A stretch of DNA of 64,000 nt from Candidatus Chloroploca asiatica. GTDB taxonomy: Bacteria; Chloroflexota; Chloroflexia; Chloroflexales; Chloroflexaceae. The notes beneath the pieces were generated by a model. It saw only the letters and a list, made by a program, of their open reading frames with translations. It did not search any database and was not told the DNA's origin. Location of the stretch: the NCBI RefSeq assembly GCF_002532075.1, contig NZ_LYXE01000046.1:1-64000 (forward strand), given 5' to 3'. How positions within the stretch are numbered: position 1 is the first letter of the stretch; each line of letters opens with the position of its first letter. The position numbers and the translations under genes were made by a program. Shown piece after piece: positions 1 through 64,000 of this stretch.

Positions 1-61
1 AGCAAGCAGGAAAAGACGATTACGTCGCCATCAGCCCCTGCGCGAAGCGCTTCGTTCAACA

Positions 62-240
62 TGAATTAGACGGCGATTCGACGGCCTAGATCAGCCTTAT
101 CCGTGCTAGGCCGCGATTGTACCACCTAAATCTGCCCTCTATGGTGCTACGCCGCACGTTTGCCGCCTAAATCGGCCCTATATGGTGCTAGGCCGCGATT
201 ATACCACCTAAATCTGCCCTCTATGGTGCTACGGTGCTTC
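62..240. repeat. 41-bp direct repeats, about four degenerate copies
   Basis: Three clear 41-bp units begin at 103, 144 and 185, each starting GTGCTA(G/C)G(C)CGC and ending near CCCT(C/A)TATG; a more diverged copy precedes them at 62-102 and a truncated one follows at 226. Units 1 and 3 differ by a single base, so duplication is recent. No gene is supported in 1-402; the short minus-strand reading frame here is repeat-derived. Confidence 0.8.
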
Positions 241-402
241 ATGTGCTGTCTATTCACCATGCGTACTCTATGACGCCACGCATCGTTCTTCTCCATTATC
301 CAGGAGTTTGTTCCCCAACATACCGTATCATCCAAGCTGATCGAACGGTATCAATCATAGGAGCTATTGTAACCTTGCTTCATCCTTAGGAGATCAGTCC
401 CT

Positions 403-920
403 ATGACGTTGCCACCGAACCCGCCCCGGCTGCTCGATCAGGTACGCGTCGCTATCCGCCGGAAACACTCTTCACTCCGCACCGAAGAGGCCTCTGTCGG
501 TTGGGTGCGTCGCTTCGTCCGCTTTCACCAGGTGCGCCACCCCCGCGAGATGGGAGCGTCTGAGGGAAGCGCCTTCCTGACGCACCGTGCGGTTGAGGAC
601 GAAGTTGCCGCTTCGACCCAGAACCAGGCGCTGAGTGCCTTGCTCTTCCTCTCCCGTGAGGTGCTCGTGCAGTCGCTCGCCGAGGATCTGGCGATCACGT
701 CTGCGAAACGTCCCGCGTATCTCCCCACGGTGTTGAGCCGCGAGGAGGTTCGTGCCGTACTCGCCGCCCTCTCTGGAACGCATCAACTGATGGCGAATCT
801 GCGGTATGGCAGTGGCCTGCGCCTGCTGGAGTGCCTTCGTCTCCGCGTGAAAGATCTTGATTTCGATCAGCGCCAGCTCATCGTGCGCCAAGGTAAAGGG
901 GCAAAAGATCGGGCTACCTT
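403..920 (+). pseudogene. Truncated integron-type tyrosine recombinase
   Basis: The first about 172 codons encode an N-terminal SAM-like core-binding domain followed by the start of a tyrosine recombinase catalytic domain, with the first catalytic arginine in [18 protein letters not shown] and the GKGAKDR strand typical of IntI/XerD-like enzymes. The His-x-x-Arg box, the second His/Trp and the nucleophilic Tyr are all missing: the frame runs on to a stop at 1008 through sequence that on the other strand belongs to a hicB antitoxin. The break lies at roughly 915-920, where the first codons of a hicA toxin begin on the opposite strand. Full-length relatives are about 320 residues, so this is a 3'-deleted, inactive relic. 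Confidence 0.82.
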
Positions 921-935
921 ATCCTTACGCTTCAT
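919..935 (-). pseudogene. hicA: 5' remnant of hicA toxin
   Basis: The hicB stop codon (934-932) overlaps an ATG (935-933) in an ATGA junction, and the following codons read MKRKD, the usual beginning of HicA toxins. After about six codons the sequence switches into the integrase relic. The toxin is therefore deleted. The call rests on a few codons plus the coupling geometry, so it is tentative. Confidence 0.45.
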
Positions 936-1150
936 GTCAACACAATTGTTTCTTGAATGGCATCATCGGGCAAACCACGCAACATGTCTTCTCTTCGGTC
1001 ATGCATAATCAATTCAATAGCCTGGCGCAAATTCTCCTTTGCTTCAGCTACGGTTTCTCCCTGTCCGTTCGCCCCAGGGACTTCAGGGCACATTGCCCAG
1101 TATCCCCCTTCCGGAGCTGGTTCGATAATTGCTGTGAATTCTGCTTTCAT
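932..1150 (-). CDS. hicB: HicB-family antitoxin, orphan
   Basis: This 72-residue protein begins [19 protein letters not shown] and continues with [17 protein letters not shown] and [12 protein letters not shown], the compact partially degraded RNase-H-like fold of HicB antitoxins, which neutralise the HicA mRNA interferase and repress their own operon. The start at 1150 is chosen because GGAGG lies seven bases upstream; a longer frame to 1195 has no such site and would begin inside the 50-bp repeat. The stop overlaps the ATG of a hicA stub, so the pair was once translationally coupled, but the toxin is gone. An extended -10 (TGG TATAAT, 1278-1283 on this strand) may drive it through the tandem repeat. 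Confidence 0.85.
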
Positions 1151-1155
1151 TCTCT

Positions 1156-1255
1156 GCCTCCGTTTGTGGAATAGCCCCTGAGGTTCGCTATCCATTGTTT
1201 CCTACGCCTCCGTTTGTGGAATAGCCCCTGGGGTTCGCTATCCATTGTTTCCTAC
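1156..1255. repeat. 50-bp tandem duplication upstream of hicB
   Basis: Two adjacent 50-bp copies (1156-1205 and 1206-1255) differ by a single A/G change. The first copy contains the ribosome-binding site and leader of hicB, so the duplication doubled the hicB leader. From 1256 to 1456 no gene is seen; 1370-1400 carries a CTTTGCG-rich dispersed repeat that recurs elsewhere in the window. Confidence 0.9.
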
Positions 1256-1456
1256 TCTTCAAATGCTTCTGAAGAGGATTATACCAAATAAGCAGACCCA
1301 AATCGCAAACACGATGCACTCTGCACCAAGTTGACAATAACACGTTGCTGCGTGGCGAGATGGAGCAGATCTTTGCGCCGTTGCGTCTTTGCGTCAACAC
1401 GGATCAATCTTGCCGCAGCAGTTCCCAAAAAAGTGCAACAGTTCACGTGCAGCCAG

Positions 1457-1485
1457 TTGACAGGGGTACCCGCCGGGGTTATAAT
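1457..1485 (+). promoter_or_regulatory. Perfect consensus sigma-70 promoter of the recombinase gene
   Basis: TTGACA (1457-1462), a 17-base spacer and TATAAT (1480-1485) match the sigma-70/SigA consensus at all twelve positions. Transcription would start near 1492, inside the left arm of the palindrome at 1484-1518, so anything bound to the palindrome would block or modulate this very strong promoter. Confidence 0.85.
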
Positions 1486-1518
1486 AACTTCCGATTAGTA
1501 TGGGTAATCGGAAGTTAT
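1484..1518. other. lox-like palindrome: candidate recombinase core site or operator
   Basis: Two perfect 14-base inverted arms, ATAACTTCCGATTA (1484-1497) and its complement (1505-1518), flank an asymmetric 7-base spacer GTATGGG. Total length (35), arm length and the outer ATAACTT bases match the architecture of loxP (34 bp, arms beginning ATAACTT) and related sites of Cre-type recombinases. It overlaps the -10 element and transcription start of the tyrosine recombinase that follows. It lacks a T-run and lies in front of a gene, so it is not a terminator. A simple transcriptional operator is the alternative reading. Confidence 0.6.
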
Positions 1519-1535
1519 ATGGAAAAAGCCTTAAT

Positions 1536-2627
1536 ATGGTTGACATAAGCAAGGAAAACGAGGCCCTTCCCGCCCCGGGCCGGATCGTGCGTCCAAGGAT
1601 CGATCCGAGTGCGGCGGCGGCGGCGAATGTTGCGGCGCTGGCGACGACGTTCGTGGAGTATCGTGGGCGCATTGATGATGATACGTTGCGCCGCCAAGAG
1701 GCAGATCTGGCGCTCTTTGCCTTTTTCCTTGGGTCGATCAAGGCGATCCCTGAGGCTGAGGTTGCGGCATTCGGGGCGCGTTTGCCGACCCAGCCTGAAG
1801 CGTGGGAGAATGTGACCCACGGCCTCGTCAGCGGGTTTGTGCAGTGGCAGTTGCAGCAGGGCTATGCCATCGGCTCGATTAATGTGCGTTTGGCAACGGT
1901 GCGCCGCTATTGCCTGCTCGCCTATGAAGCTGGGGTGCTGTCCGCAGATGATCTTGCGCTGATCCGGACGGTGCGCGGGTATAGCGGGCGGCAGGCGCGG
2001 GCGATGGATACCCAGCGACGGCGCACTTCTACGCCAACTCGGGTGGGGAGCAAGAAGGCCCAGGCGATTGTCTTGACGACACCCCAGGTGCAGGCCTTGA
2101 AGGAGCAGCCTGCTACGCCCCAGGGCCGCCGCGATGCGTTGCTCGTCTGTCTGTTGCTCGATCTTGGCCTGCGTGTCGGCGAACTCGCGGCGCTGACCGT
2201 TGCGAGCATTGATCTCCGTGATGGGACGCTGACGTTCTACCGTGAGAAGGTGCATACAACCCAGACGCACCATTTGCCTGCTGAGAGCCTCGCCGCCGCA
2301 CGCGCCTACCTTGCCAACGATGCGCTCGCCACTGGCCCGCTGCTGCGCGGCTCACGCAAGAATGGTGAACTCTGGGGTTTTATGTCAACCAGGGCCATCC
2401 GCGACCGGGTTGCGCTGCTCGGCGAACGGATTGGTGTCACCGGGCTTGCGCCGCACGACTTGCGCCATACCTGGGCAACCCGCGCCGCCCGTGGCAAGAG
2501 CGACCCCTTTGCCCTGCGTGACGCCGGCGGTTGGACGAGTCTGATGATGCCTGGTCGTTATGTCGAGTCAAGCCAGACGGCCAATGAACGCATTCGGCTC
2601 GATGAGCAAGATGAGAATGTAGTATAA
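1536..2627 (+). CDS. Tyrosine recombinase / phage-type integrase
   Basis: A complete tyrosine recombinase of 363 residues. Residues about 20-140 form a SAM-like core-binding domain; the catalytic domain carries Arg213 (in GLRVGEL), a beta-hairpin lysine region (FYREK), His307-x-x-Arg310 (in HDLRH), a Trp in DAGGW and the nucleophile Tyr342 (in GRYVE), so all active-site elements are present. It cuts and rejoins DNA through a 3'-phosphotyrosine. ATG 1536 is preferred over ATG 1500, which sits in the spacer of the lox-like palindrome; GGAAAAAG upstream of 1536 is a weak ribosome site. Whether it acts in chromosome dimer resolution (Xer-like), site-specific inversion or as the survivor of an integrated element cannot be told from sequence. 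There is no XerC/D neighbourhood. Confidence 0.92.
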   Translation: MVDISKENEALPAPGRIVRPRIDPSAAAAANVAALATTFVEYRGRIDDDTLRRQEADLALFAFFLGSIKAIPEAEVAAFGARLPTQPEAWENVTHGLVSGFVQWQLQQGYAIGSINVRLATVRRYCLLAYEAGVLSADDLALIRTVRGYSGRQARAMDTQRRRTSTPTRVGSKKAQAIVLTTPQVQALKEQPATPQGRRDALLVCLLLDLGLRVGELAALTVASIDLRDGTLTFYREKVHTTQTHHLPAESLAAARAYLANDALATGPLLRGSRKNGELWGFMSTRAIRDRVALLGERIGVTGLAPHDLRHTWATRAARGKSDPFALRDAGGWTSLMMPGRYVESSQTANERIRLDEQDENVV

Positions 2628-2669
2628 TCAAGCATAGAAGAAGGATGTGCTCTGTCCCCTTGAGGCGCT

Positions 2670-3626
2670 ATGCTAGCCCTGGTTTTTGATGGTTCACTCA
2701 ATCTGGTGACAACGTATGCCGACCCCACGTTGCGCCCCGGCGAGGCTTTGATTCGTCCGCATCTGGCTGGTATCTGCAATACCGATCTTGAAATCACACG
2801 TGGGTATATGGGATTTCAAGGTGTTCTCGGACATGAATTTGTTGGTACTGTCATTGCGTGCGAAGATCAAGCCTGGGTTGGACAACGCGTTGTCGGTGAA
2901 ATCAATGCTGCCTGTGGTGTCTGTGCGACCTGTCGTCGCGGCGATGCACCCCATTGTCTGCAGCGCACAACGCTCGGCATCGACCGACGCGATGGCGTCA
3001 TGGCCGAGTGTTTTAGCCTCCCGGTGAGTTGTCTGCATGTCGTCCCCCCAACCGTGCCCGACACGGCGGCCGTTTTTGTCGAGCCGCTGGCGGCAGCGCT
3101 TGAGATTGTTGAACAGAGCCATATCCGGCCCACCGAGCGGGTTGCCGTAGTTGGTGACGGCAAGCTTGGGGCGATGATTGTCCAGGTCTTACGGCTCACT
3201 GGATGCGCTCTGACTCTGGTTGGGCGTCACCCTGAGCGCTGGGGCGTTTATCAGCGCCAGGGCATCACTTGCACCACCGAAGATCATCTGGCAGCGGGAT
3301 CGTTTGACGTTGTCGTTGATTGTACGGGGCAACCGGCTGGCCTCGCAACAACGCGTCGGCTTGTTCGCCCACGGGGACGGTTGGTGCTCAAAAGTACGTT
3401 TGAAGCGGCGTCGGAGATCAATTTGACGATGCTGGTTGTTGACGAAGTGCAACTGCTTGGCTCACGTTGTGGCCCCTTTGCCCCGGCCCTGCGTCTGCTC
3501 GAGCGCGGCCTGATCGAAACCGCACCACTCATCACGGCGACGTATCCGCTGACCAGGGCGCTTGAAGCGTTTGCTGCCGCCCGCGGTAACCTCAAGATCC
3601 TGCTGCAGATGGGCAGCAGTAACTGA
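2670..3626 (+). CDS. Zinc-dependent alcohol/polyol dehydrogenase (MDR family)
   Basis: Medium-chain dehydrogenase/reductase of 318 residues. The N-terminal GroES-like half has catalytic zinc ligands Cys36 (ICNTDL) and His55-Glu56 (GHEFVG), and a structural zinc knuckle Cys82, Cys85, Cys88, Cys96. The Rossmann half has VGDGKLG near residue 160. It should oxidise an alcohol or sugar alcohol with NAD(P); closest in style to threonine/sorbitol dehydrogenases, but the substrate is not deducible. Slightly shorter than the usual 340-350. A TATAAT (2623-2628) overlaps the stop codon of the upstream recombinase, and GAGG precedes the start. It is first in the run of genes to 8998, with a 32-base gap to the TPR gene. 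Confidence 0.88.
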   Translation: MLALVFDGSLNLVTTYADPTLRPGEALIRPHLAGICNTDLEITRGYMGFQGVLGHEFVGTVIACEDQAWVGQRVVGEINAACGVCATCRRGDAPHCLQRTTLGIDRRDGVMAECFSLPVSCLHVVPPTVPDTAAVFVEPLAAALEIVEQSHIRPTERVAVVGDGKLGAMIVQVLRLTGCALTLVGRHPERWGVYQRQGITCTTEDHLAAGSFDVVVDCTGQPAGLATTRRLVRPRGRLVLKSTFEAASEINLTMLVVDEVQLLGSRCGPFAPALRLLERGLIETAPLITATYPLTRALEAFAAARGNLKILLQMGSSN

Positions 3627-3658
3627 GCCACGCGGGGCATACGAGGGATCCTAATTGT

Positions 3659-6600
3659 ATGGATACACTTGTGCTGTTAGTCCTGCTTGGACTACTCACA
3701 GTGGTGGGGGCAGTTGTTACCACGTTGCTGATTGTGCGACGGCGACGTACCGATGATGTGCTGCCTTCGACGCCACATGCTGAACCAGGAAAGGCTGACG
3801 CTCCCGAGCACGAAGCTCGTGGTGCCCGTCGTGGCAAGCGCATGGCGCGTCTTCGTACGTATCTGCGAACCCTGAGTCGCCGCCAGGCGCTGGTTCTGGC
3901 GTTGATCGTTGGGTTGATCATCGTCAGTGCTGGCTATCTGCTCATGCAGGATCAGTTTGTCAGTCGGGCGGATCGCTTCATTGTGGTAGTGGCCCCGTTT
4001 GATGATGGAGGGGATGGGACGACCGGGCAGAGTGTTGCGACCGAACTGGTGCGGGTGTTGCAAGGCGCCGGTCAGCGAGCGATTGTGGCGAGTGTCGCAC
4101 GACGACGACCCGCTGATCCGGTCGAGGCGCTCGCCATGGCCGTTGATGCCGAGGCAGATCTGTTGATTTGGGGTCAGGTCGAAGCGGGCAGCCTGCTGGA
4201 TCAGGCGGCCCTGCGACCGTTCCTTATTTATACCCCGACGGGCATCTATGGCCCGAACGCCTGGGATGGCTATCTCAGTCGGTTTACGTTGCCCCGAAGC
4301 TATGTCCTGACGACGGAAGCAATCAACGGTCAAGCCGTGCTTGTCCCCCTTGTGGTGGCGCTCTACGATTATGCCATGGGTGAACCTGATCGTGCCTTGA
4401 ACCGCCTTGATCAGTTGCAAAAAGACTATGCGGCGCTCGAAAATCCTTTGATCTATGCACTGCGGGGCAATATCTTCTGGGCGCGTGGCCTTGCCGACGC
4501 AGCAGCAAGCCAGTACCGCCAGGCGCTTGCGCTGCCCGGGCATGAGCAGGCGCTGCTCGCCAATAATCTTGGGGCGATCCTCTTTGATGGCAGCAACCCC
4601 GAAGCGCTGGCTGCCTATGCCGAAGCCGTGCGCCGACTCGATGGACGCGATCTCGGCGAGCTACGGTTCAACCTGGCGCTGCTCGCCTTCCGTGAGCAAC
4701 GGCCTGCCGATGCCCTGGTTGAACTCGAACAGGCCCGGAATCTGTTGCCAGACAACGCCCCGCTCTTGCTACAATTGACGACTGGCTATCGTGAGACCGG
4801 ACAATTGCAGGCGGCGAACACCGCGCTGGAGGAGGCAGAACGCCAGATGCGCCGCGATACACGGCTCGTCCCGACGCCATTGCGCGTGATGTTCAATCAG
4901 CGGCACGAAGCCCGTCTGTATGAAGAGCAAGCCCTGCTCGCACTGGCCCGCCAACTCGAAACCAGAGGACAACTGATCTGGGAACTCGAAATCGCCCCGG
5001 TGCAACCAGTCCGTTCGCTCCGCCCCGTCCTCGCTGATCTGCAGCGTGCGTTCGAGGCAAGCGAAGCAGAGAGCATTCAGTGGCGACGACACGCCGTCAC
5101 CGAAGCTGCGGCATTCCCCGGAACTGGTCTGCTCGCGAGTGCCCAGGCTGTCGGCGCGGAACGCAACCGCGACCGTCAGCGCTACTATTATGCCCTGGTG
5201 CATGGTGAGATCGAGCGCACCACCCTGAGTGAACGCCCCGGCTTTCTGGCGGCCCTCTTTGGCACCGGGGCCCCCCGTTCGACAGGTCTAGCCGTGCTTG
5301 ATGAACTCGATCAGCGGAATCTCAATATCCCTGCCGTCGTCAATGCACTGGGGCGCATGTACCGCCTGCAGGGCCAGCGCGAGCGAGCCGGTGAGCGGTA
5401 TGATCAAGCGATCCAGTTGGCCCCGCAGCAACCAGAAGGCTATTTTGGACAGGGCATGGTCGCTTTTGAGCGAGGTGAGGAGGGTGATGCAACCCGTTTC
5501 TTCAACGAAGCGCTCGCACGCAACAGCACCTTCTTTCCGAGTCATGTCGCCCTGGCACGAATTGCCGAGGCACAGGGCGATTGGGCTACCGCTCTCACCC
5601 ATTACGCCGCGTTGCAAGAGCTCCGGCCCGGATCGCTGACGACGATCAGCTATGCGCGCCTGTTACGACTCAGCGGGCCGGATGGCTGGGCCAAGGCCGA
5701 AGCTCAGTTGCTCGGCTTGAGCACCACGAACGCCTTGGCGGCGATTGAACTGGCGCGTTTATACAACGATGCTGGTCATCCTGAACGTGCCCGCGATATC
5801 TACCGTGATGCGTTACGGCTTGAGCGAAGTAATAGCACAGCAGCCTTTGAGCTCGGCGAAACGCTCATGCGCCTGGGCGATTATGAAGGAGCCGAACGTG
5901 CCCTCCGCGACGCCCTTCGCTTTGACAGCACCAACCTTGATGCACGGCTTGTGCTTGCCGATCTTTACCATGGGCCACTGAATGATCCGGCGAGGGCTGA
6001 TCGTGAATACGAGGCCATTCTCGAACAGGGCTTGCGTGATCCCGCAGCGCTGGAACGCATTGGTGACGCTTTTATGGCTCATGGCACCTATGATCAGGCG
6101 ATCACCGCCTATCGCGAAACCCTTGCCGCACAACCTGGCGTCGCTCAGGTACACTTCAAACTGGGGGAAGCCTATGCCGCTCGTGGGCGACTTGAGGCAG
6201 CGATTGGTGAACAAGAGCGCGTGCTCGAATTGACCGCAGGCAGCCCCGAACTCACCCTGGTCGATCTGCGCGTGCAGGCCATGATCGCGCTTGGCGATCT
6301 TCACCGACGCAGCAATAACCTGAGTCTGGCAAGTGAATTCTACACACAGGCGACCCGCCTCGCCCCAAATCGCGTCAACGCCCAGCTTGGCCTCGGCCTG
6401 ATTGCCGTGGCGCAAGACAACTGGGGCTTTGCACAGAGCTATTTCGAAGCAGCAGCGGCGCTGCCTGATGGCCCAACCAGTGCGCATGCCCAGTTCTGGG
6501 TGGGCGAGAGCCTCTTGCGCCGGGGCGACTTCTATGGGGCCGCCGAACGCTACAACCGGGCCCTCGCCCTCGATCCAGGCTTTGCTGAAGCCTATCTCGG

Positions 6601-7138
6601 GCTGGCGCAGACCCGTCATGCCCAGGGCGAGAGCAACCTTGCCCTGGAGATCGTCAATCAGGGGCTTGCCCAACGGCCTACCTATGCCGAAGCCCTGCTC
6701 TTCAAAGGGAAACTTTTACAGGAACAACAGCGTCACAAGGAGGCGATGAACGCATATAATCAATCAATTGCCGCAAATAGTACCATTGCTGAGACCTTCT
6801 ACTGGCGAGGGGTGCTTGCCCTTCAACAGAACGATGAAGAACAAGCGATGAGTGATCTCAACCGGGCTATTCAGCTCGAGGCCAACTTTCCTGATGCTGC
6901 CTACTGGCTCGGGCGAGCCTATTATGCTCAGGGACGTTATGCCGACGCCGCGAACGCCTTTGATCAGGCGCTTACCTACCGGCCTGATTTTGTCGAAGCC
7001 ATGTTTTATCGTGGGCTCGTCGCCGAGGCGATGGGCAATACCGCAGAAGCAATCCGTGCCTACCGCACGGTTATCCAGCTCGACGCATCGAGCGACTTTG
7101 CCGCCCGCGCTCGTGTGCAGCTTGACCGTTTGACCTGA
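3659..7138 (+). CDS. Large TPR-repeat membrane protein
   Basis: 1159 residues. Two hydrophobic helices (about 1-26 and 79-98) separated by a basic, cytoplasmic-looking linker anchor the N-terminus; the segment to about 240 lacks obvious repeats and contains a FIVVVAPFDDGG stretch resembling an adenylate-cyclase-associated or TolB-like fold. From about residue 240 to the end there are around twenty tetratricopeptide units (for example ALLANNLGAILFDGSNPEALAA and the clearer C-terminal copies with A/G-x3-F/Y-x11-A-x3-F). TPR superhelices are protein-interaction scaffolds; most of this one would sit outside the membrane. Its TGA overlaps the next ATG, so it is translationally coupled to the FFLEELY-motif gene. 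Function unknown. Confidence 0.85.
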   Translation: MDTLVLLVLLGLLTVVGAVVTTLLIVRRRRTDDVLPSTPHAEPGKADAPEHEARGARRGKRMARLRTYLRTLSRRQALVLALIVGLIIVSAGYLLMQDQFVSRADRFIVVVAPFDDGGDGTTGQSVATELVRVLQGAGQRAIVASVARRRPADPVEALAMAVDAEADLLIWGQVEAGSLLDQAALRPFLIYTPTGIYGPNAWDGYLSRFTLPRSYVLTTEAINGQAVLVPLVVALYDYAMGEPDRALNRLDQLQKDYAALENPLIYALRGNIFWARGLADAAASQYRQALALPGHEQALLANNLGAILFDGSNPEALAAYAEAVRRLDGRDLGELRFNLALLAFREQRPADALVELEQARNLLPDNAPLLLQLTTGYRETGQLQAANTALEEAERQMRRDTRLVPTPLRVMFNQRHEARLYEEQALLALARQLETRGQLIWELEIAPVQPVRSLRPVLADLQRAFEASEAESIQWRRHAVTEAAAFPGTGLLASAQAVGAERNRDRQRYYYALVHGEIERTTLSERPGFLAALFGTGAPRSTGLAVLDELDQRNLNIPAVVNALGRMYRLQGQRERAGERYDQAIQLAPQQPEGYFGQGMVAFERGEEGDATRFFNEALARNSTFFPSHVALARIAEAQGDWATALTHYAALQELRPGSLTTISYARLLRLSGPDGWAKAEAQLLGLSTTNALAAIELARLYNDAGHPERARDIYRDALRLERSNSTAAFELGETLMRLGDYEGAERALRDALRFDSTNLDARLVLADLYHGPLNDPARADREYEAILEQGLRDPAALERIGDAFMAHGTYDQAITAYRETLAAQPGVAQVHFKLGEAYAARGRLEAAIGEQERVLELTAGSPELTLVDLRVQAMIALGDLHRRSNNLSLASEFYTQATRLAPNRVNAQLGLGLIAVAQDNWGFAQSYFEAAAALPDGPTSAHAQFWVGESLLRRGDFYGAAERYNRALALDPGFAEAYLGLAQTRHAQGESNLALEIVNQGLAQRPTYAEALLFKGKLLQEQQRHKEAMNAYNQSIAANSTIAETFYWRGVLALQQNDEEQAMSDLNRAIQLEANFPDAAYWLGRAYYAQGRYADAANAFDQALTYRPDFVEAMFYRGLVAEAMGNTAEAIRAYRTVIQLDASSDFAARARVQLDRLT

Positions 7139-7735
7139 TGACTACTCTGACACAATACCGCATCGCGCTGCAGATCTTTCAATCCAACCGCCTCCGGCGC
7201 GACTATAGTGACCTGGCCGAGATCCCACAGTACGATCTGGTCGGTGAGTTCTTTTTTTCGGAAATGTACGGCCCGCGGGATTTTACCGCGCGGGATGCGG
7301 GTGCCCGTCGGCTGCAGCATATTTTGCAAATGCTGCCGGGAGTTCATGTACGTGATGTTGAGGTCGTCCTCGAACTGCTCGATCTCACCAACAGGCTTGA
7401 CGGGGGCTTGGCCCGTCTGATGTTTCGTCACAACACAGGGACTGATTTTGACGAAGCTACGTACGACTATTTTTATCGGCTCGCTGACAACTATGATGAC
7501 CGCCTGACCCAGTTGAAGCTCGTTGACACAAGCCTCTACAATGTCTTTCGGCTCTCACGTTCCCAGTTGCTTGGGATCGGCCTGCACCGTTCCCGCCTGG
7601 TAGCCAAATTGGCTGGGATCGAGGTCGCGCACGATTTTCTCGTCAAAGGCTACGACGCGGTGCGCAACGTAACCGATATTGACCATTTTGCGCAGACCGT
7701 CTATACACGGGAACTGGCCCGTCTGGATCGGATTT

Positions 7736-7746
<11 letters not shown>
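7138..7746 (+). CDS. FFLEELY-motif protein
   Basis: 202 residues with the variant motif EFFFSEMYGPRDFTARDA, the signature of the conserved FFLEELY-motif family, followed by helical segments and a conserved-looking C-terminus rich in Asp, His and Arg. No enzymatic motif or signal peptide is seen. The family has no established biochemical role. The start ATG overlaps the TGA of the TPR gene and its end overlaps the next gene by 11 bases, so the three proteins are probably made together. Confidence 0.75.
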
Positions 7747-8512
<766 letters not shown>

Positions 8513-8524
8513 AAGGATCCACGA

Positions 8525-8998
8525 ATGACCATTAAATATACACGCTGGTTACGAAGTTACGTCGGACACCAACGGATCTTGCAGGTGCGGGCGTGCGCGT
8601 TTGTGCGCAACGAAGAAGGCGGGATCCTGTTGTGTCGGCGCGCAGACGTGATGTTGTGGGATGTGCCGGGTGGCACGATTGCGCTTGATGAAGTTCCGGC
8701 GCATGGCATGGCGCGCGAGGTCGCGGAAGAGACTGGGCTGCAACTCGAAGCCGAACGCCTGATCGGTGTCTATGGCGGCCACGATTTTCAGTGGACCTAT
8801 CCCAACGGCGATCAGGCTCAGATCCTCACGATCTTCTTTCGGGCGCGCATCGCGAGTGGTACGCTCACCCCAACGGGGCACGAAAATGTCGGTACGGGCT
8901 TCTTTCTGCCCGACCAACTGCCACCGCTCTTGCCCCGAACGAGGCGCATGCTGGCTGACGCCCTGGACGATCGGCTTGAAGCGAGTTTTGATCGGTAA
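8525..8998 (+). CDS. NUDIX hydrolase
   Basis: 157 residues containing a perfect Nudix box: G-x5-E-x7-REVAEETGL, starting at GGTIALDE. Such enzymes use the REUxEE glutamates to bind magnesium and cleave nucleoside diphosphates linked to another moiety. The rest of the protein gives no substrate clue. Last gene of the operon; it ends 23 bases before a strong bidirectional terminator. Confidence 0.9.
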   Translation: MTIKYTRWLRSYVGHQRILQVRACAFVRNEEGGILLCRRADVMLWDVPGGTIALDEVPAHGMAREVAEETGLQLEAERLIGVYGGHDFQWTYPNGDQAQILTIFFRARIASGTLTPTGHENVGTGFFLPDQLPPLLPRTRRMLADALDDRLEASFDR

Positions 8999-9021
8999 GG
9001 GAGCGAGCATTGTTGCGCACT

Positions 9022-9072
9022 GTTCTGCCGCCTAAACGGGCCAACTTCGTTGGCCCGTTTAGGCGGCAGAAC
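9022..9072. terminator. Bidirectional terminator, 24-bp perfect arms
   Basis: Arms 9022-9045 and 9049-9072 are perfectly complementary around the 3-base loop TTC. It lies between the convergent NUDIX gene and the alpha/beta hydrolase gene and would serve both. Confidence 0.9.
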
Positions 9073-9095
9073 GTCATCGCAGCGCGAAGACTCCC

Positions 9096-9986
9096 CTACC
9101 CAAGTTTCGCCAGCCACGGGAGCAAGGCGTCGGTGAACAGTTCGGGGGTTTCGTCGAAGGGGCAGTGGCCGGTGTCGGGCAGAATGGCGATTTCGGCCTG
9201 GGGCAAGATCCGCTGCTTGATTGCCTCGGCATCCGAGGGCGGGATCGAGCGGTCTTCGGCCCCCCAGATGAGCAACGTTGGCCCGTTGTATTCACCTGGT
9301 TGCATATCAATGCCAAAGCGTACCGATGAGCGCGTGACCGCAAGGTATGAATTGGCGCCGAAGCGGCGCAACGGACCACTGAAGGTCTCGACCAACTCAG
9401 GTGTGACCGCTTCTTTCCGGTGATACGAGGCGAGCAAACTCTGACGCACCCCCCATTCGTTGCCAAAGATGCCGGCGACCGTCTCGCCGATCACTGGTGC
9501 CCCGATCAGCGACAACAAGACCTGATCGGTCGGGGTCAACGGGCGCTCGTAGAGTTGCATGCCCGAGCTGTTGACGAGAATGAGCGCTCTGGTCAATTCA
9601 GGGAAACGCCGGGTAAATTCAGTTGCCGCCACGCCACCCATCGAGTGGCCGACGATGACCGCCGGTCCACCAACAACGTTTTGCACAAAATGAGCGATTT
9701 GCTCGGCCCAACGAACTTTGCTGGGCTGGCCTTCAGGTCGCGCCGAGTAGCCAAATCCATACAGATCAAGCGCGTAAAAGGTGTGCTCGCGGGCCACCGA
9801 GCGCACAATCTTGCGCCAATGGTCAATCAGGGCCCCATACCCATGAATAAAGACGACCGGCAGCCCCTGCACAGGCGTCGAAGCCCAGTACCGGGTCGGC
9901 CCAAGCGGGCCATCCAGATAATGCTCAGTAACACTATAACGCCGCTCTTCGTGCCGAGCGCTTGTTTCAACCTGCATCGCAACCAT
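9096..9986 (-). CDS. Alpha/beta hydrolase
   Basis: A 296-residue alpha/beta-hydrolase-fold protein with the oxyanion region FIHGYGALIDHW, nucleophile elbow GHSMGG, the acid in LLIWGAEDRSIP, and catalytic His in DTGHCPFDE. All triad residues are present, so it should be an active esterase, lipase or C-C hydrolase, with unknown substrate. The start at 9986 is supported by AAGGAAAAG about eight bases upstream; a frame extending to 10064 has no ribosome site. No signal peptide, so likely cytoplasmic. Promoter candidate TATGCT about 60 bases upstream. Confidence 0.88.
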   Translation of the reverse strand: MVAMQVETSARHEERRYSVTEHYLDGPLGPTRYWASTPVQGLPVVFIHGYGALIDHWRKIVRSVAREHTFYALDLYGFGYSARPEGQPSKVRWAEQIAHFVQNVVGGPAVIVGHSMGGVAATEFTRRFPELTRALILVNSSGMQLYERPLTPTDQVLLSLIGAPVIGETVAGIFGNEWGVRQSLLASYHRKEAVTPELVETFSGPLRRFGANSYLAVTRSSVRFGIDMQPGEYNGPTLLIWGAEDRSIPPSDAEAIKQRILPQAEIAILPDTGHCPFDETPELFTDALLPWLAKLG

Positions 9987-10088
9987 ATCTTTGCTTTTCC
10001 TTTTTTCTAGAACTTCGGGAAGCTCGTTTCTTTGTTGTGTAGCTATAGCATACCACAATTGCAAACTTTTTGCACAGGCTTTGCAGAC

Positions 10089-10149
10089 ATAACCGGTGCA
10101 ACAGAAAGAAGGTCCGCTAGGCCGAGAGCCTTTCTTCTGCGTCGGTTAT
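10089..10149 (-). terminator. Hairpin terminator after the methyltransferase gene
   Basis: Nested inverted repeats: ATAACCG (10089-10095) with CGGTTAT (10143-10149) and CAGAAAGAAGG (10102-10112) with CCTTTCTTCTG (10129-10139). The outer arm includes the stop codon of the minus-strand methyltransferase gene. Confidence 0.6.
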
Positions 10150-11267
10150 GCTAGGCCTTGCTCACGGCGATAGCGTTCGCGCAGGTCGTCAATGCTCACG
10201 AGGTTGCCCTCGGTGTCTTCGCAGTACCAATATTCCCAGCCATTCGAGGCAGGGCGTTGCTGGGCCAGCGCAGCAAGCCGATGCATCGAGCCATGCTGAT
10301 CGCGCCAGACGAGATGCCCATCGGCCTTGATCGTGGCCTCTTCGCGCCGATCGCGTGAAAAGAGGCGCTGACCCACCGCAAGGTAGTGCGCTTCAATCAG
10401 TTGACCCAGACTAATGCGTGGTTGGTGACGCCGCGAGGGGGTCACCAACTCACGCTCGCTCAGCGCCGACACAGAGATGCTATCGATCCTCCGACGGGCA
10501 AGCTCAATATACGCCGGTGCAATTTCGATACCAATGTAATTACGCTGCAACTTCTTTGCGACGGCACCCGTTGTCCCCGAACCAAAAAAGGGATCAAGCA
10601 CAAGATCGCCAGGGTTCGTTGAAGCCAGCAACACCCGGTACAGCAGCGCCTCGGGCTTTTGCGTCGAATGAGCTTTCTTGCCATCGATCTTCAACCGCTC
10701 GGCCCCGGTACACAACGGGAGGTACCAGACGTTTTGCATCTGTTTTTCGTCGTTGAAATGCTTCATCGCCTGGTAATGAAAAGTATAGCGTTTCTGTTCT
10801 TTTGACTTTTTGGCCCAGATCAAGGTCTCAGTCGCGTTCTGGAAACGTGTGCCGTGAAAATTGGGCATCGGATTCGTTTTGTGCCAGATGATGTCATTCA
10901 GGATCCAGTAGCCCAAATCCATCATGATTTTGCCGACGCGAAAGATATTGTGGTACGACCCGATGACCCAGATGGTGCCATCAGCTTTCAAAACGCGCCG
11001 ACACGCGCTCAGCCACTGCTCGGTAAACTGGTCGTACGCTGCACTGTCAACAAACTGATCCCAACCGTCATCAACTCCCGCCACGACGGTTTGATCGGGT
11101 CGCAATAATGCTTGTTCAAGCTGCAGATGGTAGGGCGGATCGGCAAAAATGAGGTCAACCGATTGCGCAGGCAAGCGGGTGAGCACCTCAAGACAATTCC
11201 CCTCTACAATCTGATTCAGGGGAAGCCTAGCGTCCTCCACTGCGTCAAGATCTCCACGCCGTCGCAT
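10146..11267 (-). CDS. ccrM: CcrM-like DNA adenine-N6 methyltransferase (GANTC type)
   Basis: 373 residues with beta-class order: catalytic DPPY (43-46, in LIFADPPYHLQL), a target-recognition region, then the AdoMet-binding LDPFFGSGTTG. Long stretches match the CcrM/HinfI-methylase pattern: DGWDQF, IWVIGSYHNIFRVG, ILNDIIWHKTNPMPNF, STQKPEALLYRVLL. The C-terminal 90 residues resemble the extra CcrM/RAMA domain (HYLAVGQ, ASNGWEYWYCED). It would methylate the adenine of GANTC. In alphaproteobacteria CcrM is a solitary cell-cycle regulator; here too no restriction endonuclease is encoded nearby. The start at 11267 is preceded by GGGAGA; the longer frame to 11363 reads through a dispersed palindrome. 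Confidence 0.92.
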   Translation of the reverse strand: MRRRGDLDAVEDARLPLNQIVEGNCLEVLTRLPAQSVDLIFADPPYHLQLEQALLRPDQTVVAGVDDGWDQFVDSAAYDQFTEQWLSACRRVLKADGTIWVIGSYHNIFRVGKIMMDLGYWILNDIIWHKTNPMPNFHGTRFQNATETLIWAKKSKEQKRYTFHYQAMKHFNDEKQMQNVWYLPLCTGAERLKIDGKKAHSTQKPEALLYRVLLASTNPGDLVLDPFFGSGTTGAVAKKLQRNYIGIEIAPAYIELARRRIDSISVSALSERELVTPSRRHQPRISLGQLIEAHYLAVGQRLFSRDRREEATIKADGHLVWRDQHGSMHRLAALAQQRPASNGWEYWYCEDTEGNLVSIDDLRERYRREQGLA

Positions 11268-11302
11268 TGGTTTCTCCCAACTTCGCGCATGTATACATTC
11301 TG

Positions 11303-11335
11303 AGACCTCACAGGTCTTGAAGACCTGTGAGGTCT
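11303..11335. repeat. Dispersed palindromic repeat, copy 1
   Basis: Perfect 15-base arms (AGACCTCACAGGTCT and complement) around TGA, just upstream of the methyltransferase start. An almost identical element occurs at 46797-46833. The centre of each differs (TGA versus TCA), as expected for independently inserted REP-like units. Confidence 0.85.
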
Positions 11336-11393
11336 TAAAAAACTCATCTATGTGCGCCAACATATCTTCCGTGAGAAGGCCTCCCGGCTACCG

Positions 11394-11648
11394 TTAGCCG
11401 TCAGTCTCTCCAGCCGTAGTTTTACCCTTCGCTGCCTCGGCTGCCTCGGCCATCGTGCGCAAGGCGGTAAAGAGTTCAATCGACAGCAAGACACCACTCG
11501 GGTAGCCTTTCTGGGTAATCACAATCGGCTGATTCTGCTCACGCGCTCGCTTCATCAGCATTGCAAGCGAACTTGCTGCCTTCGAAATGGGCACCATGCC
11601 CCGTTGCAGATCGACATCCAGCGATAACACCGGGTTCTGATTGGACAT
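11394..11648 (-). CDS. Phd/YefM-family antitoxin, orphan
   Basis: 84 residues with the Phd/YefM pattern: VPISKAASSLAMLMKRA near the start, QPIVITQKGYPSGVLLS in the middle and an acidic/alanine-rich tail (AEAAEAAKGKT). Such proteins dimerise on operator DNA and use a disordered tail to cover a Doc or YoeB/RelE toxin. No toxin gene is present on either side: downstream is the palindrome and methyltransferase, upstream the convergent-free gap to 11851. A TATACT -10 (11749-11754, minus) and a 12-base palindrome between it and the gene fit autoregulation. Confidence 0.82.
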   Translation of the reverse strand: MSNQNPVLSLDVDLQRGMVPISKAASSLAMLMKRAREQNQPIVITQKGYPSGVLLSIELFTALRTMAEAAEAAKGKTTAGETDG

Positions 11649-11721
11649 ACTCCGCGATCCTTTCTTCGCATTCGATATTCGAACCTGTAGCCTTCCCCAG
11701 GCTGGTTATTTTGTCGAACGC

Positions 11722-11754
11722 TGTTCATGAACAAAATGAATGATGATCAGTATA
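11722..11754 (-). promoter_or_regulatory. Promoter and candidate operator of the Phd-like gene
   Basis: On the minus strand TATACT (11749-11754) is followed by the perfect palindrome TGTTCATGAACA (11722-11733), placed about 10-20 bases into the transcript. Position and symmetry fit an autorepression operator. Binding is inferred. Confidence 0.45.
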
Positions 11755-11850
11755 CCTTGTAATCAATAGATTCACAAGAGGATGCAAAAAAGAAGGCGTG
11801 ACGATCGGCTTCACCAGATTGCCCTCGGTGAAGGCAGCGCTACAGAACCC

Positions 11851-14800
11851 CTAGCCCATTGCCTCTAGCAAGACCGCACTTGCCCATGAGCGTTGCCCAA
11901 CGACCGGCCCGTCTTCACAACTTAGCCGGGCAAGTGCTGCCAGGGCTGCTTCGGCACACGCACCTTCACCCTGGGCCAGACAACCCAAGGTTGCCAGGCA
12001 CTGCCGCCGTATGATGGGCAACGGATGGTCGGGCAAGCCCTGAGGTATGTGCAAGAGCGCTTCGAGCCTCACAACAACGATTGGCTCGGTCGCACGAGCC
12101 AGTGCCGTGACCGCTGCCAGGCGCAGCGCGAGTGGTTGATCACTCTTCACAGTCAACGCACAGAGCCAGTCAGGATCGAAGGTACGCTCGGCACGGTGGG
12201 TCAGGGCTTTCAGGCGAAGCACCAGAGGCGCATCAGGATCATCCAGGGGGTCTTCGAGGCGCAGATTCGTGGGCGCAAACTCTTCGAGCAGCGTATAGGC
12301 CTGCACCCGCACGGGGGGCGATGGGTCAGTCAGGTAGCGCTGCAACAACGGCAGCACGTCCTGTTCGCCACGCCGCAAGAGGGTTGCAAGCGCAGCCAGA
12401 CGTAGAGCCGGTGCCACGGCTGAATGTTGGCTGAGCCGGGTCAACAGAGGGGTTATCTGTGGGTCATCGAGTGGCCCCAACCCATCAAGGACGGCAAGCA
12501 TCGCGGGGCCACTGGCCGATTGCACTGCTTCCAGCAAGTAGGCGAGCCCGGTTGCATCACGATTGCGCGCCAGGACACGTGCCATTGCGAGTGCCAACGC
12601 TCCTTCTTGATGCTGATGAAACAGTTGCCTCAACTGACTCAGGCTGGCCTCGATCAGCGTGGCGGGCAACGCTTCAACCGCAGCGAGACGGATCTCGTCG
12701 GCTTCAGCAGGATCGCAGACAAGCGCAAGCAGGCTCGTCTGGGCTTCATACTGGAGACTACGGCCAAGCGCGGCAATAGCGGCATAACGAACCAGAGGGT
12801 CTTCGCCAGGATCACGCGCAAGTGCGCCAACAACAGTGGTTGGGATCGCTGGATGATCAAGCTGTTCGAGCATAGCCGCACGGATCGCCGGTTCGTCGCG
12901 CTGCAGGACGAGTCGTTCACCGAGCATGCGTTGTACAGCGGGATCGCGGTCGATTCTCTCCAACGCCATCAAGCGTAACCGCAGATCGAGCTCGGTCGCC
13001 TGCAACAATGCTGCCAGTTCTTCGACGGGATGACTGAGCCGAGCCAGCGTTACGAGCATGAACCGTGCAACGTCACATCGTTGTTCAGCCCAGAGCGCAC
13101 GACGCAGTGCGGTCACAACTTGCTCGCGCATCCCCACCGTATGGGCCAGGTGCGCCATCCCGCTGATTGCCGCCAGCGCCAGATGTCCCGCTTGCGCCTC
13201 CACCATCGCCGCAAACCACGTCGCCGGGTGTACCAAGCGGGGGTTGTCGGCCAGCGCTTCGGCCAGGATACGCTGTACTGGGGCCGGTAAGGGCAGGTCA
13301 GGCCAAGCCAGGGCTGGGGTCTGGGTGAGTTCCGGGGCAATCCGTCGCCAGTGCGCTTCAAGTACAGTGATGAACGAAGGGGCCAGCAGGGCAGTGAAGA
13401 TCGACAACGCTGTCCGGTCGCCGGTTTTGCCCAAAGCCTCAACGATGACCGAGGCAAGCGGTGGATCAAGGATCGCTTGCTGCAACCCCCTTCGCAAGGC
13501 GCCTGCCACAGTTGCACCACAAGCAGGATGCGCTCCCACATCGCCAAGCGCCAATGCAGCCACCCGTTTCACCAGCACTGGCGCATTACCCGTAAGCAGG
13601 GCCGCCCACGTTGGCTCAAGTTCCGGTAGGCCGCGTGACGCGAGATGTTCGGCGGCACGTACCTGTAGCACGAGGGGCAACCCTGGTCGTGCGAGCAGGC
13701 GACGCAACAGCACAACGCGAGGAGCGCTCTGTCGGGCAAGCACGTCAAGCGCATCAAGCCGGTTCGTCACTGGCAAGGCCGCACTTACACAGATGCGAGC
13801 GAGGAGCGTTGGCTTCCCAGGATGCGGAACCGTTGCCAGCGCGTCAAGCACCTCGCGTCGTGCAATGCGGGTGGCCTCTGGTCGCAGCAAGACCCGCGTC
13901 AAGGCAAACAAAGCCACCGATGGGGTCTCGTTCGCAAGACTGTGCAGAGCCGCCCGTCGCAAGAGGGGAGCGTCGGCAACCGCAGCCTCTTCAACAAGAT
14001 CGTGCCGGTTGGCGCAGGCGAGGGCCAGCGCCCGCAGTTCTTCAGGCACAGTAGGATCATCGAGGAGCGCCAGCGCCGCACGGGTGCGCTGCGTGCCCAT
14101 TGTCTCGTCGGTCAAAAGGGCGACACACCCTTCACGCAAGGGTGAGAGCGCAAGCAATTGCCGCGTTGCTCCATCAACACAGGCCGCGATATACGCCCGA
14201 AAGGCAGAGGCTGCGCCTGGAGCATCAGACGTGCCATCCGCAAGCAGTTCGGGCGTTGGGGCCAGGTCAATCAAGAGGTCAGCCGCGAGCCTGCGCAGGG
14301 CGATCGGCACCCCCGGTCGTTCCCCAAGCTCCAGCCAGATCGTCGGCAGTGCGGCCAGCAACGGGGCCGTCGACCGCATCGCCGCCAGCGTCCGGGCTTC
14401 GTCCTGCACCGCCGCTGCCGCAAAGAGCACCGGCAAGACAGGGGCTAGTTCGGCCAGCAGGGTTTGTCGCTCTTGATCAACCTCGGAAGCCGTCAGGTAT
14501 TCTACCAGACGCAGATATAACACCGGTGCATAGGTGGGCATCTCACGCACACACGCTACCAGGGCCCGCAGATTATCAAAGTCGTCCGTTTCACTCGCAA
14601 GCATCTCGAACAGGGGCACAGGATCAACGCGCAAGCCAGCGCTCAGGGCTGCGACAGCCGTGCGCTCTTCGACCGGCAGATCGGTGAGCGCATGGGGATC
14701 GTCATCTGCCAACACCCGTGCCTGTTCATACGAGCGCAAGTGAAGACGGCCTACCGCGACACCCGTATGCAGCATCCGGCCATTCCTAAACGGCCCTGTG

Positions 14801-15594
14801 CCTACCACTTCAATGACGGAATACTTGGCAAGCAATGGCTCGGCTAGCGCATAGGCCTGCGCATATAACGCGGCCCGCGAGGACGGAATGCCACCGATCG
14901 GGTAGATCAGGGCTAGTAACGCCAGATCCGCCAGACTCTCGCGCACCGGGGCAAGCGGCGCAAGATGGAGCGCCGCGAGCAGTGGGGCAAGATCGTAGGT
15001 TGGCAAGAGGTGCGCAAGCCACTGCTCAATGGTTGTGTCGGTGGGCAAAGCAAGCGGACGGATGCGCACCTCGTCCCAGGCTCCGCCCAGGGGCAGGGTT
15101 ACGGCGATCCGCAAAGTAGGCCACGTTCGCTGTGCCGAAACAAGAAACTGTTGCCAGATAGCCCGACGAGCGAGGGGCAGCACTTCCCAGTCATCAAGCA
15201 AAAGCACGCCGGGGCGCTGATGCGATACAAACTGCTCGGGTAAGCTAGCCTGATATGCTGCCCGCGCGAGTACCGCCCGTGGGGGAAGATTAAGCAAATC
15301 ATCGTCGCCCAGCGCAAGATAGAGCAAGGGCAGATCACTCGGATGCGCCACCCAGTGTGCTGCAAGTTGCATCAAGCCCAGCGAGCGCCCCGAGGCTGGT
15401 GGCCCGACCAACCCCAGCGTCGTCGGGGTCTCGATGAGCGCGGCGTACTCTGTCGCGACATCAAAGCCCAGGGGAAGGCGTAGCAACGACTCCATCAAAC
15501 GCAACGCCGGCTCACTAGACAGCCGCGTCTCGATCCTGGTGCGACACATGCGCAACCAGCTTTGGCCAAATGAAAACCCTCTCATCATGCCCAT
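11851..15594 (-). CDS. HEAT-repeat protein with degenerate P-loop NTPase domain
   Basis: 1247 residues. The first about 270 resemble a STAND/AAA-like NTPase: GLVGPPASGRS (64-71 core) is a Walker A in which the invariant lysine is arginine, and GVLLLDDWEV is a good Walker B. The remainder, about 300-1240, is alpha-helical, Ala/Leu-rich and made of HEAT-like repeats (R-x3-ALxALA, PVRVQAYTLLEEF near the C-terminus). Such solenoids bind proteins or act as sensors. It starts 15 bases after the stop of the clostripain-like gene, so the two form an operon. No signal peptide is apparent. NTP hydrolysis is uncertain because of the lost lysine. Function unknown. Confidence 0.8.
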   Translation of the reverse strand: MGMMRGFSFGQSWLRMCRTRIETRLSSEPALRLMESLLRLPLGFDVATEYAALIETPTTLGLVGPPASGRSLGLMQLAAHWVAHPSDLPLLYLALGDDDLLNLPPRAVLARAAYQASLPEQFVSHQRPGVLLLDDWEVLPLARRAIWQQFLVSAQRTWPTLRIAVTLPLGGAWDEVRIRPLALPTDTTIEQWLAHLLPTYDLAPLLAALHLAPLAPVRESLADLALLALIYPIGGIPSSRAALYAQAYALAEPLLAKYSVIEVVGTGPFRNGRMLHTGVAVGRLHLRSYEQARVLADDDPHALTDLPVEERTAVAALSAGLRVDPVPLFEMLASETDDFDNLRALVACVREMPTYAPVLYLRLVEYLTASEVDQERQTLLAELAPVLPVLFAAAAVQDEARTLAAMRSTAPLLAALPTIWLELGERPGVPIALRRLAADLLIDLAPTPELLADGTSDAPGAASAFRAYIAACVDGATRQLLALSPLREGCVALLTDETMGTQRTRAALALLDDPTVPEELRALALACANRHDLVEEAAVADAPLLRRAALHSLANETPSVALFALTRVLLRPEATRIARREVLDALATVPHPGKPTLLARICVSAALPVTNRLDALDVLARQSAPRVVLLRRLLARPGLPLVLQVRAAEHLASRGLPELEPTWAALLTGNAPVLVKRVAALALGDVGAHPACGATVAGALRRGLQQAILDPPLASVIVEALGKTGDRTALSIFTALLAPSFITVLEAHWRRIAPELTQTPALAWPDLPLPAPVQRILAEALADNPRLVHPATWFAAMVEAQAGHLALAAISGMAHLAHTVGMREQVVTALRRALWAEQRCDVARFMLVTLARLSHPVEELAALLQATELDLRLRLMALERIDRDPAVQRMLGERLVLQRDEPAIRAAMLEQLDHPAIPTTVVGALARDPGEDPLVRYAAIAALGRSLQYEAQTSLLALVCDPAEADEIRLAAVEALPATLIEASLSQLRQLFHQHQEGALALAMARVLARNRDATGLAYLLEAVQSASGPAMLAVLDGLGPLDDPQITPLLTRLSQHSAVAPALRLAALATLLRRGEQDVLPLLQRYLTDPSPPVRVQAYTLLEEFAPTNLRLEDPLDDPDAPLVLRLKALTHRAERTFDPDWLCALTVKSDQPLALRLAAVTALARATEPIVVVRLEALLHIPQGLPDHPLPIIRRQCLATLGCLAQGEGACAEAALAALARLSCEDGPVVGQRSWASAVLLEAMG

Positions 15595-15609
15595 CTCATC
15601 TCATACCAC

Positions 15610-18417
15610 TTACCGTCGCACCACTGGCACATAAATGAATGGACGCTGCAACCCTCCGGGCATCGGCAAGACACGGATGCCCCCTGTGCCCTCGGTAATG
15701 CCTCCCGGCCCACGCCCGGGGACCGGTTCGAGATAGGTGGTCAGCAACCGCGCCCATTCGCTCTGACTCGTTTGACTGGCAGGCCGATCAAAGACATACT
15801 GTTCAAACAGGGCCTGTTGTTGACCAAGTCGCTCGCCCGAAGGGAAAAAGATCGCGAGACCTCGCGCCTTCGGGAAACTGATGGGAAAGCCCGTTATGCT
15901 CTCTCCTGCACTAGCTCGATGTACAAGCACTGGTGTTTTGGTCTCATCCTCAAGCCAGACAACGAGTGTCTCAGCGGCTGTTCGCACCGTATCCGAAGCC
16001 GTCTCGATCGCCGCGACCTCAACCGCCAGGCTGTAGAGATCGATCAGCGCATCTTCTTGCGCCGCAATTTGCGCATTCCCTAGATTCAACGCATGAATCA
16101 GCCCATTTCCCGATGAGTCATAGCGCTGTGTTTTGGTTAGGGCCTCACGCAACGCAGGGCGCGTCGCTGCACCCGTCGTCGTTAGTTCAGTACGCACTGC
16201 GAGGGCAAAGGTCTCAAGCTGGGCAAGCAAGGCTTCGCTGCGACGCAGATCATACGCCACGAGGCTAAATGCTCGTTCCGGTCCTGCCGCCGCTGCGTAC
16301 GCCTCGACCACACCTGTCGCAACAACTGGTAGCTCGTCACTCCCAGCCCCTTCCAGGATGCTCAGCAACGCTTGCCACGGGGTTATCTGCCACATCTGGT
16401 CCGATGAACCAACCATCGCCCGCGCATACGGGGCCGTTGCGGTGAGCACATCGATGCTGCCCATCACTGGGGCCTGATAGATCACCAGGTCAAGCTGGTT
16501 AGCGTCGCCCAGCCCCGCTGCGCGATAGGCCGTCTGGAGATCGTCGAGATTGAGGGCGGTTGGGGCTTCACGCTCCCCCGGATGTTCGTCAAGCGCTAGC
16601 CACCCCGCCGCCTGGGCTGGGGTGATCAGCAACAGCGCTGTGCGCGTCTCAGGATACCGCGCTCGTCCAGCGGCAATGAAAGCAGCGAGCGTCGCAGGAT
16701 CGGCACTGTTGATCGCACCACGCGCACGACAATCTGGTGGCGTCTGCGCTGCGTACACGCAGAGTTCGGCCCCCCGGGGGCCATAATAGTCAGCCAGGCT
16801 GATCAGGTTGACCTGTGGGTAGGCCGTTGCCAGTGCTGGTAACCAGGCAAGTTGCTGCGCGGGCAACACTCCCCAGGGCAACCGCGTTCGGTCACCGAGC
16901 ATGTTGTCGCCCGCCAAATAGATCAGCAAGGTCCAGGCTGCGTCGCTCGCTGCACTATCAGGCTCACCTGGCTCAGCCAGAGGAGGCGGATCGAATGGGG
17001 CCGCTGGAGCAGGCAACAAGGTAATTGCCCGCTCAGCCTGGCTATAGCCATACTCAACCGTCGGGTTCAGCCGCGGATCGCCCGCATAGATCACCACATA
17101 CCAGCGGTAACTGCGCCTATAGGTAAAAGCAAAGGCCGGAACGTCAGCAAAACTGGCCGGACTCAACGCAAAGCTCAGGGGTTCACGATCTGCAGCACGC
17201 ACTGACCCACAGACCTGCACCGGTAAACCGGTTGCAGGATCACCACGCGCCGGATCATAGACACACAGTTGGTGAAAGGTGCCTGCGGTCGCCCGTCCTT
17301 GCCAGCGTAGCACGACTGGTGCGGCATCAGTCGCCACTGTTGTCGTATACGAGGCCGGCTCAAGCAGGGTCACCCCGGTGACATCTAGATCAAGCCCGGT
17401 TACGCTACCCCCTTCGGCCAGGCTCGTCAGTTGTGGCCCGGCCCAGAAGCCGGTTCGCCCCGGCAGGCGCGGCGGTGCCACAGGCAGATCACGGTACCAG
17501 ATCTGATACCGACTACCCGTAACCAGCGGCGGCACCCCAACAAAGCGATAGCTCCCATTCGCATCACTCCGCGTACTGGCAAGCACCGCGGATCCCGTCG
17601 CATTCGACCGGATCAAGAGCAGCAGGGCGCTCGCGACGCCACCCTCACTCGTGCGCACTTGCCCGGACAGGCTCGTGGCGGGAAAACAGACATTGGCCCG
17701 CAGATCGTCAAGCCAGAGTTGCTGCGCCAGCGTCTGATTGGTGCGGATGGTCTGCACCACAAAGACAAAGCGACCACGGCTCCGCAGTTCGGCCAGCACA
17801 TCGGCATCAAGCACCTCCCACTCGAACAAACGCCAGGTCGCATCATCATCCTGCGCCACCTCACGCGTTTTCACCGTCACCAGGGGCGGCTCGCTCGCCA
17901 CACCATCCTCCGACGCAAACAAGGCGATCTGCAACTGATCACCAGGGCTGGTTGAACCACGCCCATAACGGTACTGCAGCGCCCCATAGAGTTCAGTTAC
18001 CCCGGCAGGCAAGGTCACCACCTGCCCCGTCGCCGCCACCGCCTCGGTCGGGGAGAGCAACAGTGCCTGGGCGCCCGAGAAAGGTTCATCGCCGGAAAAG
18101 CTCCGCTGAGGTCGATACTCCTTCCACGGCGACACCTCAGCCGCCAGATTCACCTGCGAATCAGCCAGCACCTGGCGACACGTCACGACCGACGACTCGG
18201 GCTTCAGTTCACCCTCAAGGATCTGAAGGGCGGAAAAAAACCGGGGAGGACGCGCCTCCGGCACGAAGCGATCAACGCTCTGCTGCGCCTGACCCGGCCC
18301 AGCGTGCCCAAGACTCGCCACGAGCACCAAACACATGACCAGCCAGGGCAACCCATAGCGTATACGCCTGGCAAAGGATTGGCCCTGGTGCGCTATAATA
18401 GAAGAAGAGCAAAACAT
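15610..18417 (-). CDS. Secreted clostripain (C11)-fold protein lacking the catalytic dyad
   Basis: About 935 residues with an N-terminal signal peptide (basic ARRIR, hydrophobic YGLPWLVMCLVLVASL, small residues before GQAQQ). Residues about 230-330 hold a Cna-B/carboxypeptidase-regulatory-like beta domain (GSYRFVGVPP); a peptidase C11 domain begins at AWTLLIYLAGDNML. In active clostripains the histidine lies in an HGxGW strand end and the cysteine in a DACLMG motif; here the equivalents are LLLITPAQAAGW and VIYQAPVMGS, so His and Cys are both gone. It is probably a non-enzymatic binding or surface protein. ATG 18417 has AAAAGGG upstream; 18456 and 18336 are alternatives. Operon with the HEAT protein; divergent from gatA. 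Confidence 0.75.
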   Translation of the reverse strand: MFCSSSIIAHQGQSFARRIRYGLPWLVMCLVLVASLGHAGPGQAQQSVDRFVPEARPPRFFSALQILEGELKPESSVVTCRQVLADSQVNLAAEVSPWKEYRPQRSFSGDEPFSGAQALLLSPTEAVAATGQVVTLPAGVTELYGALQYRYGRGSTSPGDQLQIALFASEDGVASEPPLVTVKTREVAQDDDATWRLFEWEVLDADVLAELRSRGRFVFVVQTIRTNQTLAQQLWLDDLRANVCFPATSLSGQVRTSEGGVASALLLLIRSNATGSAVLASTRSDANGSYRFVGVPPLVTGSRYQIWYRDLPVAPPRLPGRTGFWAGPQLTSLAEGGSVTGLDLDVTGVTLLEPASYTTTVATDAAPVVLRWQGRATAGTFHQLCVYDPARGDPATGLPVQVCGSVRAADREPLSFALSPASFADVPAFAFTYRRSYRWYVVIYAGDPRLNPTVEYGYSQAERAITLLPAPAAPFDPPPLAEPGEPDSAASDAAWTLLIYLAGDNMLGDRTRLPWGVLPAQQLAWLPALATAYPQVNLISLADYYGPRGAELCVYAAQTPPDCRARGAINSADPATLAAFIAAGRARYPETRTALLLITPAQAAGWLALDEHPGEREAPTALNLDDLQTAYRAAGLGDANQLDLVIYQAPVMGSIDVLTATAPYARAMVGSSDQMWQITPWQALLSILEGAGSDELPVVATGVVEAYAAAAGPERAFSLVAYDLRRSEALLAQLETFALAVRTELTTTGAATRPALREALTKTQRYDSSGNGLIHALNLGNAQIAAQEDALIDLYSLAVEVAAIETASDTVRTAAETLVVWLEDETKTPVLVHRASAGESITGFPISFPKARGLAIFFPSGERLGQQQALFEQYVFDRPASQTSQSEWARLLTTYLEPVPGRGPGGITEGTGGIRVLPMPGGLQRPFIYVPVVRR
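18394..18399 (+). promoter_or_regulatory. -10 element upstream of gatA
   Basis: TATAAT 75 bases before the gatA start; no convincing -35. The core CTATAATAG is nearly self-complementary, so it could also supply a TATTAT for the divergent gene. Confidence 0.4.
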
Positions 18418-18473
18418 AGCTACCCTTTTGTGATGCCTGCCCCATCGGCAACGCATCGGTTGAGAGAGGCCCC

Positions 18474-19931
18474 ATGAGCGAGCTCTATAACCTGACTATT
18501 CGTGAAGCCCAGCAAGCCTTTGCGACGGGCGAACTTACATCGGTGGCCTTAACCGAGGCTCTTCTGAAGCGGATCACTGCCCTCGAACCAGCGTTACAGG
18601 TCTTTCTAACGACGACAGGCGAGCAGGCGCTCGCCGCCGCCCAAACTGCCGACGCCACACGGACTGCTACGAGTGGGCCATTGCACGGCATTCCTCTCGC
18701 GATCAAAGATGTTATCTGTACCGCTGGCGTCCGTACGACCTGCGGCTCGGCGATCCTCGAAAACTTCGTGCCACCCTACAACGCTACGGTCATTGAACGC
18801 CTCCAGGCTGCTGGCACCGTCAGTCTTGGCAAGGTCAACTGTGATGAATTTGCGATGGGATCGAGTACCGAGAATAGCGCCTTTCAGGTGACCCGCAACC
18901 CCTGGGATACCGAGCGGGTACCGGGTGGCAGCAGTGGTGGGAGCGCTGCCGCCGTTGCTGCGGGCATGGCCCTGGCGAGCCTGGGCACTGATACCGGCGG
19001 TTCGATTCGCCAACCCGCTGCCCTCTGTGGGGTCAGTGGCTTGAAACCAACCTATGGCCGGGTGAGTCGCTTTGGCTTGATCGCCTATGGCTCTTCGCTT
19101 GACCAGATCGGACCCTTTGCCTGGACTGCCGCCGACATCGCGCTGGTCTTGCAGGCGATCGCCGGTCACGACCCGCGTGACGGGACGAGCGCCACAGTCC
19201 CCGTCCCCGACTATCAAGCAGGGTTGACCGGTGATCTGCGTGGGCTGCGGGTGGGTGTGCCACGTGAGTATTTTGTCGAGGGAATGGAACCTGGGGTTGA
19301 ACAGGCTACCCGTGAAGCAATTGCCGTGTTGCGCGACCAGGGGGCTGAGGTTATTGAATTGTCATTGCCGCATACAAAATATGCCTTGCCAACATATTAT
19401 ATCGTTGCCCCCGCCGAAGCAAGTGCCAATCTTGCCCGCTATGACGGTGTCCGCTACGGCCCCCGCGAGGCAGGCACCTCGATGTGGGAAGAGATCGAAC
19501 TGACCCGCGGGCGTCGCTTTGGGGCCGAGGTACGCCGACGCATTATGCTTGGCACCTATGCACTTTCGGCGGGCTACTATGATGCCTACTATAAACGGGC
19601 GCAACAGGTGCGCACGTTGATCAAACGCGATTTTGAGCAGGCCTTTGCCCAGGTTGATCTGCTGGCAACACCGACCTCACCAACCGTGGCCTTCAAAGTC
19701 GGCCAGAAGCTCGATGATCCGCTGACGATGTACCTGAGCGATGTCTGTACCCTGCCGATTAACCTTGCCGGCGTGCCTGGTCTCGTGGTGCCCTGTGGCT
19801 TCAGCGAGGATCTGCCGGTGGGGCTGCAATTGATTGGCCGCCCCTTTGAAGAAGCAACGCTGCTGCGTGCCGGTGATGCCTATCAACAGGTCACAACCTG
19901 GCATACCCGTCGCCCGTCGCTCGTCTCGTAG
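18474..19931 (+). CDS. gatA: Aspartyl/glutamyl-tRNA amidotransferase subunit A
   Basis: 485 residues of the amidase-signature family. The catalytic triad is visible: Lys78 (AIKDV), cis-Ser153 in GGSSGGSAAA, and Ser177 in GTDTGGSIRQPA (by family numbering the nucleophile is the latter). GatA releases ammonia from glutamine, which GatB uses to convert Glu-tRNA(Gln) or Asp-tRNA(Asn) to the amidated forms. The C-terminal PINLAGVPGLVVPCGF and LPVGLQLIGRPF are typical of GatA rather than other amidases. gatB and gatC are not adjacent. First gene of a plus-strand run through panE; start preceded by AGAGAGG. Confidence 0.96.
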   Translation: MSELYNLTIREAQQAFATGELTSVALTEALLKRITALEPALQVFLTTTGEQALAAAQTADATRTATSGPLHGIPLAIKDVICTAGVRTTCGSAILENFVPPYNATVIERLQAAGTVSLGKVNCDEFAMGSSTENSAFQVTRNPWDTERVPGGSSGGSAAAVAAGMALASLGTDTGGSIRQPAALCGVSGLKPTYGRVSRFGLIAYGSSLDQIGPFAWTAADIALVLQAIAGHDPRDGTSATVPVPDYQAGLTGDLRGLRVGVPREYFVEGMEPGVEQATREAIAVLRDQGAEVIELSLPHTKYALPTYYIVAPAEASANLARYDGVRYGPREAGTSMWEEIELTRGRRFGAEVRRRIMLGTYALSAGYYDAYYKRAQQVRTLIKRDFEQAFAQVDLLATPTSPTVAFKVGQKLDDPLTMYLSDVCTLPINLAGVPGLVVPCGFSEDLPVGLQLIGRPFEEATLLRAGDAYQQVTTWHTRRPSLVS

Positions 19932-19939
19932 GCGTTTCT

Positions 19940-20440
19940 ATGCATCCAACCCTCGGTGGTCTGCGCGAAGCGGCGCTCACCCTGACCTACAATCTCTTTC
20001 TGGTTGCCCGCACGGCCAGCCGTGTTGTCACCCGCCCGACCCAGATCGGGGTGCGCGTGCTCGTGCCCCAGGGCGACCGGGTCCTGCTGGTGCGCCATCG
20101 CGGTGGGCGCTGGCCGTGGGCGCTGCCTGGTGGTGGGGCCGACGCCGGCGAGAGCCTTGAACACACCGCTCGCCGTGAATTGCGCGAAGAGGCTGGATGT
20201 CACGGCGAGGTAGCCTACCTCCACGGTCTCTTTCATAATTTTAGCGAAGGCATGAACAACTTGATTGCTGTCTTTGTCTGTCACACCAACGAGGTGCCCC
20301 ACCCGCCTGCCGGCGATCTCGAGATTGTTGAGGCTCGCTTCTTTCTCTATCGTGATCTGCCCACCAACCTTGATCCTGGCAGTCGCGAACGGATCGCCGA
20401 ATATCGCCGAGGCGAACGGGGTATGTACCGAGACTGGTAG
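19940..20440 (+). CDS. NUDIX hydrolase
   Basis: 166 residues with a complete Nudix box beginning GGGADAGESLEHTARRE and ending LREEAG. A short hydrophobic N-terminus (LTLTYNLFLVARTASRVV) precedes the fold. It follows gatA by eight bases and precedes a second, different NUDIX gene by nine, so the two are co-transcribed but are not a recent duplication (sequences differ widely outside the box). Substrate unknown. Confidence 0.9.
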   Translation: MHPTLGGLREAALTLTYNLFLVARTASRVVTRPTQIGVRVLVPQGDRVLLVRHRGGRWPWALPGGGADAGESLEHTARRELREEAGCHGEVAYLHGLFHNFSEGMNNLIAVFVCHTNEVPHPPAGDLEIVEARFFLYRDLPTNLDPGSRERIAEYRRGERGMYRDW

Positions 20441-20449
20441 GAAGAATCT

Positions 20450-20944
20450 ATGCCGTATACACCTATTGTCGGAACCCTGGGCTATGTCCTTTCGCCTGAC
20501 CAGCAGCAGGTCTTGCTGGTGCATCGCAATGCGCGCCCTGACGATCTGCACCTCGGCAAGTATAATGGACTTGGGGGCAAACTTGATCCCCACGAGGATG
20601 TTGTCGCCGGGATGCGCCGCGAATTGCGCGAAGAGGCGAGCATCGAGGCGCTCGAGCTTACCCTGCGCGGTACGATCAGTTGGCCGGGCTTTGGCAAAAA
20701 CGGCGAGGACTGGCTCGGCTTTATCTTCCTCATCACCCGCTTTACCGGCGAACCGCCAGCCAGTAATGTGGAAGGTGCGCTCGAGTGGGTTCCGCTCACG
20801 CGCCTGCTCGCCCTGGATCTCCCGCTCTGGCCCGGGGATCATTTCTTTCTCCCCCTCGTCTTTAGTTCCGATCCCCGCCAGTTTCACGGCGTCATGCCTT
20901 ATGATCAAGGCCAACCGGTACGCTGGGACTACACCTTGATATAA
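20450..20944 (+). CDS. NUDIX hydrolase, MTH1/MutT-like (8-oxo-dGTPase candidate)
   Basis: 164 residues. PYTPIVGTLGYVLSPD, NGLGGKLDPHEDVVAGMRRELREEA and the conserved W-PGFGKNGEDWLGFIFL segment resemble the MTH1/MutT 8-oxo-dGTP diphosphatase group, which sanitises the nucleotide pool. Specificity by homology only. It ends a few bases before a terminator-like hairpin. Confidence 0.88.
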   Translation: MPYTPIVGTLGYVLSPDQQQVLLVHRNARPDDLHLGKYNGLGGKLDPHEDVVAGMRRELREEASIEALELTLRGTISWPGFGKNGEDWLGFIFLITRFTGEPPASNVEGALEWVPLTRLLALDLPLWPGDHFFLPLVFSSDPRQFHGVMPYDQGQPVRWDYTLI

Positions 20945-20951
20945 ATTTCTT

Positions 20952-20994
20952 TTGCTGGTAATAAAGGCCAGCATAGCTGGTTTTTTACCAGCAA
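20952..20994 (+). terminator. Nested hairpin with T-run
   Basis: CCAGC-ATA-GCTGG (20968-20980) followed by six T (20981-20986) forms an intrinsic terminator; an outer pair TTGCTGGTAA / TTACCAGCAA (20952-20961 and 20985-20994) could form an alternative structure. It separates the NUDIX genes from the membrane protein and serS, perhaps as partial read-through. Confidence 0.75.
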
Positions 20995-21017
20995 CGTTGC
21001 TTGAAGGAGAAGCTTTT

Positions 21018-21521
21018 TTGGATGGAATGGTCGTGTTTATCCTTGTGGTTGGCGCCTTGAGTCTGCTTGCCCTCACGGTCTGGATGCTCAATCGGGCCTG
21101 GGGCGAGAATTTCCCCGGCTCTGGCGGGACACTCCCCTCCGAGTTGCTTGACCAGTATCAGGTGACGACGAGCCATCGCCCCCAAATCAAGCCTGCCCCG
21201 CACGATGATGACCTGAGTTCGTGGTGGGCTGACGACGACGATGAGCAGACCCAGGGACCCGCTGGAAGTCCGACCAGCGAGATGGTTGAGATTACCCATA
21301 CGGCAGTGCGCCAGGCAATCGTGACGTCACTCGAACGGGGAGGCAGTCCGTATGCGACCTTTTTTGTCCAGGATGCCGATAAGGTCTATCTGGCCCTGTA
21401 CCGCATTCACGATCCCGCCCAGCGTGCCACTGCTCAGCGTGTGGTCGAGGGGCTTAATGAGGGGCGCCTCAACGCCTTTTCGCTGATGGAGACCCTCCGT
21501 CATCTGCGACCCGGACAGTAG
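21018..21521 (+). CDS. Single-pass membrane protein, unknown function
   Basis: About 167 residues: an N-terminal helix (VVFILVVGALSLLALTVWML), an acidic low-complexity linker (HDDDLSSWWADDDDEQ) and a soluble C-terminal region of about 70 residues (VRQAIVTSLERGG ... LMETLRHLRPG). AAGGAG at 21003-21008 is optimally spaced from TTG 21018; ATG 21027 is an alternative. Not recognised as a named family. It sits 12 bases before serS. Confidence 0.7.
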   Translation: MDGMVVFILVVGALSLLALTVWMLNRAWGENFPGSGGTLPSELLDQYQVTTSHRPQIKPAPHDDDLSSWWADDDDEQTQGPAGSPTSEMVEITHTAVRQAIVTSLERGGSPYATFFVQDADKVYLALYRIHDPAQRATAQRVVEGLNEGRLNAFSLMETLRHLRPGQ

Positions 21522-21533
21522 CAAGGAGCTAGC

Positions 21534-22802
21534 ATGCTTGATATCAAGGTTATCCGTGAACAACCCGCTTATGTCAAAGAACAACTGGCCCGTTTTCAAG
21601 TGGATGCGGCCATTGTTGACCAGGTGCTCGGCTATGACGAGCGGCGCCGTACGCTCTTGCGCGAAGTCGAGGATCTGAAAGCGCTGCGCAATAGTGTCTC
21701 GAAAGAGATCAGCACGTTGAAGGATGCCGACTCCCGTGAAACCAAAATTCGCGAGATGCGCACGGTCGGTGACCGCATCAGTCTGCTCGATAAAGAAGTC
21801 GCCCAGGTCGAACAAGAGCAGCAAGCGGCCATGCTCGAGATCCGCAATCTGCCGCATCCCGATGTGCCCGATGGGGCTGATGATACCGCCAATCCGGTCA
21901 TCGCACAGGAGGGCGAAGAGCGTCAGTTAGGTTTTGCGGCCAAGCCCCATTGGGAACTGGTCGAGGCCCTGGGGATCGTCAATTTCGAGCAGGGTGTCAA
22001 ACTCGCTGGTTCGCGGTTCTATGTCATGCGCGGCCTCGGGGCCAGGTTGCAGCGGGCGACGATCCAGTGGTTGCTCGATCTCCACCTGGGCCAGGGCTAC
22101 GAAGAGGTCTACACCCCCTTTGTCGTCAAAGAGGCGGCACTCTGGGCGGCGGGGCAATTGCCCAAGTTCCGCGATAATCTCTATCGCGATGAAGAATCGG
22201 GCCTATGGCTCGTGCCGACCGCCGAGGTGCCCATAACAAGCCTCTATGCCGATGAGATTCTGGATGCTTCGAGGTTGCCGATCTATCACGTCGCCTACAC
22301 GCCCTGCTTCCGTAAAGAACAGTTGAGCGCCGGGCGCGATGTGCGCGGGATGAAACGGGGGCACCAGTTTGATAAGGTCGAAATGTATATGTTTACCTTC
22401 CCCGACCAGAGCTACGCTGCCCTCGAGAAGTTGCGCAGCGATGCCGAAGAATGCTGTCGGTTGCTGGGCCTGCCCTTCCGCACCAAGATTCTCTGCACCG
22501 GCGATATTGGCTTTGGGGCGGCCAAAACCTACGATATCGAAGTTTGGGCACCCGGTCAGGGCGAATGGCTAGAAGTCAGTTCCTGCTCGAATGTCGAGGC
22601 GTTCCAGGCCCGCCGTGCCAATCTGCGCTATCGGCCCGAACCAGGGGCCAAACCCGAGTACCTGCATACGCTGAATGGCTCGGGCCTGGGTCTGCCGCGG
22701 ACGATTATCGCGATCATGGAAAATTACCAGCAAGAAGACGGCAGCATCGTCGTGCCCGAGGTGCTGCGGCCCTATATGGGTGGCTGCGAGGTCATTAAAT
22801 AA
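21534..22802 (+). CDS. serS: Seryl-tRNA synthetase
   Basis: 422 residues. The N-terminal 100 residues form the long antiparallel coiled-coil arm that contacts tRNA(Ser) ([30 protein letters not shown]). The class II catalytic core follows with the [15 protein letters not shown] segment, motif 2 ([20 protein letters not shown]) and motif 3 ([16 protein letters not shown]). It charges tRNA(Ser) with serine. GGAG precedes the ATG. Typical bacterial length. Confidence 0.97.
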
Positions 22803-22855
22803 GGCCGTTGCGGATATTAGATTGGGGTGCTGGTCAACGGGAATGGGTCTACCCT

Positions 22856-23773
22856 ATGCGGATTGCGATCATTGGGGCCGGCGCGATCGGCGGCGTTTTT
22901 GCATGGTACCTCGCGCCGCACTGCGATCTAGTCATTGTTGATCAATGGGCCGACCATGTGGCAGCGCTGAACCGCGACGGTTTGCACTGCGAGCGCGACG
23001 GGGTCACCAAGGCGCGACGCGTACGCGCCGTGAGCGACCCCGCCCTGGCTTTTCCCGCCCAACTTGCCCTGGTGCTTGTCAAAGCGCACCAGACAACCTG
23101 GGCCGCCGAGGCGTGTGCCGCAGCGCTGGCTCCCGATGGCCTTGCTTACACGCTCCAGAATGGTCTGGGCAACCACGAAGTGCTTGCCGCCGAACTTGGT
23201 GCAACACGGGTGGGGCAGGGTGTCACCACGCTAGGCGGCACCCTGCTGGGGCCGGGGCGCGTCCGGCACGCCGGGATGGGCGCGACAACCTTGAGCCTCA
23301 CGCCAAACTCGGCGCAGGCCAACGCGCTCGCCGATCTGCTCAACCAGGCGGGGTTGCCCACGAGCATCACGGGGGACCTTGACACCCTGATCTGGGGCAA
23401 ACTGATCGTCAACGTCGGTATCAACGCCATCACGGCGCTGCTGCGCGTCCGCAACGGCGTACTCGCTGAAAACAGCGCGGCCCGCAGCCTGCTCGGGGCC
23501 GTCGTCACCGAAGCGGTGGGCGTCGCCGCGGCCCAGGGCATCACGCTGCCCTACACCGACACGGTTGCGCATGTCCTCCAGGTCGCCCGCGCCACCGCCG
23601 CGAACCAATCGTCGATGCTACAAGATCGGCTGCGCGGTGCCCCCACCGAAATCGCCACGATCAACGGCGCCATCGTCGCCCTCGGCGCAAAGCTCGGCAT
23701 CCCAACGCCATACAATGCCACGCTGGTGGCGCTGATCACCGCCCTAGAGACCTCGCAAGGCGAGGGGGGTTGA
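22856..23773 (+). CDS. panE: 2-dehydropantoate 2-reductase
   Basis: 305 residues. The N-terminus IAIIGAGAIGGVFAWYL is the NADPH-binding glycine-rich loop of ketopantoate reductases; VLVKAHQT, TLQNGLGN and the catalytic-lysine region WGKLIVNVGINAITALL, followed by SSMLQDRLRGAPTEIATINGAIV, are all family signatures. It reduces 2-dehydropantoate to pantoate in pantothenate/CoA synthesis. ATG 22856 is chosen because the glycine loop starts immediately after it. Confidence 0.93.
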   Translation: MRIAIIGAGAIGGVFAWYLAPHCDLVIVDQWADHVAALNRDGLHCERDGVTKARRVRAVSDPALAFPAQLALVLVKAHQTTWAAEACAAALAPDGLAYTLQNGLGNHEVLAAELGATRVGQGVTTLGGTLLGPGRVRHAGMGATTLSLTPNSAQANALADLLNQAGLPTSITGDLDTLIWGKLIVNVGINAITALLRVRNGVLAENSAARSLLGAVVTEAVGVAAAQGITLPYTDTVAHVLQVARATAANQSSMLQDRLRGAPTEIATINGAIVALGAKLGIPTPYNATLVALITALETSQGEGG

Positions 23774-23834
23774 CGAGTCGTTCACGACGACAGCAGATGC
23801 GCGGCGCAGCACAGGGGAACGTGGGTGTAAATGG

Positions 23835-23840
23835 TATAAT
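23835..23840 (+). promoter_or_regulatory. Extended -10 promoter of the secreted protein gene
   Basis: TGG-TATAAT, with the TG dinucleotide of an extended -10 element, 44 bases before the GTG start. No clear -35 is seen. Confidence 0.55.
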
Positions 23841-23883
23841 CGCGGTGGAGTAGGTATAGGTGGCAGAATCAAGGAGAGACCTT

Positions 23884-24750
23884 GTGTCTATCAACAGGCG
23901 CAGCCTCATAAAGCTATTACCCGCTGCAATAGCCAGTAGTTTGCTTGTGAATCAGCCGCCTGTTCCTCTCCGTGCTACTTCAACACATTCTCCTCGTATC
24001 GCCAGACACTATCAAGGGACAAACTTGTCAGGATGGGAAGTCACTCTGGGTGATGCTCTGTATGTACGCCCTGGAGAATGCCCTGTAACTCTGCGCGACA
24101 TTGAGACGGTGCATGAACCTGCTCATAGTGAACTTCGGGCCAATCTTCAGCGTCGCATCATCTTGGTGCATAACATTACGTTCAAACAGATGATCAACAA
24201 CGAAGCCATGCATTTTATTCACACATGTATCTTTAAATTTCGTCTTCCGTACTTGCCCACTACCGATGTTAATGCCGATCTGAATGCTCAGACGTTCGAA
24301 GGTGGAATTTTTGTGTGGGATGGAAGTCAAACACGGTTAGACTATGGGATGGCCTTCCAGTGGGGGCTGAATCCTTGGATTGAAGGTGAGCATGTGGGGG
24401 CCTTTGGCGTCATGAGTTCTTGGACTACTACGCATGATGATGATGGTACGTGGAGAGCTGTGGGCCACCTCACTCCCGACACCGAATGGCATGAAGTGAA
24501 AATGGTCGTCAATTATCCAGGGCAGACAACTGCGCTGTGGGTTGACAACAAACACTATGGCACGCAGTTCACCAGTATTCCGAAGCCCGACACGTGGGGC
24601 ACCGAGATTGCTGCACGATTTCAGGTGGAAATCATCAGCATTTATCCTGAACCGACTGGATTACGTGCGATGCATCAAGCCCAGGTTAAGGATTGGTCTT
24701 GGACGTGGAAGCGGGCGCATGGTGTCTTTTTACCTACCATCCGCAAATAG
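23884..24750 (+). CDS. Secreted protein of unknown function, probable Tat signal
   Basis: 288 residues from GTG 23884, which has AAGGAG seven bases upstream (a GTG at 23860 has none). The N-terminus SINRRSLIKLLPAAIASSLL fits a twin-arginine signal (R-R-x-L-I-K then a hydrophobic stretch), implying export of a folded, possibly cofactor-bearing or lectin-like protein. The body is rich in aromatic residues and beta propensity (EGGIFVWDGSQ, TTALWVDNKHYG), suggesting a jelly-roll such as a concanavalin-like fold, but no family is recognised. Base composition is noticeably more AT-rich than its neighbours, which may indicate acquisition. Confidence 0.7.
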   Translation: MSINRRSLIKLLPAAIASSLLVNQPPVPLRATSTHSPRIARHYQGTNLSGWEVTLGDALYVRPGECPVTLRDIETVHEPAHSELRANLQRRIILVHNITFKQMINNEAMHFIHTCIFKFRLPYLPTTDVNADLNAQTFEGGIFVWDGSQTRLDYGMAFQWGLNPWIEGEHVGAFGVMSSWTTTHDDDGTWRAVGHLTPDTEWHEVKMVVNYPGQTTALWVDNKHYGTQFTSIPKPDTWGTEIAARFQVEIISIYPEPTGLRAMHQAQVKDWSWTWKRAHGVFLPTIRK

Positions 24751-24841
24751 TCGCGCTGGGCATACCTCAGTTTTCGGCACCACACGTCGGCAACTGATTC
24801 GTAGTCTGGGAACCAAGTCTCCCGAGACCCCTCAGTCAGGC

Positions 24842-24894
24842 TTGACAAGTATTTTTGATATATGCTAAACTAAATTTTAGGTAAGCCAAAATTT
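24842..24894 (+). promoter_or_regulatory. Promoter and candidate metalloregulator site of the znuA-like gene
   Basis: TTGACA (24842-24847), an 18-base spacer and TAAACT (24866-24871) are followed at once by an imperfect palindrome AAATTTTAGG-taag-CCAAAATTT (24872-24894). Its TTAGGTAAGCC core resembles half of a DtxR/IdeR box. A DtxR-family gene is present at 52438-53214. Regulation is inferred. Confidence 0.45.
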
Positions 24895-24920
24895 GAAAAG
24901 ATGAGGTGGAGCGTAACCCT

Positions 24921-25871
24921 ATGTTGATGCGTATGCTTAGTCTGATCGTTGTTGCTATTATTTTCCTTGCTGCCTGTGGGCCTGCCGCTGACGTTGCGCC
25001 ACCCGCGACCGATGGGGCGGCTTCGCCCCTCAGGGTGGTCGCAACGACCCAGCAAATTGCCGATATGGTTCAGAATATCGCCCAGGATCGGGTTGAACTT
25101 ACGACGTTGCTCGGGCCAGGCCTTGATCCGCACTCGTATGTTGCCACCGAGGGTGATTTGCAGACCTTTCAACAGGCCGATCTGATCCTTTACAACGGTC
25201 TGCAACTCGAAGCACAGCTCGAGCGGGTGCTGAAGCAGATCGGTGAACGGGGGCAGGTGCGTACCGTCGCTGTGGCCGAGCAACTTGATGCCCAGCTCCT
25301 GCTACAGTGGGAGCCAGAAGAGGGCAAGCCGTATGATCCTCATATCTGGAATGATGTCCAGCTCTGGATCAAGGTGACCGACATCGTTCGGGATACCCTG
25401 AGTGAACTTGATCCTGACAATGCAGCGTTGTATGCAGCAAATACCGCTGCGTATGTCACTGAACTCGAAGCGCTCCATACCTACTTGCTGGCCGAGGTCG
25501 AGCGCATTCCCGAGACCCAGCGCATCCTGGTGACAGCGCATGATGCCTTCGGCTACCTTGGTCATGCCTACGGGCTGGCGGTTGAGGCGGTGCAGGGGAT
25601 CAGCACCACCAGCGAAGCGAGCGTTGGTGACATCCAGGCGCTGGCTACGCTCATCGTGGAGCGCAACGTCCCGGCGATTTTCGTTGAGTCAACGATTTCA
25701 CCGCGTACCATCGAAGCCGTGCAGCAGGCCGTGCGTGCCCAGGGCCGTGAAGTTGCCATTGGCGGCGAGCTCTACTCTGATGCGATGGGCGAACCAGGCA
25801 CGCCTACCGGGACATACATTGGCATGATGCGTCACAATATGGATACGATTGTGGCCGCACTTGCCCAGTAA
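24921..25871 (+). CDS. Zn/Mn ABC transporter substrate-binding lipoprotein (ZnuA/MntA family)
   Basis: 316 residues. Signal peptide with lipobox IFLAAC places the mature protein on the outer face of the cell membrane. The cluster-9 solute-binding fold is shown by VVATTQQIADMVQNIA, GPGLDPHSY, PYDPHIWND, VTAHDAFGYL and a final Glu/Asp-bearing FVESTISP ... GGELYSDAMG. The two His in DPH motifs and the His/Glu/Asp later on form the metal site. No His-rich loop is present, which argues slightly for manganese over zinc. Permease and ATPase genes are absent from the neighbourhood. Bounded by a terminator. Confidence 0.88.
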   Translation: MLMRMLSLIVVAIIFLAACGPAADVAPPATDGAASPLRVVATTQQIADMVQNIAQDRVELTTLLGPGLDPHSYVATEGDLQTFQQADLILYNGLQLEAQLERVLKQIGERGQVRTVAVAEQLDAQLLLQWEPEEGKPYDPHIWNDVQLWIKVTDIVRDTLSELDPDNAALYAANTAAYVTELEALHTYLLAEVERIPETQRILVTAHDAFGYLGHAYGLAVEAVQGISTTSEASVGDIQALATLIVERNVPAIFVESTISPRTIEAVQQAVRAQGREVAIGGELYSDAMGEPGTPTGTYIGMMRHNMDTIVAALAQ

Positions 25872-25884
25872 GCGCTGTTCTCTG

Positions 25885-25933
25885 TTGGTGCATTGAAAAA
25901 AGCCAGCGTAGCTGGCTTTTTTCAATGCACCAA
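25885..25933 (+). terminator. Intrinsic terminator, 23-bp perfect arms
   Basis: Arms 25885-25907 and 25911-25933 around GTA, with a six-T run inside the descending arm. It ends the metal-binding lipoprotein gene. Confidence 0.92.
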
Positions 25934-26049
25934 CGCTGAGGCGGCAACCTGCGCCCCTGTGCGTGAAACGTGGGGGGCAACAACGTTTATCTAGACAGAA
26001 TGTTACGGCAATTCTGGGCCTACAAGCCCCTATCCGCGATGCATTTTGG

Positions 26050-26055
26050 TATAAT
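26050..26055 (+). promoter_or_regulatory. Extended -10; leaderless start
   Basis: TGG-TATAAT ends seven bases before the ATG at 26062, so transcription would begin at or next to the start codon, giving a leaderless mRNA. No ribosome-binding site is present between them. Confidence 0.65.
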
Positions 26056-26061
26056 ACGCCT

Positions 26062-27432
26062 ATGCCTACCTTGACGATTGATGGTACGCGCATCTATGCG
26101 CGCGAAGAGGGGCCGCGAACAGGCCAGATCTGCCTACTGATCCACGGCTGGTCAAGTTCGTGGTATGCGATGTCGCCGCTGTTGCCTATTCTCAGCCGGC
26201 GTTTTCATTGTCTTGCCGTTGATCTGCCTGGTTATGGCAATTCCGAACGTCTCCCGACGCGTACCACGATCATGCGTTATGTCGATCTGTTGGCGAAACT
26301 CGTTCAGGAATTTACCGATAGCCCAGTTACCCTCGTGGGCCATTCGATGGGGGGGATGATCAGCATCACTATGGCGCTGCGCTATCCTCAGCTGATCGAT
26401 CGCATGGTGCTGCTTGCCCCAACGATCAGTGGGCAACTCTCGGCGTGGATTACCTATGCGATTGCGCCAATTACGATGCTCGAGCGCCATACGATTGCCG
26501 ATCGCCTGGTTTCGGCGCTGGAGCCGTCGTTGTTGCGCATTACGGATCGTTTGATGCGCCCTGCCTCGTTTGCCGAACGGAGTGCGATTAGCGAGGCTGA
26601 TTATCTTCGGTTGCGGGCCGATGCGCGCCGTCCGGGGCAGGGTCGTGTGCGCGCCGAGTGTTATACTGCGATGCGCGACAATGATCTCCGTGGCCGCTTG
26701 CGCAACTTGGAAACGCCGGCCCTGGTCATCTGGGGGGCCGAGGATAATACTGTTCCCCTGCGTGATGCCGGGGTTGTCGCCGATGAGTGGGTTGGCGCTG
26801 ATTTGCGTATTGTGCCCAAGGCCGGTCATTGGCCACAGTTCGAGACGCCTGAGTTCACCTGGCGCATGCTGGCCTCCTACCTGGCGTTGCCCCTCATTAC
26901 GACGCGCCTGGAGGACTCGACGACCTCGGCGGTCATTACGAGCGAAGTGGCTGCTTTTCTCGCCAACTCGGATCTTGGCACTGGTTTGAGTCTCGCGCAG
27001 CGTACGCGTCTGGCTGGTCTGATGCGCCGACGCGTCCATCAAGCCGGGGTAATGGTGGCTGAAGCTGATGAAGCCTGCACCGATCTCTATCTGATCCAGG
27101 ATGGCTCGGTCGAAGTCTGGACAAGTGCCGTTGATGAACATAGCCCACCGCGCCAGCTTGCGACGGTCTTGCGCGGCCAACTCACCGGTGAAATGGCCCT
27201 GATTGATGGGGGGCGCCGGAGTGCAGCGCTGCGGGCTGGGTCAGATGGGGCCGTGGTGCTGGTGTTGCAGCGTGAACAGTTGCGTGCGCTGGTCGAAGAT
27301 GATCCGGCCCTCGGCAATGCCGTTGTCTGGAACCTAGCCTCGTCGCTGGCGTTGCGTTTGCGCCTCGCGAATTTCCAGATGCAAATGCTGGCCACACAAC
27401 TGCAAGGTGGTGTGGTTGGCGAGACAGTATGA
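26062..27432 (+). CDS. Alpha/beta hydrolase fused to a cyclic-nucleotide-binding domain
   Basis: 456 residues. Residues 1-265 are a complete alpha/beta hydrolase: oxyanion LLIHGWSSSWY, nucleophile GHSMGG, acid in VIWGAEDNTVP and His in AGHWPQFE. Residues about 300-430 match the Crp/cNMP-binding beta-barrel: LRGQLTGEMALIDGGRRSAALRAGSDGAVVLVLQREQL (the phosphate-binding cassette normally reads GE-A-L-x-RSA). In this cassette GEMALIDGGRRSAAL keeps Gly-Glu and Arg-Ser-Ala, so ligand binding is plausible. The fusion suggests a hydrolase under allosteric control, although structural cNMP-like domains that bind nothing also exist. Overlaps the next frame slightly; leaderless promoter. Confidence 0.86.
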   Translation: MPTLTIDGTRIYAREEGPRTGQICLLIHGWSSSWYAMSPLLPILSRRFHCLAVDLPGYGNSERLPTRTTIMRYVDLLAKLVQEFTDSPVTLVGHSMGGMISITMALRYPQLIDRMVLLAPTISGQLSAWITYAIAPITMLERHTIADRLVSALEPSLLRITDRLMRPASFAERSAISEADYLRLRADARRPGQGRVRAECYTAMRDNDLRGRLRNLETPALVIWGAEDNTVPLRDAGVVADEWVGADLRIVPKAGHWPQFETPEFTWRMLASYLALPLITTRLEDSTTSAVITSEVAAFLANSDLGTGLSLAQRTRLAGLMRRRVHQAGVMVAEADEACTDLYLIQDGSVEVWTSAVDEHSPPRQLATVLRGQLTGEMALIDGGRRSAALRAGSDGAVVLVLQREQLRALVEDDPALGNAVVWNLASSLALRLRLANFQMQMLATQLQGGVVGETV

Positions 27433-27464
27433 AGTGTAGGGCTAGCTCAGCCGAGGAAGAGTGC

Positions 27465-27875
27465 ATGAAGATCGGGATGACAGAGCGGATCGCTTCTGTA
27501 CGCACAGCGGGCCTGGTGACCGGAGACGTAGTGGCTTTTCTAGTTTTTGCGGCGCTTGGGCGGGGGAGCCACGGTCTCGCAAATGGCCCGGAAGCGCTGA
27601 TTGAGGTTGCGCGTACCGCCGCGCCCTTTCTGGCTGGCTGGCTCGTGGTGGCACCGCTGGTTGGTGCCTATAGCCGTGCTTCCACCTCGGATGTTGGTGG
27701 GATGCTCCGTACGACCCTGCTCGGTTGGAGTGGCGGCATTATCATCGGTTCACTGGTGCGTGCGGCGATGATCGGGCGTTTTAGCCCGCTCTCATTCTAT
27801 GTCGTCACCTTTCTTGCCGCGCTAATCCTTGTCGGTGGCTGGCGAACGATCTTTGCCCTGATCGAACGCCGTTAG
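27465..27875 (+). CDS. DUF3054-family membrane protein
   Basis: 136 residues with four hydrophobic helices (GLVTGDVVAFLVFAALG, APFLAGWLVVAPLVGAY, GGIIIGSLVRAAM, FYVVTFLAALILVGGWR). The pattern GD-x-x-AFLVFAALGR-x-S-H and FLAGW is that of DUF3054 proteins, which have no known function. GAGGAAGAG precedes ATG 27465; the frame's earlier ATG overlaps the upstream stop. Confidence 0.8.
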   Translation: MKIGMTERIASVRTAGLVTGDVVAFLVFAALGRGSHGLANGPEALIEVARTAAPFLAGWLVVAPLVGAYSRASTSDVGGMLRTTLLGWSGGIIIGSLVRAAMIGRFSPLSFYVVTFLAALILVGGWRTIFALIERR

Positions 27876-27883
27876 AGTCTTTT

Positions 27884-27928
27884 GGCTCGCACAAACAGGC
27901 CAGCAAAGCTGGCCTGTTTGTGCGAGCC
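27884..27928. terminator. Bidirectional terminator, 21-bp perfect arms
   Basis: Arms 27884-27904 and 27908-27928 around AAA, between the convergent DUF3054 gene and aapP. Confidence 0.9.
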
Positions 27929-27935
27929 GTCTCTT

Positions 27936-28679
27936 TTACAGGATCTGGCTCAAGAAGAGCTTGGTGCGTTCGTGGCGCGGGTTAGTGAAGAAGTGTTCGG
28001 GGGTACCCTCTTCGACAATCTGGCCGCGATCCATAAAGACAACGCGGTCGGCCACTTCGCGGGCAAAGCCCATTTCGTGGGTGACACAGATCATCGTGAT
28101 GCCCTCACTTGCGAGCGTCTTCATCACATCGAGCACCTCTTTGACCATCTCGGGATCTAGCGCCGAAGTTGGCTCATCAAAGAGGATAATGCGCGGATCC
28201 ATGGCGAGCACGCGGGCGATGGCAACGCGCTGCTGCTGCCCACCCGAAAGCTGTCCAGGGAATTTCAGGGCCTGTTCGACGATGCCGACGCGTTCGAGCA
28301 GTTCGAGCGCCCGCTGCTCACTCTCTTTGCGCGTCTTTTTGCGCACCCAGACTGGGGCGAGGGTCACATTTTGCAGCACCGTCAGGTGAGGAAAGAGATT
28401 GAACTGTTGAAAGACCATCCCGACTTCGCGGCGAATGGCATCGATATTGCGAATATCGTTACTCATCTCGATCCCATCAACAATAATCCGACCCTGCTGA
28501 TGTTCTTCCAGACGATTGATCGTGCGAATGAAGGTACTCTTGCCGCTACCCGAAGGACCGCAGACAACCACGACTTCACCTTTCTTCACCCGGATCGAAA
28601 CATCGTGGAGTGCACGAAAATCACCAAACCATTTACTTACATTCTCGCAAACGATAATATCTTCACTGCTATCACTCAT
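27936..28679 (-). CDS. aapP: Amino-acid ABC transporter ATP-binding protein
   Basis: 247 residues. Walker [10 protein letters not shown]-loop [13 protein letters not shown], signature [17 protein letters not shown], Walker [16 protein letters not shown] and switch His ([10 protein letters not shown]) are all intact. The polar-amino-acid (GlnQ/AapP) group is indicated by the [10 protein letters not shown]-loop. It energises import through the two permeases encoded immediately upstream; its ATG overlaps the stop of aapM. Last gene of the aapJQMP operon, ended by a bidirectional terminator. Confidence 0.95.
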
Positions 28680-29902
28680 CTTGCACCTCTATTCAGATTC
28701 GCCTCGATCTGGCGAGAGCTACGTGACATCGTAAAGCTAAAGATCCAGTAGATCACCGCGACGACAAAGAAGGTCTCGCGCCAGACGCCACCGGGGAAGC
28801 CGAGCCATTCAGGTTGCGTATTGATCGCACGGGCAACGCCAAGCAGATCGAGCAGACCAATGATCGCCACGAGTGAGGTGTCCTTAAAGAGCGAGATGAA
28901 CTGCCCAACGAGCACCGGAATAACCGCTTTGAGGGCCTGCGGCAGGGTGATCAGCAGCGTTGTCTTCACCACATTGAGGCCGAGCGCACGAGCGGCTTCA
29001 ACCTGACCTTTGGGGATCGACTGGAGGCCACCGCGCACATTTTCGGCGAGGTAAGCGGCACTAAAGAGCGTCACCGCGACCACCGCACGCACGACCGCAT
29101 CAATGCGTACTTCCGAGGGCAAAAAGAGGGGCAGCATCAACTGGGCCATAAAGAGCACGGTAATGAGCGGGACACCACGGATCAGTTCAATATAGACCAC
29201 ACAGAAGAACTTCACCACGGGCAGATTGCTACGTCGACCGAGGGCGAGCAAGACTCCAAGGGGGAACGAGAGCACAATGCCGCTGACTGCCAGCAACATG
29301 GTGAGCATCAAGCCACCCCAGAGGTTGGTTGGCACGGTGGTACCGCCAAAGCCCTGGAGGATCAGGATAATCGTGGGGTAGGCCAAAAACCAACCGGCAA
29401 TAATCGGCCAGCGCAACCGCTCACCGCCTGCGCGTCCCGCCGCATAAGCCCCACCGACCAGCACCGCAATACCCACGAGCACGAGTTCAGTCGTCAGTGG
29501 GGCGGGCGGATTTGCCGGGGGCAACTGCGTCCACAGGGCCGTCAGCACAAGCATCATCCCAGCAAAGCCGATTGTCAGCGCCTGTGCAATCCCGCGCCAG
29601 ACGCCACCGCTGAGGCCGAGGAGGAGCCCTACGAGGGCGAGGGCCAATTGCGGGCGCCACAACTCAGCCGCAGGATAACGACCAACCAGGATCAGACGTC
29701 CATTGGAAGCGGCCGCGATCCAGCCCTCGGTGGTAAAGGCCCACTGGAAGAAACCGGTGACAACCTGAAAGACGATCACCAGCAAGACGATCGAAATCAG
29801 CGAGTTGTACCAGGTACTGAAGAGATTTTTACGCAGCCAGCCAGGAACATCAATCCCTGGTTGGGGCGCACGGGTCTGACTCTGGGAAACCTCAGTTGCC
29901 AT
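28676..29902 (-). CDS. aapM: Amino-acid ABC transporter permease (AapM-like)
   Basis: 408 residues with about eight membrane helices. The C-terminal half has the His/Glu/Gln/Arg-type permease signature ([31 protein letters not shown]) and the EAA coupling loop [21 protein letters not shown]. The extended N-terminal half with extra helices is typical of AapM/BztC permeases as opposed to the 220-residue GlnP type. Forms a heterodimer with AapQ. Nine bases after aapQ and overlapping aapP by four. Confidence 0.93.
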
Positions 29903-29910
29903 GCTACTCC

Positions 29911-31107
29911 CTAACGCTCGACGAGCTGAATGCGCTTGTTATACCAGTTCATAAACAACGACGTCACCAGGCTGACCGTGAGATACGCCGCCATCACCAT
30001 CATAATCACCGGCACGGTCTGGCCGGTCTGGTTGAGGGTTGTGCCGGCAATCGAGAAGAGGTCAGGATAGCCAACGGCGACAGCGAGGCTACTATTTTTG
30101 GTCAGATTCAAGTACTGACTGGTCATCGGCGGGATCATAATGCGCAGGGCCTGGGGGAAAATGACCAGACGCAGCGTCTGCCCAGGGGTAAGACCCAGGG
30201 CACGTGCGGCTTCACGTTGCCCCTTATTCACTGCCTGAATGCCGCTACGCACAATTTCACCGATAAAAACCGAGGTGTAAATGACCAGGCCCGCCAGGAG
30301 GGCGGCAAAGCCAGGTGTAAGCCCGATGCCACCGACGAAATTAAAGCGCTGTAGCTCAGGGATCGAGAGGCTCAGGGGCCACTCGCCATTGGTGAGGCCG
30401 ACAAAGAGATAGCCAATGGTAACGATGGCACCGGCAAGCAAAAAAGCCTGCGGCATTGCGACACCGGGGCGGTCGCGGCGGGCAAACTGGATGCGGCGCA
30501 CCACATAAAAGGCAATGCCTGCCAGCAGACCAAGCCAGAGCCACGGAACCCAGGCGCCAAAGTCACTGCCTGTTTCGGGCCATGCCATCGTGACCCCGCG
30601 GTTATGTAAATAAATCAGCCCAAAAATACTGATACTATCTTGCTGCCGCGGAAAGGTCTGGGTCAGGGCAAGCCACATAAAGAGTTGCAGCAAGAGCGGT
30701 ACGTTGCGCACAATTTCGACATAGACCGTGGCAACATTGCGCAACAGCCAGTTTTCGGAAAGGCGGCTGATGCCCAGAATGATTCCGATAATGGTGGCGA
30801 GGATGACCCCTGCGATGGCGACCCGGATCGTGTTGAGTACCCCAATAAGCAACGCATAGCCATACGTATTGCTTGGGTCGTAGGCAATAACACTTTCACC
30901 AATCGAGAAACTTGCTGGTTGCGAGAGAAAAGCAAAACTTGGGAGGAGATTTGCCTGGCGAAGCCCGGCCATCATCGTCGTGTAGAAAAACCAGAGCACA
31001 CCTACGACAAGGACGACAAAGAGTACCTGAAACAAAATAGCCAGAATGCGCGTGTCGCGCCAGAAGGGGATGGTTGTCTTTTGCACTGGTGGCGCAGCAG
31101 TTGCCAT
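29911..31107 (-). CDS. aapQ: Amino-acid ABC transporter permease (AapQ-like)
   Basis: 398 residues, about eight membrane helices. IGIILGISRLSENWLLRNVATVYVEIVRNVPLLLQLF and the EAA loop AARALGLTPGQTLRLVIFPQAL are permease hallmarks; the long central periplasmic insertion is characteristic of AapQ/BztB. Starts 65 bases after aapJ, across a strong hairpin. Confidence 0.93.
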   Translation of the reverse strand: MATAAPPVQKTTIPFWRDTRILAILFQVLFVVLVVGVLWFFYTTMMAGLRQANLLPSFAFLSQPASFSIGESVIAYDPSNTYGYALLIGVLNTIRVAIAGVILATIIGIILGISRLSENWLLRNVATVYVEIVRNVPLLLQLFMWLALTQTFPRQQDSISIFGLIYLHNRGVTMAWPETGSDFGAWVPWLWLGLLAGIAFYVVRRIQFARRDRPGVAMPQAFLLAGAIVTIGYLFVGLTNGEWPLSLSIPELQRFNFVGGIGLTPGFAALLAGLVIYTSVFIGEIVRSGIQAVNKGQREAARALGLTPGQTLRLVIFPQALRIMIPPMTSQYLNLTKNSSLAVAVGYPDLFSIAGTTLNQTGQTVPVIMMVMAAYLTVSLVTSLFMNWYNKRIQLVER

Positions 31108-31135
31108 CGATTGCTCCTCTCACATCATAAAGAGT

Positions 31136-31161
31136 GGCCCGTCTGCCAACGCAGACGGGCC
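31136..31161 (-). terminator. Intercistronic hairpin between aapJ and aapQ
   Basis: GGCCCGTCTGC (31136-31146) pairs perfectly with 31151-31161 around a 4-base loop. Such hairpins after the binding-protein gene usually stabilise its mRNA or partly terminate, giving more binding protein than membrane components. Confidence 0.75.
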
Positions 31162-31171
31162 GAGGGGCTTT

Positions 31172-32335
31172 CTAGCGGAAGGGCGGTGAGTAGAGCAACC
31201 CACCATCGGTGTAGAGCGCGTTCTGGCCGCGGGGCAGGTTGAACGGCGTCTCGGGGCCAAGGTTCTGGTTATAGATCTCTTCGTAGTTGCCAACATTGCT
31301 AATGATGCGGGCAGCGAAGTCATTGGGCAGACCAATGCCCTGACCAAGCTCACCCTCGACGCCAAGGAAGCGGCGAATGTCGGGGTTGTCACTGCTCAGG
31401 AAGTCGCCAATGTTCTCGGAAGTGATGCCGAATTCCTCAGCCTGAATGGTCGCGAGCACGATCCAGTTGATTGCATCGGCCCACTGCGCATCGCCCTGCA
31501 ACACGGAAGGTGCAAGCGGCTCCTTCGACATGGTCACGTCGAGGATCTTGTGGTCGGCCGGCACAGCCAGCTTGGTCTGATAGCTCACCAAGCCCGACTT
31601 GTCGGTGGTGAAGCCGTCACACTGACCGGCATCGTAGGCGGCAGCCGTCTGGTCGGCATCCTCAAACACCTGCGGGGTGAAGTTCACACCGATGGCGCGG
31701 AAGTTGTCAGCCAGGTTCAACTCGGTGGTCGTCCCACTCTGCACACAGATGGTGGCACCCTCCATGTCCTCCAGGGTTTCGATGCCGCTGTCGATACGTA
31801 CCATCATGCCCTGGCCGTCGTAGAAGGTCACGGGGCCAAAGTCAAGGCCGACCGACCCATCGCGGGTCAGCGTCCAGGTCGTGTTGCGGATCAGCACGTC
31901 GACCTCACCCGTCTGCACCGCAGTGAACCGCTCCTGGGCGGTCAGCGGGCGGAACTGAACGGCGGTGGGATCATCGAAGAGAGCGGCGGCAACAGCGCGG
32001 CAGAAGTCAACATCGAAACCGCTGAACTCGCCAGCGCTATCAACGTTGCCAAAGCCAGGCAATACCTGGTTGACACCACAGATCAACTCACCACGGGTAA
32101 GAATGGTCTGGATGCGCCCACCAGCGGTTGGCTGCTGGGTCTCACCGCCAGCGGGCGGGGCCGTGGTCGCGGGCGGGGCCTCGGTAGCTGTCGGCGCCGC
32201 CGTATCAGCGGGGGCTGCCGGTGCCGACGTATCGGCGGGAGCGGGCGAGGCCGGGGCCTGGGGAGTTTGTCCACCACACGCTGCCAGAATCATGGCAAGC
32301 GCTCCGACGAGAACGATCAGAAGCTGTCGTTTCAT
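31172..32335 (-). CDS. aapJ: General amino-acid ABC transporter substrate-binding lipoprotein
   Basis: 387 residues. Lipoprotein signal MILAAC followed by a long Ala/Pro/Thr linker (about residues 22-70) that would hold the domain away from the membrane. The solute-binding type-3 domain begins ILTRGELICGVNQVLPGF and contains the FSGFDVDFCRAVAAAL, FRPLTAQERFTAVQTGEVDVLIRNTTWT and SGTTTELNLADNF motifs of AapJ/BztA. First gene of the importer operon. Confidence 0.93.
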   Translation of the reverse strand: MKRQLLIVLVGALAMILAACGGQTPQAPASPAPADTSAPAAPADTAAPTATEAPPATTAPPAGGETQQPTAGGRIQTILTRGELICGVNQVLPGFGNVDSAGEFSGFDVDFCRAVAAALFDDPTAVQFRPLTAQERFTAVQTGEVDVLIRNTTWTLTRDGSVGLDFGPVTFYDGQGMMVRIDSGIETLEDMEGATICVQSGTTTELNLADNFRAIGVNFTPQVFEDADQTAAAYDAGQCDGFTTDKSGLVSYQTKLAVPADHKILDVTMSKEPLAPSVLQGDAQWADAINWIVLATIQAEEFGITSENIGDFLSSDNPDIRRFLGVEGELGQGIGLPNDFAARIISNVGNYEEIYNQNLGPETPFNLPRGQNALYTDGGLLYSPPFR

Positions 32336-32664
32336 TTGGTCTCCTGTCCCTTAACATATGCTCTACGCAGTGACTCGGCATTGAAACGGTATCAATGCCA
32401 CGTCACCACAACGAACCCAATGGGATGACTTCAGCGTAGCAAGCTGAAAAGTGGCACTCACGGCCGGGGTGTTTTGTGAATTTGTCACACTGGAATTGAA
32501 CCCAATTGTACCATAAACCGGGGCAATGTTGCAACAGTACAAATGCTGCTGGTCGGTTGAGCGCCTATGGCGCTCAACCGACCAGCGCGAGCAAAATACC
32601 TGGCGCTGCAACCCCAATGCAGTAGAATAGATTTAAGGGCCTGGCGATTGATAAGGAATGAAAA
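32336..32664. promoter_or_regulatory. Divergent control region between aapJ and dhaR
   Basis: No gene in 329 bases. It holds a perfect 18-base inverted repeat (32548-32565 / 32569-32586, loop TAT) and, nearby, the palindrome TGTTGCAACA (32526-32535). A related TGCAACA-tgt-TGTTGCA lies just downstream of dhaR, so these may be binding sites for the regulator. The big hairpin has no T-run on either side. Confidence 0.5.
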
Positions 32665-34557
32665 ATGATGACCCCTCTTCTTCGTCATGCGTGGCAACGG
32701 TGCCTTGCCCGTGGGCAGGCCGTGGATCAACCCCTGACTGGGCAAGCGGCGCTGGAGGCGCACCAACAGCAATTGCTCGCCCTGGCACGCTCGTCGATTG
32801 AGGATTTGTACCAGTTGATCGAGCGCCCCGGGTTTGCGGTGTTGCTCGCTGATGCGTCAGCTTGTGTTGTTGAGCTTGCTGGTGATCCCACGTTGCTTGA
32901 ACTGGCGTTGCAGTGTGGCGTGCGCCCACTTGTCCAGTTAGAAGAGACGGTGGCTGGCACAAATGCGGTCGATCTTGCACTGCGTGAGGCGCAACCGCTC
33001 TGGACGGTGGGCGAGGAGCATTATCATCTGCGTTTGCGCCCCCTTGCGCTCGCTGCCGCACCTTTCTTTCGTGCCGAGGGCGATCCGATGGGAGTGATCG
33101 CGCTCCTGATGGCCGCCCCGGATGCCCATCCCTATGCGCTCGGCATGGCGATTGCCGCTGCCCAGGCCTTGCAGAGTCAGTTGCGTGCTGAACAGTTGCT
33201 CGCCGAGGCCAATGATCAACTGGCTGAACTCTATGCGGTGCTGGAGGCGATGAGCGAGGGGGTGATCTTTGTTGGTCCCAATGAAGAGATCCGGCGCATC
33301 AATAGCCACGCTGCCGGTCTGCTGGGGGTGAGTGTCCGGAGTGTCGCCGGGCGTCCGTTTGTCCTGGTGCTCAATCCACCACCGCTCGTGTATCAGGCGT
33401 TGCAGGAAGGTAGTGAACTTGTCGAGCAAGAAGTTCTCTGGCCAGTGCGTAAAGGAGTCAACGGTCTGGTCTGCGCGTTGCGTCCGGTGCATGATTATGG
33501 CGGGCGTTACCTCGGTGCCCTGGTGACACTGCGCCCCACGCAGAGCCTCCACCGTCTGGTGCAGCGGGTCGTTGGGGCCGAAGCGCGGTTCACCTTCCGC
33601 GATATCATTGGGCAGAGTCCCGTGATGCTGGCGGCATTGCATCAGGCCCACTTGGCGGCGAATGGCGCGGGGAGCATTTTGCTGCGTGGTGAGGCGGGCG
33701 TCGGCAAAGAGGTACTTGCGCAGGCAATCCATAATGCAAGTGCGCGTGCCGAGGGTCCCTTTGTGGGCTTGAATTGTGCAGCGGTGCCCCGACCACTGCT
33801 TGCTGGTGAATTATTTGGCGTCGAGGGCAATCCACTTGATGCCCGTCATCATGGCCGCCCCGGGAAGATTGAACTCGCCCAGGGGGGCGTGCTCTATCTC
33901 GAAGATGTTGATGCCTTGCCGATGGAGTTGCAGACGGGCCTGCTGCGGGCGATTGAGATGCGACGGATGATGCGCAGCGGCAGTGTCCGGGTGGTGCCAA
34001 TTGATGTGCGGATTATTGCAACGGCTAGCAGCGATCTCGAACGCCATGTCTATGAAGGACGCTTTCGTGCGGATCTGCTGGCGCGCCTGTCAACCTTAGA
34101 AGTGGTGATTCCTCCACTGCGCGAGCGCGGCGACGATCTGTTGTTACTGGTAACCCATCTGCTGAGCCTGCTTGGCGAGCGTCTGGGGCGACAGGTTGCC
34201 CTGGCTCCCGAGGCGTTGCATGCGTTACAGGTCTATCCGTGGCCTGGCAATGTGCGCGAGCTTGAATTGGTGCTTGAACGGGCGCTGTCGAGTAGCGAGA
34301 AGAGTGTGCTGACCCTCGATGATCTTCCGCCAGGCATTGCGCGGGGGGCCATGCCACTCGATGTTCCGCCGATCGCACGGCTTGAGGAACATAACCGCTT
34401 TAGCGAGCGTGATGCTATTCTGCGGGCCGGGCGCCAGGCGAGTGGGCACCTTGGACGGACGGCGGCGCTGCTTGGCATCAGTCGGGCAACGCTCTGGCGC
34501 AAAATGACCCGCTATGGCCTCGCTCGTGATGATTTCTGGACAGGCTTTGTGAAATAA
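32665..34557 (+). CDS. dhaR: DhaR-like activator: GAF/PAS, AAA+ without GAFTGA, Fis helix-turn-helix
   Basis: 630 residues. About 1-185 is a GAF-like sensor of the AcoR/DhaR type, 195-305 a PAS domain (YAVLEAMSEGVIFVGPNEEIRRIN), 315-560 an AAA+ domain of the enhancer-binding-protein family and 600-625 a Fis-type helix-turn-helix (LGRTAALLGISRATLWRKM). Walker A is intact (GEAGVGKE, 342-349). The sigma-54 contact loop GAFTGA, expected right after ELFG (382-385), is absent (it reads VEGNPLDARH), and the Walker B Asp-Glu is swapped to Glu413-Asp414. It should therefore not remodel sigma-54 polymerase. E. coli DhaR, from the same family, acts at a sigma-70 promoter and binds DhaK/DhaL. Its position ahead of glpF-dhaKL supports the name. 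Confidence 0.87.
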   Translation: MMTPLLRHAWQRCLARGQAVDQPLTGQAALEAHQQQLLALARSSIEDLYQLIERPGFAVLLADASACVVELAGDPTLLELALQCGVRPLVQLEETVAGTNAVDLALREAQPLWTVGEEHYHLRLRPLALAAAPFFRAEGDPMGVIALLMAAPDAHPYALGMAIAAAQALQSQLRAEQLLAEANDQLAELYAVLEAMSEGVIFVGPNEEIRRINSHAAGLLGVSVRSVAGRPFVLVLNPPPLVYQALQEGSELVEQEVLWPVRKGVNGLVCALRPVHDYGGRYLGALVTLRPTQSLHRLVQRVVGAEARFTFRDIIGQSPVMLAALHQAHLAANGAGSILLRGEAGVGKEVLAQAIHNASARAEGPFVGLNCAAVPRPLLAGELFGVEGNPLDARHHGRPGKIELAQGGVLYLEDVDALPMELQTGLLRAIEMRRMMRSGSVRVVPIDVRIIATASSDLERHVYEGRFRADLLARLSTLEVVIPPLRERGDDLLLLVTHLLSLLGERLGRQVALAPEALHALQVYPWPGNVRELELVLERALSSSEKSVLTLDDLPPGIARGAMPLDVPPIARLEEHNRFSERDAILRAGRQASGHLGRTAALLGISRATLWRKMTRYGLARDDFWTGFVK

Positions 34558-35045
34558 AATGCAACATGTTGTTGCAATAATGAAACAATTTTCAGGATAA
34601 CTCCACTGTGCAAATGCTTGACGTTGCTAGTGCCAATCTGCTATGCTTGGCTGTGTCAGGCACATCCTGGTATATCAAAGCTGGCTATCTCTTGCAACTC
34701 AACGACGAGCGGCACCTTCTACTTCTTCTTAGCAATACCTCTCTGGATCAGAGGGGACAGTTGCAGTGATTTTCCATCTGCTTGTCTTGTTGCACGAACG
34801 CGTGGATCACTTTTTCTCCGTGACCGATCAGTGTGATCGGAGCTGGCTTTGCGATGTCCAAAAAGCTTTCCACTGCATGTCCGAGAGGGGGTGAAAATCA
34901 ATTGGTCGTAGGTTGACCTTGATGGTCACCATGTGGCGTGTCGGCCTTACCAGAGCAACGCCTTGTTTTGCTCGGCGCGGTCTTGTATCAATGATGATTC
35001 GCACAGTCGCTGGTTTTCGTGTTTCACAGAAGAAGGACAGAACCT
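34558..35045. promoter_or_regulatory. Control region of the glpF-dha-glp operon
   Basis: 488 AT-richer bases with no supported gene. A perfect palindrome TGCAACA-tgt-TGTTGCA (34560-34576) sits just after the dhaR stop. TTGACG (34618-34623) with an 18-base spacer and TATGCT (34642-34647) is the best promoter, leaving a leader of nearly 400 bases before glpF; small open frames inside are not convincing. The palindrome lies about 55 bases upstream of the -35, a usual activator distance. Confidence 0.5.
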
Positions 35046-35780
35046 ATGCCCTCCTCGTTTGTGGGTGAACTCTTTGGGACAATGATCCTAGTTTTGCTCG
35101 GCAATGGTGTGGTTGCGAACGTGGTCTTGAATCAAACCAAAGGCAATAGTGCTGGCTGGATTGTGATTACCACCGGTTGGGCTTTTGCGGTTATGTCCGG
35201 TGTCTTTACCGCTGCTGCGCTTGGTAGCCCCGGGGCAGATCTGAACCCTGCTGTCACGATTGCTGTGATGGTGCGTGGTGGGTACGATGTAATGACTGGC
35301 CTGCTGCACATGGTCGCACAGGTTATAGGGGCAATTCTTGGGGCGACGCTGGTCTGGTTGGCCTATCTGCCACACTGGCCGGTGACCAAAGATCCTGGGG
35401 CGAAGTTGGCTTGTTTTAGCACAGGGCCAGCGATTCGTAATCCAACCTCGAATGTTATCACTGAGGTCATCGGTACGTTTGTCCTCGTCTTTGTGATTTT
35501 TGCGATCTTTAGCGCTAACGGCGCAACGGCTGGATCGCCGGCTTCGGGTGTTGGCCCGTATCTGGTGGCAAGCCTGGTGTGGGGCATTGGCCTCTCGCTT
35601 GGTGGTCCAACGGGGTATGCGATTAACCCGGCGCGTGACCTTGGCCCGCGCATTGCCCATGCGATTCTACCGATTGCGGGCAAGGGCGACTCGGATTGGT
35701 CTTACTCGTGGGTGCCTGTGGTTGGCCCGCTGATTGGTGGGGTGATTGCCGCGGTGCTGGCGATAGCGTTGGGAATGTAA
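35046..35780 (+). CDS. glpF: Glycerol facilitator (aquaglyceroporin)
   Basis: 244 residues, six membrane helices plus the two half-helices carrying NPA (67-69, LNPAVT) and NPARD (194-198, [11 protein letters not shown]). The Asp after the second NPAR and the downstream context of glycerol genes indicate an aquaglyceroporin and not a strict water channel. Provides passive glycerol entry. ATG 35046 has AAGGA nine bases upstream. First structural gene of the operon. Confidence 0.93.
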
Positions 35781-35805
35781 ACGACGTTGCAAGAGGAGAT
35801 CTTCA

Positions 35806-36807
35806 ATGAAGAAGTTGATCAATGCACCCGAGCAGGTCGTCAAAGAAGCGCTCGCGGGCATGGCTGATGCCCATGCCGATCTGCTGACGGTGCATTACGA
35901 CCCCGATTTCATCGTGCGCGCTGATGCGCCAATTGCGAATAAAGTTGGTCTGGTGTCGGGTGGAGGTTCGGGCCACGAGCCAATGCACGGTGGTTTTGTG
36001 GGCAAGGGCATGCTTGATGCCGCCTGCCCCGGGGCGGTCTTTACCTCGCCGGTGCCCGATCAGATGCTCGCGGCAACCAAGGCGGTCAGTGCGGGCAAGG
36101 GTGTTTTGCACATTGTCAAGAACTATACCGGCGACGTGATGAACTTCGAGATGGCCGCTGAACTGGCGGCTGCCGAGGGTATTGAAGTTGCGAGTGTGGT
36201 GACGAACGATGACGTGGCGGTCAAAGATAGCCTCTATACCGCAGGACGGCGTGGGGTTGGCGTGACGGTGCTGATGGAGAAGATTGTCGGGGGCGCTGCC
36301 GAAGCAGGGGCTGATCTCGCTGAGGTCAAACGCCTGGCCGAGAAGGTGAATGCCCACGGACGTAGCATGGGCATGGCGCTCACCAGTTGTGTGGTGCCCC
36401 ATGCGGGCAAGCCAACCTTCGATCTGCCCGACGATGAGATGGAGATCGGCATTGGCATTCACGGTGAGCCAGGTCGTACGCGGGTGAAGGTGGGCCATGC
36501 CGCCGATATCGCCGCGATGCTGGCTGCGCCAATCCTTGAGGATCTGCCGTTCAAGCAGGGCGACCATGTGCTGGCGTTTGTCAATGGCATGGGTGGCACA
36601 CCGTTGATCGAGCTCTATCTGATGTACAACGAGCTGAATAAGATCCTGGCAGGCCAGGGGATCACGATTAGTCGCCGGCTGATCGGGAGCTATATCACCT
36701 CGCTTGAGATGGCTGGGTGCTCGTTCACCTTGCTCAAGCTGGATGATGAGTTGACGAAGTTTTGGGATGCGCCCGTGCTGACGCCTGCACTCCGTTGGGG
36801 CTATTAA
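35806..36807 (+). CDS. dhaK: Dihydroxyacetone kinase subunit DhaK
   Basis: 333 residues. The covalent substrate-binding histidine is His219 in [30 protein letters not shown] and the [12 protein letters not shown] segment complete the dihydroxyacetone pocket. DhaK holds the substrate as a hemiaminal while DhaL transfers the phosphate. Lies 26 bases after glpF and 45 before dhaL. In E. coli DhaK also binds DhaR as a corepressor, and the dhaR gene here is adjacent to the operon. Confidence 0.95.
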
Positions 36808-36852
36808 TGTCAGAGTATGTCGGGTGACAACAACGGTAAGGTAGAGGTAGCT

Positions 36853-37491
36853 ATGCAGATCACAGCCGATCACGTCATCAAATTCATCGAAACGATCACC
36901 ATGCGAGTCAAAGAACAGCGGGACTATCTCACTCAGCTTGACTCGGCGATCGGTGATGCCGATCATGGGGTGAACCTTGATCGCGGTTTTACGACCGTGG
37001 TGACGAAGCTGCCGAGTGTCGCGGATAAGGATATTGGGACGATCCTGAAAACTGTTGGCACGACACTGGTCTCGACGGTGGGAGGGGCGAGTGGCCCACT
37101 CTATGGTACGGCGTTTCTGCGTGCAGGGATGGCATCGGCTGATCGCTTTGAGTTGAGCGTAGATGATCTCACGGTCGTCGTGGAGGCGGCGCTTGAGGGT
37201 ATTCAAGCCCGTGGCAAGTCGACACGGGGTGAAAAGACGATGATTGACGCGATTGGGCCAGCAGTTGATGCGTTGAAAGCGGCGCACGCTGCGGGTGATG
37301 ATCTGCTGACGTCGTTGCGCAAGGCTGTCGCGGCCTGTCAGGCCGGGATGGAGGCGACCATTCCGATGCTCGCCACCAAGGGCCGTGCGTCGTACCTCGG
37401 CGAGCGTTCGATTGGTCATCAGGATCCCGGGGCAACCTCGGCTTTTCTGATGGCCCAGGCGCTCCTTGAGGTGCTGGAAGCTTCACAATAG
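36853..37491 (+). CDS. dhaL: Dihydroxyacetone kinase subunit DhaL
   Basis: 212 residues with the ADP/Mg-binding signature QLDSAIGDADHGVNLDRGF (Asp ligands), VGGASGPLYGTAFL and KGRASYLGERSIGHQDPGATS. The all-helical barrel holds ADP as a permanent cofactor that is rephosphorylated by DhaM in PTS-dependent systems. ATG 36853 (AAGGTAGAGG upstream) is preferred to the in-frame start at 36817. Confidence 0.95.
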   Translation: MQITADHVIKFIETITMRVKEQRDYLTQLDSAIGDADHGVNLDRGFTTVVTKLPSVADKDIGTILKTVGTTLVSTVGGASGPLYGTAFLRAGMASADRFELSVDDLTVVVEAALEGIQARGKSTRGEKTMIDAIGPAVDALKAAHAAGDDLLTSLRKAVAACQAGMEATIPMLATKGRASYLGERSIGHQDPGATSAFLMAQALLEVLEASQ

Positions 37492-37612
37492 GATGCGGAG
37501 GAAGGAGGGTATGCAGTCGTCGTCGCTATGACTGAAGGCACTTGCTGCCCTCCCTAATCCCAAACTAGTCTGGCTTTATGTGGCCAAACTATAGACAAAG
37601 GAGTCTTTTCGT

Positions 37613-39109
37613 ATGGCAAAGTATGTCGCTGCAATTGACCAGGGTACGACAAGTACGCGGTGTATGATTTTTACGTACGACGGCAAGGTTGTGAATGTCG
37701 ATCAGCGTGAGCATACGCAGATCTTTCCGCAGCCCGGTTGGGTTGAGCATGATGCTGATGAGATCTGGCAGCGCACGCAGGGTGTGATCATCGGGGTGCT
37801 TGAGAAGGCCTCACTGGCGGCGAGCGATCTTGCGGCGGTTGGCATTACCAATCAGCGCGAGACAACACTCGTCTGGAATCGCAAGACGGGCAAGCCGGTC
37901 TACAATGCGATTGTCTGGCAGGATACCCGCACCGATCAGCTGGTCAATCTGTTTGCGAAGGATGGTGGCCAGAATCGCTTCCGGGCGAAGGTTGGTCTAC
38001 CGCTGGCAACCTATTTCTCGGGCCCGAAGATCCGCTGGATCCTCGACAATGTTGAGGGTGCCCGTGCGGCTGCCGAAGCTGGTGAGCTTGTCTTTGGCAA
38101 TATGGATGCCTGGGTGGCCTGGAATCTCACCGGCGGGGTCGAGGGCGGTCTCCATATTACCGATGTCTCGAATGCGTCGCGAACCATGTTGATGAACATG
38201 GAGACCCTCGATTGGGACGATGAGATCCTGGGCATTATGGGCATTCCGCGCTCGATGCTCCCGCAGATTCGTTCATCGAGCGAGGTCTATGGCGCGTGCC
38301 GAGGGGTGCTCAGTGGGGTGCCACTGGCGGGTATTCTCGGTGACCAGCAGGCGGCAACGGTGGGCCAGGCTTGCTATAGCCCCGGCGAGGCGAAGAACAC
38401 GTATGGTACCGGCAACTTTATGTTGCTCAATACCGGTACGAGTCTTGTGCATTCCAAGAGTGGTCTGTTGACGACCCCAGCCTATAAGTTTGGCAATGAT
38501 CCCGCTGTCTGGGCGCTTGAAGGCTCGATTGCGGTGACTGGTTCGCTGGTGCAGTGGATGCGCGATAACCTCGGCATGATCAATACTGCCCCCGATGTCG
38601 AAAATCTGGCCCGTACGGTCAAAGACAACGGCGGCATGTATATTGTGCCGGCCTTCTCGGGGCTGTTTGCCCCCTACTGGCGCTCGGATGCCCGTGGCGT
38701 CATGGTCGGTCTGACCCGCTTTATCAACAAGGGCCATATTGCGCGGGCTGTGCTCGAGTCGACCGCCTATCAGACCCGCGAAGTCCTTGATGCGATGGAG
38801 AAAGACTCAGGCGTGACGCTCAAGGAACTCAAGGTTGATGGTGGCATGGTCTACAACAACCTGCTGATGCAGTTCCAGGCCGACATCCTCGGCGTGCCGG
38901 TCGTACGCCCGATGGTCGCCGAAACGACGGCGCTCGGGGCGGCCTATGCAGCCGGGCTCGCGACGGGTTATTGGAAGAATACCGACGAAATGCGCTCGAA
39001 CTGGGGCATGGATAAGCGGTGGGAGCCGCAGATGAGCGCCGATCAGCGTGATACGCTCTTTGCGCAGTGGAAGAAGGCGGTGACGCGTACCTTCGATTGG
39101 ATTGAATAA
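37613..39109 (+). CDS. glpK: Glycerol kinase
   Basis: 498 residues of the FGGY family: [14 protein letters not shown] (phosphate-1), the [28 protein letters not shown] substrate region, [20 protein letters not shown] and the [20 protein letters not shown] adenosine region. Converts glycerol to sn-glycerol 3-phosphate with ATP. A 121-base gap with AAAGGAG before the start separates it from dhaL; an inverted repeat follows it. Confidence 0.97.
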
Positions 39110-39120
39110 AGCCGGTGCAT

Positions 39121-39150
39121 GTGCTGAGCCAGGCTTGTCTGGCTCAGCAC
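39121..39150 (+). terminator. Hairpin between glpK and glpA
   Basis: GTGCTGAGCCAG and its complement (39121-39132, 39139-39150) with a 6-base loop; no T-run, so it may moderate or stabilise and not stop the transcript. Confidence 0.55.
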
Positions 39151-39200
39151 ACGCTGATCGCATCGACAACTAAAACCTTGTTTAACGCCGGGAAAAGCTT

Positions 39201-40904
39201 ATGCGAACGATTGAGACTGATGTACTGGTAATTGGTGGCGGGGCGACAGGAACGGGGTGTGCGCGTGACCTGGCGATGCGTGGCATCAGGGCGATCCTGG
39301 TCGAGAAGGGCGATCTGACCCACGGTACGACCGGACGTTATCACGGCTTGCTCCATTCAGGGGGGCGCTATGTCACCAAAGATCCCCAGTCAGCGACTGA
39401 GTGTGCCCGTGAAAATGTGGTGTTGCGCAAAATTATGCCCCATTGTCTTGAGGATACCTCTGGCTTTTTTGTGACGACCCCATGGGATGACCCGGCGTAT
39501 GGCGATGTCTTTGTGAAAAATTGCCGCCTCACCGGTGTCCCCGTGCAAGAGCTTTCGGTGCAAGAGATGTTGCGCCGTGAGCCGATGCTCAATCCACAGA
39601 TCTCGCGTGTCTTTGAGGTGATGGATGGTTCGGCTGACTCGTTTCTTGCCACTCGCTCGACGGCATTGTCGGCAGAGGAGTATGGCGCTCAGATCTGGAC
39701 CTATCACCATGTCGTTGATTTGGTACGCGAGGGTGATCGCGTGACCGGGGCGGTCGTGGAGGATCTGCGCAATGGCGAACGCATCGGCATCCTGTGCGCA
39801 TATGTGCTTAACGCAGCCGGGGCATGGGCTGGCAAGATTGCCGCGATGGCCGGGGTGACGGTGACGGTGCTGCCGGGCAAAGGCACGATGGTGGCGATGA
39901 ACCATCGCATGGTCAATACGGTGGTCAACCGTTGCAAATTGCCCGATGATGGCGACATCATTGTGCCGATCCACACAGTAGCAGTCATCGGGACGACCGA
40001 TGTGCATGTGCCTGATCCCGATGTCTATGGGATCGAGCCTGATGAGATCCAGTTTATGCTTGCAGAGGGTGACAAACTGCTCCCCGGTTTTAGCCAGTAC
40101 CGTGCGTTGCGCGCCTGGGCCGGCGTGCGCCCCCTCTACAAGGATCGTGATGTTGTCAACGATCGTGATATTCCGCGCACCTTCAAATTGCTCGATCACG
40201 CCGAGCGCGACGGCGTCGAGGGGATGCTCTCGATTGTTGGTGGTAAATGGACAACGTATCGCCTGATGGCGGAAGAGTCGGTTGATGCGCTTGCGAAGCG
40301 CCTGGGCAATACGCGACCCTGTCGTACCGCCGAGGAGCCGCTGCCGCTTCCGCCGACCGAACATCAGACGACCTTTCGCCCACCGATTCGCACGACTGGC
40401 CCAGGGGCAAGGGTTGCCGCTGAGGTTGAGGCGCTGCAGCGCGCCCCGCTCTACTGGCTTGGCAAGCATCTCTCTGAGGTTGAGCGCGAGCAGAGTTTTG
40501 CCGACCTGATCTGCGAATGCGAAATGGCCTCGCGGTCGCGGGTGCTGGCGGCAATTGATGCCGGAGCCAAGAACCTTGATGATATTCGCCGCGATGTGCG
40601 GATGGGCATGGGGCCGTGCCAGGGTGGCTGGTGCATCTATCGTACGACGGCGTTGCTCTTTGAGCGTCGTGGTGAGGATGGGCTCAGTCAGGCCAATAGC
40701 AATGATGCCCTGTTGCACTTCTTGCAGGCGCGGTGGAAGGGCCTGGTGCCGGTGCTCTGGGGGGATCAGTTGCGGCAGGCGCGCCTCGATGAGTTGATCT
40801 ATGTTGGCGTCCTCGGGGCAGATCGGCTGCGCTCAATTGCCGAACAGGGCGGTGGCCTGGTGACCGATAATCCCGCAGTCGCAACCGAGTATGTGAAGGC
40901 GTAG
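39201..40904 (+). CDS. glpA: Anaerobic-type glycerol-3-phosphate dehydrogenase, subunit A
   Basis: 567 residues. FAD-binding VLVIGGGATGTGCARDLAMRG at the N-terminus, GRYHGLLHSGGRYVTKDPQSA typical of GlpA/GlpD, and a C-terminal BFD-like [2Fe-2S] domain (CECEMASRSRV ... GMGPCQGGWC) that GlpD lacks. It oxidises glycerol 3-phosphate to dihydroxyacetone phosphate; electrons go through GlpB and GlpC to the quinone pool. Length and domain order match GlpA. Confidence 0.93.
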   Translation: MRTIETDVLVIGGGATGTGCARDLAMRGIRAILVEKGDLTHGTTGRYHGLLHSGGRYVTKDPQSATECARENVVLRKIMPHCLEDTSGFFVTTPWDDPAYGDVFVKNCRLTGVPVQELSVQEMLRREPMLNPQISRVFEVMDGSADSFLATRSTALSAEEYGAQIWTYHHVVDLVREGDRVTGAVVEDLRNGERIGILCAYVLNAAGAWAGKIAAMAGVTVTVLPGKGTMVAMNHRMVNTVVNRCKLPDDGDIIVPIHTVAVIGTTDVHVPDPDVYGIEPDEIQFMLAEGDKLLPGFSQYRALRAWAGVRPLYKDRDVVNDRDIPRTFKLLDHAERDGVEGMLSIVGGKWTTYRLMAEESVDALAKRLGNTRPCRTAEEPLPLPPTEHQTTFRPPIRTTGPGARVAAEVEALQRAPLYWLGKHLSEVEREQSFADLICECEMASRSRVLAAIDAGAKNLDDIRRDVRMGMGPCQGGWCIYRTTALLFERRGEDGLSQANSNDALLHFLQARWKGLVPVLWGDQLRQARLDELIYVGVLGADRLRSIAEQGGGLVTDNPAVATEYVKA

Positions 40905-40908
40905 TAGC

Positions 40909-42150
40909 ATGAACTATGAGACGATCGTAATTGGGGCGGGCCTCTCTGGGATGATGGCGGCCCTGGGGCGGGCCGAACGCGGCGAGCGAGTAATGGTACT
41001 TGCCAAAGGGCATGGCAGTACCCACTGGGCGGCGGGATGCCTTGATCTGCTCGCCGAGGCTGAGGATCCGCTCGGGGCCATCAATCAATTGGTGCAAGCC
41101 AAACCTGCACACCCCTATGCCCTGGCGGGGGTCGCTGCGCTCGAGCAGGCCCTCACACGGGTACGCGGTGTTGGCGAGGCTGCCGGGTATCCGCTGGTCG
41201 GCAATGCCGGACGCAACCTCTTGATGCCAACGGCCCTGGGCGCATTGCGTCCGACCGCATTTGTGCCCGCCACCATGGTCAATGGTGAAGCGCGTCAACT
41301 CGGCGATGGTCGTCCAACCTTGATTGTCGGCCTACACGAGCTCCGTGATTTTTTTCCGCCTTTGATTGCGGCAAACCTGCGTGCCCAGGGGTACCCCGCC
41401 GAGGGCGTCTATCTTGAGCTACCTCCGGTGGAGCGTTCGCACGACTTTAGCCCGGTGGTGGTAGCGCGCCTCTTCGAGCGCCCGGCGTTTCGGGCAGCGA
41501 TCGGGCGGCAACTGGCAGTCCTGGTGCGCAAGGGTGGCTATGCCCGCGTCGGCTTGCCGGCGGTGCTCGGGTTGTACAACGCCGTGGAGGTAGTACGCGA
41601 ATTGCAGGCGCTCACTGGAGCGCTGATTTTTGAAATCCCAACTTTGCCAACCTCGGTGCCGGGGATGCGGCTCTTCCAGGCCTTTGAGCAGGCGCTGACG
41701 AAGGCCGGTGGGCGTATCCAGATCGGTGGCTGGGTTTTACGTGGTGAAGGTTCGGGTTCGCATCTTCACGCTGTCTTCAGCGAAGCGGCGTCGCGTGAAC
41801 AGCGCCATATGGCGCGTCGATGGGTGCTGGCAACCGGCGGCATCATGGGGGGCGGTCTGCGGGCGGAACATACCGGGGTGGTTAACGAAACGGCCCTCGG
41901 GTTGCCGGTGCGGACGCCCTCTGGACGTAGCGATTGGTTTCAGGCCCGTTTTCTCGATGAAGCAGGGCACCCGGTCTTCCGTGCGGGTATTGCCGTTGAT
42001 GCACAATTGCGCCCGCTTGATGCGGCTGATCAGATTGTCTATACCAATGTTGCCGTGGTGGGTTCGGCGCTGGCTGACTGTGACCCCATTCGGGAAGGCT
42101 GCCTTGAAGGCATTGCGCTTGCCACTGGTTTTGCCGCCGGGCAACTGTGA
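40909..42150 (+). CDS. glpB: Anaerobic glycerol-3-phosphate dehydrogenase, subunit B
   Basis: 413 residues. N-terminal FAD loop TIVIGAGLSGMMAALGRAERG followed by the GlpB-type HGSTHWAAGCLDLL segment; C-terminal ATGGIMGGGLRAEH and CDPIREGCLEGIALATGFAAG. GlpB is the flavoprotein partner joining GlpA to GlpC. It starts four bases after glpA. Confidence 0.9.
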   Translation: MNYETIVIGAGLSGMMAALGRAERGERVMVLAKGHGSTHWAAGCLDLLAEAEDPLGAINQLVQAKPAHPYALAGVAALEQALTRVRGVGEAAGYPLVGNAGRNLLMPTALGALRPTAFVPATMVNGEARQLGDGRPTLIVGLHELRDFFPPLIAANLRAQGYPAEGVYLELPPVERSHDFSPVVVARLFERPAFRAAIGRQLAVLVRKGGYARVGLPAVLGLYNAVEVVRELQALTGALIFEIPTLPTSVPGMRLFQAFEQALTKAGGRIQIGGWVLRGEGSGSHLHAVFSEAASREQRHMARRWVLATGGIMGGGLRAEHTGVVNETALGLPVRTPSGRSDWFQARFLDEAGHPVFRAGIAVDAQLRPLDAADQIVYTNVAVVGSALADCDPIREGCLEGIALATGFAAGQL

Positions 42151-42250
42151 GACGACCAGGTTTGAATGGACGATGGATTTGTCTGGGGCACGTGCGTCAT
42201 TGGCGCACCTTCCCGGCATGGCAATGAAAGCTCATAGATAGGCGTACGCA

Positions 42251-43477
42251 ATGGATCATATTGAACTCTCGCTCACGCAGTCGCTCGATCACTGCATCAA
42301 ATGCAATATCTGCACCTCGGCATGTCCTGTGGCTGCGGTCACGGATGCCTTTCCGGGGCCAAAGTATGTTGGTCCGCAGGCGCAGCGGTTTCGCCACGAG
42401 GGGCAGCCGGTGCCCGATGCTTCGGTCGATTACTGTTCAGGTTGTCGCGTGTGCAATCAGGTCTGCCCCACAGGGGTGAAGATTGCCGAATTGAATGCAC
42501 GGGCGCGTGCACAGATTGTTGCTGAAAGGGGCTTGCCCTTCCGCAACTGGCTGGTTGCCCGGGCTGGCCTAGTTGGACGGATGAGTTGTGGGCCGCATGC
42601 GCCGCTGCTGAATTTTGGGCTCAGATTAGCACCAGCACGCTGGGCCGTCGAGAAGGTGATCGGTATTCATCGCAAAGCCCCGCTGCCTGCGTCGAGTACC
42701 TACACCTTCCGGGCGTGGTTCCGCAAGCATCGCGCCCCAACAACAGCGCGGCGTCAGGTTGCCTTCTTCCACGGTTGCGCCACCAATTTCTATGAGCCGC
42801 ATGTAGGCAAAGCAGCCATCGCCGTGCTCGAGCATAACGGCTTCGAGGTGCTCCTGCCGAAACAGCAGTGCTGTGGCCTGCCCCTAATTTCGAATGGCGA
42901 CTTCAAAGCGGCCACCAGCGCCCACGAAGCCAATGTTCAGGCCCTGGTAAGCTATGCCCGCCAGGGCATCCCGATTGTCGGCACAAGCACCAGTTGTACG
43001 CTGACCCTCAAAGAAGAGGCCCCCGAGATTCTGGCGTTGCACAGCGAAGATGTCCAGGCCGTCGCGGCGGGAACCTACGACATCTTCGAGTTCCTGCGCA
43101 GCCTGGCCGAACGGGGTGAACTGAAGACGGACTTTCGCCCGATCGAACGGCATCTGCCCTACCACCAGCCGTGTCAGTACCGGGCGCATCGCCTTGGTAG
43201 CCCGGCGATGGATGTCCTGAGCCTCATCCCTGGTCTGGTGCTCGAAGAGAGTCATGCCGAGTGCTGCGGGATTGCCGGAACCTACGGCTTGAAGCAAGAG
43301 AAGTATCAGATTGGAATGGACGTAGGCGCCAAGCTTTTTGCGATGGTCAAACGCTCTGGCTCTGATCTGGCGCTGTGTGACAGTGAGACCTGCCGCTGGC
43401 AGATTACCCATGGGACCGGGGTTGCCAGCAAACACCCGATTGAAATTCTTGCCGAAGCATATGGTCTTGAACTATGA
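42251..43477 (+). CDS. glpC: Anaerobic glycerol-3-phosphate dehydrogenase, subunit C (iron-sulfur)
   Basis: 408 residues. Two [4Fe-4S] motifs, CIKCNICTSACPV and CSGCRVCNQVCPTGVK, are followed by two CCG domains (KQQCCGLPLI, HAECCGIAGTYG) as in heterodisulfide-reductase D-like and GlpC proteins. It anchors GlpAB to the membrane and transfers electrons to quinone. Its stop overlaps the ATG of dhaM by four bases. Confidence 0.94.
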   Translation: MDHIELSLTQSLDHCIKCNICTSACPVAAVTDAFPGPKYVGPQAQRFRHEGQPVPDASVDYCSGCRVCNQVCPTGVKIAELNARARAQIVAERGLPFRNWLVARAGLVGRMSCGPHAPLLNFGLRLAPARWAVEKVIGIHRKAPLPASSTYTFRAWFRKHRAPTTARRQVAFFHGCATNFYEPHVGKAAIAVLEHNGFEVLLPKQQCCGLPLISNGDFKAATSAHEANVQALVSYARQGIPIVGTSTSCTLTLKEEAPEILALHSEDVQAVAAGTYDIFEFLRSLAERGELKTDFRPIERHLPYHQPCQYRAHRLGSPAMDVLSLIPGLVLEESHAECCGIAGTYGLKQEKYQIGMDVGAKLFAMVKRSGSDLALCDSETCRWQITHGTGVASKHPIEILAEAYGLEL

Positions 43478-44208
43478 TTGGCTTGCTTATTATCTCACAC
43501 AGTGCCGCGATCGCCCAGGGGGTCAAAGAACTTGCCGGGCAGATGGCGCAGGGCAAGGTGCCGATTGCCGCCGCTGGCGGCACGCACGACGGTCAACTTG
43601 GAACATCGGTTGATTTGATCAACGCAGCGCTTGAAACACTTCAGGGCACTGACGGGGTACTTGCCCTGGTAGATATGGGCAGTGCCGTGATGAGCGCCGA
43701 GATCAGCCTGGAACTGAGTGGTCTACCCTTTCTCTTGAGTGGGGCGCCGCTTGTTGAAGGAGCGCTGATGGCGGCAGTGGAAGCGTTGCATCCTCATGCC
43801 GATCTCGCACAGGTTGCCGCAGCCGCAATGCGGGCGCTCGAGTCGAAGAATATCCCTGAGCATGCTCCTGCGTTGGTGTCCGCAAAGGCAGCCGTGGCAG
43901 AGCCTGAACCGGCCACGAACAGCGCCGAGACCACCCTCATTGTGCGCCATATGCACGGCCTGCACATGCGTCCAGCAGCCAGTTTTGTGCAACAGGCAAC
44001 TCAGTTTACCAGCACTGTGCGCGTGCGCAACCTCGACCGCCCCGAGCGTCCCGAAGGCAATGCCAAGGCGATGCTCGATATTATGAAGATTGGACTCTCG
44101 ACCAACCAGCGCCTCTACATCCGTGCCGAAGGCGACGACGCCGCCGAAGCGATTGCCGCCTTGACCCGCCTGGTTGAAGGGAATTTTGGCGAGGCGTCGC
44201 AATCTTGA
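43474..44208 (+). CDS. dhaM: PTS-dependent dihydroxyacetone phosphotransferase DhaM (EIIA-HPr)
   Basis: 244 residues. Domain 1 is an EIIA-Man-like fold with phosphorylatable His9 (IISHSAAIAQG) and the VDMGSAVMSAEI loop of DhaM. After an Ala/Pro/Glu linker (about 125-150), domain 2 is HPr with His164 in GLHMRPAASF. Full-length DhaM of enterics also carries an Enzyme I-like domain, absent here, so phosphate must come from a separate PtsI. It rephosphorylates ADP on DhaL. Translationally coupled to glpC; final gene of the operon. Confidence 0.92.
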   Translation: MIGLLIISHSAAIAQGVKELAGQMAQGKVPIAAAGGTHDGQLGTSVDLINAALETLQGTDGVLALVDMGSAVMSAEISLELSGLPFLLSGAPLVEGALMAAVEALHPHADLAQVAAAAMRALESKNIPEHAPALVSAKAAVAEPEPATNSAETTLIVRHMHGLHMRPAASFVQQATQFTSTVRVRNLDRPERPEGNAKAMLDIMKIGLSTNQRLYIRAEGDDAAEAIAALTRLVEGNFGEASQS

Positions 44209-44422
44209 CGCAAAGGCGCAGAGGCGCAGAGGCGCAAAGGTTTGATGGAGCGCTATACGCATCTTTGCGCCTTAGAGAAGGTTTCAGGCTACTGTACCAT
44301 CGACACTCATCGGAGTGCCGACTGAAGTCGGCACTCCGCGTGCGGCTCCCGAGAGCGAAGTCGGCCTTTGCCGACAGAATCATGCCACGCAGGTAAGCTT
44401 CGCAAACCAGGAGGCGATGCGT
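44209..44422. repeat. Heptamer repeats and hairpin after dhaM
   Basis: 44211-44239 is a run of GACGCAAAGGCGCAGAGGCGC units (related copies at 1370-1400 and 57000-57025). CGGAGTGCCGACT and complement (44311-44323, 44326-44338) form a compact hairpin with a 2-base centre, possibly a terminator for the glp-dha operon or a dispersed repeat. No gene. Confidence 0.65.
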
Positions 44423-45595
44423 TTAGGGTGATGGCAGAAGGCGCTTCTCTTGGAGCCGTCGCTGCAACGCGGTAGACTTTGCATACGGGGCAATGACGTC
44501 GGCCAGTTTTGCGTCAAATGCCGCCCGCTTCTGCTGATGGATCGCCAGCTCGCGAAGCTCGACTAGGTACCCCACACTCTCTTCGTAGCTGCTTGCCGTA
44601 CGCTTGGCAAGCAAGATTGCAATCTGTTCCCAGAGCGCATCCTCGCGCTGAGCGAGGGCGTCGAGCCGTGCGAGCCGTGCCTGCGCTGCTGCTTCGCGTT
44701 CGCGCTGAATGCGCCGTGAGCGCTGGACTTCAGCGATAGCTTGGAGTTCAGCGAAGGTGCGTTGCGGCCCAATGCGTACCGCCATGCTGGAGGCACGGCC
44801 CACCTCGCGGAGGCGACGGCACAGGGCAACCCCAACATGAGCTTCGCCCTGCACCACGCGCAACAGGAAGGCATTGCGTTCCTCTTCGGGTAACAGCGGA
44901 ATCCATGCGGCGAGGGGTTCTTCGTTGGCCGTCAGCGCTGGACTCTGCTCGGCGGCGGCGGCGATGAGATCGCGATCGATCTCGAAGAACTCGACCAACG
45001 CCTGCAGCGCTTCATCGAGTTGGCCTAGCCCCGCAGGGACAGGCGGCTCAACCAGAGGCTCGGCAACATTGTCGTCTTCATCTTCTTCGTCTTCTTCCTC
45101 CTCCATCACCCACCCGGCCCGCTCGTTGGCAGCGCGGAGCCAGTAGAGATAGAGTGCGCGCAGATCACCTTGCAGCAGCGCCTCACGGAGCGGGATCAAG
45201 GGATCAAGCAAGCCTTCACCTTCGATCCAACCATAGCCCTCTTCCTCATTCAGTTTCAGGTTGAGCAGCACGTGGGTCGCCGTTACCGCTACCTGTGCGG
45301 AACAACTCTCCTCGGCATCGAGTAGATAGGGCTGAAGTTGTTCAGGATCAAGGGCGTTTTTGGGAAAACGAAACGCCAATTGCTTGGAACCCCAATTGGC
45401 AATATAGAGCAACGCATCAAAGTGTTGCTCAAGCACCTTCAACGGCTCACCACGAAAGTTGCTATACGCGTAGTTGAAAACCGCCTGCGTTGCACTCAGT
45501 TCCACGCGACTGGAGAGTTTGCGCATCGCAGCCTTCTGTTCGGCGGTGAGAGGGCGGTCAACGGCTTGGAACTCATAGTACTGATATTCGCTCAT
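44423..45595 (-). CDS. Conserved protein of unknown function
   Basis: 390 residues. The N-terminus MSEYQYYEFQAVDRPLT, with RVELSATQAVFNYAYSNFRG and an ALLYIANWGSKQLAFRFP block, matches a conserved but unnamed bacterial family. The middle has a long acidic stretch (about 165-180, mainly Glu/Asp) and the C-terminal third is a charged coiled coil (REREAAAQARLARLDAL). No enzymatic motif, no signal peptide. Its ATG overlaps the stop of the upstream DUF1405 gene by four bases, indicating co-translation. Confidence 0.75.
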   Translation of the reverse strand: MSEYQYYEFQAVDRPLTAEQKAAMRKLSSRVELSATQAVFNYAYSNFRGEPLKVLEQHFDALLYIANWGSKQLAFRFPKNALDPEQLQPYLLDAEESCSAQVAVTATHVLLNLKLNEEEGYGWIEGEGLLDPLIPLREALLQGDLRALYLYWLRAANERAGWVMEEEEDEEDEDDNVAEPLVEPPVPAGLGQLDEALQALVEFFEIDRDLIAAAAEQSPALTANEEPLAAWIPLLPEEERNAFLLRVVQGEAHVGVALCRRLREVGRASSMAVRIGPQRTFAELQAIAEVQRSRRIQREREAAAQARLARLDALAQREDALWEQIAILLAKRTASSYEESVGYLVELRELAIHQQKRAAFDAKLADVIAPYAKSTALQRRLQEKRLLPSP

Positions 45596-46209
45596 AGCTT
45601 CTTCTCTAATACCTCTAGACGAGCAGGGAGGAGCAGCAGGGCCAGGCCGAGCAGTGCGGTCAGGCCGGTTGCGACCCAGAAGACAAACGCAACTGGCACA
45701 GCGTACGTGAGCGGGGGGTGGTGCCCCAGGCCATAGTCAACCCAGATCGAGAGCGCAAACCAACCGATGATGCTCAGGCGGACAGGCAGACTCAGCGAAC
45801 CAATGTGAAGGGCCAACAGCACGCCCTCGGCGGTGAGCCCCATGTGCGAGACGAAGAGCATGATTTCAAGCGGTTCAAACGTACCGACAACTGACCAGTG
45901 GCGGAGCCAGAAGGCGAGCGTCCAGAGGCCATATTTGATGCATGCAAAGGCAGCAAAGGCGTTGAACCAGCCCCAGTCGCGCCCGTAGCGTAGCCCAAGA
46001 AAGGCAATGGTAGCCCAGAGTGCCGCCGCTGGACAATCGGGAATAAAGAGCCAGGCCCACCAGGGAGCCGCCGCCAGTTGCGGACCGTACCAGATCCAGC
46101 CCCCCCAGACAACCCCGATGAGGTTGGCCCCCATCGCTGACCAGAAGAGCAGTGGCTGACGTAAAATAAGATCTAAAATCCAGTGGAGTAAGCGTAAAAA
46201 GTGTTGCAT
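45592..46209 (-). CDS. DUF1405-family membrane protein
   Basis: 205 residues, about six membrane helices, with the family's WLFIPDCPAAALWATIAF motif, WFNAFAAFACIKYGLWT and LFVSHMGLTAEG. DUF1405 proteins have no established role. ATG 46209 is four bases after the stop of the acyltransferase gene and is preferred to an in-frame start inside that gene. Confidence 0.85.
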   Translation of the reverse strand: MQHFLRLLHWILDLILRQPLLFWSAMGANLIGVVWGGWIWYGPQLAAAPWWAWLFIPDCPAAALWATIAFLGLRYGRDWGWFNAFAAFACIKYGLWTLAFWLRHWSVVGTFEPLEIMLFVSHMGLTAEGVLLALHIGSLSLPVRLSIIGWFALSIWVDYGLGHHPPLTYAVPVAFVFWVATGLTALLGLALLLLPARLEVLEKKL

Positions 46210-46213
46210 AGTG

Positions 46214-46732
46214 CTAATGTAAAGGACGAATGGGAATCCCACCAACAAACGCACCGGGCGGAACATCGCGATTGACCAGGCTCATCGCCGACACGGTGGC
46301 TCCATCGCCGATGACGACCCCCGGCAAAATGGTACAGTTGGCCCCGATCGTGACATCACGACCGATCACCACGGGCCCACGGCGCCAGGTATGGCGGGTA
46401 AACTCGTGACAGAGAATGGTTGAATTATAGCCGATGATGCAATCCTCGCCGAGGGTCACATCCTCGGGAAAAAAGATATCGAACATCACCATCAACCCTA
46501 CCGAAGCATGCGGGGCGACACGCATCCCGATTTGACGGTAGAGCATATTTTTTACGGGCATCCAGGGGAGATACCGGGCCAGTTGGATCAAGACCGCATT
46601 GCGCGTGACGCGTGCATAGCCCCCTGTTACCTGCCGATAATACCAGAGCGCATTATGTAAACCTGGCGAGGGTGAAATTTTGAGGCGGGCCTTGCGTCCT
46701 GATTGCTTATCGTTTGCATTATGGTCACTCAC
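46214..46732 (-). CDS. Hexapeptide-repeat (left-handed beta-helix) acyltransferase
   Basis: 172 residues from GTG 46732, which has GAGGAG six bases upstream. The C-terminal half shows hexapeptide repeats forming a left-handed beta-helix (VTLGEDCIIGYNSTILCHEF, GPVVIGRDVTIGANCTILPGVVIGDGATV) ending with SLVNRDVPPGAFVGGIP. Similar to NodL/LacA/maltose acetyltransferase relatives; His in CHEF may be catalytic. Acceptor unknown. First gene of a three-gene minus-strand operon. Confidence 0.84.
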   Translation of the reverse strand: MSDHNANDKQSGRKARLKISPSPGLHNALWYYRQVTGGYARVTRNAVLIQLARYLPWMPVKNMLYRQIGMRVAPHASVGLMVMFDIFFPEDVTLGEDCIIGYNSTILCHEFTRHTWRRGPVVIGRDVTIGANCTILPGVVIGDGATVSAMSLVNRDVPPGAFVGGIPIRPLH

Positions 46733-46796
46733 ACACAACTCCTCATTCTTGCTTTCCTGGGAGCGCGGACGGACTTGTGAGCAACAAAACCCCGCC

Positions 46797-46833
46797 TGAG
46801 ACCTCACAGGTCTTCAAGACCTGTGAGGTCTCA
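46797..46833. repeat. Dispersed palindromic repeat, copy 2
   Basis: A 37-base palindrome (arms of 17 around TCA) sharing its core arms with the element at 11303-11335. Here it lies in the divergent gap between the acyltransferase and ABC permease genes. Confidence 0.85.
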
Positions 46834-46910
46834 CCCCCCACGCATGCTTGCTGCAGATCTCATGGTATCATAACAGCAGCACCGCTTCTGCACCGAAAGG
46901 ATCACAGGTC

Positions 46911-48155
46911 ATGCCAGAGCGTCGTCGGGGCGTGACACGGCGTCAAGTTATCGCCGTCGGGTTTACCCTTCTGGGTCTGCTCATCATTCTTGGAAACTTC
47001 GCTGAGCTCGGCGTTGAGCCAACAGTTACGACGAGGCTCACCTTTGGGATTCCCAATCTCGTGCTCGAATTGCCGACAGCCTTGTCGCTGATCCTGATCG
47101 GGTTGGTCTGGCTTATTGCCGGGGTTGTCGCCCTTGTGCCGCGCCTTGATCGCCTGGGCAACTGGGGGCTCTGGAGCGGCGTTGCCCTGATTTTGCCTGC
47201 GATTTTGATCTGGGCTGCGGCGGGTAAGCAGACCAATGCGGCAAGCCTGATTGGTGAGTCATTACGCCTCGCGACGCCGATTGCCCTTGGTGCGCTGGCC
47301 GGGATTTATGCCGAGCGCTCGGGGATTATCAATATTGCGATCGAAGGGATGATGTTGACTGGTGCGGCTTTTGGCTTTGCCGCATTTGTCTTCACGGGGA
47401 ACATCTGGTTTGGCGTGGCGACTGCCGTGATGCTCGGCTCGGTCATGGCTCTGATCCATGGAGTGCTATCGATCAGTCTGCGCACCGATCAGATTATCAG
47501 TGGCACCGTCATCAATATCCTGGCGATTGGGGTCACCGGGTATTTGCGACGCCAGTTCATTGTTGATTCAAGTGGCGGCCGGGTCACGTTGCCGCAAATT
47601 TCGGTTCCGTTGCTCAGCGAGATCCCCATCATTGGCCCCCTCTTCTTTGTGGGCAAGCCGATCTTCTTTACAATGGTTATGCTAGTACTCCTCACGCATG
47701 TAGTCCTCTTTTATACGCGCTGGGGCCTCCGCATGCGTGCCGTTGGGGAAAATCCGAAAGCTGCTGATACGGTGGGGATTAACGTGATCCGGACGCGCTA
47801 TCTCAACCTGGCCCTCAGTGGAGCCATTGCCGGGCTTGGTGGAGCCTGGTTTTCGCTTGAAACGGTCGGCAGTTTTGATGATGGCATGACGGCTGGCAAA
47901 GGCTTCATTGCGCTTGCCGCGATGATCTTTGGCAAATGGACACCCTTCGGGGCCTTTGGAGGGGCGTCACTTTTTGGTTTTTCTGAGGCGTTGGGGATCA
48001 GGTTTCAGATTTTGAATGTCGAGGTATTCGATGTCCCAGTCCCAACCCAATTCTTGCAACTGTTGCCGTACCTCGTCACGATGGTTGTGCTCGCTGGTCT
48101 GATTGGCCGCGCAGTTGGCCCGGCTGCGGTCGGCAAACCCTACGATAAACAATGA
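46911..48155 (+). CDS. ABC transporter permease, nucleoside/simple-sugar type
   Basis: 414 residues with about ten hydrophobic helices. GALAGIYAERSGIINIAIEGMMLTGAAFGF, LRTDQIISGTVINILAIG and FIALAAMIFGKWTPFGA are signatures of the second permease of BmpA/YufQ-type nucleoside importers. The binding protein, ATPase and partner permease are not next to it: the next gene is unrelated. ATG 46911 is preceded by AAAGGATCACAGG. Confidence 0.88.
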   Translation: MPERRRGVTRRQVIAVGFTLLGLLIILGNFAELGVEPTVTTRLTFGIPNLVLELPTALSLILIGLVWLIAGVVALVPRLDRLGNWGLWSGVALILPAILIWAAAGKQTNAASLIGESLRLATPIALGALAGIYAERSGIINIAIEGMMLTGAAFGFAAFVFTGNIWFGVATAVMLGSVMALIHGVLSISLRTDQIISGTVINILAIGVTGYLRRQFIVDSSGGRVTLPQISVPLLSEIPIIGPLFFVGKPIFFTMVMLVLLTHVVLFYTRWGLRMRAVGENPKAADTVGINVIRTRYLNLALSGAIAGLGGAWFSLETVGSFDDGMTAGKGFIALAAMIFGKWTPFGAFGGASLFGFSEALGIRFQILNVEVFDVPVPTQFLQLLPYLVTMVVLAGLIGRAVGPAAVGKPYDKQ

Positions 48156-48292
48156 TCAAATTGTTATGCGAGCGTTAGGCTAGATGCAGTACAATATGTC
48201 TACATCTGCGAGCACAGGTGGCTCGTGTGCTATCGTCGGGGATGCGGGCAAGCCGCCCGCAGGCTCAGGCAAGCCAGAAATAGTGACCAGCG

Positions 48293-49162
48293 ATGGGACA
48301 GAAACTACAGGCTGGGAAGTTTGTCTTGTTGCTGCTGATCCTGCTTTCAGCAGCTATGGTTGCCTGTGTACCCCGTGATCAATCGTTGACCAGCCTGCAA
48401 CGCGATGGCAAGATTCGTATCGGGTATGCTGTCGAAGCCCCTTTTGCCTATGCGCACGCCGGGGGGCAGGTTACTGGCGAGTCGCCCGATCTGGCACGTT
48501 ATGTCGTGGCGCGGCTTGGCATTGACTCGATCCAGTGGGTACAGACTGATTTCAATGCCTTGATCACGGATCTCGAGCGTGGGCGGTTTGATGTGATTGC
48601 CGCGGGCATGTTTATTACGCCCGAGCGGGCGACACGGGTAGCATTTTCGGAACCAACATTTCATGTCCAACAGGCCTTGCTTGTTGCCCAGGGCAACCCC
48701 AAGCATTTGTTATCGTATCAGCAGGCCGTTGCCCATCCTGATGCCGTCATTGCGGTCTTGTCGGGTTCGGTTGAGGCCATCCTGCTCAAAGAGATGGCCT
48801 TGCCTCGGCAGCGTACGCTGGCGGTGCCTGATGCCCGGACTGGACTAGTGGCGGTGGAGACCGGGCTTGCCGATGCGCTTGCGTTAAGCGCATCAACGTT
48901 GCGTTGGATACGTGCAAGTGGGCAATTTCAGACCACCGAGATCGCTGAACCCTTTGAGCCCCCTGATGCGACCCTGACGCGAGGGTTGGGCTATGGGGCT
49001 TTTGGCTTTCGTCGTGGTGACGAACAGCTCCGGCGTGCCTGGAATGATGTGCTCAAAGAGTTGATTGGTACCTCGGAACATCTTCGCCTGATTGCTCCAT
49101 TTGGCTTTGGCGTTGCAGAGTTGCCCGGCTCCATCACTACGGCTGAGGTCTTACGCCAATGA
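48293..49162 (+). CDS. Solute-binding lipoprotein, polar amino-acid family
   Basis: 289 residues. Signal peptide FVLLLLILLSAAMVAC with a lipid-type Cys; the periplasmic-binding type-3 domain shows LQRDGKIRIGYAVEAPFAY, SPDLARYVVARLG, FNALITDLERGRFDVIAAGMFITPERA and FSEPTFHVQQALLV. It is shorter than the aapJ product and its stop overlaps the ATG of a histidine kinase gene, so it more likely delivers ligand information to that kinase than to a transporter. In 48156-48292 no gene is supported. Confidence 0.85.
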   Translation: MGQKLQAGKFVLLLLILLSAAMVACVPRDQSLTSLQRDGKIRIGYAVEAPFAYAHAGGQVTGESPDLARYVVARLGIDSIQWVQTDFNALITDLERGRFDVIAAGMFITPERATRVAFSEPTFHVQQALLVAQGNPKHLLSYQQAVAHPDAVIAVLSGSVEAILLKEMALPRQRTLAVPDARTGLVAVETGLADALALSASTLRWIRASGQFQTTEIAEPFEPPDATLTRGLGYGAFGFRRGDEQLRRAWNDVLKELIGTSEHLRLIAPFGFGVAELPGSITTAEVLRQ

Positions 49163-50655
49163 GACAACGCTCTAAACACATTAACCAACTTCTTAAGCTT
49201 GATCCTCAAGCCTGGATCTGGGCGGCTATTAGTCTGTCAGTCTTGATCTGTGTCATCTTTGGAATGTTGTATATCCATCAACGTCAGACAACCCAGCGCA
49301 CCCTGCTGGCCCTTGATACGATTCGGCAGGCACGGCTCGATCTTGCGCATGGATTTTTGCATATTACGCTCGCTCAAGCTGATCGTACGTCTTTTGATCG
49401 TGAACGTGGCCTGGCCCTGCTTGAGCAAGCACTGAATCAGATTCAAGCAACGCATGACGAGATGAATGGTGGCGTGGCTATTGCGGAGGAAGTCGCGACT
49501 TTCCGTCAGCACCTTGCCGTATGGCTGTTGAGTGATCCACGCTCGCCCGAAGCTGAAACGGTGCTGCGGGTCGCCTTTCATCAGGTTGAGCAAGAAGCTG
49601 ATGTGCTTGATCAAGCCCTTCGCCAGAATCTACGGGCGATGGCGGATAGTCAACAGACCGTTTTTACCTGGACGCTTGGTGTGGCAGTGATCATGCTCAC
49701 GGGTGTCTGTGTGATCCTGATCGTTATGACCAGGGCGCGTCAACAGGCCGAAGGTGAGCGTGAGGCGTTTGCGCAACATAATCTGGCCTTGATCGCCCAG
49801 GTTGAAGCTGAACTTGAAGAGCGCATTCGTGCCGAAGAGGAAGTACGTCGCCTCAATGCCGAATTGGAAGAACGTGTTGCGCTGCGTACCGCTGAACTTG
49901 CCGATGCCAATCGGCGCCTCGAGGCGCTCAATGCCTTTAAAGATAATCTGCTTGCGGTCACTTCCCATGATCTTCGTTCGCCCCTCGGGATGATTATTAA
50001 CCTGACCGACATGGTGCGTACAACGCAGGATCTTCCCGAGCGAGCGCGGCGGCTCAATGAAGAGATTGAACTGTCGGCACGTCAGTTGCTCGACCTGGTT
50101 GGCAAGTTACTTGACCTCTCACGTCTCGAAGCCGGCAAGATCGAACTGGAATGCGAGCCTATTTATCTAAGTCAGATCGTTACCCAATCAATTGACACTT
50201 TGCAACATACATCGATCGCCAAACAGATCGATCTTCGTTACCACATTGATGGTATTGAAACAATGGTGTGTGGTGATGGGATGCGGCTCTATCAACTAAT
50301 CAATAATCTGCTTTCAAATGCGATCAAATTTACGCGACCTGGGGGCATCATCGAAGTAGGGATTGCAACAGAGGCGCAATATGTTTTGCTCTCGGTTCGT
50401 GATACGGGCCTGGGCATTCCTGCTGACGCGCTGCCGCATCTCTTTGATAAATTCCGTCAGATTCATCGGCGTGGCACAGCGAATGAGTATGGGAGCGGGC
50501 TCGGGTTAGCGATTGTGCGCCAACTTGTCGATCTGCACAGGGGCACGATCGAGGTGACGAGTGTGCTTGAACAGGGCTCGACCTTCGTTGTGCGCATCCC
50601 TATTGCACGAGCGCCCTGGTGTCAGGATCTTGCCGAGACACGCTCGATGCGTTAG
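49159..50655 (+). CDS. Sensor histidine kinase
   Basis: 498 residues: helix 18-38, an extracytoplasmic helical domain (about 40-168), helix 170-192, a coiled coil (about 200-260), HisKA with His270 in VTSHDLRSPLGMI, and HATPase with N box LINNLLSNAIKF, G1 DTGLGIP, F box and G2 GSGLGLAI. No response-regulator gene is adjacent; the next gene is a Crp-type regulator. Translational coupling to the upstream binding protein suggests joint sensing. Confidence 0.92.
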   Translation: MRQRSKHINQLLKLDPQAWIWAAISLSVLICVIFGMLYIHQRQTTQRTLLALDTIRQARLDLAHGFLHITLAQADRTSFDRERGLALLEQALNQIQATHDEMNGGVAIAEEVATFRQHLAVWLLSDPRSPEAETVLRVAFHQVEQEADVLDQALRQNLRAMADSQQTVFTWTLGVAVIMLTGVCVILIVMTRARQQAEGEREAFAQHNLALIAQVEAELEERIRAEEEVRRLNAELEERVALRTAELADANRRLEALNAFKDNLLAVTSHDLRSPLGMIINLTDMVRTTQDLPERARRLNEEIELSARQLLDLVGKLLDLSRLEAGKIELECEPIYLSQIVTQSIDTLQHTSIAKQIDLRYHIDGIETMVCGDGMRLYQLINNLLSNAIKFTRPGGIIEVGIATEAQYVLLSVRDTGLGIPADALPHLFDKFRQIHRRGTANEYGSGLGLAIVRQLVDLHRGTIEVTSVLEQGSTFVVRIPIARAPWCQDLAETRSMR

Positions 50656-50745
50656 TCGTCTGTCTTCCGGTAAGGACACAGTACGCTGCACCCCAACGCT
50701 CGCGAACCGATCACATGATTCGTCAAAAGAAGGAAAACTAGACGC

Positions 50746-51426
50746 ATGCTTACTGAGGCTCAATGGACTGAGGCGGTTGCTCTTTTGCCCTTTCTGGCCC
50801 ATCCAGATACAGCGATCACCCGTGCGTTTCGTCATGAAGCGATGCTGATGCGTTTGCCTGAGGGGGCCACGATCTTTAGCGAAGGCGATGCCTGTACGTC
50901 GTTTTCGATCCTGCTGAGTGGGCAGGTGCGAGTCTTTAAAATTGGGGAGACCGGGCGCGAACTGACGCTTTATCGGTTGGCCCGTGGTGAGAGTTGCATT
51001 CTGACGGCAAGTTGCTTGCTCAGTGAACGTCAGTTTCCAGCCATTGCGACCGTTGAGCAGATGGTCGAGGCTTTTGTTATTCCGCAGACGAGTTTTCAGG
51101 GATGGATCGATACGTATCCCGCGTGGCGGGCCTATATCTTTCAACTGATTGCGCAACGGTTGTCGACCGTGATGGCCGTCGTTGATGAGATTGCCTTTCG
51201 GCGTCTTGATGTGCGCATTGCCCAATTTTTATTGCGAGGAAGTGACCCGCTGCAGGCGACGCTTAGCCTTACCCATCAACAGATTGCCGTCGAACTTGGC
51301 ACATCACGTGAGGTCGTTAGTCGCATTCTGGCCGATTTTGTTGATGACCGGCTAGTACGGGTGGCCCGAGGGAGTGTGACGATCCTTGATCGTCAGGCGT
51401 TGGTCGAACGGGCTGAGGCGAGTTGA
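50746..51426 (+). CDS. Crp/Fnr-family transcriptional regulator
   Basis: 226 residues. N-terminal cNMP-binding-like barrel (LPEGATIFSEGDACTSFSILLSGQVRVFK) and C-terminal helix-turn-helix (THQQIAVELGTSREVVSRIL). Cysteines at CTSF, SCILTAS and CLLSE could suggest redox or nitrogen-oxide sensing as in Dnr-type proteins, but there is no FNR-type cluster. The ligand cassette lacks the cAMP Arg-Ser pair. May regulate the small membrane protein gene that follows. Confidence 0.9.
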   Translation: MLTEAQWTEAVALLPFLAHPDTAITRAFRHEAMLMRLPEGATIFSEGDACTSFSILLSGQVRVFKIGETGRELTLYRLARGESCILTASCLLSERQFPAIATVEQMVEAFVIPQTSFQGWIDTYPAWRAYIFQLIAQRLSTVMAVVDEIAFRRLDVRIAQFLLRGSDPLQATLSLTHQQIAVELGTSREVVSRILADFVDDRLVRVARGSVTILDRQALVERAEAS

Positions 51427-51490
51427 AAAGACAGACTTGGCCCAACGCCAACGAATCTGTGGCATGGGGCTTCCTTCGGTGACATTGTCA

Positions 51491-51520
51491 CTGACAGATG
51501 AGGAGGCGTGCGTGTATACT
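51491..51520 (+). promoter_or_regulatory. Promoter of the YgaP-like small membrane protein gene
   Basis: CTGACA, 18-base spacer, TATACT (51515-51520), 36 bases upstream of the start. Confidence 0.5.
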
Positions 51521-51556
51521 CATCCTCACAAGCATACAAAGAGAAGGAGCACGTTG

Positions 51557-51760
51557 ATGCAGCAGAATATGGGAACGATTGATCGTGGGATTCGGGTCGC
51601 GCTAGCGGTTGTTGTTGGGCTGTTAATTGCCACTGGTCAGATCAGCGGTTGGCTGGCCATTATCCTCGGCATTCTGGCCGTGGTCTTTGTCGCAACGAGT
51701 GTAATCAGTTTCTGCCCACTCTACTTGCCTTTCGGCATTCGCACCGGCTCACGTAAATAA
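51557..51760 (+). CDS. YgaP-like (DUF2892) small membrane protein
   Basis: 67 residues: NMGTIDRGIRVALAVVVGLL, SGWLAIILGILAVVFVATSV and ISFCPLYLPFGI, the two-helix arrangement and CPLY motif of YgaP-like DUF2892 proteins (the cysteine is conserved). ATG 51557 has AAGGAG upstream; a longer reading frame has no support. The family is often linked to sulfur or rhodanese genes, none of which is adjacent here. Confidence 0.85.
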   Translation: MQQNMGTIDRGIRVALAVVVGLLIATGQISGWLAIILGILAVVFVATSVISFCPLYLPFGIRTGSRK

Positions 51761-51771
51761 GTTTTGGTGTT

Positions 51772-52475
51772 GCGTTTTGGCGGCGCAGCCGCCAAAACGC
51801 CACGCCACGGTGCCATACGGTGCCGTGCCGTTAGGTGACGCCTGTGGCGGCTGCGCCGCCAAAACCCAACGCCACGGTGCCGCACCGTGCCGCGCCGTCA
51901 GGTGACGCCTGTGGCGGCCTCGTCGCCAAAACGCCACGCCACGGTGCAGCACCGTGCCACGCCGTTAGGTGACGCCTGTGGCGGCCTCGCCGCCAAAACG
52001 CCACGCCACGGTGCCATACGGTGCCGTGCCGTCAGGTGACGCCTGTGGCGGCCTCGTCGCCAAAACGCCACGCCACGGTGCCGCACCGTGCCGCGCCGTC
52101 AGGTGACGCCTGTGGCGGCTGCGCTGCCAAAACGCCACACCACGGTGCCATACGGTGCCGTGCCGTCAGGTGACGCCTGTGGCGGCTGCGCCGCCAAAAC
52201 GTCACGCCACGGTGCCATACGGTGCCGTGCCGTCAGGTGACGCCTGTGGCGGCTGCGCCGCCAAAACGCCACGCCACGGTGCCATACGGTGCCGTGCCGT
52301 CAGGTGACGCCTGTGGTGGCTGCGCTGCCAAAACGCCACGCCACCCACGGTGCCATACGGTGCCGCGCCGTTAGGTGACGCCTGTGGCGGCTGCGCCGCC
52401 AAAACGCCACGCCACGGTGCTGCACCGTGCCACGCCGTTAGGTGACGCCTGTGGCGGCCTCGTCGCCAAAACCGA
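51772..52475. repeat. 67-bp tandem repeat array, ten copies
   Basis: The GGTGACGCCTGTGGCGG core recurs at 51834, 51901, 51968, 52035, 52102, 52169, 52236, 52303, 52374 and 52441. Spacing is exactly 67 except one of 71 (a 4-base insertion near 52346). Units alternate among variants (TGCGCCG/CCTCGTCG and CATACGG/CGCACCG), and each contains nested palindromes. The first element (51772-51800) is a perfect 13-base-arm hairpin after the YgaP-like gene. The array ends inside the 3' end of the DtxR-family gene. Too regular to be random and lacking unique spacers, it is a minisatellite, not CRISPR. Confidence 0.95.
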
Positions 52476-53214
52476 ACACCTGGCGAGCTTCCGTAATCAA
52501 CGCACTGTCACCCCAGACGACCGCAGCTACCTCGGGGGAGACGGTGATATTCTGGTTGCAGCGACGTAAGGTGACGCCATAGACCGGCGACGTGTCGGGG
52601 ATGAAACACTGGGTTCCGGGGGTGAGGCTGTTGAGTTCGAGGTAACGCATCAGATCAACCTGAGCTTCAGCTTCTTCGGCAATGCGCTGGATCGTAAACA
52701 TCGTGCCGACGGTGGCCGTATCAAGCCGTACGTCGCCAATGTATGTCTGGCTACGCCCTGGGATGGGGTTCCCGTGGGGACAGCTCGTAACGGGCCCAAC
52801 GAGGCTAAAGACGCGCTCGGCCAGGATGGGCGAGAGCACGCGCTCAAGGCGGGCGGCTTCAACATAGAGCAGATGCCAGGGTATACCGACCACCCTGGCG
52901 AGAAAGTGCTCAAGCACGCGCTGGCGCTGGACAATCTCTTCGGCCAGTTTTTGCCCCTGGCTCGTCAGGGTGATCTGGTTGCGTTCGTCACGCAGAATGA
53001 AGCCCTTGTCAACCAATTGCTGGAGCGCGTGACTCACCGTGGGCGGTTGCACCCCAAGCCGACGCCCGAGTGAAGCAGCAATGACTGGCTCATCACTCTG
53101 GGTGAGCGCATAAATAATCTCGAGATAGTCACGCTCTTTATCAGTCGGCCCGCCAGAACTGGCTAACGTGCGCGTGCGCTGGTGCACACGTTTCGCCATC
53201 GCAGGATCTCCCAT
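52438..53214 (-). CDS. DtxR-family metal-dependent regulator with repeat-derived tail
   Basis: 258 residues. N-terminal winged helix (KERDYLEIIYALTQ, LGVQPPTVSHALQQLVDKGFI), helical dimerisation/metal domain (TSCPHGNPIPG is a DtxR/IdeR hallmark) and a C-terminal FeoA/SH3-like domain (SPVYGVTLRRCNQNITV). It probably senses iron or manganese. The last ten or so residues and the stop codon lie within the 67-bp repeat array. ATG 53214 has GGAAGGAA upstream. TATACT on this strand (53355-53360 region) is the likely promoter. Confidence 0.9.
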   Translation of the reverse strand: MGDPAMAKRVHQRTRTLASSGGPTDKERDYLEIIYALTQSDEPVIAASLGRRLGVQPPTVSHALQQLVDKGFILRDERNQITLTSQGQKLAEEIVQRQRVLEHFLARVVGIPWHLLYVEAARLERVLSPILAERVFSLVGPVTSCPHGNPIPGRSQTYIGDVRLDTATVGTMFTIQRIAEEAEAQVDLMRYLELNSLTPGTQCFIPDTSPVYGVTLRRCNQNITVSPEVAAVVWGDSALITEARQVFGFGDEAATGVT

Positions 53215-53491
53215 AATTGCTTCCTTCCAGCGGTGCGTGCCGAATACCTGACTCATCTGAGTGCCACAGCCTGCACGTAGGCCCGCCTGGATCGATGTTC
53301 GTAGCCAGAGCGGAGGGATCGCTCACGCTGTAGTGTTTCGGTTTCAAACTACTTTTAGTATAGCATGCCGATCTCTTTGAGGCAATAGTAGCGCTTGTAG
53401 GCAGAACGCGGTATTATAGGAAGAGGGTCACGCCGAGGTGCTACCTTTGGCGTGCGTTTTGTTTTTTCTTCACCAGAAGGAGCGGAGAGCA

Positions 53492-54319
53492 ATGCAGATA
53501 CTGGTGGTGAATGATGATGGCATCGCGAGCGTCGGTCTGTGGATGCTCGCTGCGGCCCTGCGTGATGCCGGGTTGGGTAGCGTCACGATTGTGGCCCCTG
53601 AGGTTGAGCAGAGTGGCACGAGTATGGCGTTACCGATGCAGCGCGAGTTGACGATGAAGGCTGCTCAACCCCTTACCCCTGAATATGCTGGGATTGAGGC
53701 TTATACCGTGAATAGCACACCCGTCGGTTGTGTGCTCGCTGGGGTTCGTGCCTTCCCTGGTGGTGGCCCTGACATAGTTGTTTCGGGGATCAACCGGGGG
53801 CTTAATACAGGTACCAATGTCTTGCTGAGTGGTACAGTTGGCGCGGCGATGTTTGCGGCCTTCTGGGGCATGCCCGCTTTGGCGGTTTCGCAGATGTTTA
53901 TCGGAGATGCACCGATGCCCTGGGCAACCGCGACGTGGGCGGCGGTGCAGACCTTTCCGTTGCTTGAGCGTGTCCGTGGTCAGGGGCCACTGGTGCTGAA
54001 TGTCAATGTGCCCCACGTACATGATCTGGCTGACATACGTGGTTTTCGCCAGACGGAGTTGTCGGCTTTTTTCTATGGCGATGTGGTTGAATTGGATGTC
54101 GCCGTGCCTATTGATACTCCTGAAGAGCGTCATCTTGGCATACGATTTGTGCGTGAGCGTATGCCTGCATTTGCCCCTTCGAGCGACGATGGCGCGGTTC
54201 GCGAGGGGTACATTTCGGTCACACCCTTGACCCCGACAACGGCAGCCTGTTTCGATCTGTCGGCTGCGCTGCAAGACTTGACATCTGAGACAAGGGACAG
54301 GCGTCAGAGTGCAGATTGA
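53492..54319 (+). CDS. surE: 5'/3'-nucleotidase SurE
   Basis: 275 residues with the SurE signatures: ILVVNDDGIASVG, VAPEVEQSGTSMA and VVSGINRGLNTGTNVLLSGTVGAAM. The Asp-Asp pair and Asn/Ser bind the metal. It dephosphorylates nucleoside monophosphates and polyphosphate. ATG 53492 has GAAGGAGCGGAGAG upstream; a longer frame does not. Confidence 0.94.
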   Translation: MQILVVNDDGIASVGLWMLAAALRDAGLGSVTIVAPEVEQSGTSMALPMQRELTMKAAQPLTPEYAGIEAYTVNSTPVGCVLAGVRAFPGGGPDIVVSGINRGLNTGTNVLLSGTVGAAMFAAFWGMPALAVSQMFIGDAPMPWATATWAAVQTFPLLERVRGQGPLVLNVNVPHVHDLADIRGFRQTELSAFFYGDVVELDVAVPIDTPEERHLGIRFVRERMPAFAPSSDDGAVREGYISVTPLTPTTAACFDLSAALQDLTSETRDRRQSAD

Positions 54320-54387
54320 GCGTATCAAGGCGCAGTGCAGCGCCCTGAACGATCAAGGAACCTGGAACCTTCCCTTCGCATAAAGGC

Positions 54388-55176
54388 ATGCCTGAAAGTG
54401 AGCGCACTGTGAGTGAGATTGCCATCGATGCAGTACGTGAGTGGGTGGCTGAAGCTGGTATCCTTGCGATGAGTTACTTTAATAATGTCCAGGCCCAGCG
54501 GAAAGCTGACCTGAGCCTGGTGACCCAGGCGGATCTTGAGATTGAGCATATGTTGCGTGAGCGCATTACGGCTCGGTATCCTGATCATGGCATTATTGGC
54601 GAAGAGCACGGGAGCGGGGACACTGATCGCGAGTATGTCTGGTGCCTTGATCCGATTGATGGCACGGGGGCGTTTGTGGCGGGCCTACCGACCTGGTGTG
54701 TCTCGGTCGGACTGCTGCGCCATGGTCAACCCTACCTCGGGGTCATTTTGTTGCCGATCCTTGGTGATTGCTATTGGGCTGATGCCACTGGCCCCGCATT
54801 TCGCAACGAGTTGCCGATCACCGTCAGTCAGGTGACCTCGATTGACCCGAACGACTGGATGAGCGTTTCATCGTATGTGCATCACCAATTTCGGCTCTGT
54901 TTTCCTGGGAAGACTCGAGTATTGAGCAGTGTCGCTGCTGATTGTTGTTATGTTGCCCGTGGGAGCTCGGTTGGCGCGTTGATCGGGCGTGCGAACCTCT
55001 GGGATCTGGCGGCGGGTTTTGCGATTCTGCGTGCCGCAGGTGCGGTGGTAACAGGCCTCAGTGGTGCGCCAGTCGATGTGCCAGCACTCTTGGTGCAACA
55101 GCGCCTGCCTGAGCCAATTGTCATGGCCCCGCCTCAGTTGATCGACAAACTCCTTGAGTGTATTGCATATGTGTGA
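54388..55176 (+). CDS. Inositol-monophosphatase-family phosphatase
   Basis: 262 residues. The metal-binding motifs are visible: SLVTQADLEIE, IIGEEHGSG (Glu), WCLDPIDGTGAF and, at the C-terminus, NLWDLAAGFAILRAAGAVV (third Asp). Family members hydrolyse inositol phosphate, histidinol phosphate or fructose-1,6-bisphosphate; the precise substrate is not evident. Its stop codon is part of a terminator hairpin. Confidence 0.88.
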   Translation: MPESERTVSEIAIDAVREWVAEAGILAMSYFNNVQAQRKADLSLVTQADLEIEHMLRERITARYPDHGIIGEEHGSGDTDREYVWCLDPIDGTGAFVAGLPTWCVSVGLLRHGQPYLGVILLPILGDCYWADATGPAFRNELPITVSQVTSIDPNDWMSVSSYVHHQFRLCFPGKTRVLSSVAADCCYVARGSSVGALIGRANLWDLAAGFAILRAAGAVVTGLSGAPVDVPALLVQQRLPEPIVMAPPQLIDKLLECIAYV

Positions 55177-55320
55177 GCGGCTAGGCCTACGGCCCAGCCG
55201 CTCACACACGGTGACGGTGTCGGGCTCCATCGGCCCAGCCGCTCACACACGGTGAAGGGGTGTCTCGGGCTTCATCGGCCCTGCCCCGCACACACGCTGA
55301 CGGTGTCAGAGACCGCAGGC
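55171..55320. repeat. Terminator hairpin and degenerate 41-45-bp tandem repeats
   Basis: GTGTGAGCGGCT at the end of the phosphatase gene pairs with AGCCGCTCACAC (about 55195-55206). The descending arm is the start of a unit CGGCCCAGCCGCTCACACACGG that recurs at about 55190, 55231 and, diverged, 55276. The array fills the gap between two convergent genes. Confidence 0.75.
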
Positions 55321-55322
55321 GT

Positions 55323-56075
55323 TTATGTTGGAGCGTAGCGCTGCAATTCCTGGCGGATCAAGATGGTATAGACGACGATCATCATCCCGGCGAAGGTGAA
55401 CCATTGGAGGGCGTAGCCGAGGTGGGGGCCGTCGTCGAGTTGGCGGGGATCGGGGGGGCGCGGAAGGGAGGCTGCGTCAGCATTGGGGAGGACTTCGATG
55501 TAGAGTGGGAGCAGTGGAATCCCGACCTGTTGCTGGAGGCCTGGAACATCCACGCGTACCCATGCCTCAATCCGTGTTTCACCTGGCAAGGGCAAGTCGC
55601 GTGGGGCGAGCGGCGAGTCGGGGCGTACCTGCGGTGCCCAGGCGAATCCTTCGAGCGTGACTTCACGAGCGACCGCATAGCCCGCCAGGTCACTCGGCCT
55701 CCGCTGGTTACTCGGCAGCCAGCCCCGGTCAACAAGAATAGCCGCTTCGCTGCCGCTCAGTTGGAATGGGGTGAGCAAGTGGACTCCATCAACCCCACTA
55801 TCTGAGCGCCGCCCTCTGAGGACGACACTCTCTTCATTGCGATAGGTTCCGGTGACCCGTACTTTGTGGCCGACCAGCGCTGCGAGATCGGGTTCCGTCC
55901 CGGTGATGGTCAGGGGAGCCTGATCGAGCAAGGCAATGCGTTCGGCGTTGGCACTACGGCGTTCCTCGAGGCGTAGCAACTGCCAGATACCGAGGCTTAC
56001 GAGGGTGATAAAGATCGTGAGCGCAAAGAGATGTTTCGGGATCCATGCGCCACGGAGCAAAGGATGTATATGCAT
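55323..56075 (-). CDS. SURF1-family cytochrome oxidase assembly protein
   Basis: 250 residues. Two membrane helices near the ends (LFALTIFITLVSLGIWQLLR and WFTFAGMMIVVYTILI) flank an extracytoplasmic domain with GTY-x-NE, ILVDRGWLP and GPHLGYALQWF, the SURF1/Shy1 pattern. It helps insert haem A in cytochrome c oxidase. A TATACT (56082-56087) ends seven bases before the ATG, so the mRNA is probably leaderless. Confidence 0.93.
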   Translation of the reverse strand: MHIHPLLRGAWIPKHLFALTIFITLVSLGIWQLLRLEERRSANAERIALLDQAPLTITGTEPDLAALVGHKVRVTGTYRNEESVVLRGRRSDSGVDGVHLLTPFQLSGSEAAILVDRGWLPSNQRRPSDLAGYAVAREVTLEGFAWAPQVRPDSPLAPRDLPLPGETRIEAWVRVDVPGLQQQVGIPLLPLYIEVLPNADAASLPRPPDPRQLDDGPHLGYALQWFTFAGMMIVVYTILIRQELQRYAPT

Positions 56076-56081
56076 AGGTAC

Positions 56082-56087
56082 AGTATA
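56082..56087 (-). promoter_or_regulatory. -10 element; leaderless start of SURF1 gene
   Basis: TATACT on the minus strand, six bases between it and the start codon at 56075. Confidence 0.6.
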
Positions 56088-56113
56088 CCGCGCAGTAGAA
56101 TACCATTCCAGCG

Positions 56114-56851
56114 TCAGGGAAGGTCCCGGGGGCGGATCCAGGTGTACCAGAAAGCGCTGCTCAGGGCTGCCAGCGCGATCACAACCCAGAGGATCGCCCA
56201 GAAGGTGGCGGGCAAAAAGGTGATGCGCGCCATCGCATGCGCGTCCGTCATGCTGCCCATACCCGTGCTGGTGCTGAGCTGGAAGAGCACGCGCAGGTCA
56301 CTCAGGGCGCTCAGGCCGATCCAGAAGGCGAGCAGGTTCAAGAGACCAAGCGCCCACGGAAGCGTCGCTTTCCAGGCGACCCAGAGCAGCACCGCCCCCA
56401 ACGCCAGCCCTGCGCCCAATGTTAGGAGCCCGCTCAGTATATGGACGCTAAAGACTGACGGCAAGGCGTAGCGCAGGGTCAGCAGGACAAGCACCGCGCC
56501 AATGATCCCGAGGGCGATCCGGCTTGCCCGTGGACTCCGCCCGACCATGATCAGCACTGCCCCAACAAAGGCTGTCCCCAGATAGCCCGCCGGAATGATC
56601 AACCACGGAATCCCGCCGGCGGTATACGCCAGGCCTGAGCCATCAGGAAAGACCACAAAGCGCACAAAAGCCCCCCCGGTGAGCAACGCAGCCAACCCGT
56701 GACCCAACTCGTGAATAATCGTCGTCAACAACCGAAATGGAAACGCCAGCGGGCCAAGCCAACTCAGGGCAAACGCGCCGACCGCAGCCAGCAGCGGGAT
56801 CGTGCTCGATGGACGAGCGACTGACGATGGCTGAATACCAGGTGCTTGCAT
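56114..56851 (-). CDS. M50B-like membrane zinc metalloprotease
   Basis: 245 residues with about six to seven membrane helices. TTIIHELGHGLAALLTGG supplies the HExxH zinc motif, placed after the first helices as in M50B-type site-2-like peptidases; the partner Asp may be in the later AWKATLP/ LLNLLAF region. Substrate unknown. ATG 56851 has GAGGAAGA upstream; the frame to 56899 does not. Confidence 0.83.
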   Translation of the reverse strand: MQAPGIQPSSVARPSSTIPLLAAVGAFALSWLGPLAFPFRLLTTIIHELGHGLAALLTGGAFVRFVVFPDGSGLAYTAGGIPWLIIPAGYLGTAFVGAVLIMVGRSPRASRIALGIIGAVLVLLTLRYALPSVFSVHILSGLLTLGAGLALGAVLLWVAWKATLPWALGLLNLLAFWIGLSALSDLRVLFQLSTSTGMGSMTDAHAMARITFLPATFWAILWVVIALAALSSAFWYTWIRPRDLP

Positions 56852-57062
56852 TGTATCTTCCTCGTGCGAACCTGTAGGCACACCTTCATGATATAACAAA
56901 GACGCCGCGCATCAAACAGATGTTGCAGCCTCTCTCCCTTGCCAAAAGGTATGCCCATCAGGTAGACTATGCCCATCTGATGCGGTCGCAACAACCTTTG
57001 CGCCTTTGCACCTTTGCGTCAAATCATCGGGAAACTTTGTTGACCAACCACTTCCCCAGACA

Positions 57063-57614
57063 ATGCAAGCTGAAGTAGCTGATCCTGGTGCCGCCAACGC
57101 GGCCCTCCAAGCCGGTTTTAACTTCACCCCTGCTGATCTACGGGCCAATCAGCAGGGGCGCATCACCGAGCGACAAGAAAGACGCATGCGCGAGCAACAT
57201 CAGGATACGATCCGCATCTCGCGGGGTTTCTTTATCTTTTTTATGATCATCGGCTACCTTGGCAGTGGTCTGGCCGCACTCACCGAGGGGCTTTCGCTGA
57301 TCGAGATGTGGCGATGGATCAGCTTCGGCTTCCTCTGTCTCTACGGCTTTGTCTGGACGGTCATCTTCTTTGATCGACGGCAACTCGAGCGCACGCTTCG
57401 CGACGGCGACCTTGTCGAGACCCGAGGCCCGCTGCGTCTCGTCATGCGCCAGCACAAAACACCAAGCTACTATTTCTACGTCGGTGCCCACGAGTTTTCG
57501 ATCGATCACGCCACCTACACACGCCTGAAGCGCGGCAACCTTGACGGACAACAAGCGCTCGTCTACTACACCAAACGCTGGCGCTGGGTTCTTTCGGCAG
57601 CCATCGAGGCGTAG
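57063..57614 (+). CDS. Two-helix membrane protein, unknown function
   Basis: 183 residues from ATG 57063: a basic coiled segment (RANQQGRITERQERRMREQHQD), two helices (ISRGFFIFFMIIGYLGSGLAAL, WISFGFLCLYGFVWTVIFFD) and a soluble C-terminal domain of about 70 residues (DGDLVETRGPLRLVMRQ ... KRWRWVLS). No family recognised. No obvious ribosome site; an upstream in-frame start at 57006 overlaps a dispersed repeat. A terminator follows. Confidence 0.7.
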   Translation: MQAEVADPGAANAALQAGFNFTPADLRANQQGRITERQERRMREQHQDTIRISRGFFIFFMIIGYLGSGLAALTEGLSLIEMWRWISFGFLCLYGFVWTVIFFDRRQLERTLRDGDLVETRGPLRLVMRQHKTPSYYFYVGAHEFSIDHATYTRLKRGNLDGQQALVYYTKRWRWVLSAAIEA

Positions 57615-57622
57615 TATCGTTT

Positions 57623-57666
57623 CGTTGACCCACAACACCAGTTACGCTTGATGTTGTGGGTCAACG
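57623..57666. terminator. Bidirectional terminator
   Basis: CGTTGACCCACAACA (57623-57637) pairs perfectly with 57652-57666. It lies between convergent genes and includes the stop codon of the minus-strand gene. Confidence 0.75.
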
Positions 57667-58377
57667 AGGCAACGATGCATAGGGATCGTCCTTTAGCAAC
57701 GCTTCTCCCTTGATCATCCACGAAACCCCGAAGGCCACAATAGCCAACGCTTCGAGCCAGAAGACCGGCGCAAGTGGCGTGATCGGGCTCTCGTCGGGGA
57801 GCAAGCTGACCGCTGCGATCGCGACAAGGCAACCAATAATGAGATAGCCACAGATCGTATAGACCTCGTTACGGCGCTCTTTTTCCTGCGTAGGTGTGCC
57901 CGCACCAGTCTGGCGAAAGAGCCCCAGGCAAAAGTAGGCCAGCGTAAAGAAGAAGATCGCCGCCGCGCCTAGATGCAACGCCCCGAGTACCTGCTCCGTC
58001 ATCGTCGGTGCAACCTCGGGCGTGGTAGGGAAGAACGCCACGCCAAGAGCGGCAAACCCCGCGACATTGCCCGCAGCGTTGTCACGCCAATCGTAGCCCT
58101 GGTACGCCCAGAGAAACACCGCGATCGCACAGAGGCTCCCCACAAACACGTCACGCATGGGGGTATGGTAATACGCACTGATCGACCCCTGCAACTGAGG
58201 CCCCTGCAGAAACACATTGCCCAGCGCGAGGATAAACGGCAGCAACACACCGATCGCCCCCACTGCCTTGCGCAGCGTCAGATACGAAATCAGCAACGGA
58301 CTCTCATACGCTGGTATCCGCTCAAGGTACGAACGCAAAAGCAGCCAATCACTATTCCTCAACTCAGGTTTCATCAC
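57661..58377 (-). CDS. Six-to-seven-helix membrane protein with SISAYYHT motif
   Basis: 238 residues; helices at about 38-58, 76-96, 102-120, 128-152, 175-195 and 205-222. The conserved-looking block GSISAYYHTPMRDVFVGSLC lies just before the second helix, and resembles a family of unnamed bacterial membrane proteins in which this motif is invariant. No catalytic motif can be named. Follows the Cache/channel gene on the same strand but is separated by a terminator. Confidence 0.75.
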   Translation of the reverse strand: MMKPELRNSDWLLLRSYLERIPAYESPLLISYLTLRKAVGAIGVLLPFILALGNVFLQGPQLQGSISAYYHTPMRDVFVGSLCAIAVFLWAYQGYDWRDNAAGNVAGFAALGVAFFPTTPEVAPTMTEQVLGALHLGAAAIFFFTLAYFCLGLFRQTGAGTPTQEKERRNEVYTICGYLIIGCLVAIAAVSLLPDESPITPLAPVFWLEALAIVAFGVSWMIKGEALLKDDPYASLPR

Positions 58378-58394
58378 CCTCCTCGATACAGATG

Positions 58395-58445
58395 GTTCTT
58401 GTGGCGCAAGAAGCCAGCAAAGCTAGCTTCTCGCGCCACAAGAAC
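58395..58445 (-). terminator. Hairpin terminator after the Cache/channel gene
   Basis: GTTCTTGTGGCGC... (58395-58414) pairs with 58426-58445, with one mismatch. Twenty bases downstream of the minus-strand stop at 58465. Confidence 0.75.
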
Positions 58446-58464
58446 TCGTACGTAGGGCTTCGCC

Positions 58465-60624
58465 CTAAACAAAGACAGCCAGCGTCGAAACAAGCATCGC
58501 AAACGCACAGACTGGCCAATAGAGCAACTTGGGCAACAGGTGATCGCCATAGGTGATCAGCGGCAGGTTTGGCGCACGCACCAGCAAAAAAGCATCGAGG
58601 ATCACCGCAACAACGATCAGATAGAGCAGCAGATAGAGGTGTTCGAGATAGGTGATGCCAATCGCGGCCACATTTTCACGCAACGCAGTATGCGCGATCG
58701 CAATAACGAAGAAGAGGGCCGCCGCATAACTGAGCGCCGCCACAAGATCCTGGCGGTCACTGATCTGGCGATCCGACATCAAAAAGGCAAACACGAGCAC
58801 CAGCGTCACCATCCCGGGGAGCAAATAGGCAATGAAGGGACCAACCACTTGGCGCTGCATCGTCAACGTGAAAAAGAGTTCGGGCGGAGCAAGCCGGTCA
58901 GCCCGCCGACTGAGGCCCAGGCTCGCACCTTCTTTCCGCTCACGCAGCGTAAAATAACTGTTTTCGAGCTGCCACTGGTTGAGCCAGATCGCCCCATCGA
59001 CCCCTGGCAGAGCCGAGGGCCGGAGCAATGGATAGGCTTCGAGATCAGGCGTTAGCATAACATTCTCATCGAGCTCGGCAGGTTGCAACGAGACCTCAAC
59101 CTTGCGGGTATCAAACGGAAAGCGCACCGGATCAAAGCGCTGCTGCAGCACAATGCCAACCCGCCAGACGATCAACTCGCCATCGCCATCGCGCACCCGT
59201 GCCGCCTCCTCAATTGGCAGCAACTCACCAATCGTCTGGTACAACGCAAACCCGCGTACAACCTCTTCAGGGATCGTATCGGCATACCACTGCCAGATGA
59301 TCGCATTCAGCGTCACCGTCGTCGGCGTCGGAAACTGCAATGCAGTCAACTCAATCCCCGTCGGCACCACAAACGGCTGCTGGTCGCCATTCAGTTCCTC
59401 GCGGTAGCGCTCAACGATCCGCTCAACCGTCGCACGGCTTGTCAGCGCAAGGCTCGCCTGGTCACGTGTCAGCGCACTGAGCCACCATGTCAACCCAATC
59501 AACCCGACACAAACCCCGGTAAAGACCAGCGCCACAAGCCAGAGTTCACGCCGCCCGCCATGTTCCACCCGCACCGCCAGTGCGGTCAGCAGCACGATGA
59601 GACCACCCGAGGTCAGCCCAAGCGCCACAAGATTGCGGAGGGTCGCCTCGGCGGGGGGGGCCATATCCGCGGCATCGATCACCACCCCGACCACTCCGCC
59701 ATTTGCCTCGAGTGGCACCAGAAAAAACCAGGCCTGGTGCCCGGTAATCGCATCAGGTTGCTGGAGCTCAACCACCTCACCGGCGAGCGCACGGCGAACC
59801 GCAGCCTGCACCGTTGCATCATAGCCACTCGTCGGGTCAAAAATCGAACGGCGGGCCACAAACCGCACATCAGGATGGCTCAAAAACATCCCGTCAGCCG
59901 ACAAAATAAACCCATACCCACGGCCCCCGAGCTCAAGACGCGCCATCAACTGGCGCATACCCCGGGTCGAAAAATCAACCGTCACCAACCCGGCGGGCGC
60001 AGCATCAGCGGGGTCAAGCCGGGCAAAAGGCATCCCATACTCAATCAACACCTTGGCCGCGCCCGTTGCCAGAAACGGCTCACTCCACTGCGCACCCTCA
60101 CGGATCGGATAATAGTACCAACCCGTCGCCGGCGCACCGGGCTCATCCTGTGGTGGCAGCGTATAATCATAGGTCGCGCCCTCGAGCAGACCAATGCCCT
60201 GATTCGCATCGCGAAACGCATAGACCTGGGTCAAACGGAGGGCCGGATCGCACGCAAAGGGCTCACAGGTCACTGCAACCCCATCAAGCTCGGGCTCAGC
60301 AGCGAGGAGAGCCTGGAGACGTTCAGGCACCTCGGCATAGGCAAGCGCCCCCGACGCAAGATCATCGCCAAGCGCGATCGCAAGCGCCTGCGCATCCAGC
60401 AGCGCCGCATCAATCGTCGCCGTCGCCGCCTGCGCCTCAGCGCGTGCCGTCTCAAGCGCAGTGGCACTCAACTGTGCCCGCACCACCAGAAAACGGATCG
60501 CCAGAAAGAGCGTCAACAAGACCAGCACCAGCGTGCTACCGAGCAACACCCAGCGCACCCGCCGGGCCACCGCCGCATCCCGGGACGGCGACACCTCAAA
60601 CTGACCGGGCTGCAAACGAAACAT
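58465..60624 (-). CDS. Cache-domain protein fused to a pentameric ligand-gated ion channel-like core
   Basis: 719 residues. Helix 25-47; extracytoplasmic dCache-like sensor about 50-325; helices 332-352 and 361-383 joined by a basic loop (RVEHGGRRE, cytoplasmic); beta-rich extracytoplasmic domain about 390-590 with the channel-family signature FPFDTRKVEVSL (502-513), then GAIWLNQWQLENS; and four helices 597-615, 626-648, 659-682, 697-718. The segment LTMQRQVVGPFIAYLLPGM before helix 1 matches the pre-M1/M1 pattern of prokaryotic channels (R-x-x-x-x-Y-x-P), and helices 2-4 match M2-M4 in length, spacing and the ITYLEHLYLLLYL M3 start. The extracytoplasmic position and even helix number agree. 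An extended -10 (60672-60677) lies upstream. An alternative is a DUF4436-like protein, which has the PFD motif but only three C-terminal helices. Confidence 0.75.
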   Translation of the reverse strand: MFRLQPGQFEVSPSRDAAVARRVRWVLLGSTLVLVLLTLFLAIRFLVVRAQLSATALETARAEAQAATATIDAALLDAQALAIALGDDLASGALAYAEVPERLQALLAAEPELDGVAVTCEPFACDPALRLTQVYAFRDANQGIGLLEGATYDYTLPPQDEPGAPATGWYYYPIREGAQWSEPFLATGAAKVLIEYGMPFARLDPADAAPAGLVTVDFSTRGMRQLMARLELGGRGYGFILSADGMFLSHPDVRFVARRSIFDPTSGYDATVQAAVRRALAGEVVELQQPDAITGHQAWFFLVPLEANGGVVGVVIDAADMAPPAEATLRNLVALGLTSGGLIVLLTALAVRVEHGGRRELWLVALVFTGVCVGLIGLTWWLSALTRDQASLALTSRATVERIVERYREELNGDQQPFVVPTGIELTALQFPTPTTVTLNAIIWQWYADTIPEEVVRGFALYQTIGELLPIEEAARVRDGDGELIVWRVGIVLQQRFDPVRFPFDTRKVEVSLQPAELDENVMLTPDLEAYPLLRPSALPGVDGAIWLNQWQLENSYFTLRERKEGASLGLSRRADRLAPPELFFTLTMQRQVVGPFIAYLLPGMVTLVLVFAFLMSDRQISDRQDLVAALSYAAALFFVIAIAHTALRENVAAIGITYLEHLYLLLYLIVVAVILDAFLLVRAPNLPLITYGDHLLPKLLYWPVCAFAMLVSTLAVFV

Positions 60625-60671
60625 GTACCACCCTCATCAACAACCACCCGCTTCGGCAACGCACCTGCTAG

Positions 60672-60677
60672 AGTATA
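60672..60677 (-). promoter_or_regulatory. Extended -10 promoter of the Cache/channel gene
   Basis: TGG-TATACT on the minus strand, 47 bases upstream of the start codon, with GAGGGTGG as ribosome site. Confidence 0.5.
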
Positions 60678-60722
60678 CCATTGCCTTGGGGTGAGGGTGG
60701 GGATGAGGGGCGAGGGCAAGAA

Positions 60723-60761
60723 CCGTGGGTATGCTGGCCGTTTTTGCCAGCACACCCACGG
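60723..60761 (-). terminator. Terminator after the Rpn-like gene
   Basis: CCGTGGGTATGCTGGC (60723-60738) and GCCAGCACACCCACGG (60746-60761) pair with one mismatch around a loop containing five T. Confidence 0.8.
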
Positions 60762-60768
60762 GTTTAGC

Positions 60769-61740
60769 TCACCCCTGCTCCGATCCCGCCGTCGGGTCAT
60801 TCGTTGTGCGACGGCTCACTTCCGCCTTCAAGGCCGCAAAGGTTTCCGGGGTGATACCCGTTGCTTGGGTGATGATCTGCCACGGGGTACCTGCGGCTAA
60901 CAATTGCGCGATCACCTCAAGCTTGCCCTCCTGTCGGCCTTCTTGCAAGCCCTTTTGCAAGCCTTCCTCGATCAATTCTTCCGCATAGGTCACAAGATCA
61001 CCTCCTACCTGCATCTGATGCTCTTCCACCGCCTCCAGCACCTCCAGCACCAGCGCCCGCTCTTGGGTCGCAAAGAGGTACAGAAAAAAGGTACTGTGCG
61101 CGTCGGTGCCTCCTACGGCCACCAGTTCGGCGAGCAAGGGCACCGCCTGAGCCAGCACCGCCTGGGCCTGCGCCCTCATCGCTGCCATGAGCAGGAGTTG
61201 CGCAATCTGCCCCTTCAGCCCGCCCACCACCGCCGTCGGCGGCATCCCCGACTGGTCAATCAGAAGGTGGCGCACGTGCGGCGTCAGCGTCTCGTCCCAC
61301 CCTGGCACCGTTGGAAAGAGATCCGCCAGGTCGGTCGAATACGTCCAGGCACTGCGCCCTTGATAGAAGACCACCGGGATAATGGGGCGTAACTGCTGTT
61401 GTTTCGGCTCAGCCTTGAACGATTCGTCCCAGATCCGCCCCATGTAGTTCAGCAAGCGCAAGCGCATCCAGCGATCTGGTGTCGATTGATGCTCGAATAA
61501 GAGATAGAGATGCAATGGCTCTGCCGTTGCTTGCACCTGTACCGTATAGAGCAGATCCGACTCGCTCTCCTGCAACGCCGGATCGACAAAGCTCGTCTCT
61601 TCCAAGCGCAGGGTGGCCCAATCCAGCGCCTGAGCCAATGTCGGCGGCAGATGTGCCTCGAGCAAGCGCTGCGCCTCGCCAAGATCGCGAAACACGGTGC
61701 GAAACAGGGTATCGTGGGGATGTTGAATGATCCGGTGCAT
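60769..61740 (-). CDS. Rpn-family (RpnA-like) PD-(D/E)XK nuclease
   Basis: 323 residues. [37 protein letters not shown] and [23 protein letters not shown] are the conserved blocks of the recombination-promoting nuclease (PF04754) family, with E/D-rich strands and the EHQS core of the active site. RpnA-type proteins cleave DNA and were previously called putative transposases. The C-terminal quarter is the typical low-complexity [17 protein letters not shown] tail. A duplicated copy of its first part is found 698 bases upstream, beyond an acetyltransferase gene. Confidence 0.9.
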
Positions 61741-61788
61741 GGCGCGTCCTCGTTCGCGAGTCGTGGAGGTAGTATAGCATGGTTGTGC
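61643..61788. repeat. Direct repeat, rpn 5' end and promoter, copy A
   Basis: Covers the first about 32 codons and the TATACT promoter of the rpn gene; matches 62341-62486 with constant offset of 698 bases. Confidence 0.85.
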
Positions 61789-61842
61789 GGTAGTTGCGCG
61801 TAGTGGAACGAGGCGCTGGGCTTAGCTCACAGAGCCGCTGCG

Positions 61843-62292
61843 TCAAACCCCCAGATCAAAATGCACGACATCCTCCCGCGTGCCGAGTTTGCTATAGAGC
61901 GCAAGCGCCGCTTCGTCATCGGGGGTGGTGTTGGCCTGGACGAAGATGACGGTGATGCCACGCGTTGCGGCGATCGCTTGCAAGGCGCGGATCAAGGCGG
62001 TTGCAACGCCTTCGCGTCGATGTGCAGCGGCAACCGCGAGATCATAGATGTAGAGTTCGCTCCGCGCTTGCTCGAACTTGCGCAATTCGTACGCGACAAG
62101 CCCGCCGATCACCGCCGCGTTCTTCACCGCAGCCAGGGCGATAAACGTGTCGTCGCTGAGCAACCGTTGCAGATAGACTGCATCGGGACGGTTCGCGGTA
62201 TAGGTTGCCAGATCATCGAACGCCTCACCAAACATGGTGAGCAGACCATCCATCAGCGGGAGATCCTCCGCAGTGAGGTGATGTATGTTCAT
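61843..62292 (-). CDS. AAC(3)-I-like aminoglycoside N-acetyltransferase (GNAT)
   Basis: 149 residues with the pattern of AAC(3)-I (gentamicin/fortimicin) acetyltransferases: MFGEAFDDLATYTANRPD, TFIALAAVKNAAVIGGLVAYEL, KFEQARSELYIYDLAVAAAHRREGVATALIRAL (motif A, acetyl-CoA), ALALYSKLGTREDVVHFD. The resemblance extends to the ends, far beyond the shared GNAT motif. Whether it confers resistance or serves a housekeeping amine is unknown. It lies between the rpn gene and a repeated rpn stub. Confidence 0.88.
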   Translation of the reverse strand: MNIHHLTAEDLPLMDGLLTMFGEAFDDLATYTANRPDAVYLQRLLSDDTFIALAAVKNAAVIGGLVAYELRKFEQARSELYIYDLAVAAAHRREGVATALIRALQAIAATRGITVIFVQANTTPDDEAALALYSKLGTREDVVHFDLGV

Positions 62293-62329
62293 CGCATCTT
62301 ATCCTTGCGCTCGTTGCGTCAACACGGGT

Positions 62330-62438
62330 CAACCGTCGGCGGCGGCAGAGGCGGCTCAAGCAAGCGCTGCGCCTCGACAAGGTCGGCAAATACCGCTCGA
62401 AACAGGGTATCGTGAGGATGTTGAATGATCCGATGCAT
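62330..62438 (-). pseudogene. Truncated 5' fragment of the Rpn-like nuclease gene
   Basis: Begins [14 protein letters not shown] at 62438 and matches the intact rpn gene for about 32 codons with its upstream promoter, then diverges at about 62341 into unrelated sequence. Only the first tenth of the protein is left. Direct repeat copy B runs 62341-62486. Confidence 0.85.
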
Positions 62439-62604
62439 GGCGCATCCTTACTGGTGAAGCGTGGAAGTAGTATAGCATGGTTGTACGAAAAAAGAAGTGC
62501 CACTCCCACCAGGCAAATGCCCCTGGCATGAACCACCAGAATGTGGCATCATAGCGTGAGAGATTACCTTTGCGCTCGGTTTGCCCGATTGAGAGGATGT
62601 GCCT

Positions 62605-64000
62605 ATGACCCTGGTGAATTTGTCGACCGTTGATCCAGCTACGTTTGCGGACGAGCTTACTTTTTTGATGGATTGTCTGCGCGAGGCGTTGCTTGACTCT
62701 GGTGAGCCGGATCTGGCTAGGGTGTTGCCCTGGATTACACCTCCACAGGCTGATCCTCCTCGCGCCGATCTGCCGCCCGAACGGTTGGTGCAGGCGCTTT
62801 CGATCGCGTTTCAGTTGTTGAGTATGGTTGAGCAACGCGCCGCTGTGCACTATCGCCGTACTACCGAGACCCGCGCTGGTCTGCCAGCGGTGCCTGCGCT
62901 CTGGGGGGAGGCGTTGGCGCAGTTACAGGCCCACGGCCTCGATGAGGCAGCGCTGGCCGCTGCGCTGCCCATGATGCGCGTTGAAATTGTGCTGACGGCG
63001 CATCCGACTGAGGCCAAGCGCGCTTCTGTGCTTGAACATCATCGTGCCCTCTATCTGCTCTTGCTTAAGCGCGCTAATCCGCACTGGACCCCCTATGAGC
63101 AGCAGGCGATCCGTGACGAGGCGGTGACTCGTTTGATTGCGCTTTGGCGTACCGGTGAGATCTTTCTCGATAAGCCGGATGTGGCCTCAGAGCGACGCAA
63201 TATTATTCATTATCTGCGGACGGTTTTTCCCTCCGTCCTTCCTATGCTCGATGCACGGGTGCGCCAGGCTTGGCAAGCAGCTGGTTTCAATCCGACGCTG
63301 CTCCAGTCTCCCGAGGCCCTTCCGTCGCTCCAGTTCGGTACCTGGGTCGGTGGCGACCGTGATGGGCATCCGCTGGTGACTGCCGAGGTGACAACCGAAA
63401 CGCTTGCGGAACTTCGCCGCCAGGCGCTTGGTCTGCTCTATGACCAGTTGAGCGAACTGGCGAGCTACTTGAGTCTGTCCGATCAGTTGCAGGCTGCGCC
63501 GCAGCCCTTGCTCGATCAGATGACGACCGTTGCTTCCCAATTGGGCGAACGAGGGGCGCACGCGCTCGCCCGTAATCCAAATGAGCCGTGGCGCCAGTGG
63601 ATCAATCTGATGCTTGCACGCCTCCCTGATGCTCCTGCGGCGATGCACGCCTATCAGCGATCCGAGGAACTGGTGCGTGACCTGCAGATCCTCGCGCAGT
63701 CCCTGGAGATGATCGGGGCAGGGAGCCTCGTGACGCATCTGGTGACCCCGCTCATCCGTAGTGTCCATACCTTTGGCTTTCATCTGGCGCGGCTTGACAT
63801 GCGTCAGAATAGCGCGGTTCACGACCGTGCGCTTAGTCAATTGCTCGCTGCCGCCGGTTTTGCTGATCATGATGTGACAACCTGGGATTTCGCACGCCGG
63901 ATGGATCTGCTGACCCACGAACTCGTCTCGCCACGGCCCTTTACCCGTGCGCGAGCGGGCGTCGGCACCGAAGCCGATATGATCCTTAGCAGTTATCGGG
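62605..64000 (+). CDS. ppc: Phosphoenolpyruvate carboxylase, 5' part (runs off the window)
   Basis: Open from ATG 62605 (GAGAGGATG upstream) to the window end, 465 codons. VEIVLTAHPTEAKRASVLEHH contains the catalytic His (TAHPTEA), and FGTWVGGDRDGHPLVTAE (GGDRDG) and TFGFHLARLDMRQNS are the other conserved blocks of PEP carboxylase. It makes oxaloacetate from PEP and bicarbonate; in Chloroflexales it also serves the 3-hydroxypropionate pathway. The remaining C-terminal half lies outside the window. Confidence 0.95.
   Translation, partial: MTLVNLSTVDPATFADELTFLMDCLREALLDSGEPDLARVLPWITPPQADPPRADLPPERLVQALSIAFQLLSMVEQRAAVHYRRTTETRAGLPAVPALWGEALAQLQAHGLDEAALAAALPMMRVEIVLTAHPTEAKRASVLEHHRALYLLLLKRANPHWTPYEQQAIRDEAVTRLIALWRTGEIFLDKPDVASERRNIIHYLRTVFPSVLPMLDARVRQAWQAAGFNPTLLQSPEALPSLQFGTWVGGDRDGHPLVTAEVTTETLAELRRQALGLLYDQLSELASYLSLSDQLQAAPQPLLDQMTTVASQLGERGAHALARNPNEPWRQWINLMLARLPDAPAAMHAYQRSEELVRDLQILAQSLEMIGAGSLVTHLVTPLIRSVHTFGFHLARLDMRQNSAVHDRALSQLLAAAGFADHDVTTWDFARRMDLLTHELVSPRPFTRARAGVGTEADMILSSYR

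Follow-up and report, generated by a model that had tools for sequence, protein, structure and literature searches.

The locus examined here lies in a window of 64,000 nucleotides from Candidatus Chloroploca asiatica, the whole stretch of DNA that was analyzed, and it raises the question of whether a sensory domain of the Cache type has been joined in one polypeptide to a channel of the pentameric ligand-gated ion channel (pLGIC) superfamily. pLGICs are the ion channels behind fast nerve signaling, and the module described here appears to be a distant relative of them. The initial annotation of this DNA had proposed a single minus-strand gene encoding a dCache-like domain, a two-helix hairpin, and a pLGIC-like core, and the corresponding ORF of 719 amino acids is found at 58465..60624 on the minus strand, beginning with an ATG start codon. 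We interpret the protein as a divergent pLGIC (Pro-loop receptor) with a fused sensor, a reading to which a probability of about 0.7 may be attached on the basis of the sequence comparisons described below.

The domain order is TM1, dCache, TM2, TM3, beta ectodomain, and M1 to M4, with the transmembrane (TM) segments called by hydropathy, and hydropathy gives the same TM set in the full-length orthologues and in a Vibrio protein. TM1 (residues 22 to 54; 60463..60561, minus strand, as are all of the following features) is associated with a basic N terminus that is predicted to be cytoplasmic, and the dCache sensor (about residues 55 to 325; 59650..60462), placed by profile and Foldseek matches, is predicted to be periplasmic. 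The hairpin consists of TM2 (residues 331 to 353; 59566..59634) and TM3 (residues 358 to 386; 59467..59553), the second of which matches the N-terminal TM segment of an Acaryochloris protein. The pLGIC-type beta ectodomain (about residues 419 to 592; 58849..59370) was placed by hhalign against GLIC, the proton-gated channel of Gloeobacter (PDB 3eam and 4hfi), and a pLGIC-like set. It carries the landmark FPFDTRKVEVSL at residues 502 to 513, and it is without any cysteine, so that the ectodomain cysteine loop is absent, as had been noted from the letters. The pre-M1/M1 pattern and the four C-terminal helices of the initial annotation are likewise recovered from hydropathy and family conservation, with the pre-M1 residue R591 preceding M1 (about residues 592 to 619, with a Pro603 kink; 58768..58848), M2 as the putative pore helix (about residues 625 to 649; 58678..58749) directly preceded by the SDRQDL stretch, M3 (about residues 652 to 691, core 658 to 684, with an invariant E661; 58573..58653), and M4 (residues 699 to 719, with the motif Kxx[FY]WP; 58468..58530). 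The predicted topology, in which the N terminus and the hairpin turn lie inside and the dCache domain, the ectodomain, and the C terminus lie outside, is coherent with that of known pLGICs.

The gene, a dCache-pLGIC-like fusion over its full length, is conserved in Candidatus Chloroploca and in two genera related to it, where it evolves under purifying selection. Its orthologues are full-length and 38 to 97% identical to the protein, and the channel part shows 97% identity in Candidatus Chloroploca mongolica and 92% in Chloroploca sp. Khr17, which belong to the same genus as the source. Against two Chloroploca genomes, dN/dS is 0.13 to 0.14 for the whole gene, 0.07 to 0.10 for M1 to M4, and 0.18 to 0.20 for the dCache domain, the highest of the protein's parts. 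Orthologues were found in three genera of only one family when about 400 Chloroflexota genomes from across the phylum and the whole family were searched. An Arg/His/Pro-rich antisense ORF of 605 amino acids (59083..60900, plus strand) overlaps the channel gene; the selection pattern favors the minus-strand frame over it, and it is probably a high-GC artefact. One orthologue (L007/L013; G020:C12, about 147013 to 147022) appears as two overlapping frames split near the start of M3, reflecting either a disrupted gene or an error in sequencing, and at another locus (L010, in G034) the dCache part alone is present and the frame then ends in unrelated sequence, reflecting either a truncation or an assembly break.

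No conserved operon was found around the channel gene. A DUF998-like membrane protein, with a Pfam match below the cut-off, is encoded downstream on the same strand (57661..58377), and a DUF998-like gene also follows the orthologue in Khr17, but it was not found beside the orthologue in Chloroploca mongolica (M50-1 locus), and it was rejected as a conserved operon partner for this reason. A YhgA-like putative transposase (60769..61740) lies upstream. In genus g15, a membrane protein resembling the small subunit of TRAP transporters (DctQ-like, judged by eye) adjoins the orthologue (L008, 4093..4860; L009, 4080..4886).

The assignment of the N-terminal sensor to the dCache (tandem PDC) fold is supported by both profile and structure matches. 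Profile A1 matches the histidine-kinase sensor 3lib at 1.8e-11 and PctB at 1.1e-10 in the PDB, with PctB and PctA entries ranging from 1e-10 to 4e-10. In a partial AlphaFold model of the sensor, only the second lobe is confident, and a Foldseek search with this model gives 3lib at 9.5e-6 (prob 1.00) and also PacA, PctA, Mlp37, and alpha2-delta. The Pfam dCache_1 match, at 0.0033, is below the family cut-off. The pocket signature W169, Y170, F184, D217, and T167 (59974..60126), read from an alignment with PctA, is invariant in the orthologues, and W169, Y170, F184, and D217 are equivalent to PctA W128, Y129, Y144, and D173. The dCache_1AA motif of amino-acid receptors comprises an Arg at the PctA R126 position together with W128, Y129, and D173, and Arg126 of PctA holds the amino-acid carboxylate (PMC10104139). 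W169, Y170, and D217 of this motif are kept here, and the position of the Arg is occupied by Thr167 in 7/7 aligned orthologues. Amino acids had been put forward as the ligand, but gating by them is not specifically supported because the carboxylate-binding Arg is replaced, and that part of the initial annotation is weakened. The W/Y pair and the pocket Asp are common to amino-acid and amine dCache receptors (PMC10104139), and the pocket is compatible with an amine-like ligand. The protein thus shares its fold and its W/Y and Asp pocket positions, though not the motif Arg, with the dCache receptors mmHK1S-Z3 (3lib), PctA/PctB, PacA, and alpha2-delta, and its output part is a channel-type module in place of an MCP or a kinase.

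The relationship of this module to pLGICs is apparent in individual residues. Six of the seven most conserved pLGIC positions, taken from the superfamily-conserved positions in Table 1 of Jaiteh et al. (2016), are kept in all nine family members, with GLIC F/Y119, P120, D122, W160, R192, and P204 corresponding to F502, P503, D505, W551, R591, and P603. The Pro-loop motif F502-P503-F504-D505 (59110..59121) represents the [F/Y]PxD motif of the beta6-beta7 loop, the Pro of which is invariant across the superfamily (Jaiteh et al. 2016), and in the family its Pro and Asp are invariant (9/9 members) and its first position is always Phe or Tyr. The beta9 residue W551, which hhalign aligns to GLIC W160, is present in every member, as are the pre-M1 Arg591 (58852..58854) and P603, which lie 12 residues apart like R192 and P204 of GLIC. 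In known pLGICs, the pre-M1 Arg is the salt-bridge partner of the Pro-loop Asp, and this pair couples the ectodomain to the membrane domain. The Pro of the M2-M3 loop is missing, V652 (V, A, I, or L among the members) standing at this site in the ungapped register, and the Acaryochloris member alone has a Pro near it, one residue off. This Pro occurs in 88% of the superfamily and so is not universal (Jaiteh et al. 2016).

Few parts of the protein are as well conserved as M2. Its L631, F638, H645, and R649 are invariant, and their spacing of 7, 7, and 4 equals that between positions 2', 9', 16', and 20' of the pore. This prime numbering was derived by matching the beginning of M3 to GLIC without gaps, and the register may shift by one or two because MAFFT and hhalign put gaps there. 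Across the superfamily, 0' is basic in 79% and 9' is Leu in 75% and Phe in 13% (Jaiteh et al. 2016). In the inferred register, 9' is Phe638, which fits, and 0' is Ala, Ser, Glu, or Thr rather than a basic residue; hydrophobic residues occupy positions 2', 6', 9', and 13' of the inferred pore face (L2', A6', F9', and A13'), whereas GLIC is polar at 2' and 6'. Because the pore face is hydrophobic and the basic 0' is missing, a receptor that has the pLGIC fold but does not conduct, and that would pass its signal on by a change in conformation or via a partner, is a serious rival, and the lack of a polar ring at 2' or 6' and the lost M2-M3 Pro also speak for it. However, M2 is highly conserved with an invariant His and Arg on the inferred lumen face, M1 to M4 have the low dN/dS given above, the cytoplasmic side has short loops only and no output domain, and no partner gene is conserved, the DUF998-like neighbor included. 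Loss of conduction is unlikely on balance, and a ligand-responsive, homopentameric channel regulated by the dCache domain is the most likely interpretation of the sequence.

The kinship of the channel module was also assessed with profiles. The profile searches proposed in the initial annotation had a divided outcome: a dCache model was matched below the Pfam cut-off, as described above, and Neur_chan_LBD and Neur_chan_memb gave no match to the protein even at E 10, the C-terminal module being unmatched by any Pfam or NCBIfam model. In hhalign, the nine-member family alignment (A2) matched the single GLIC sequence, which agrees with the PDB chains end to end, with a prob of 85 and an E value of 6e-6 from beta1 into M1, pairing beta1 (VPTGIEL/VNTGIYL), the FPFD loop, the beta9 Trp, and pre-M1/M1. 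The match to ELIC alone was weak (E 0.027). Against four canonical-type pLGIC sequences, A2 scored 65.6, and against seven pLGIC-like sequences, obtained by adding to these four the channel modules of three PBP-fused proteins of the bacterial family to which the source belongs, it scored 108.3 (prob 98.3; 251 columns, beta1 to M3). The highest decoy scores were 18 for reversed profiles, 24 for 120 column-shuffled profiles, and 25 for unrelated ORFs. The C-terminal module is homologous to pLGICs at the level of sequence profiles, and the proposed fusion of a dCache domain to a pLGIC-type core is supported, the core by both the decoy-controlled alignments and the conserved-residue comparison.

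A module of unrelated origin, consisting of a beta-domain and four helices in which FPFD and the spacing arose by chance, is very unlikely in view of these scores, which lie far above every decoy, and of the invariant P503, D505, W551, R591, and P603, all of which fall in pLGIC-equivalent columns. In its favor, no curated pLGIC model recognizes the module, and the AlphaFold2 monomer of the channel module has a pLDDT of 34 and is unusable, giving the module no structural support; the poor model is due to a lack of alignment depth, the alignment being three near-identical sequences. DUF4436 (Pfam PF14494), which the initial annotation had named together with the lack of any HHpred-type channel match as a ground for abandoning the proposal, was rejected as the identity of this module, with no match at E 10 and no occurrence in 151 Chloroflexota genomes.

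Relatives of the channel module were found outside Chloroflexota. A plasmid protein of Acaryochloris marina (WP_012166950.1; L024, 4818..6278) matches the channel family at 8e-30 and has the part from TM3 through the ectodomain to M1 to M4 only, without Cache, with family profile position 356 aligning to its residue 4. This protein has a long C-terminal tail after M4, and its plasmid, pREC1, is typed as conjugative. A protein on a megaplasmid of Vibrio sp. THAF191d matches at 2e-19 and has the complete order of TM, dCache, TM, TM, ectodomain, and four TM segments, and profile A1 matches its sensor and channel parts in order (107 and 127 bits). Since the Acaryochloris protein begins with the counterpart of TM3 and lacks a Cache domain, TM3 was probably the original membrane anchor of the channel module, and the hairpin may mark the point at which a TM-dCache-TM front end was joined to it. 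That the Chloroploca protein is a conventional chemoreceptor or kinase front end of the dCache type, with a C terminus that merely anchors it in the membrane while another protein carries the signal, is barely credible, for although the dCache domain is the sole part recognized by database searches, Pfam and NCBIfam searches found no kinase, MCP, HAMP, or cyclase domain in the protein, and the C-terminal part is better conserved than the dCache domain and stands alone in Acaryochloris.

The family profile search of viral contigs yielded no relative, nor did the phage collection searched, and tblastn searches of plasmids with GLIC and ELIC gave one Legionella relative only. A Neur_chan_LBD search of 201 Chloroflexota genomes gave no match, but the control genomes were equally silent, so this result is uninformative. 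Three proteins of Chloroflexales (L036, 91..2466, in G024; L038 and L039, in G002) combine in one chain a PBP of the Peripla_BP_6 type with a pLGIC-like ectodomain and four helices, and L036 matches Neur_chan_LBD only at E 0.18. G002, which is of the source genus, carries both the PBP-fused and the Cache-fused types. A stand-alone pLGIC-like protein (L040, 1216..2373, minus strand, in G424) has an apparent lipoprotein signal (LVLSGC), and its ectodomain may be lipid anchored before M1.

A study by Tasneem et al. (2004; PMC549065) described prokaryotic ligand-gated ion channels with N-terminal MCP-N and Cache or PBP-I domains, the MCP-N/Cache-fused type in Methanosarcina, Cytophaga, and Microbulbifer, and suggested a role of sensor-fused channels in chemoreception. 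The class of Cache-fused pLGICs is therefore not new, a precedent that the initial annotation did not mention, and no report of one later than 2004 was found in the literature searched. The MCP-N/Cache proteins share with the present one a Cache-type sensor located N-terminal to a pLGIC ectodomain and a four-TM channel. They are described as having extra domains between the signal peptide and the ectodomain, with no mention of a hairpin, whereas here the dCache domain lies between TM1 and TM2 and the ectodomain follows TM3, which sets this protein apart from them as they are described. The PBP-I-fused pLGICs (Tasneem et al. 2004; L036, L038, and L039) also combine a periplasmic small-molecule sensor with a pLGIC-like core, but the three from Chloroflexales carry Peripla_BP_6 in place of dCache, and hydropathy shows no hairpin linking their sensor to the ectodomain. 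GLIC has the alignable region from beta1 into M1, the four helices, [F/Y]PxD, the beta9 Trp, the pre-M1 Arg, and the M1 Pro in common with the present module, and the RxxFP of its M4 is resembled by Kxx[FY]WP; it differs in lacking an N-terminal sensor and in having polar M2 2' and 6' residues, the M2-M3 Pro, and the loop A WIPE, whereas here loop A WxP is missing and the beta2-beta6 region is shorter. DeCLIC, another pLGIC from a prokaryote, likewise has an N-terminal regulatory domain in the periplasm, but that domain consists of two jelly-roll calcium-binding lobes rather than a dCache fold. What looks new is a Pfam-invisible subfamily in which a membrane hairpin separates the sensor from the ectodomain, giving seven TM segments per subunit, and in which M2 is unusual, and the hairpin form appears to be an unannotated variant of the sensor-channel fusion.

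The domain order suggests a complete dCache receptor front end (TM1-dCache-TM2) that a short cytoplasmic turn would link to a channel module with its own N-terminal membrane anchor, TM3, followed by the pLGIC ectodomain and M1 to M4. The channel module would form a homopentamer with a pore lined by M2. A periplasmic small molecule would bind the dCache domain, the movement of which could reach the ectodomain and the coupling zone of Asp505 and Arg591 either through TM2 and TM3 or by direct contact, opening a hydrophobic gate near Phe638, below the His645 and Arg649 rings, with ion flux as the output. The architecture suggests gating by a Cache ligand. The chances are about even that the family constitutes an unrecognized Pro-loop subfamily with seven TM segments per subunit (35 per pentamer), in which the dCache domain is coupled through the TM hairpin, down one helix and up the next, and the pore rings of Leu, Phe, His, and Arg are unlike those of characterized pLGICs.

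These results bear on the question of how N-terminal sensors regulate prokaryotic pLGICs, for which DeCLIC was, according to a 2025 paper, still the only pLGIC with a partly characterized N-terminal domain. In a fusion of dCache with a pLGIC core, the regulator could be identified independently, by thermal-shift and calorimetry ligand screens, and then tested for gating. The occurrence of the module in green filamentous phototrophs, on a cyanobacterial plasmid, and on a Vibrio megaplasmid indicates that pLGICs exist outside the reach of Pfam, and the architecture of the Chloroploca protein suggests that a small molecule outside the cell probably opens an ion pore through a common nutrient-sensing domain.
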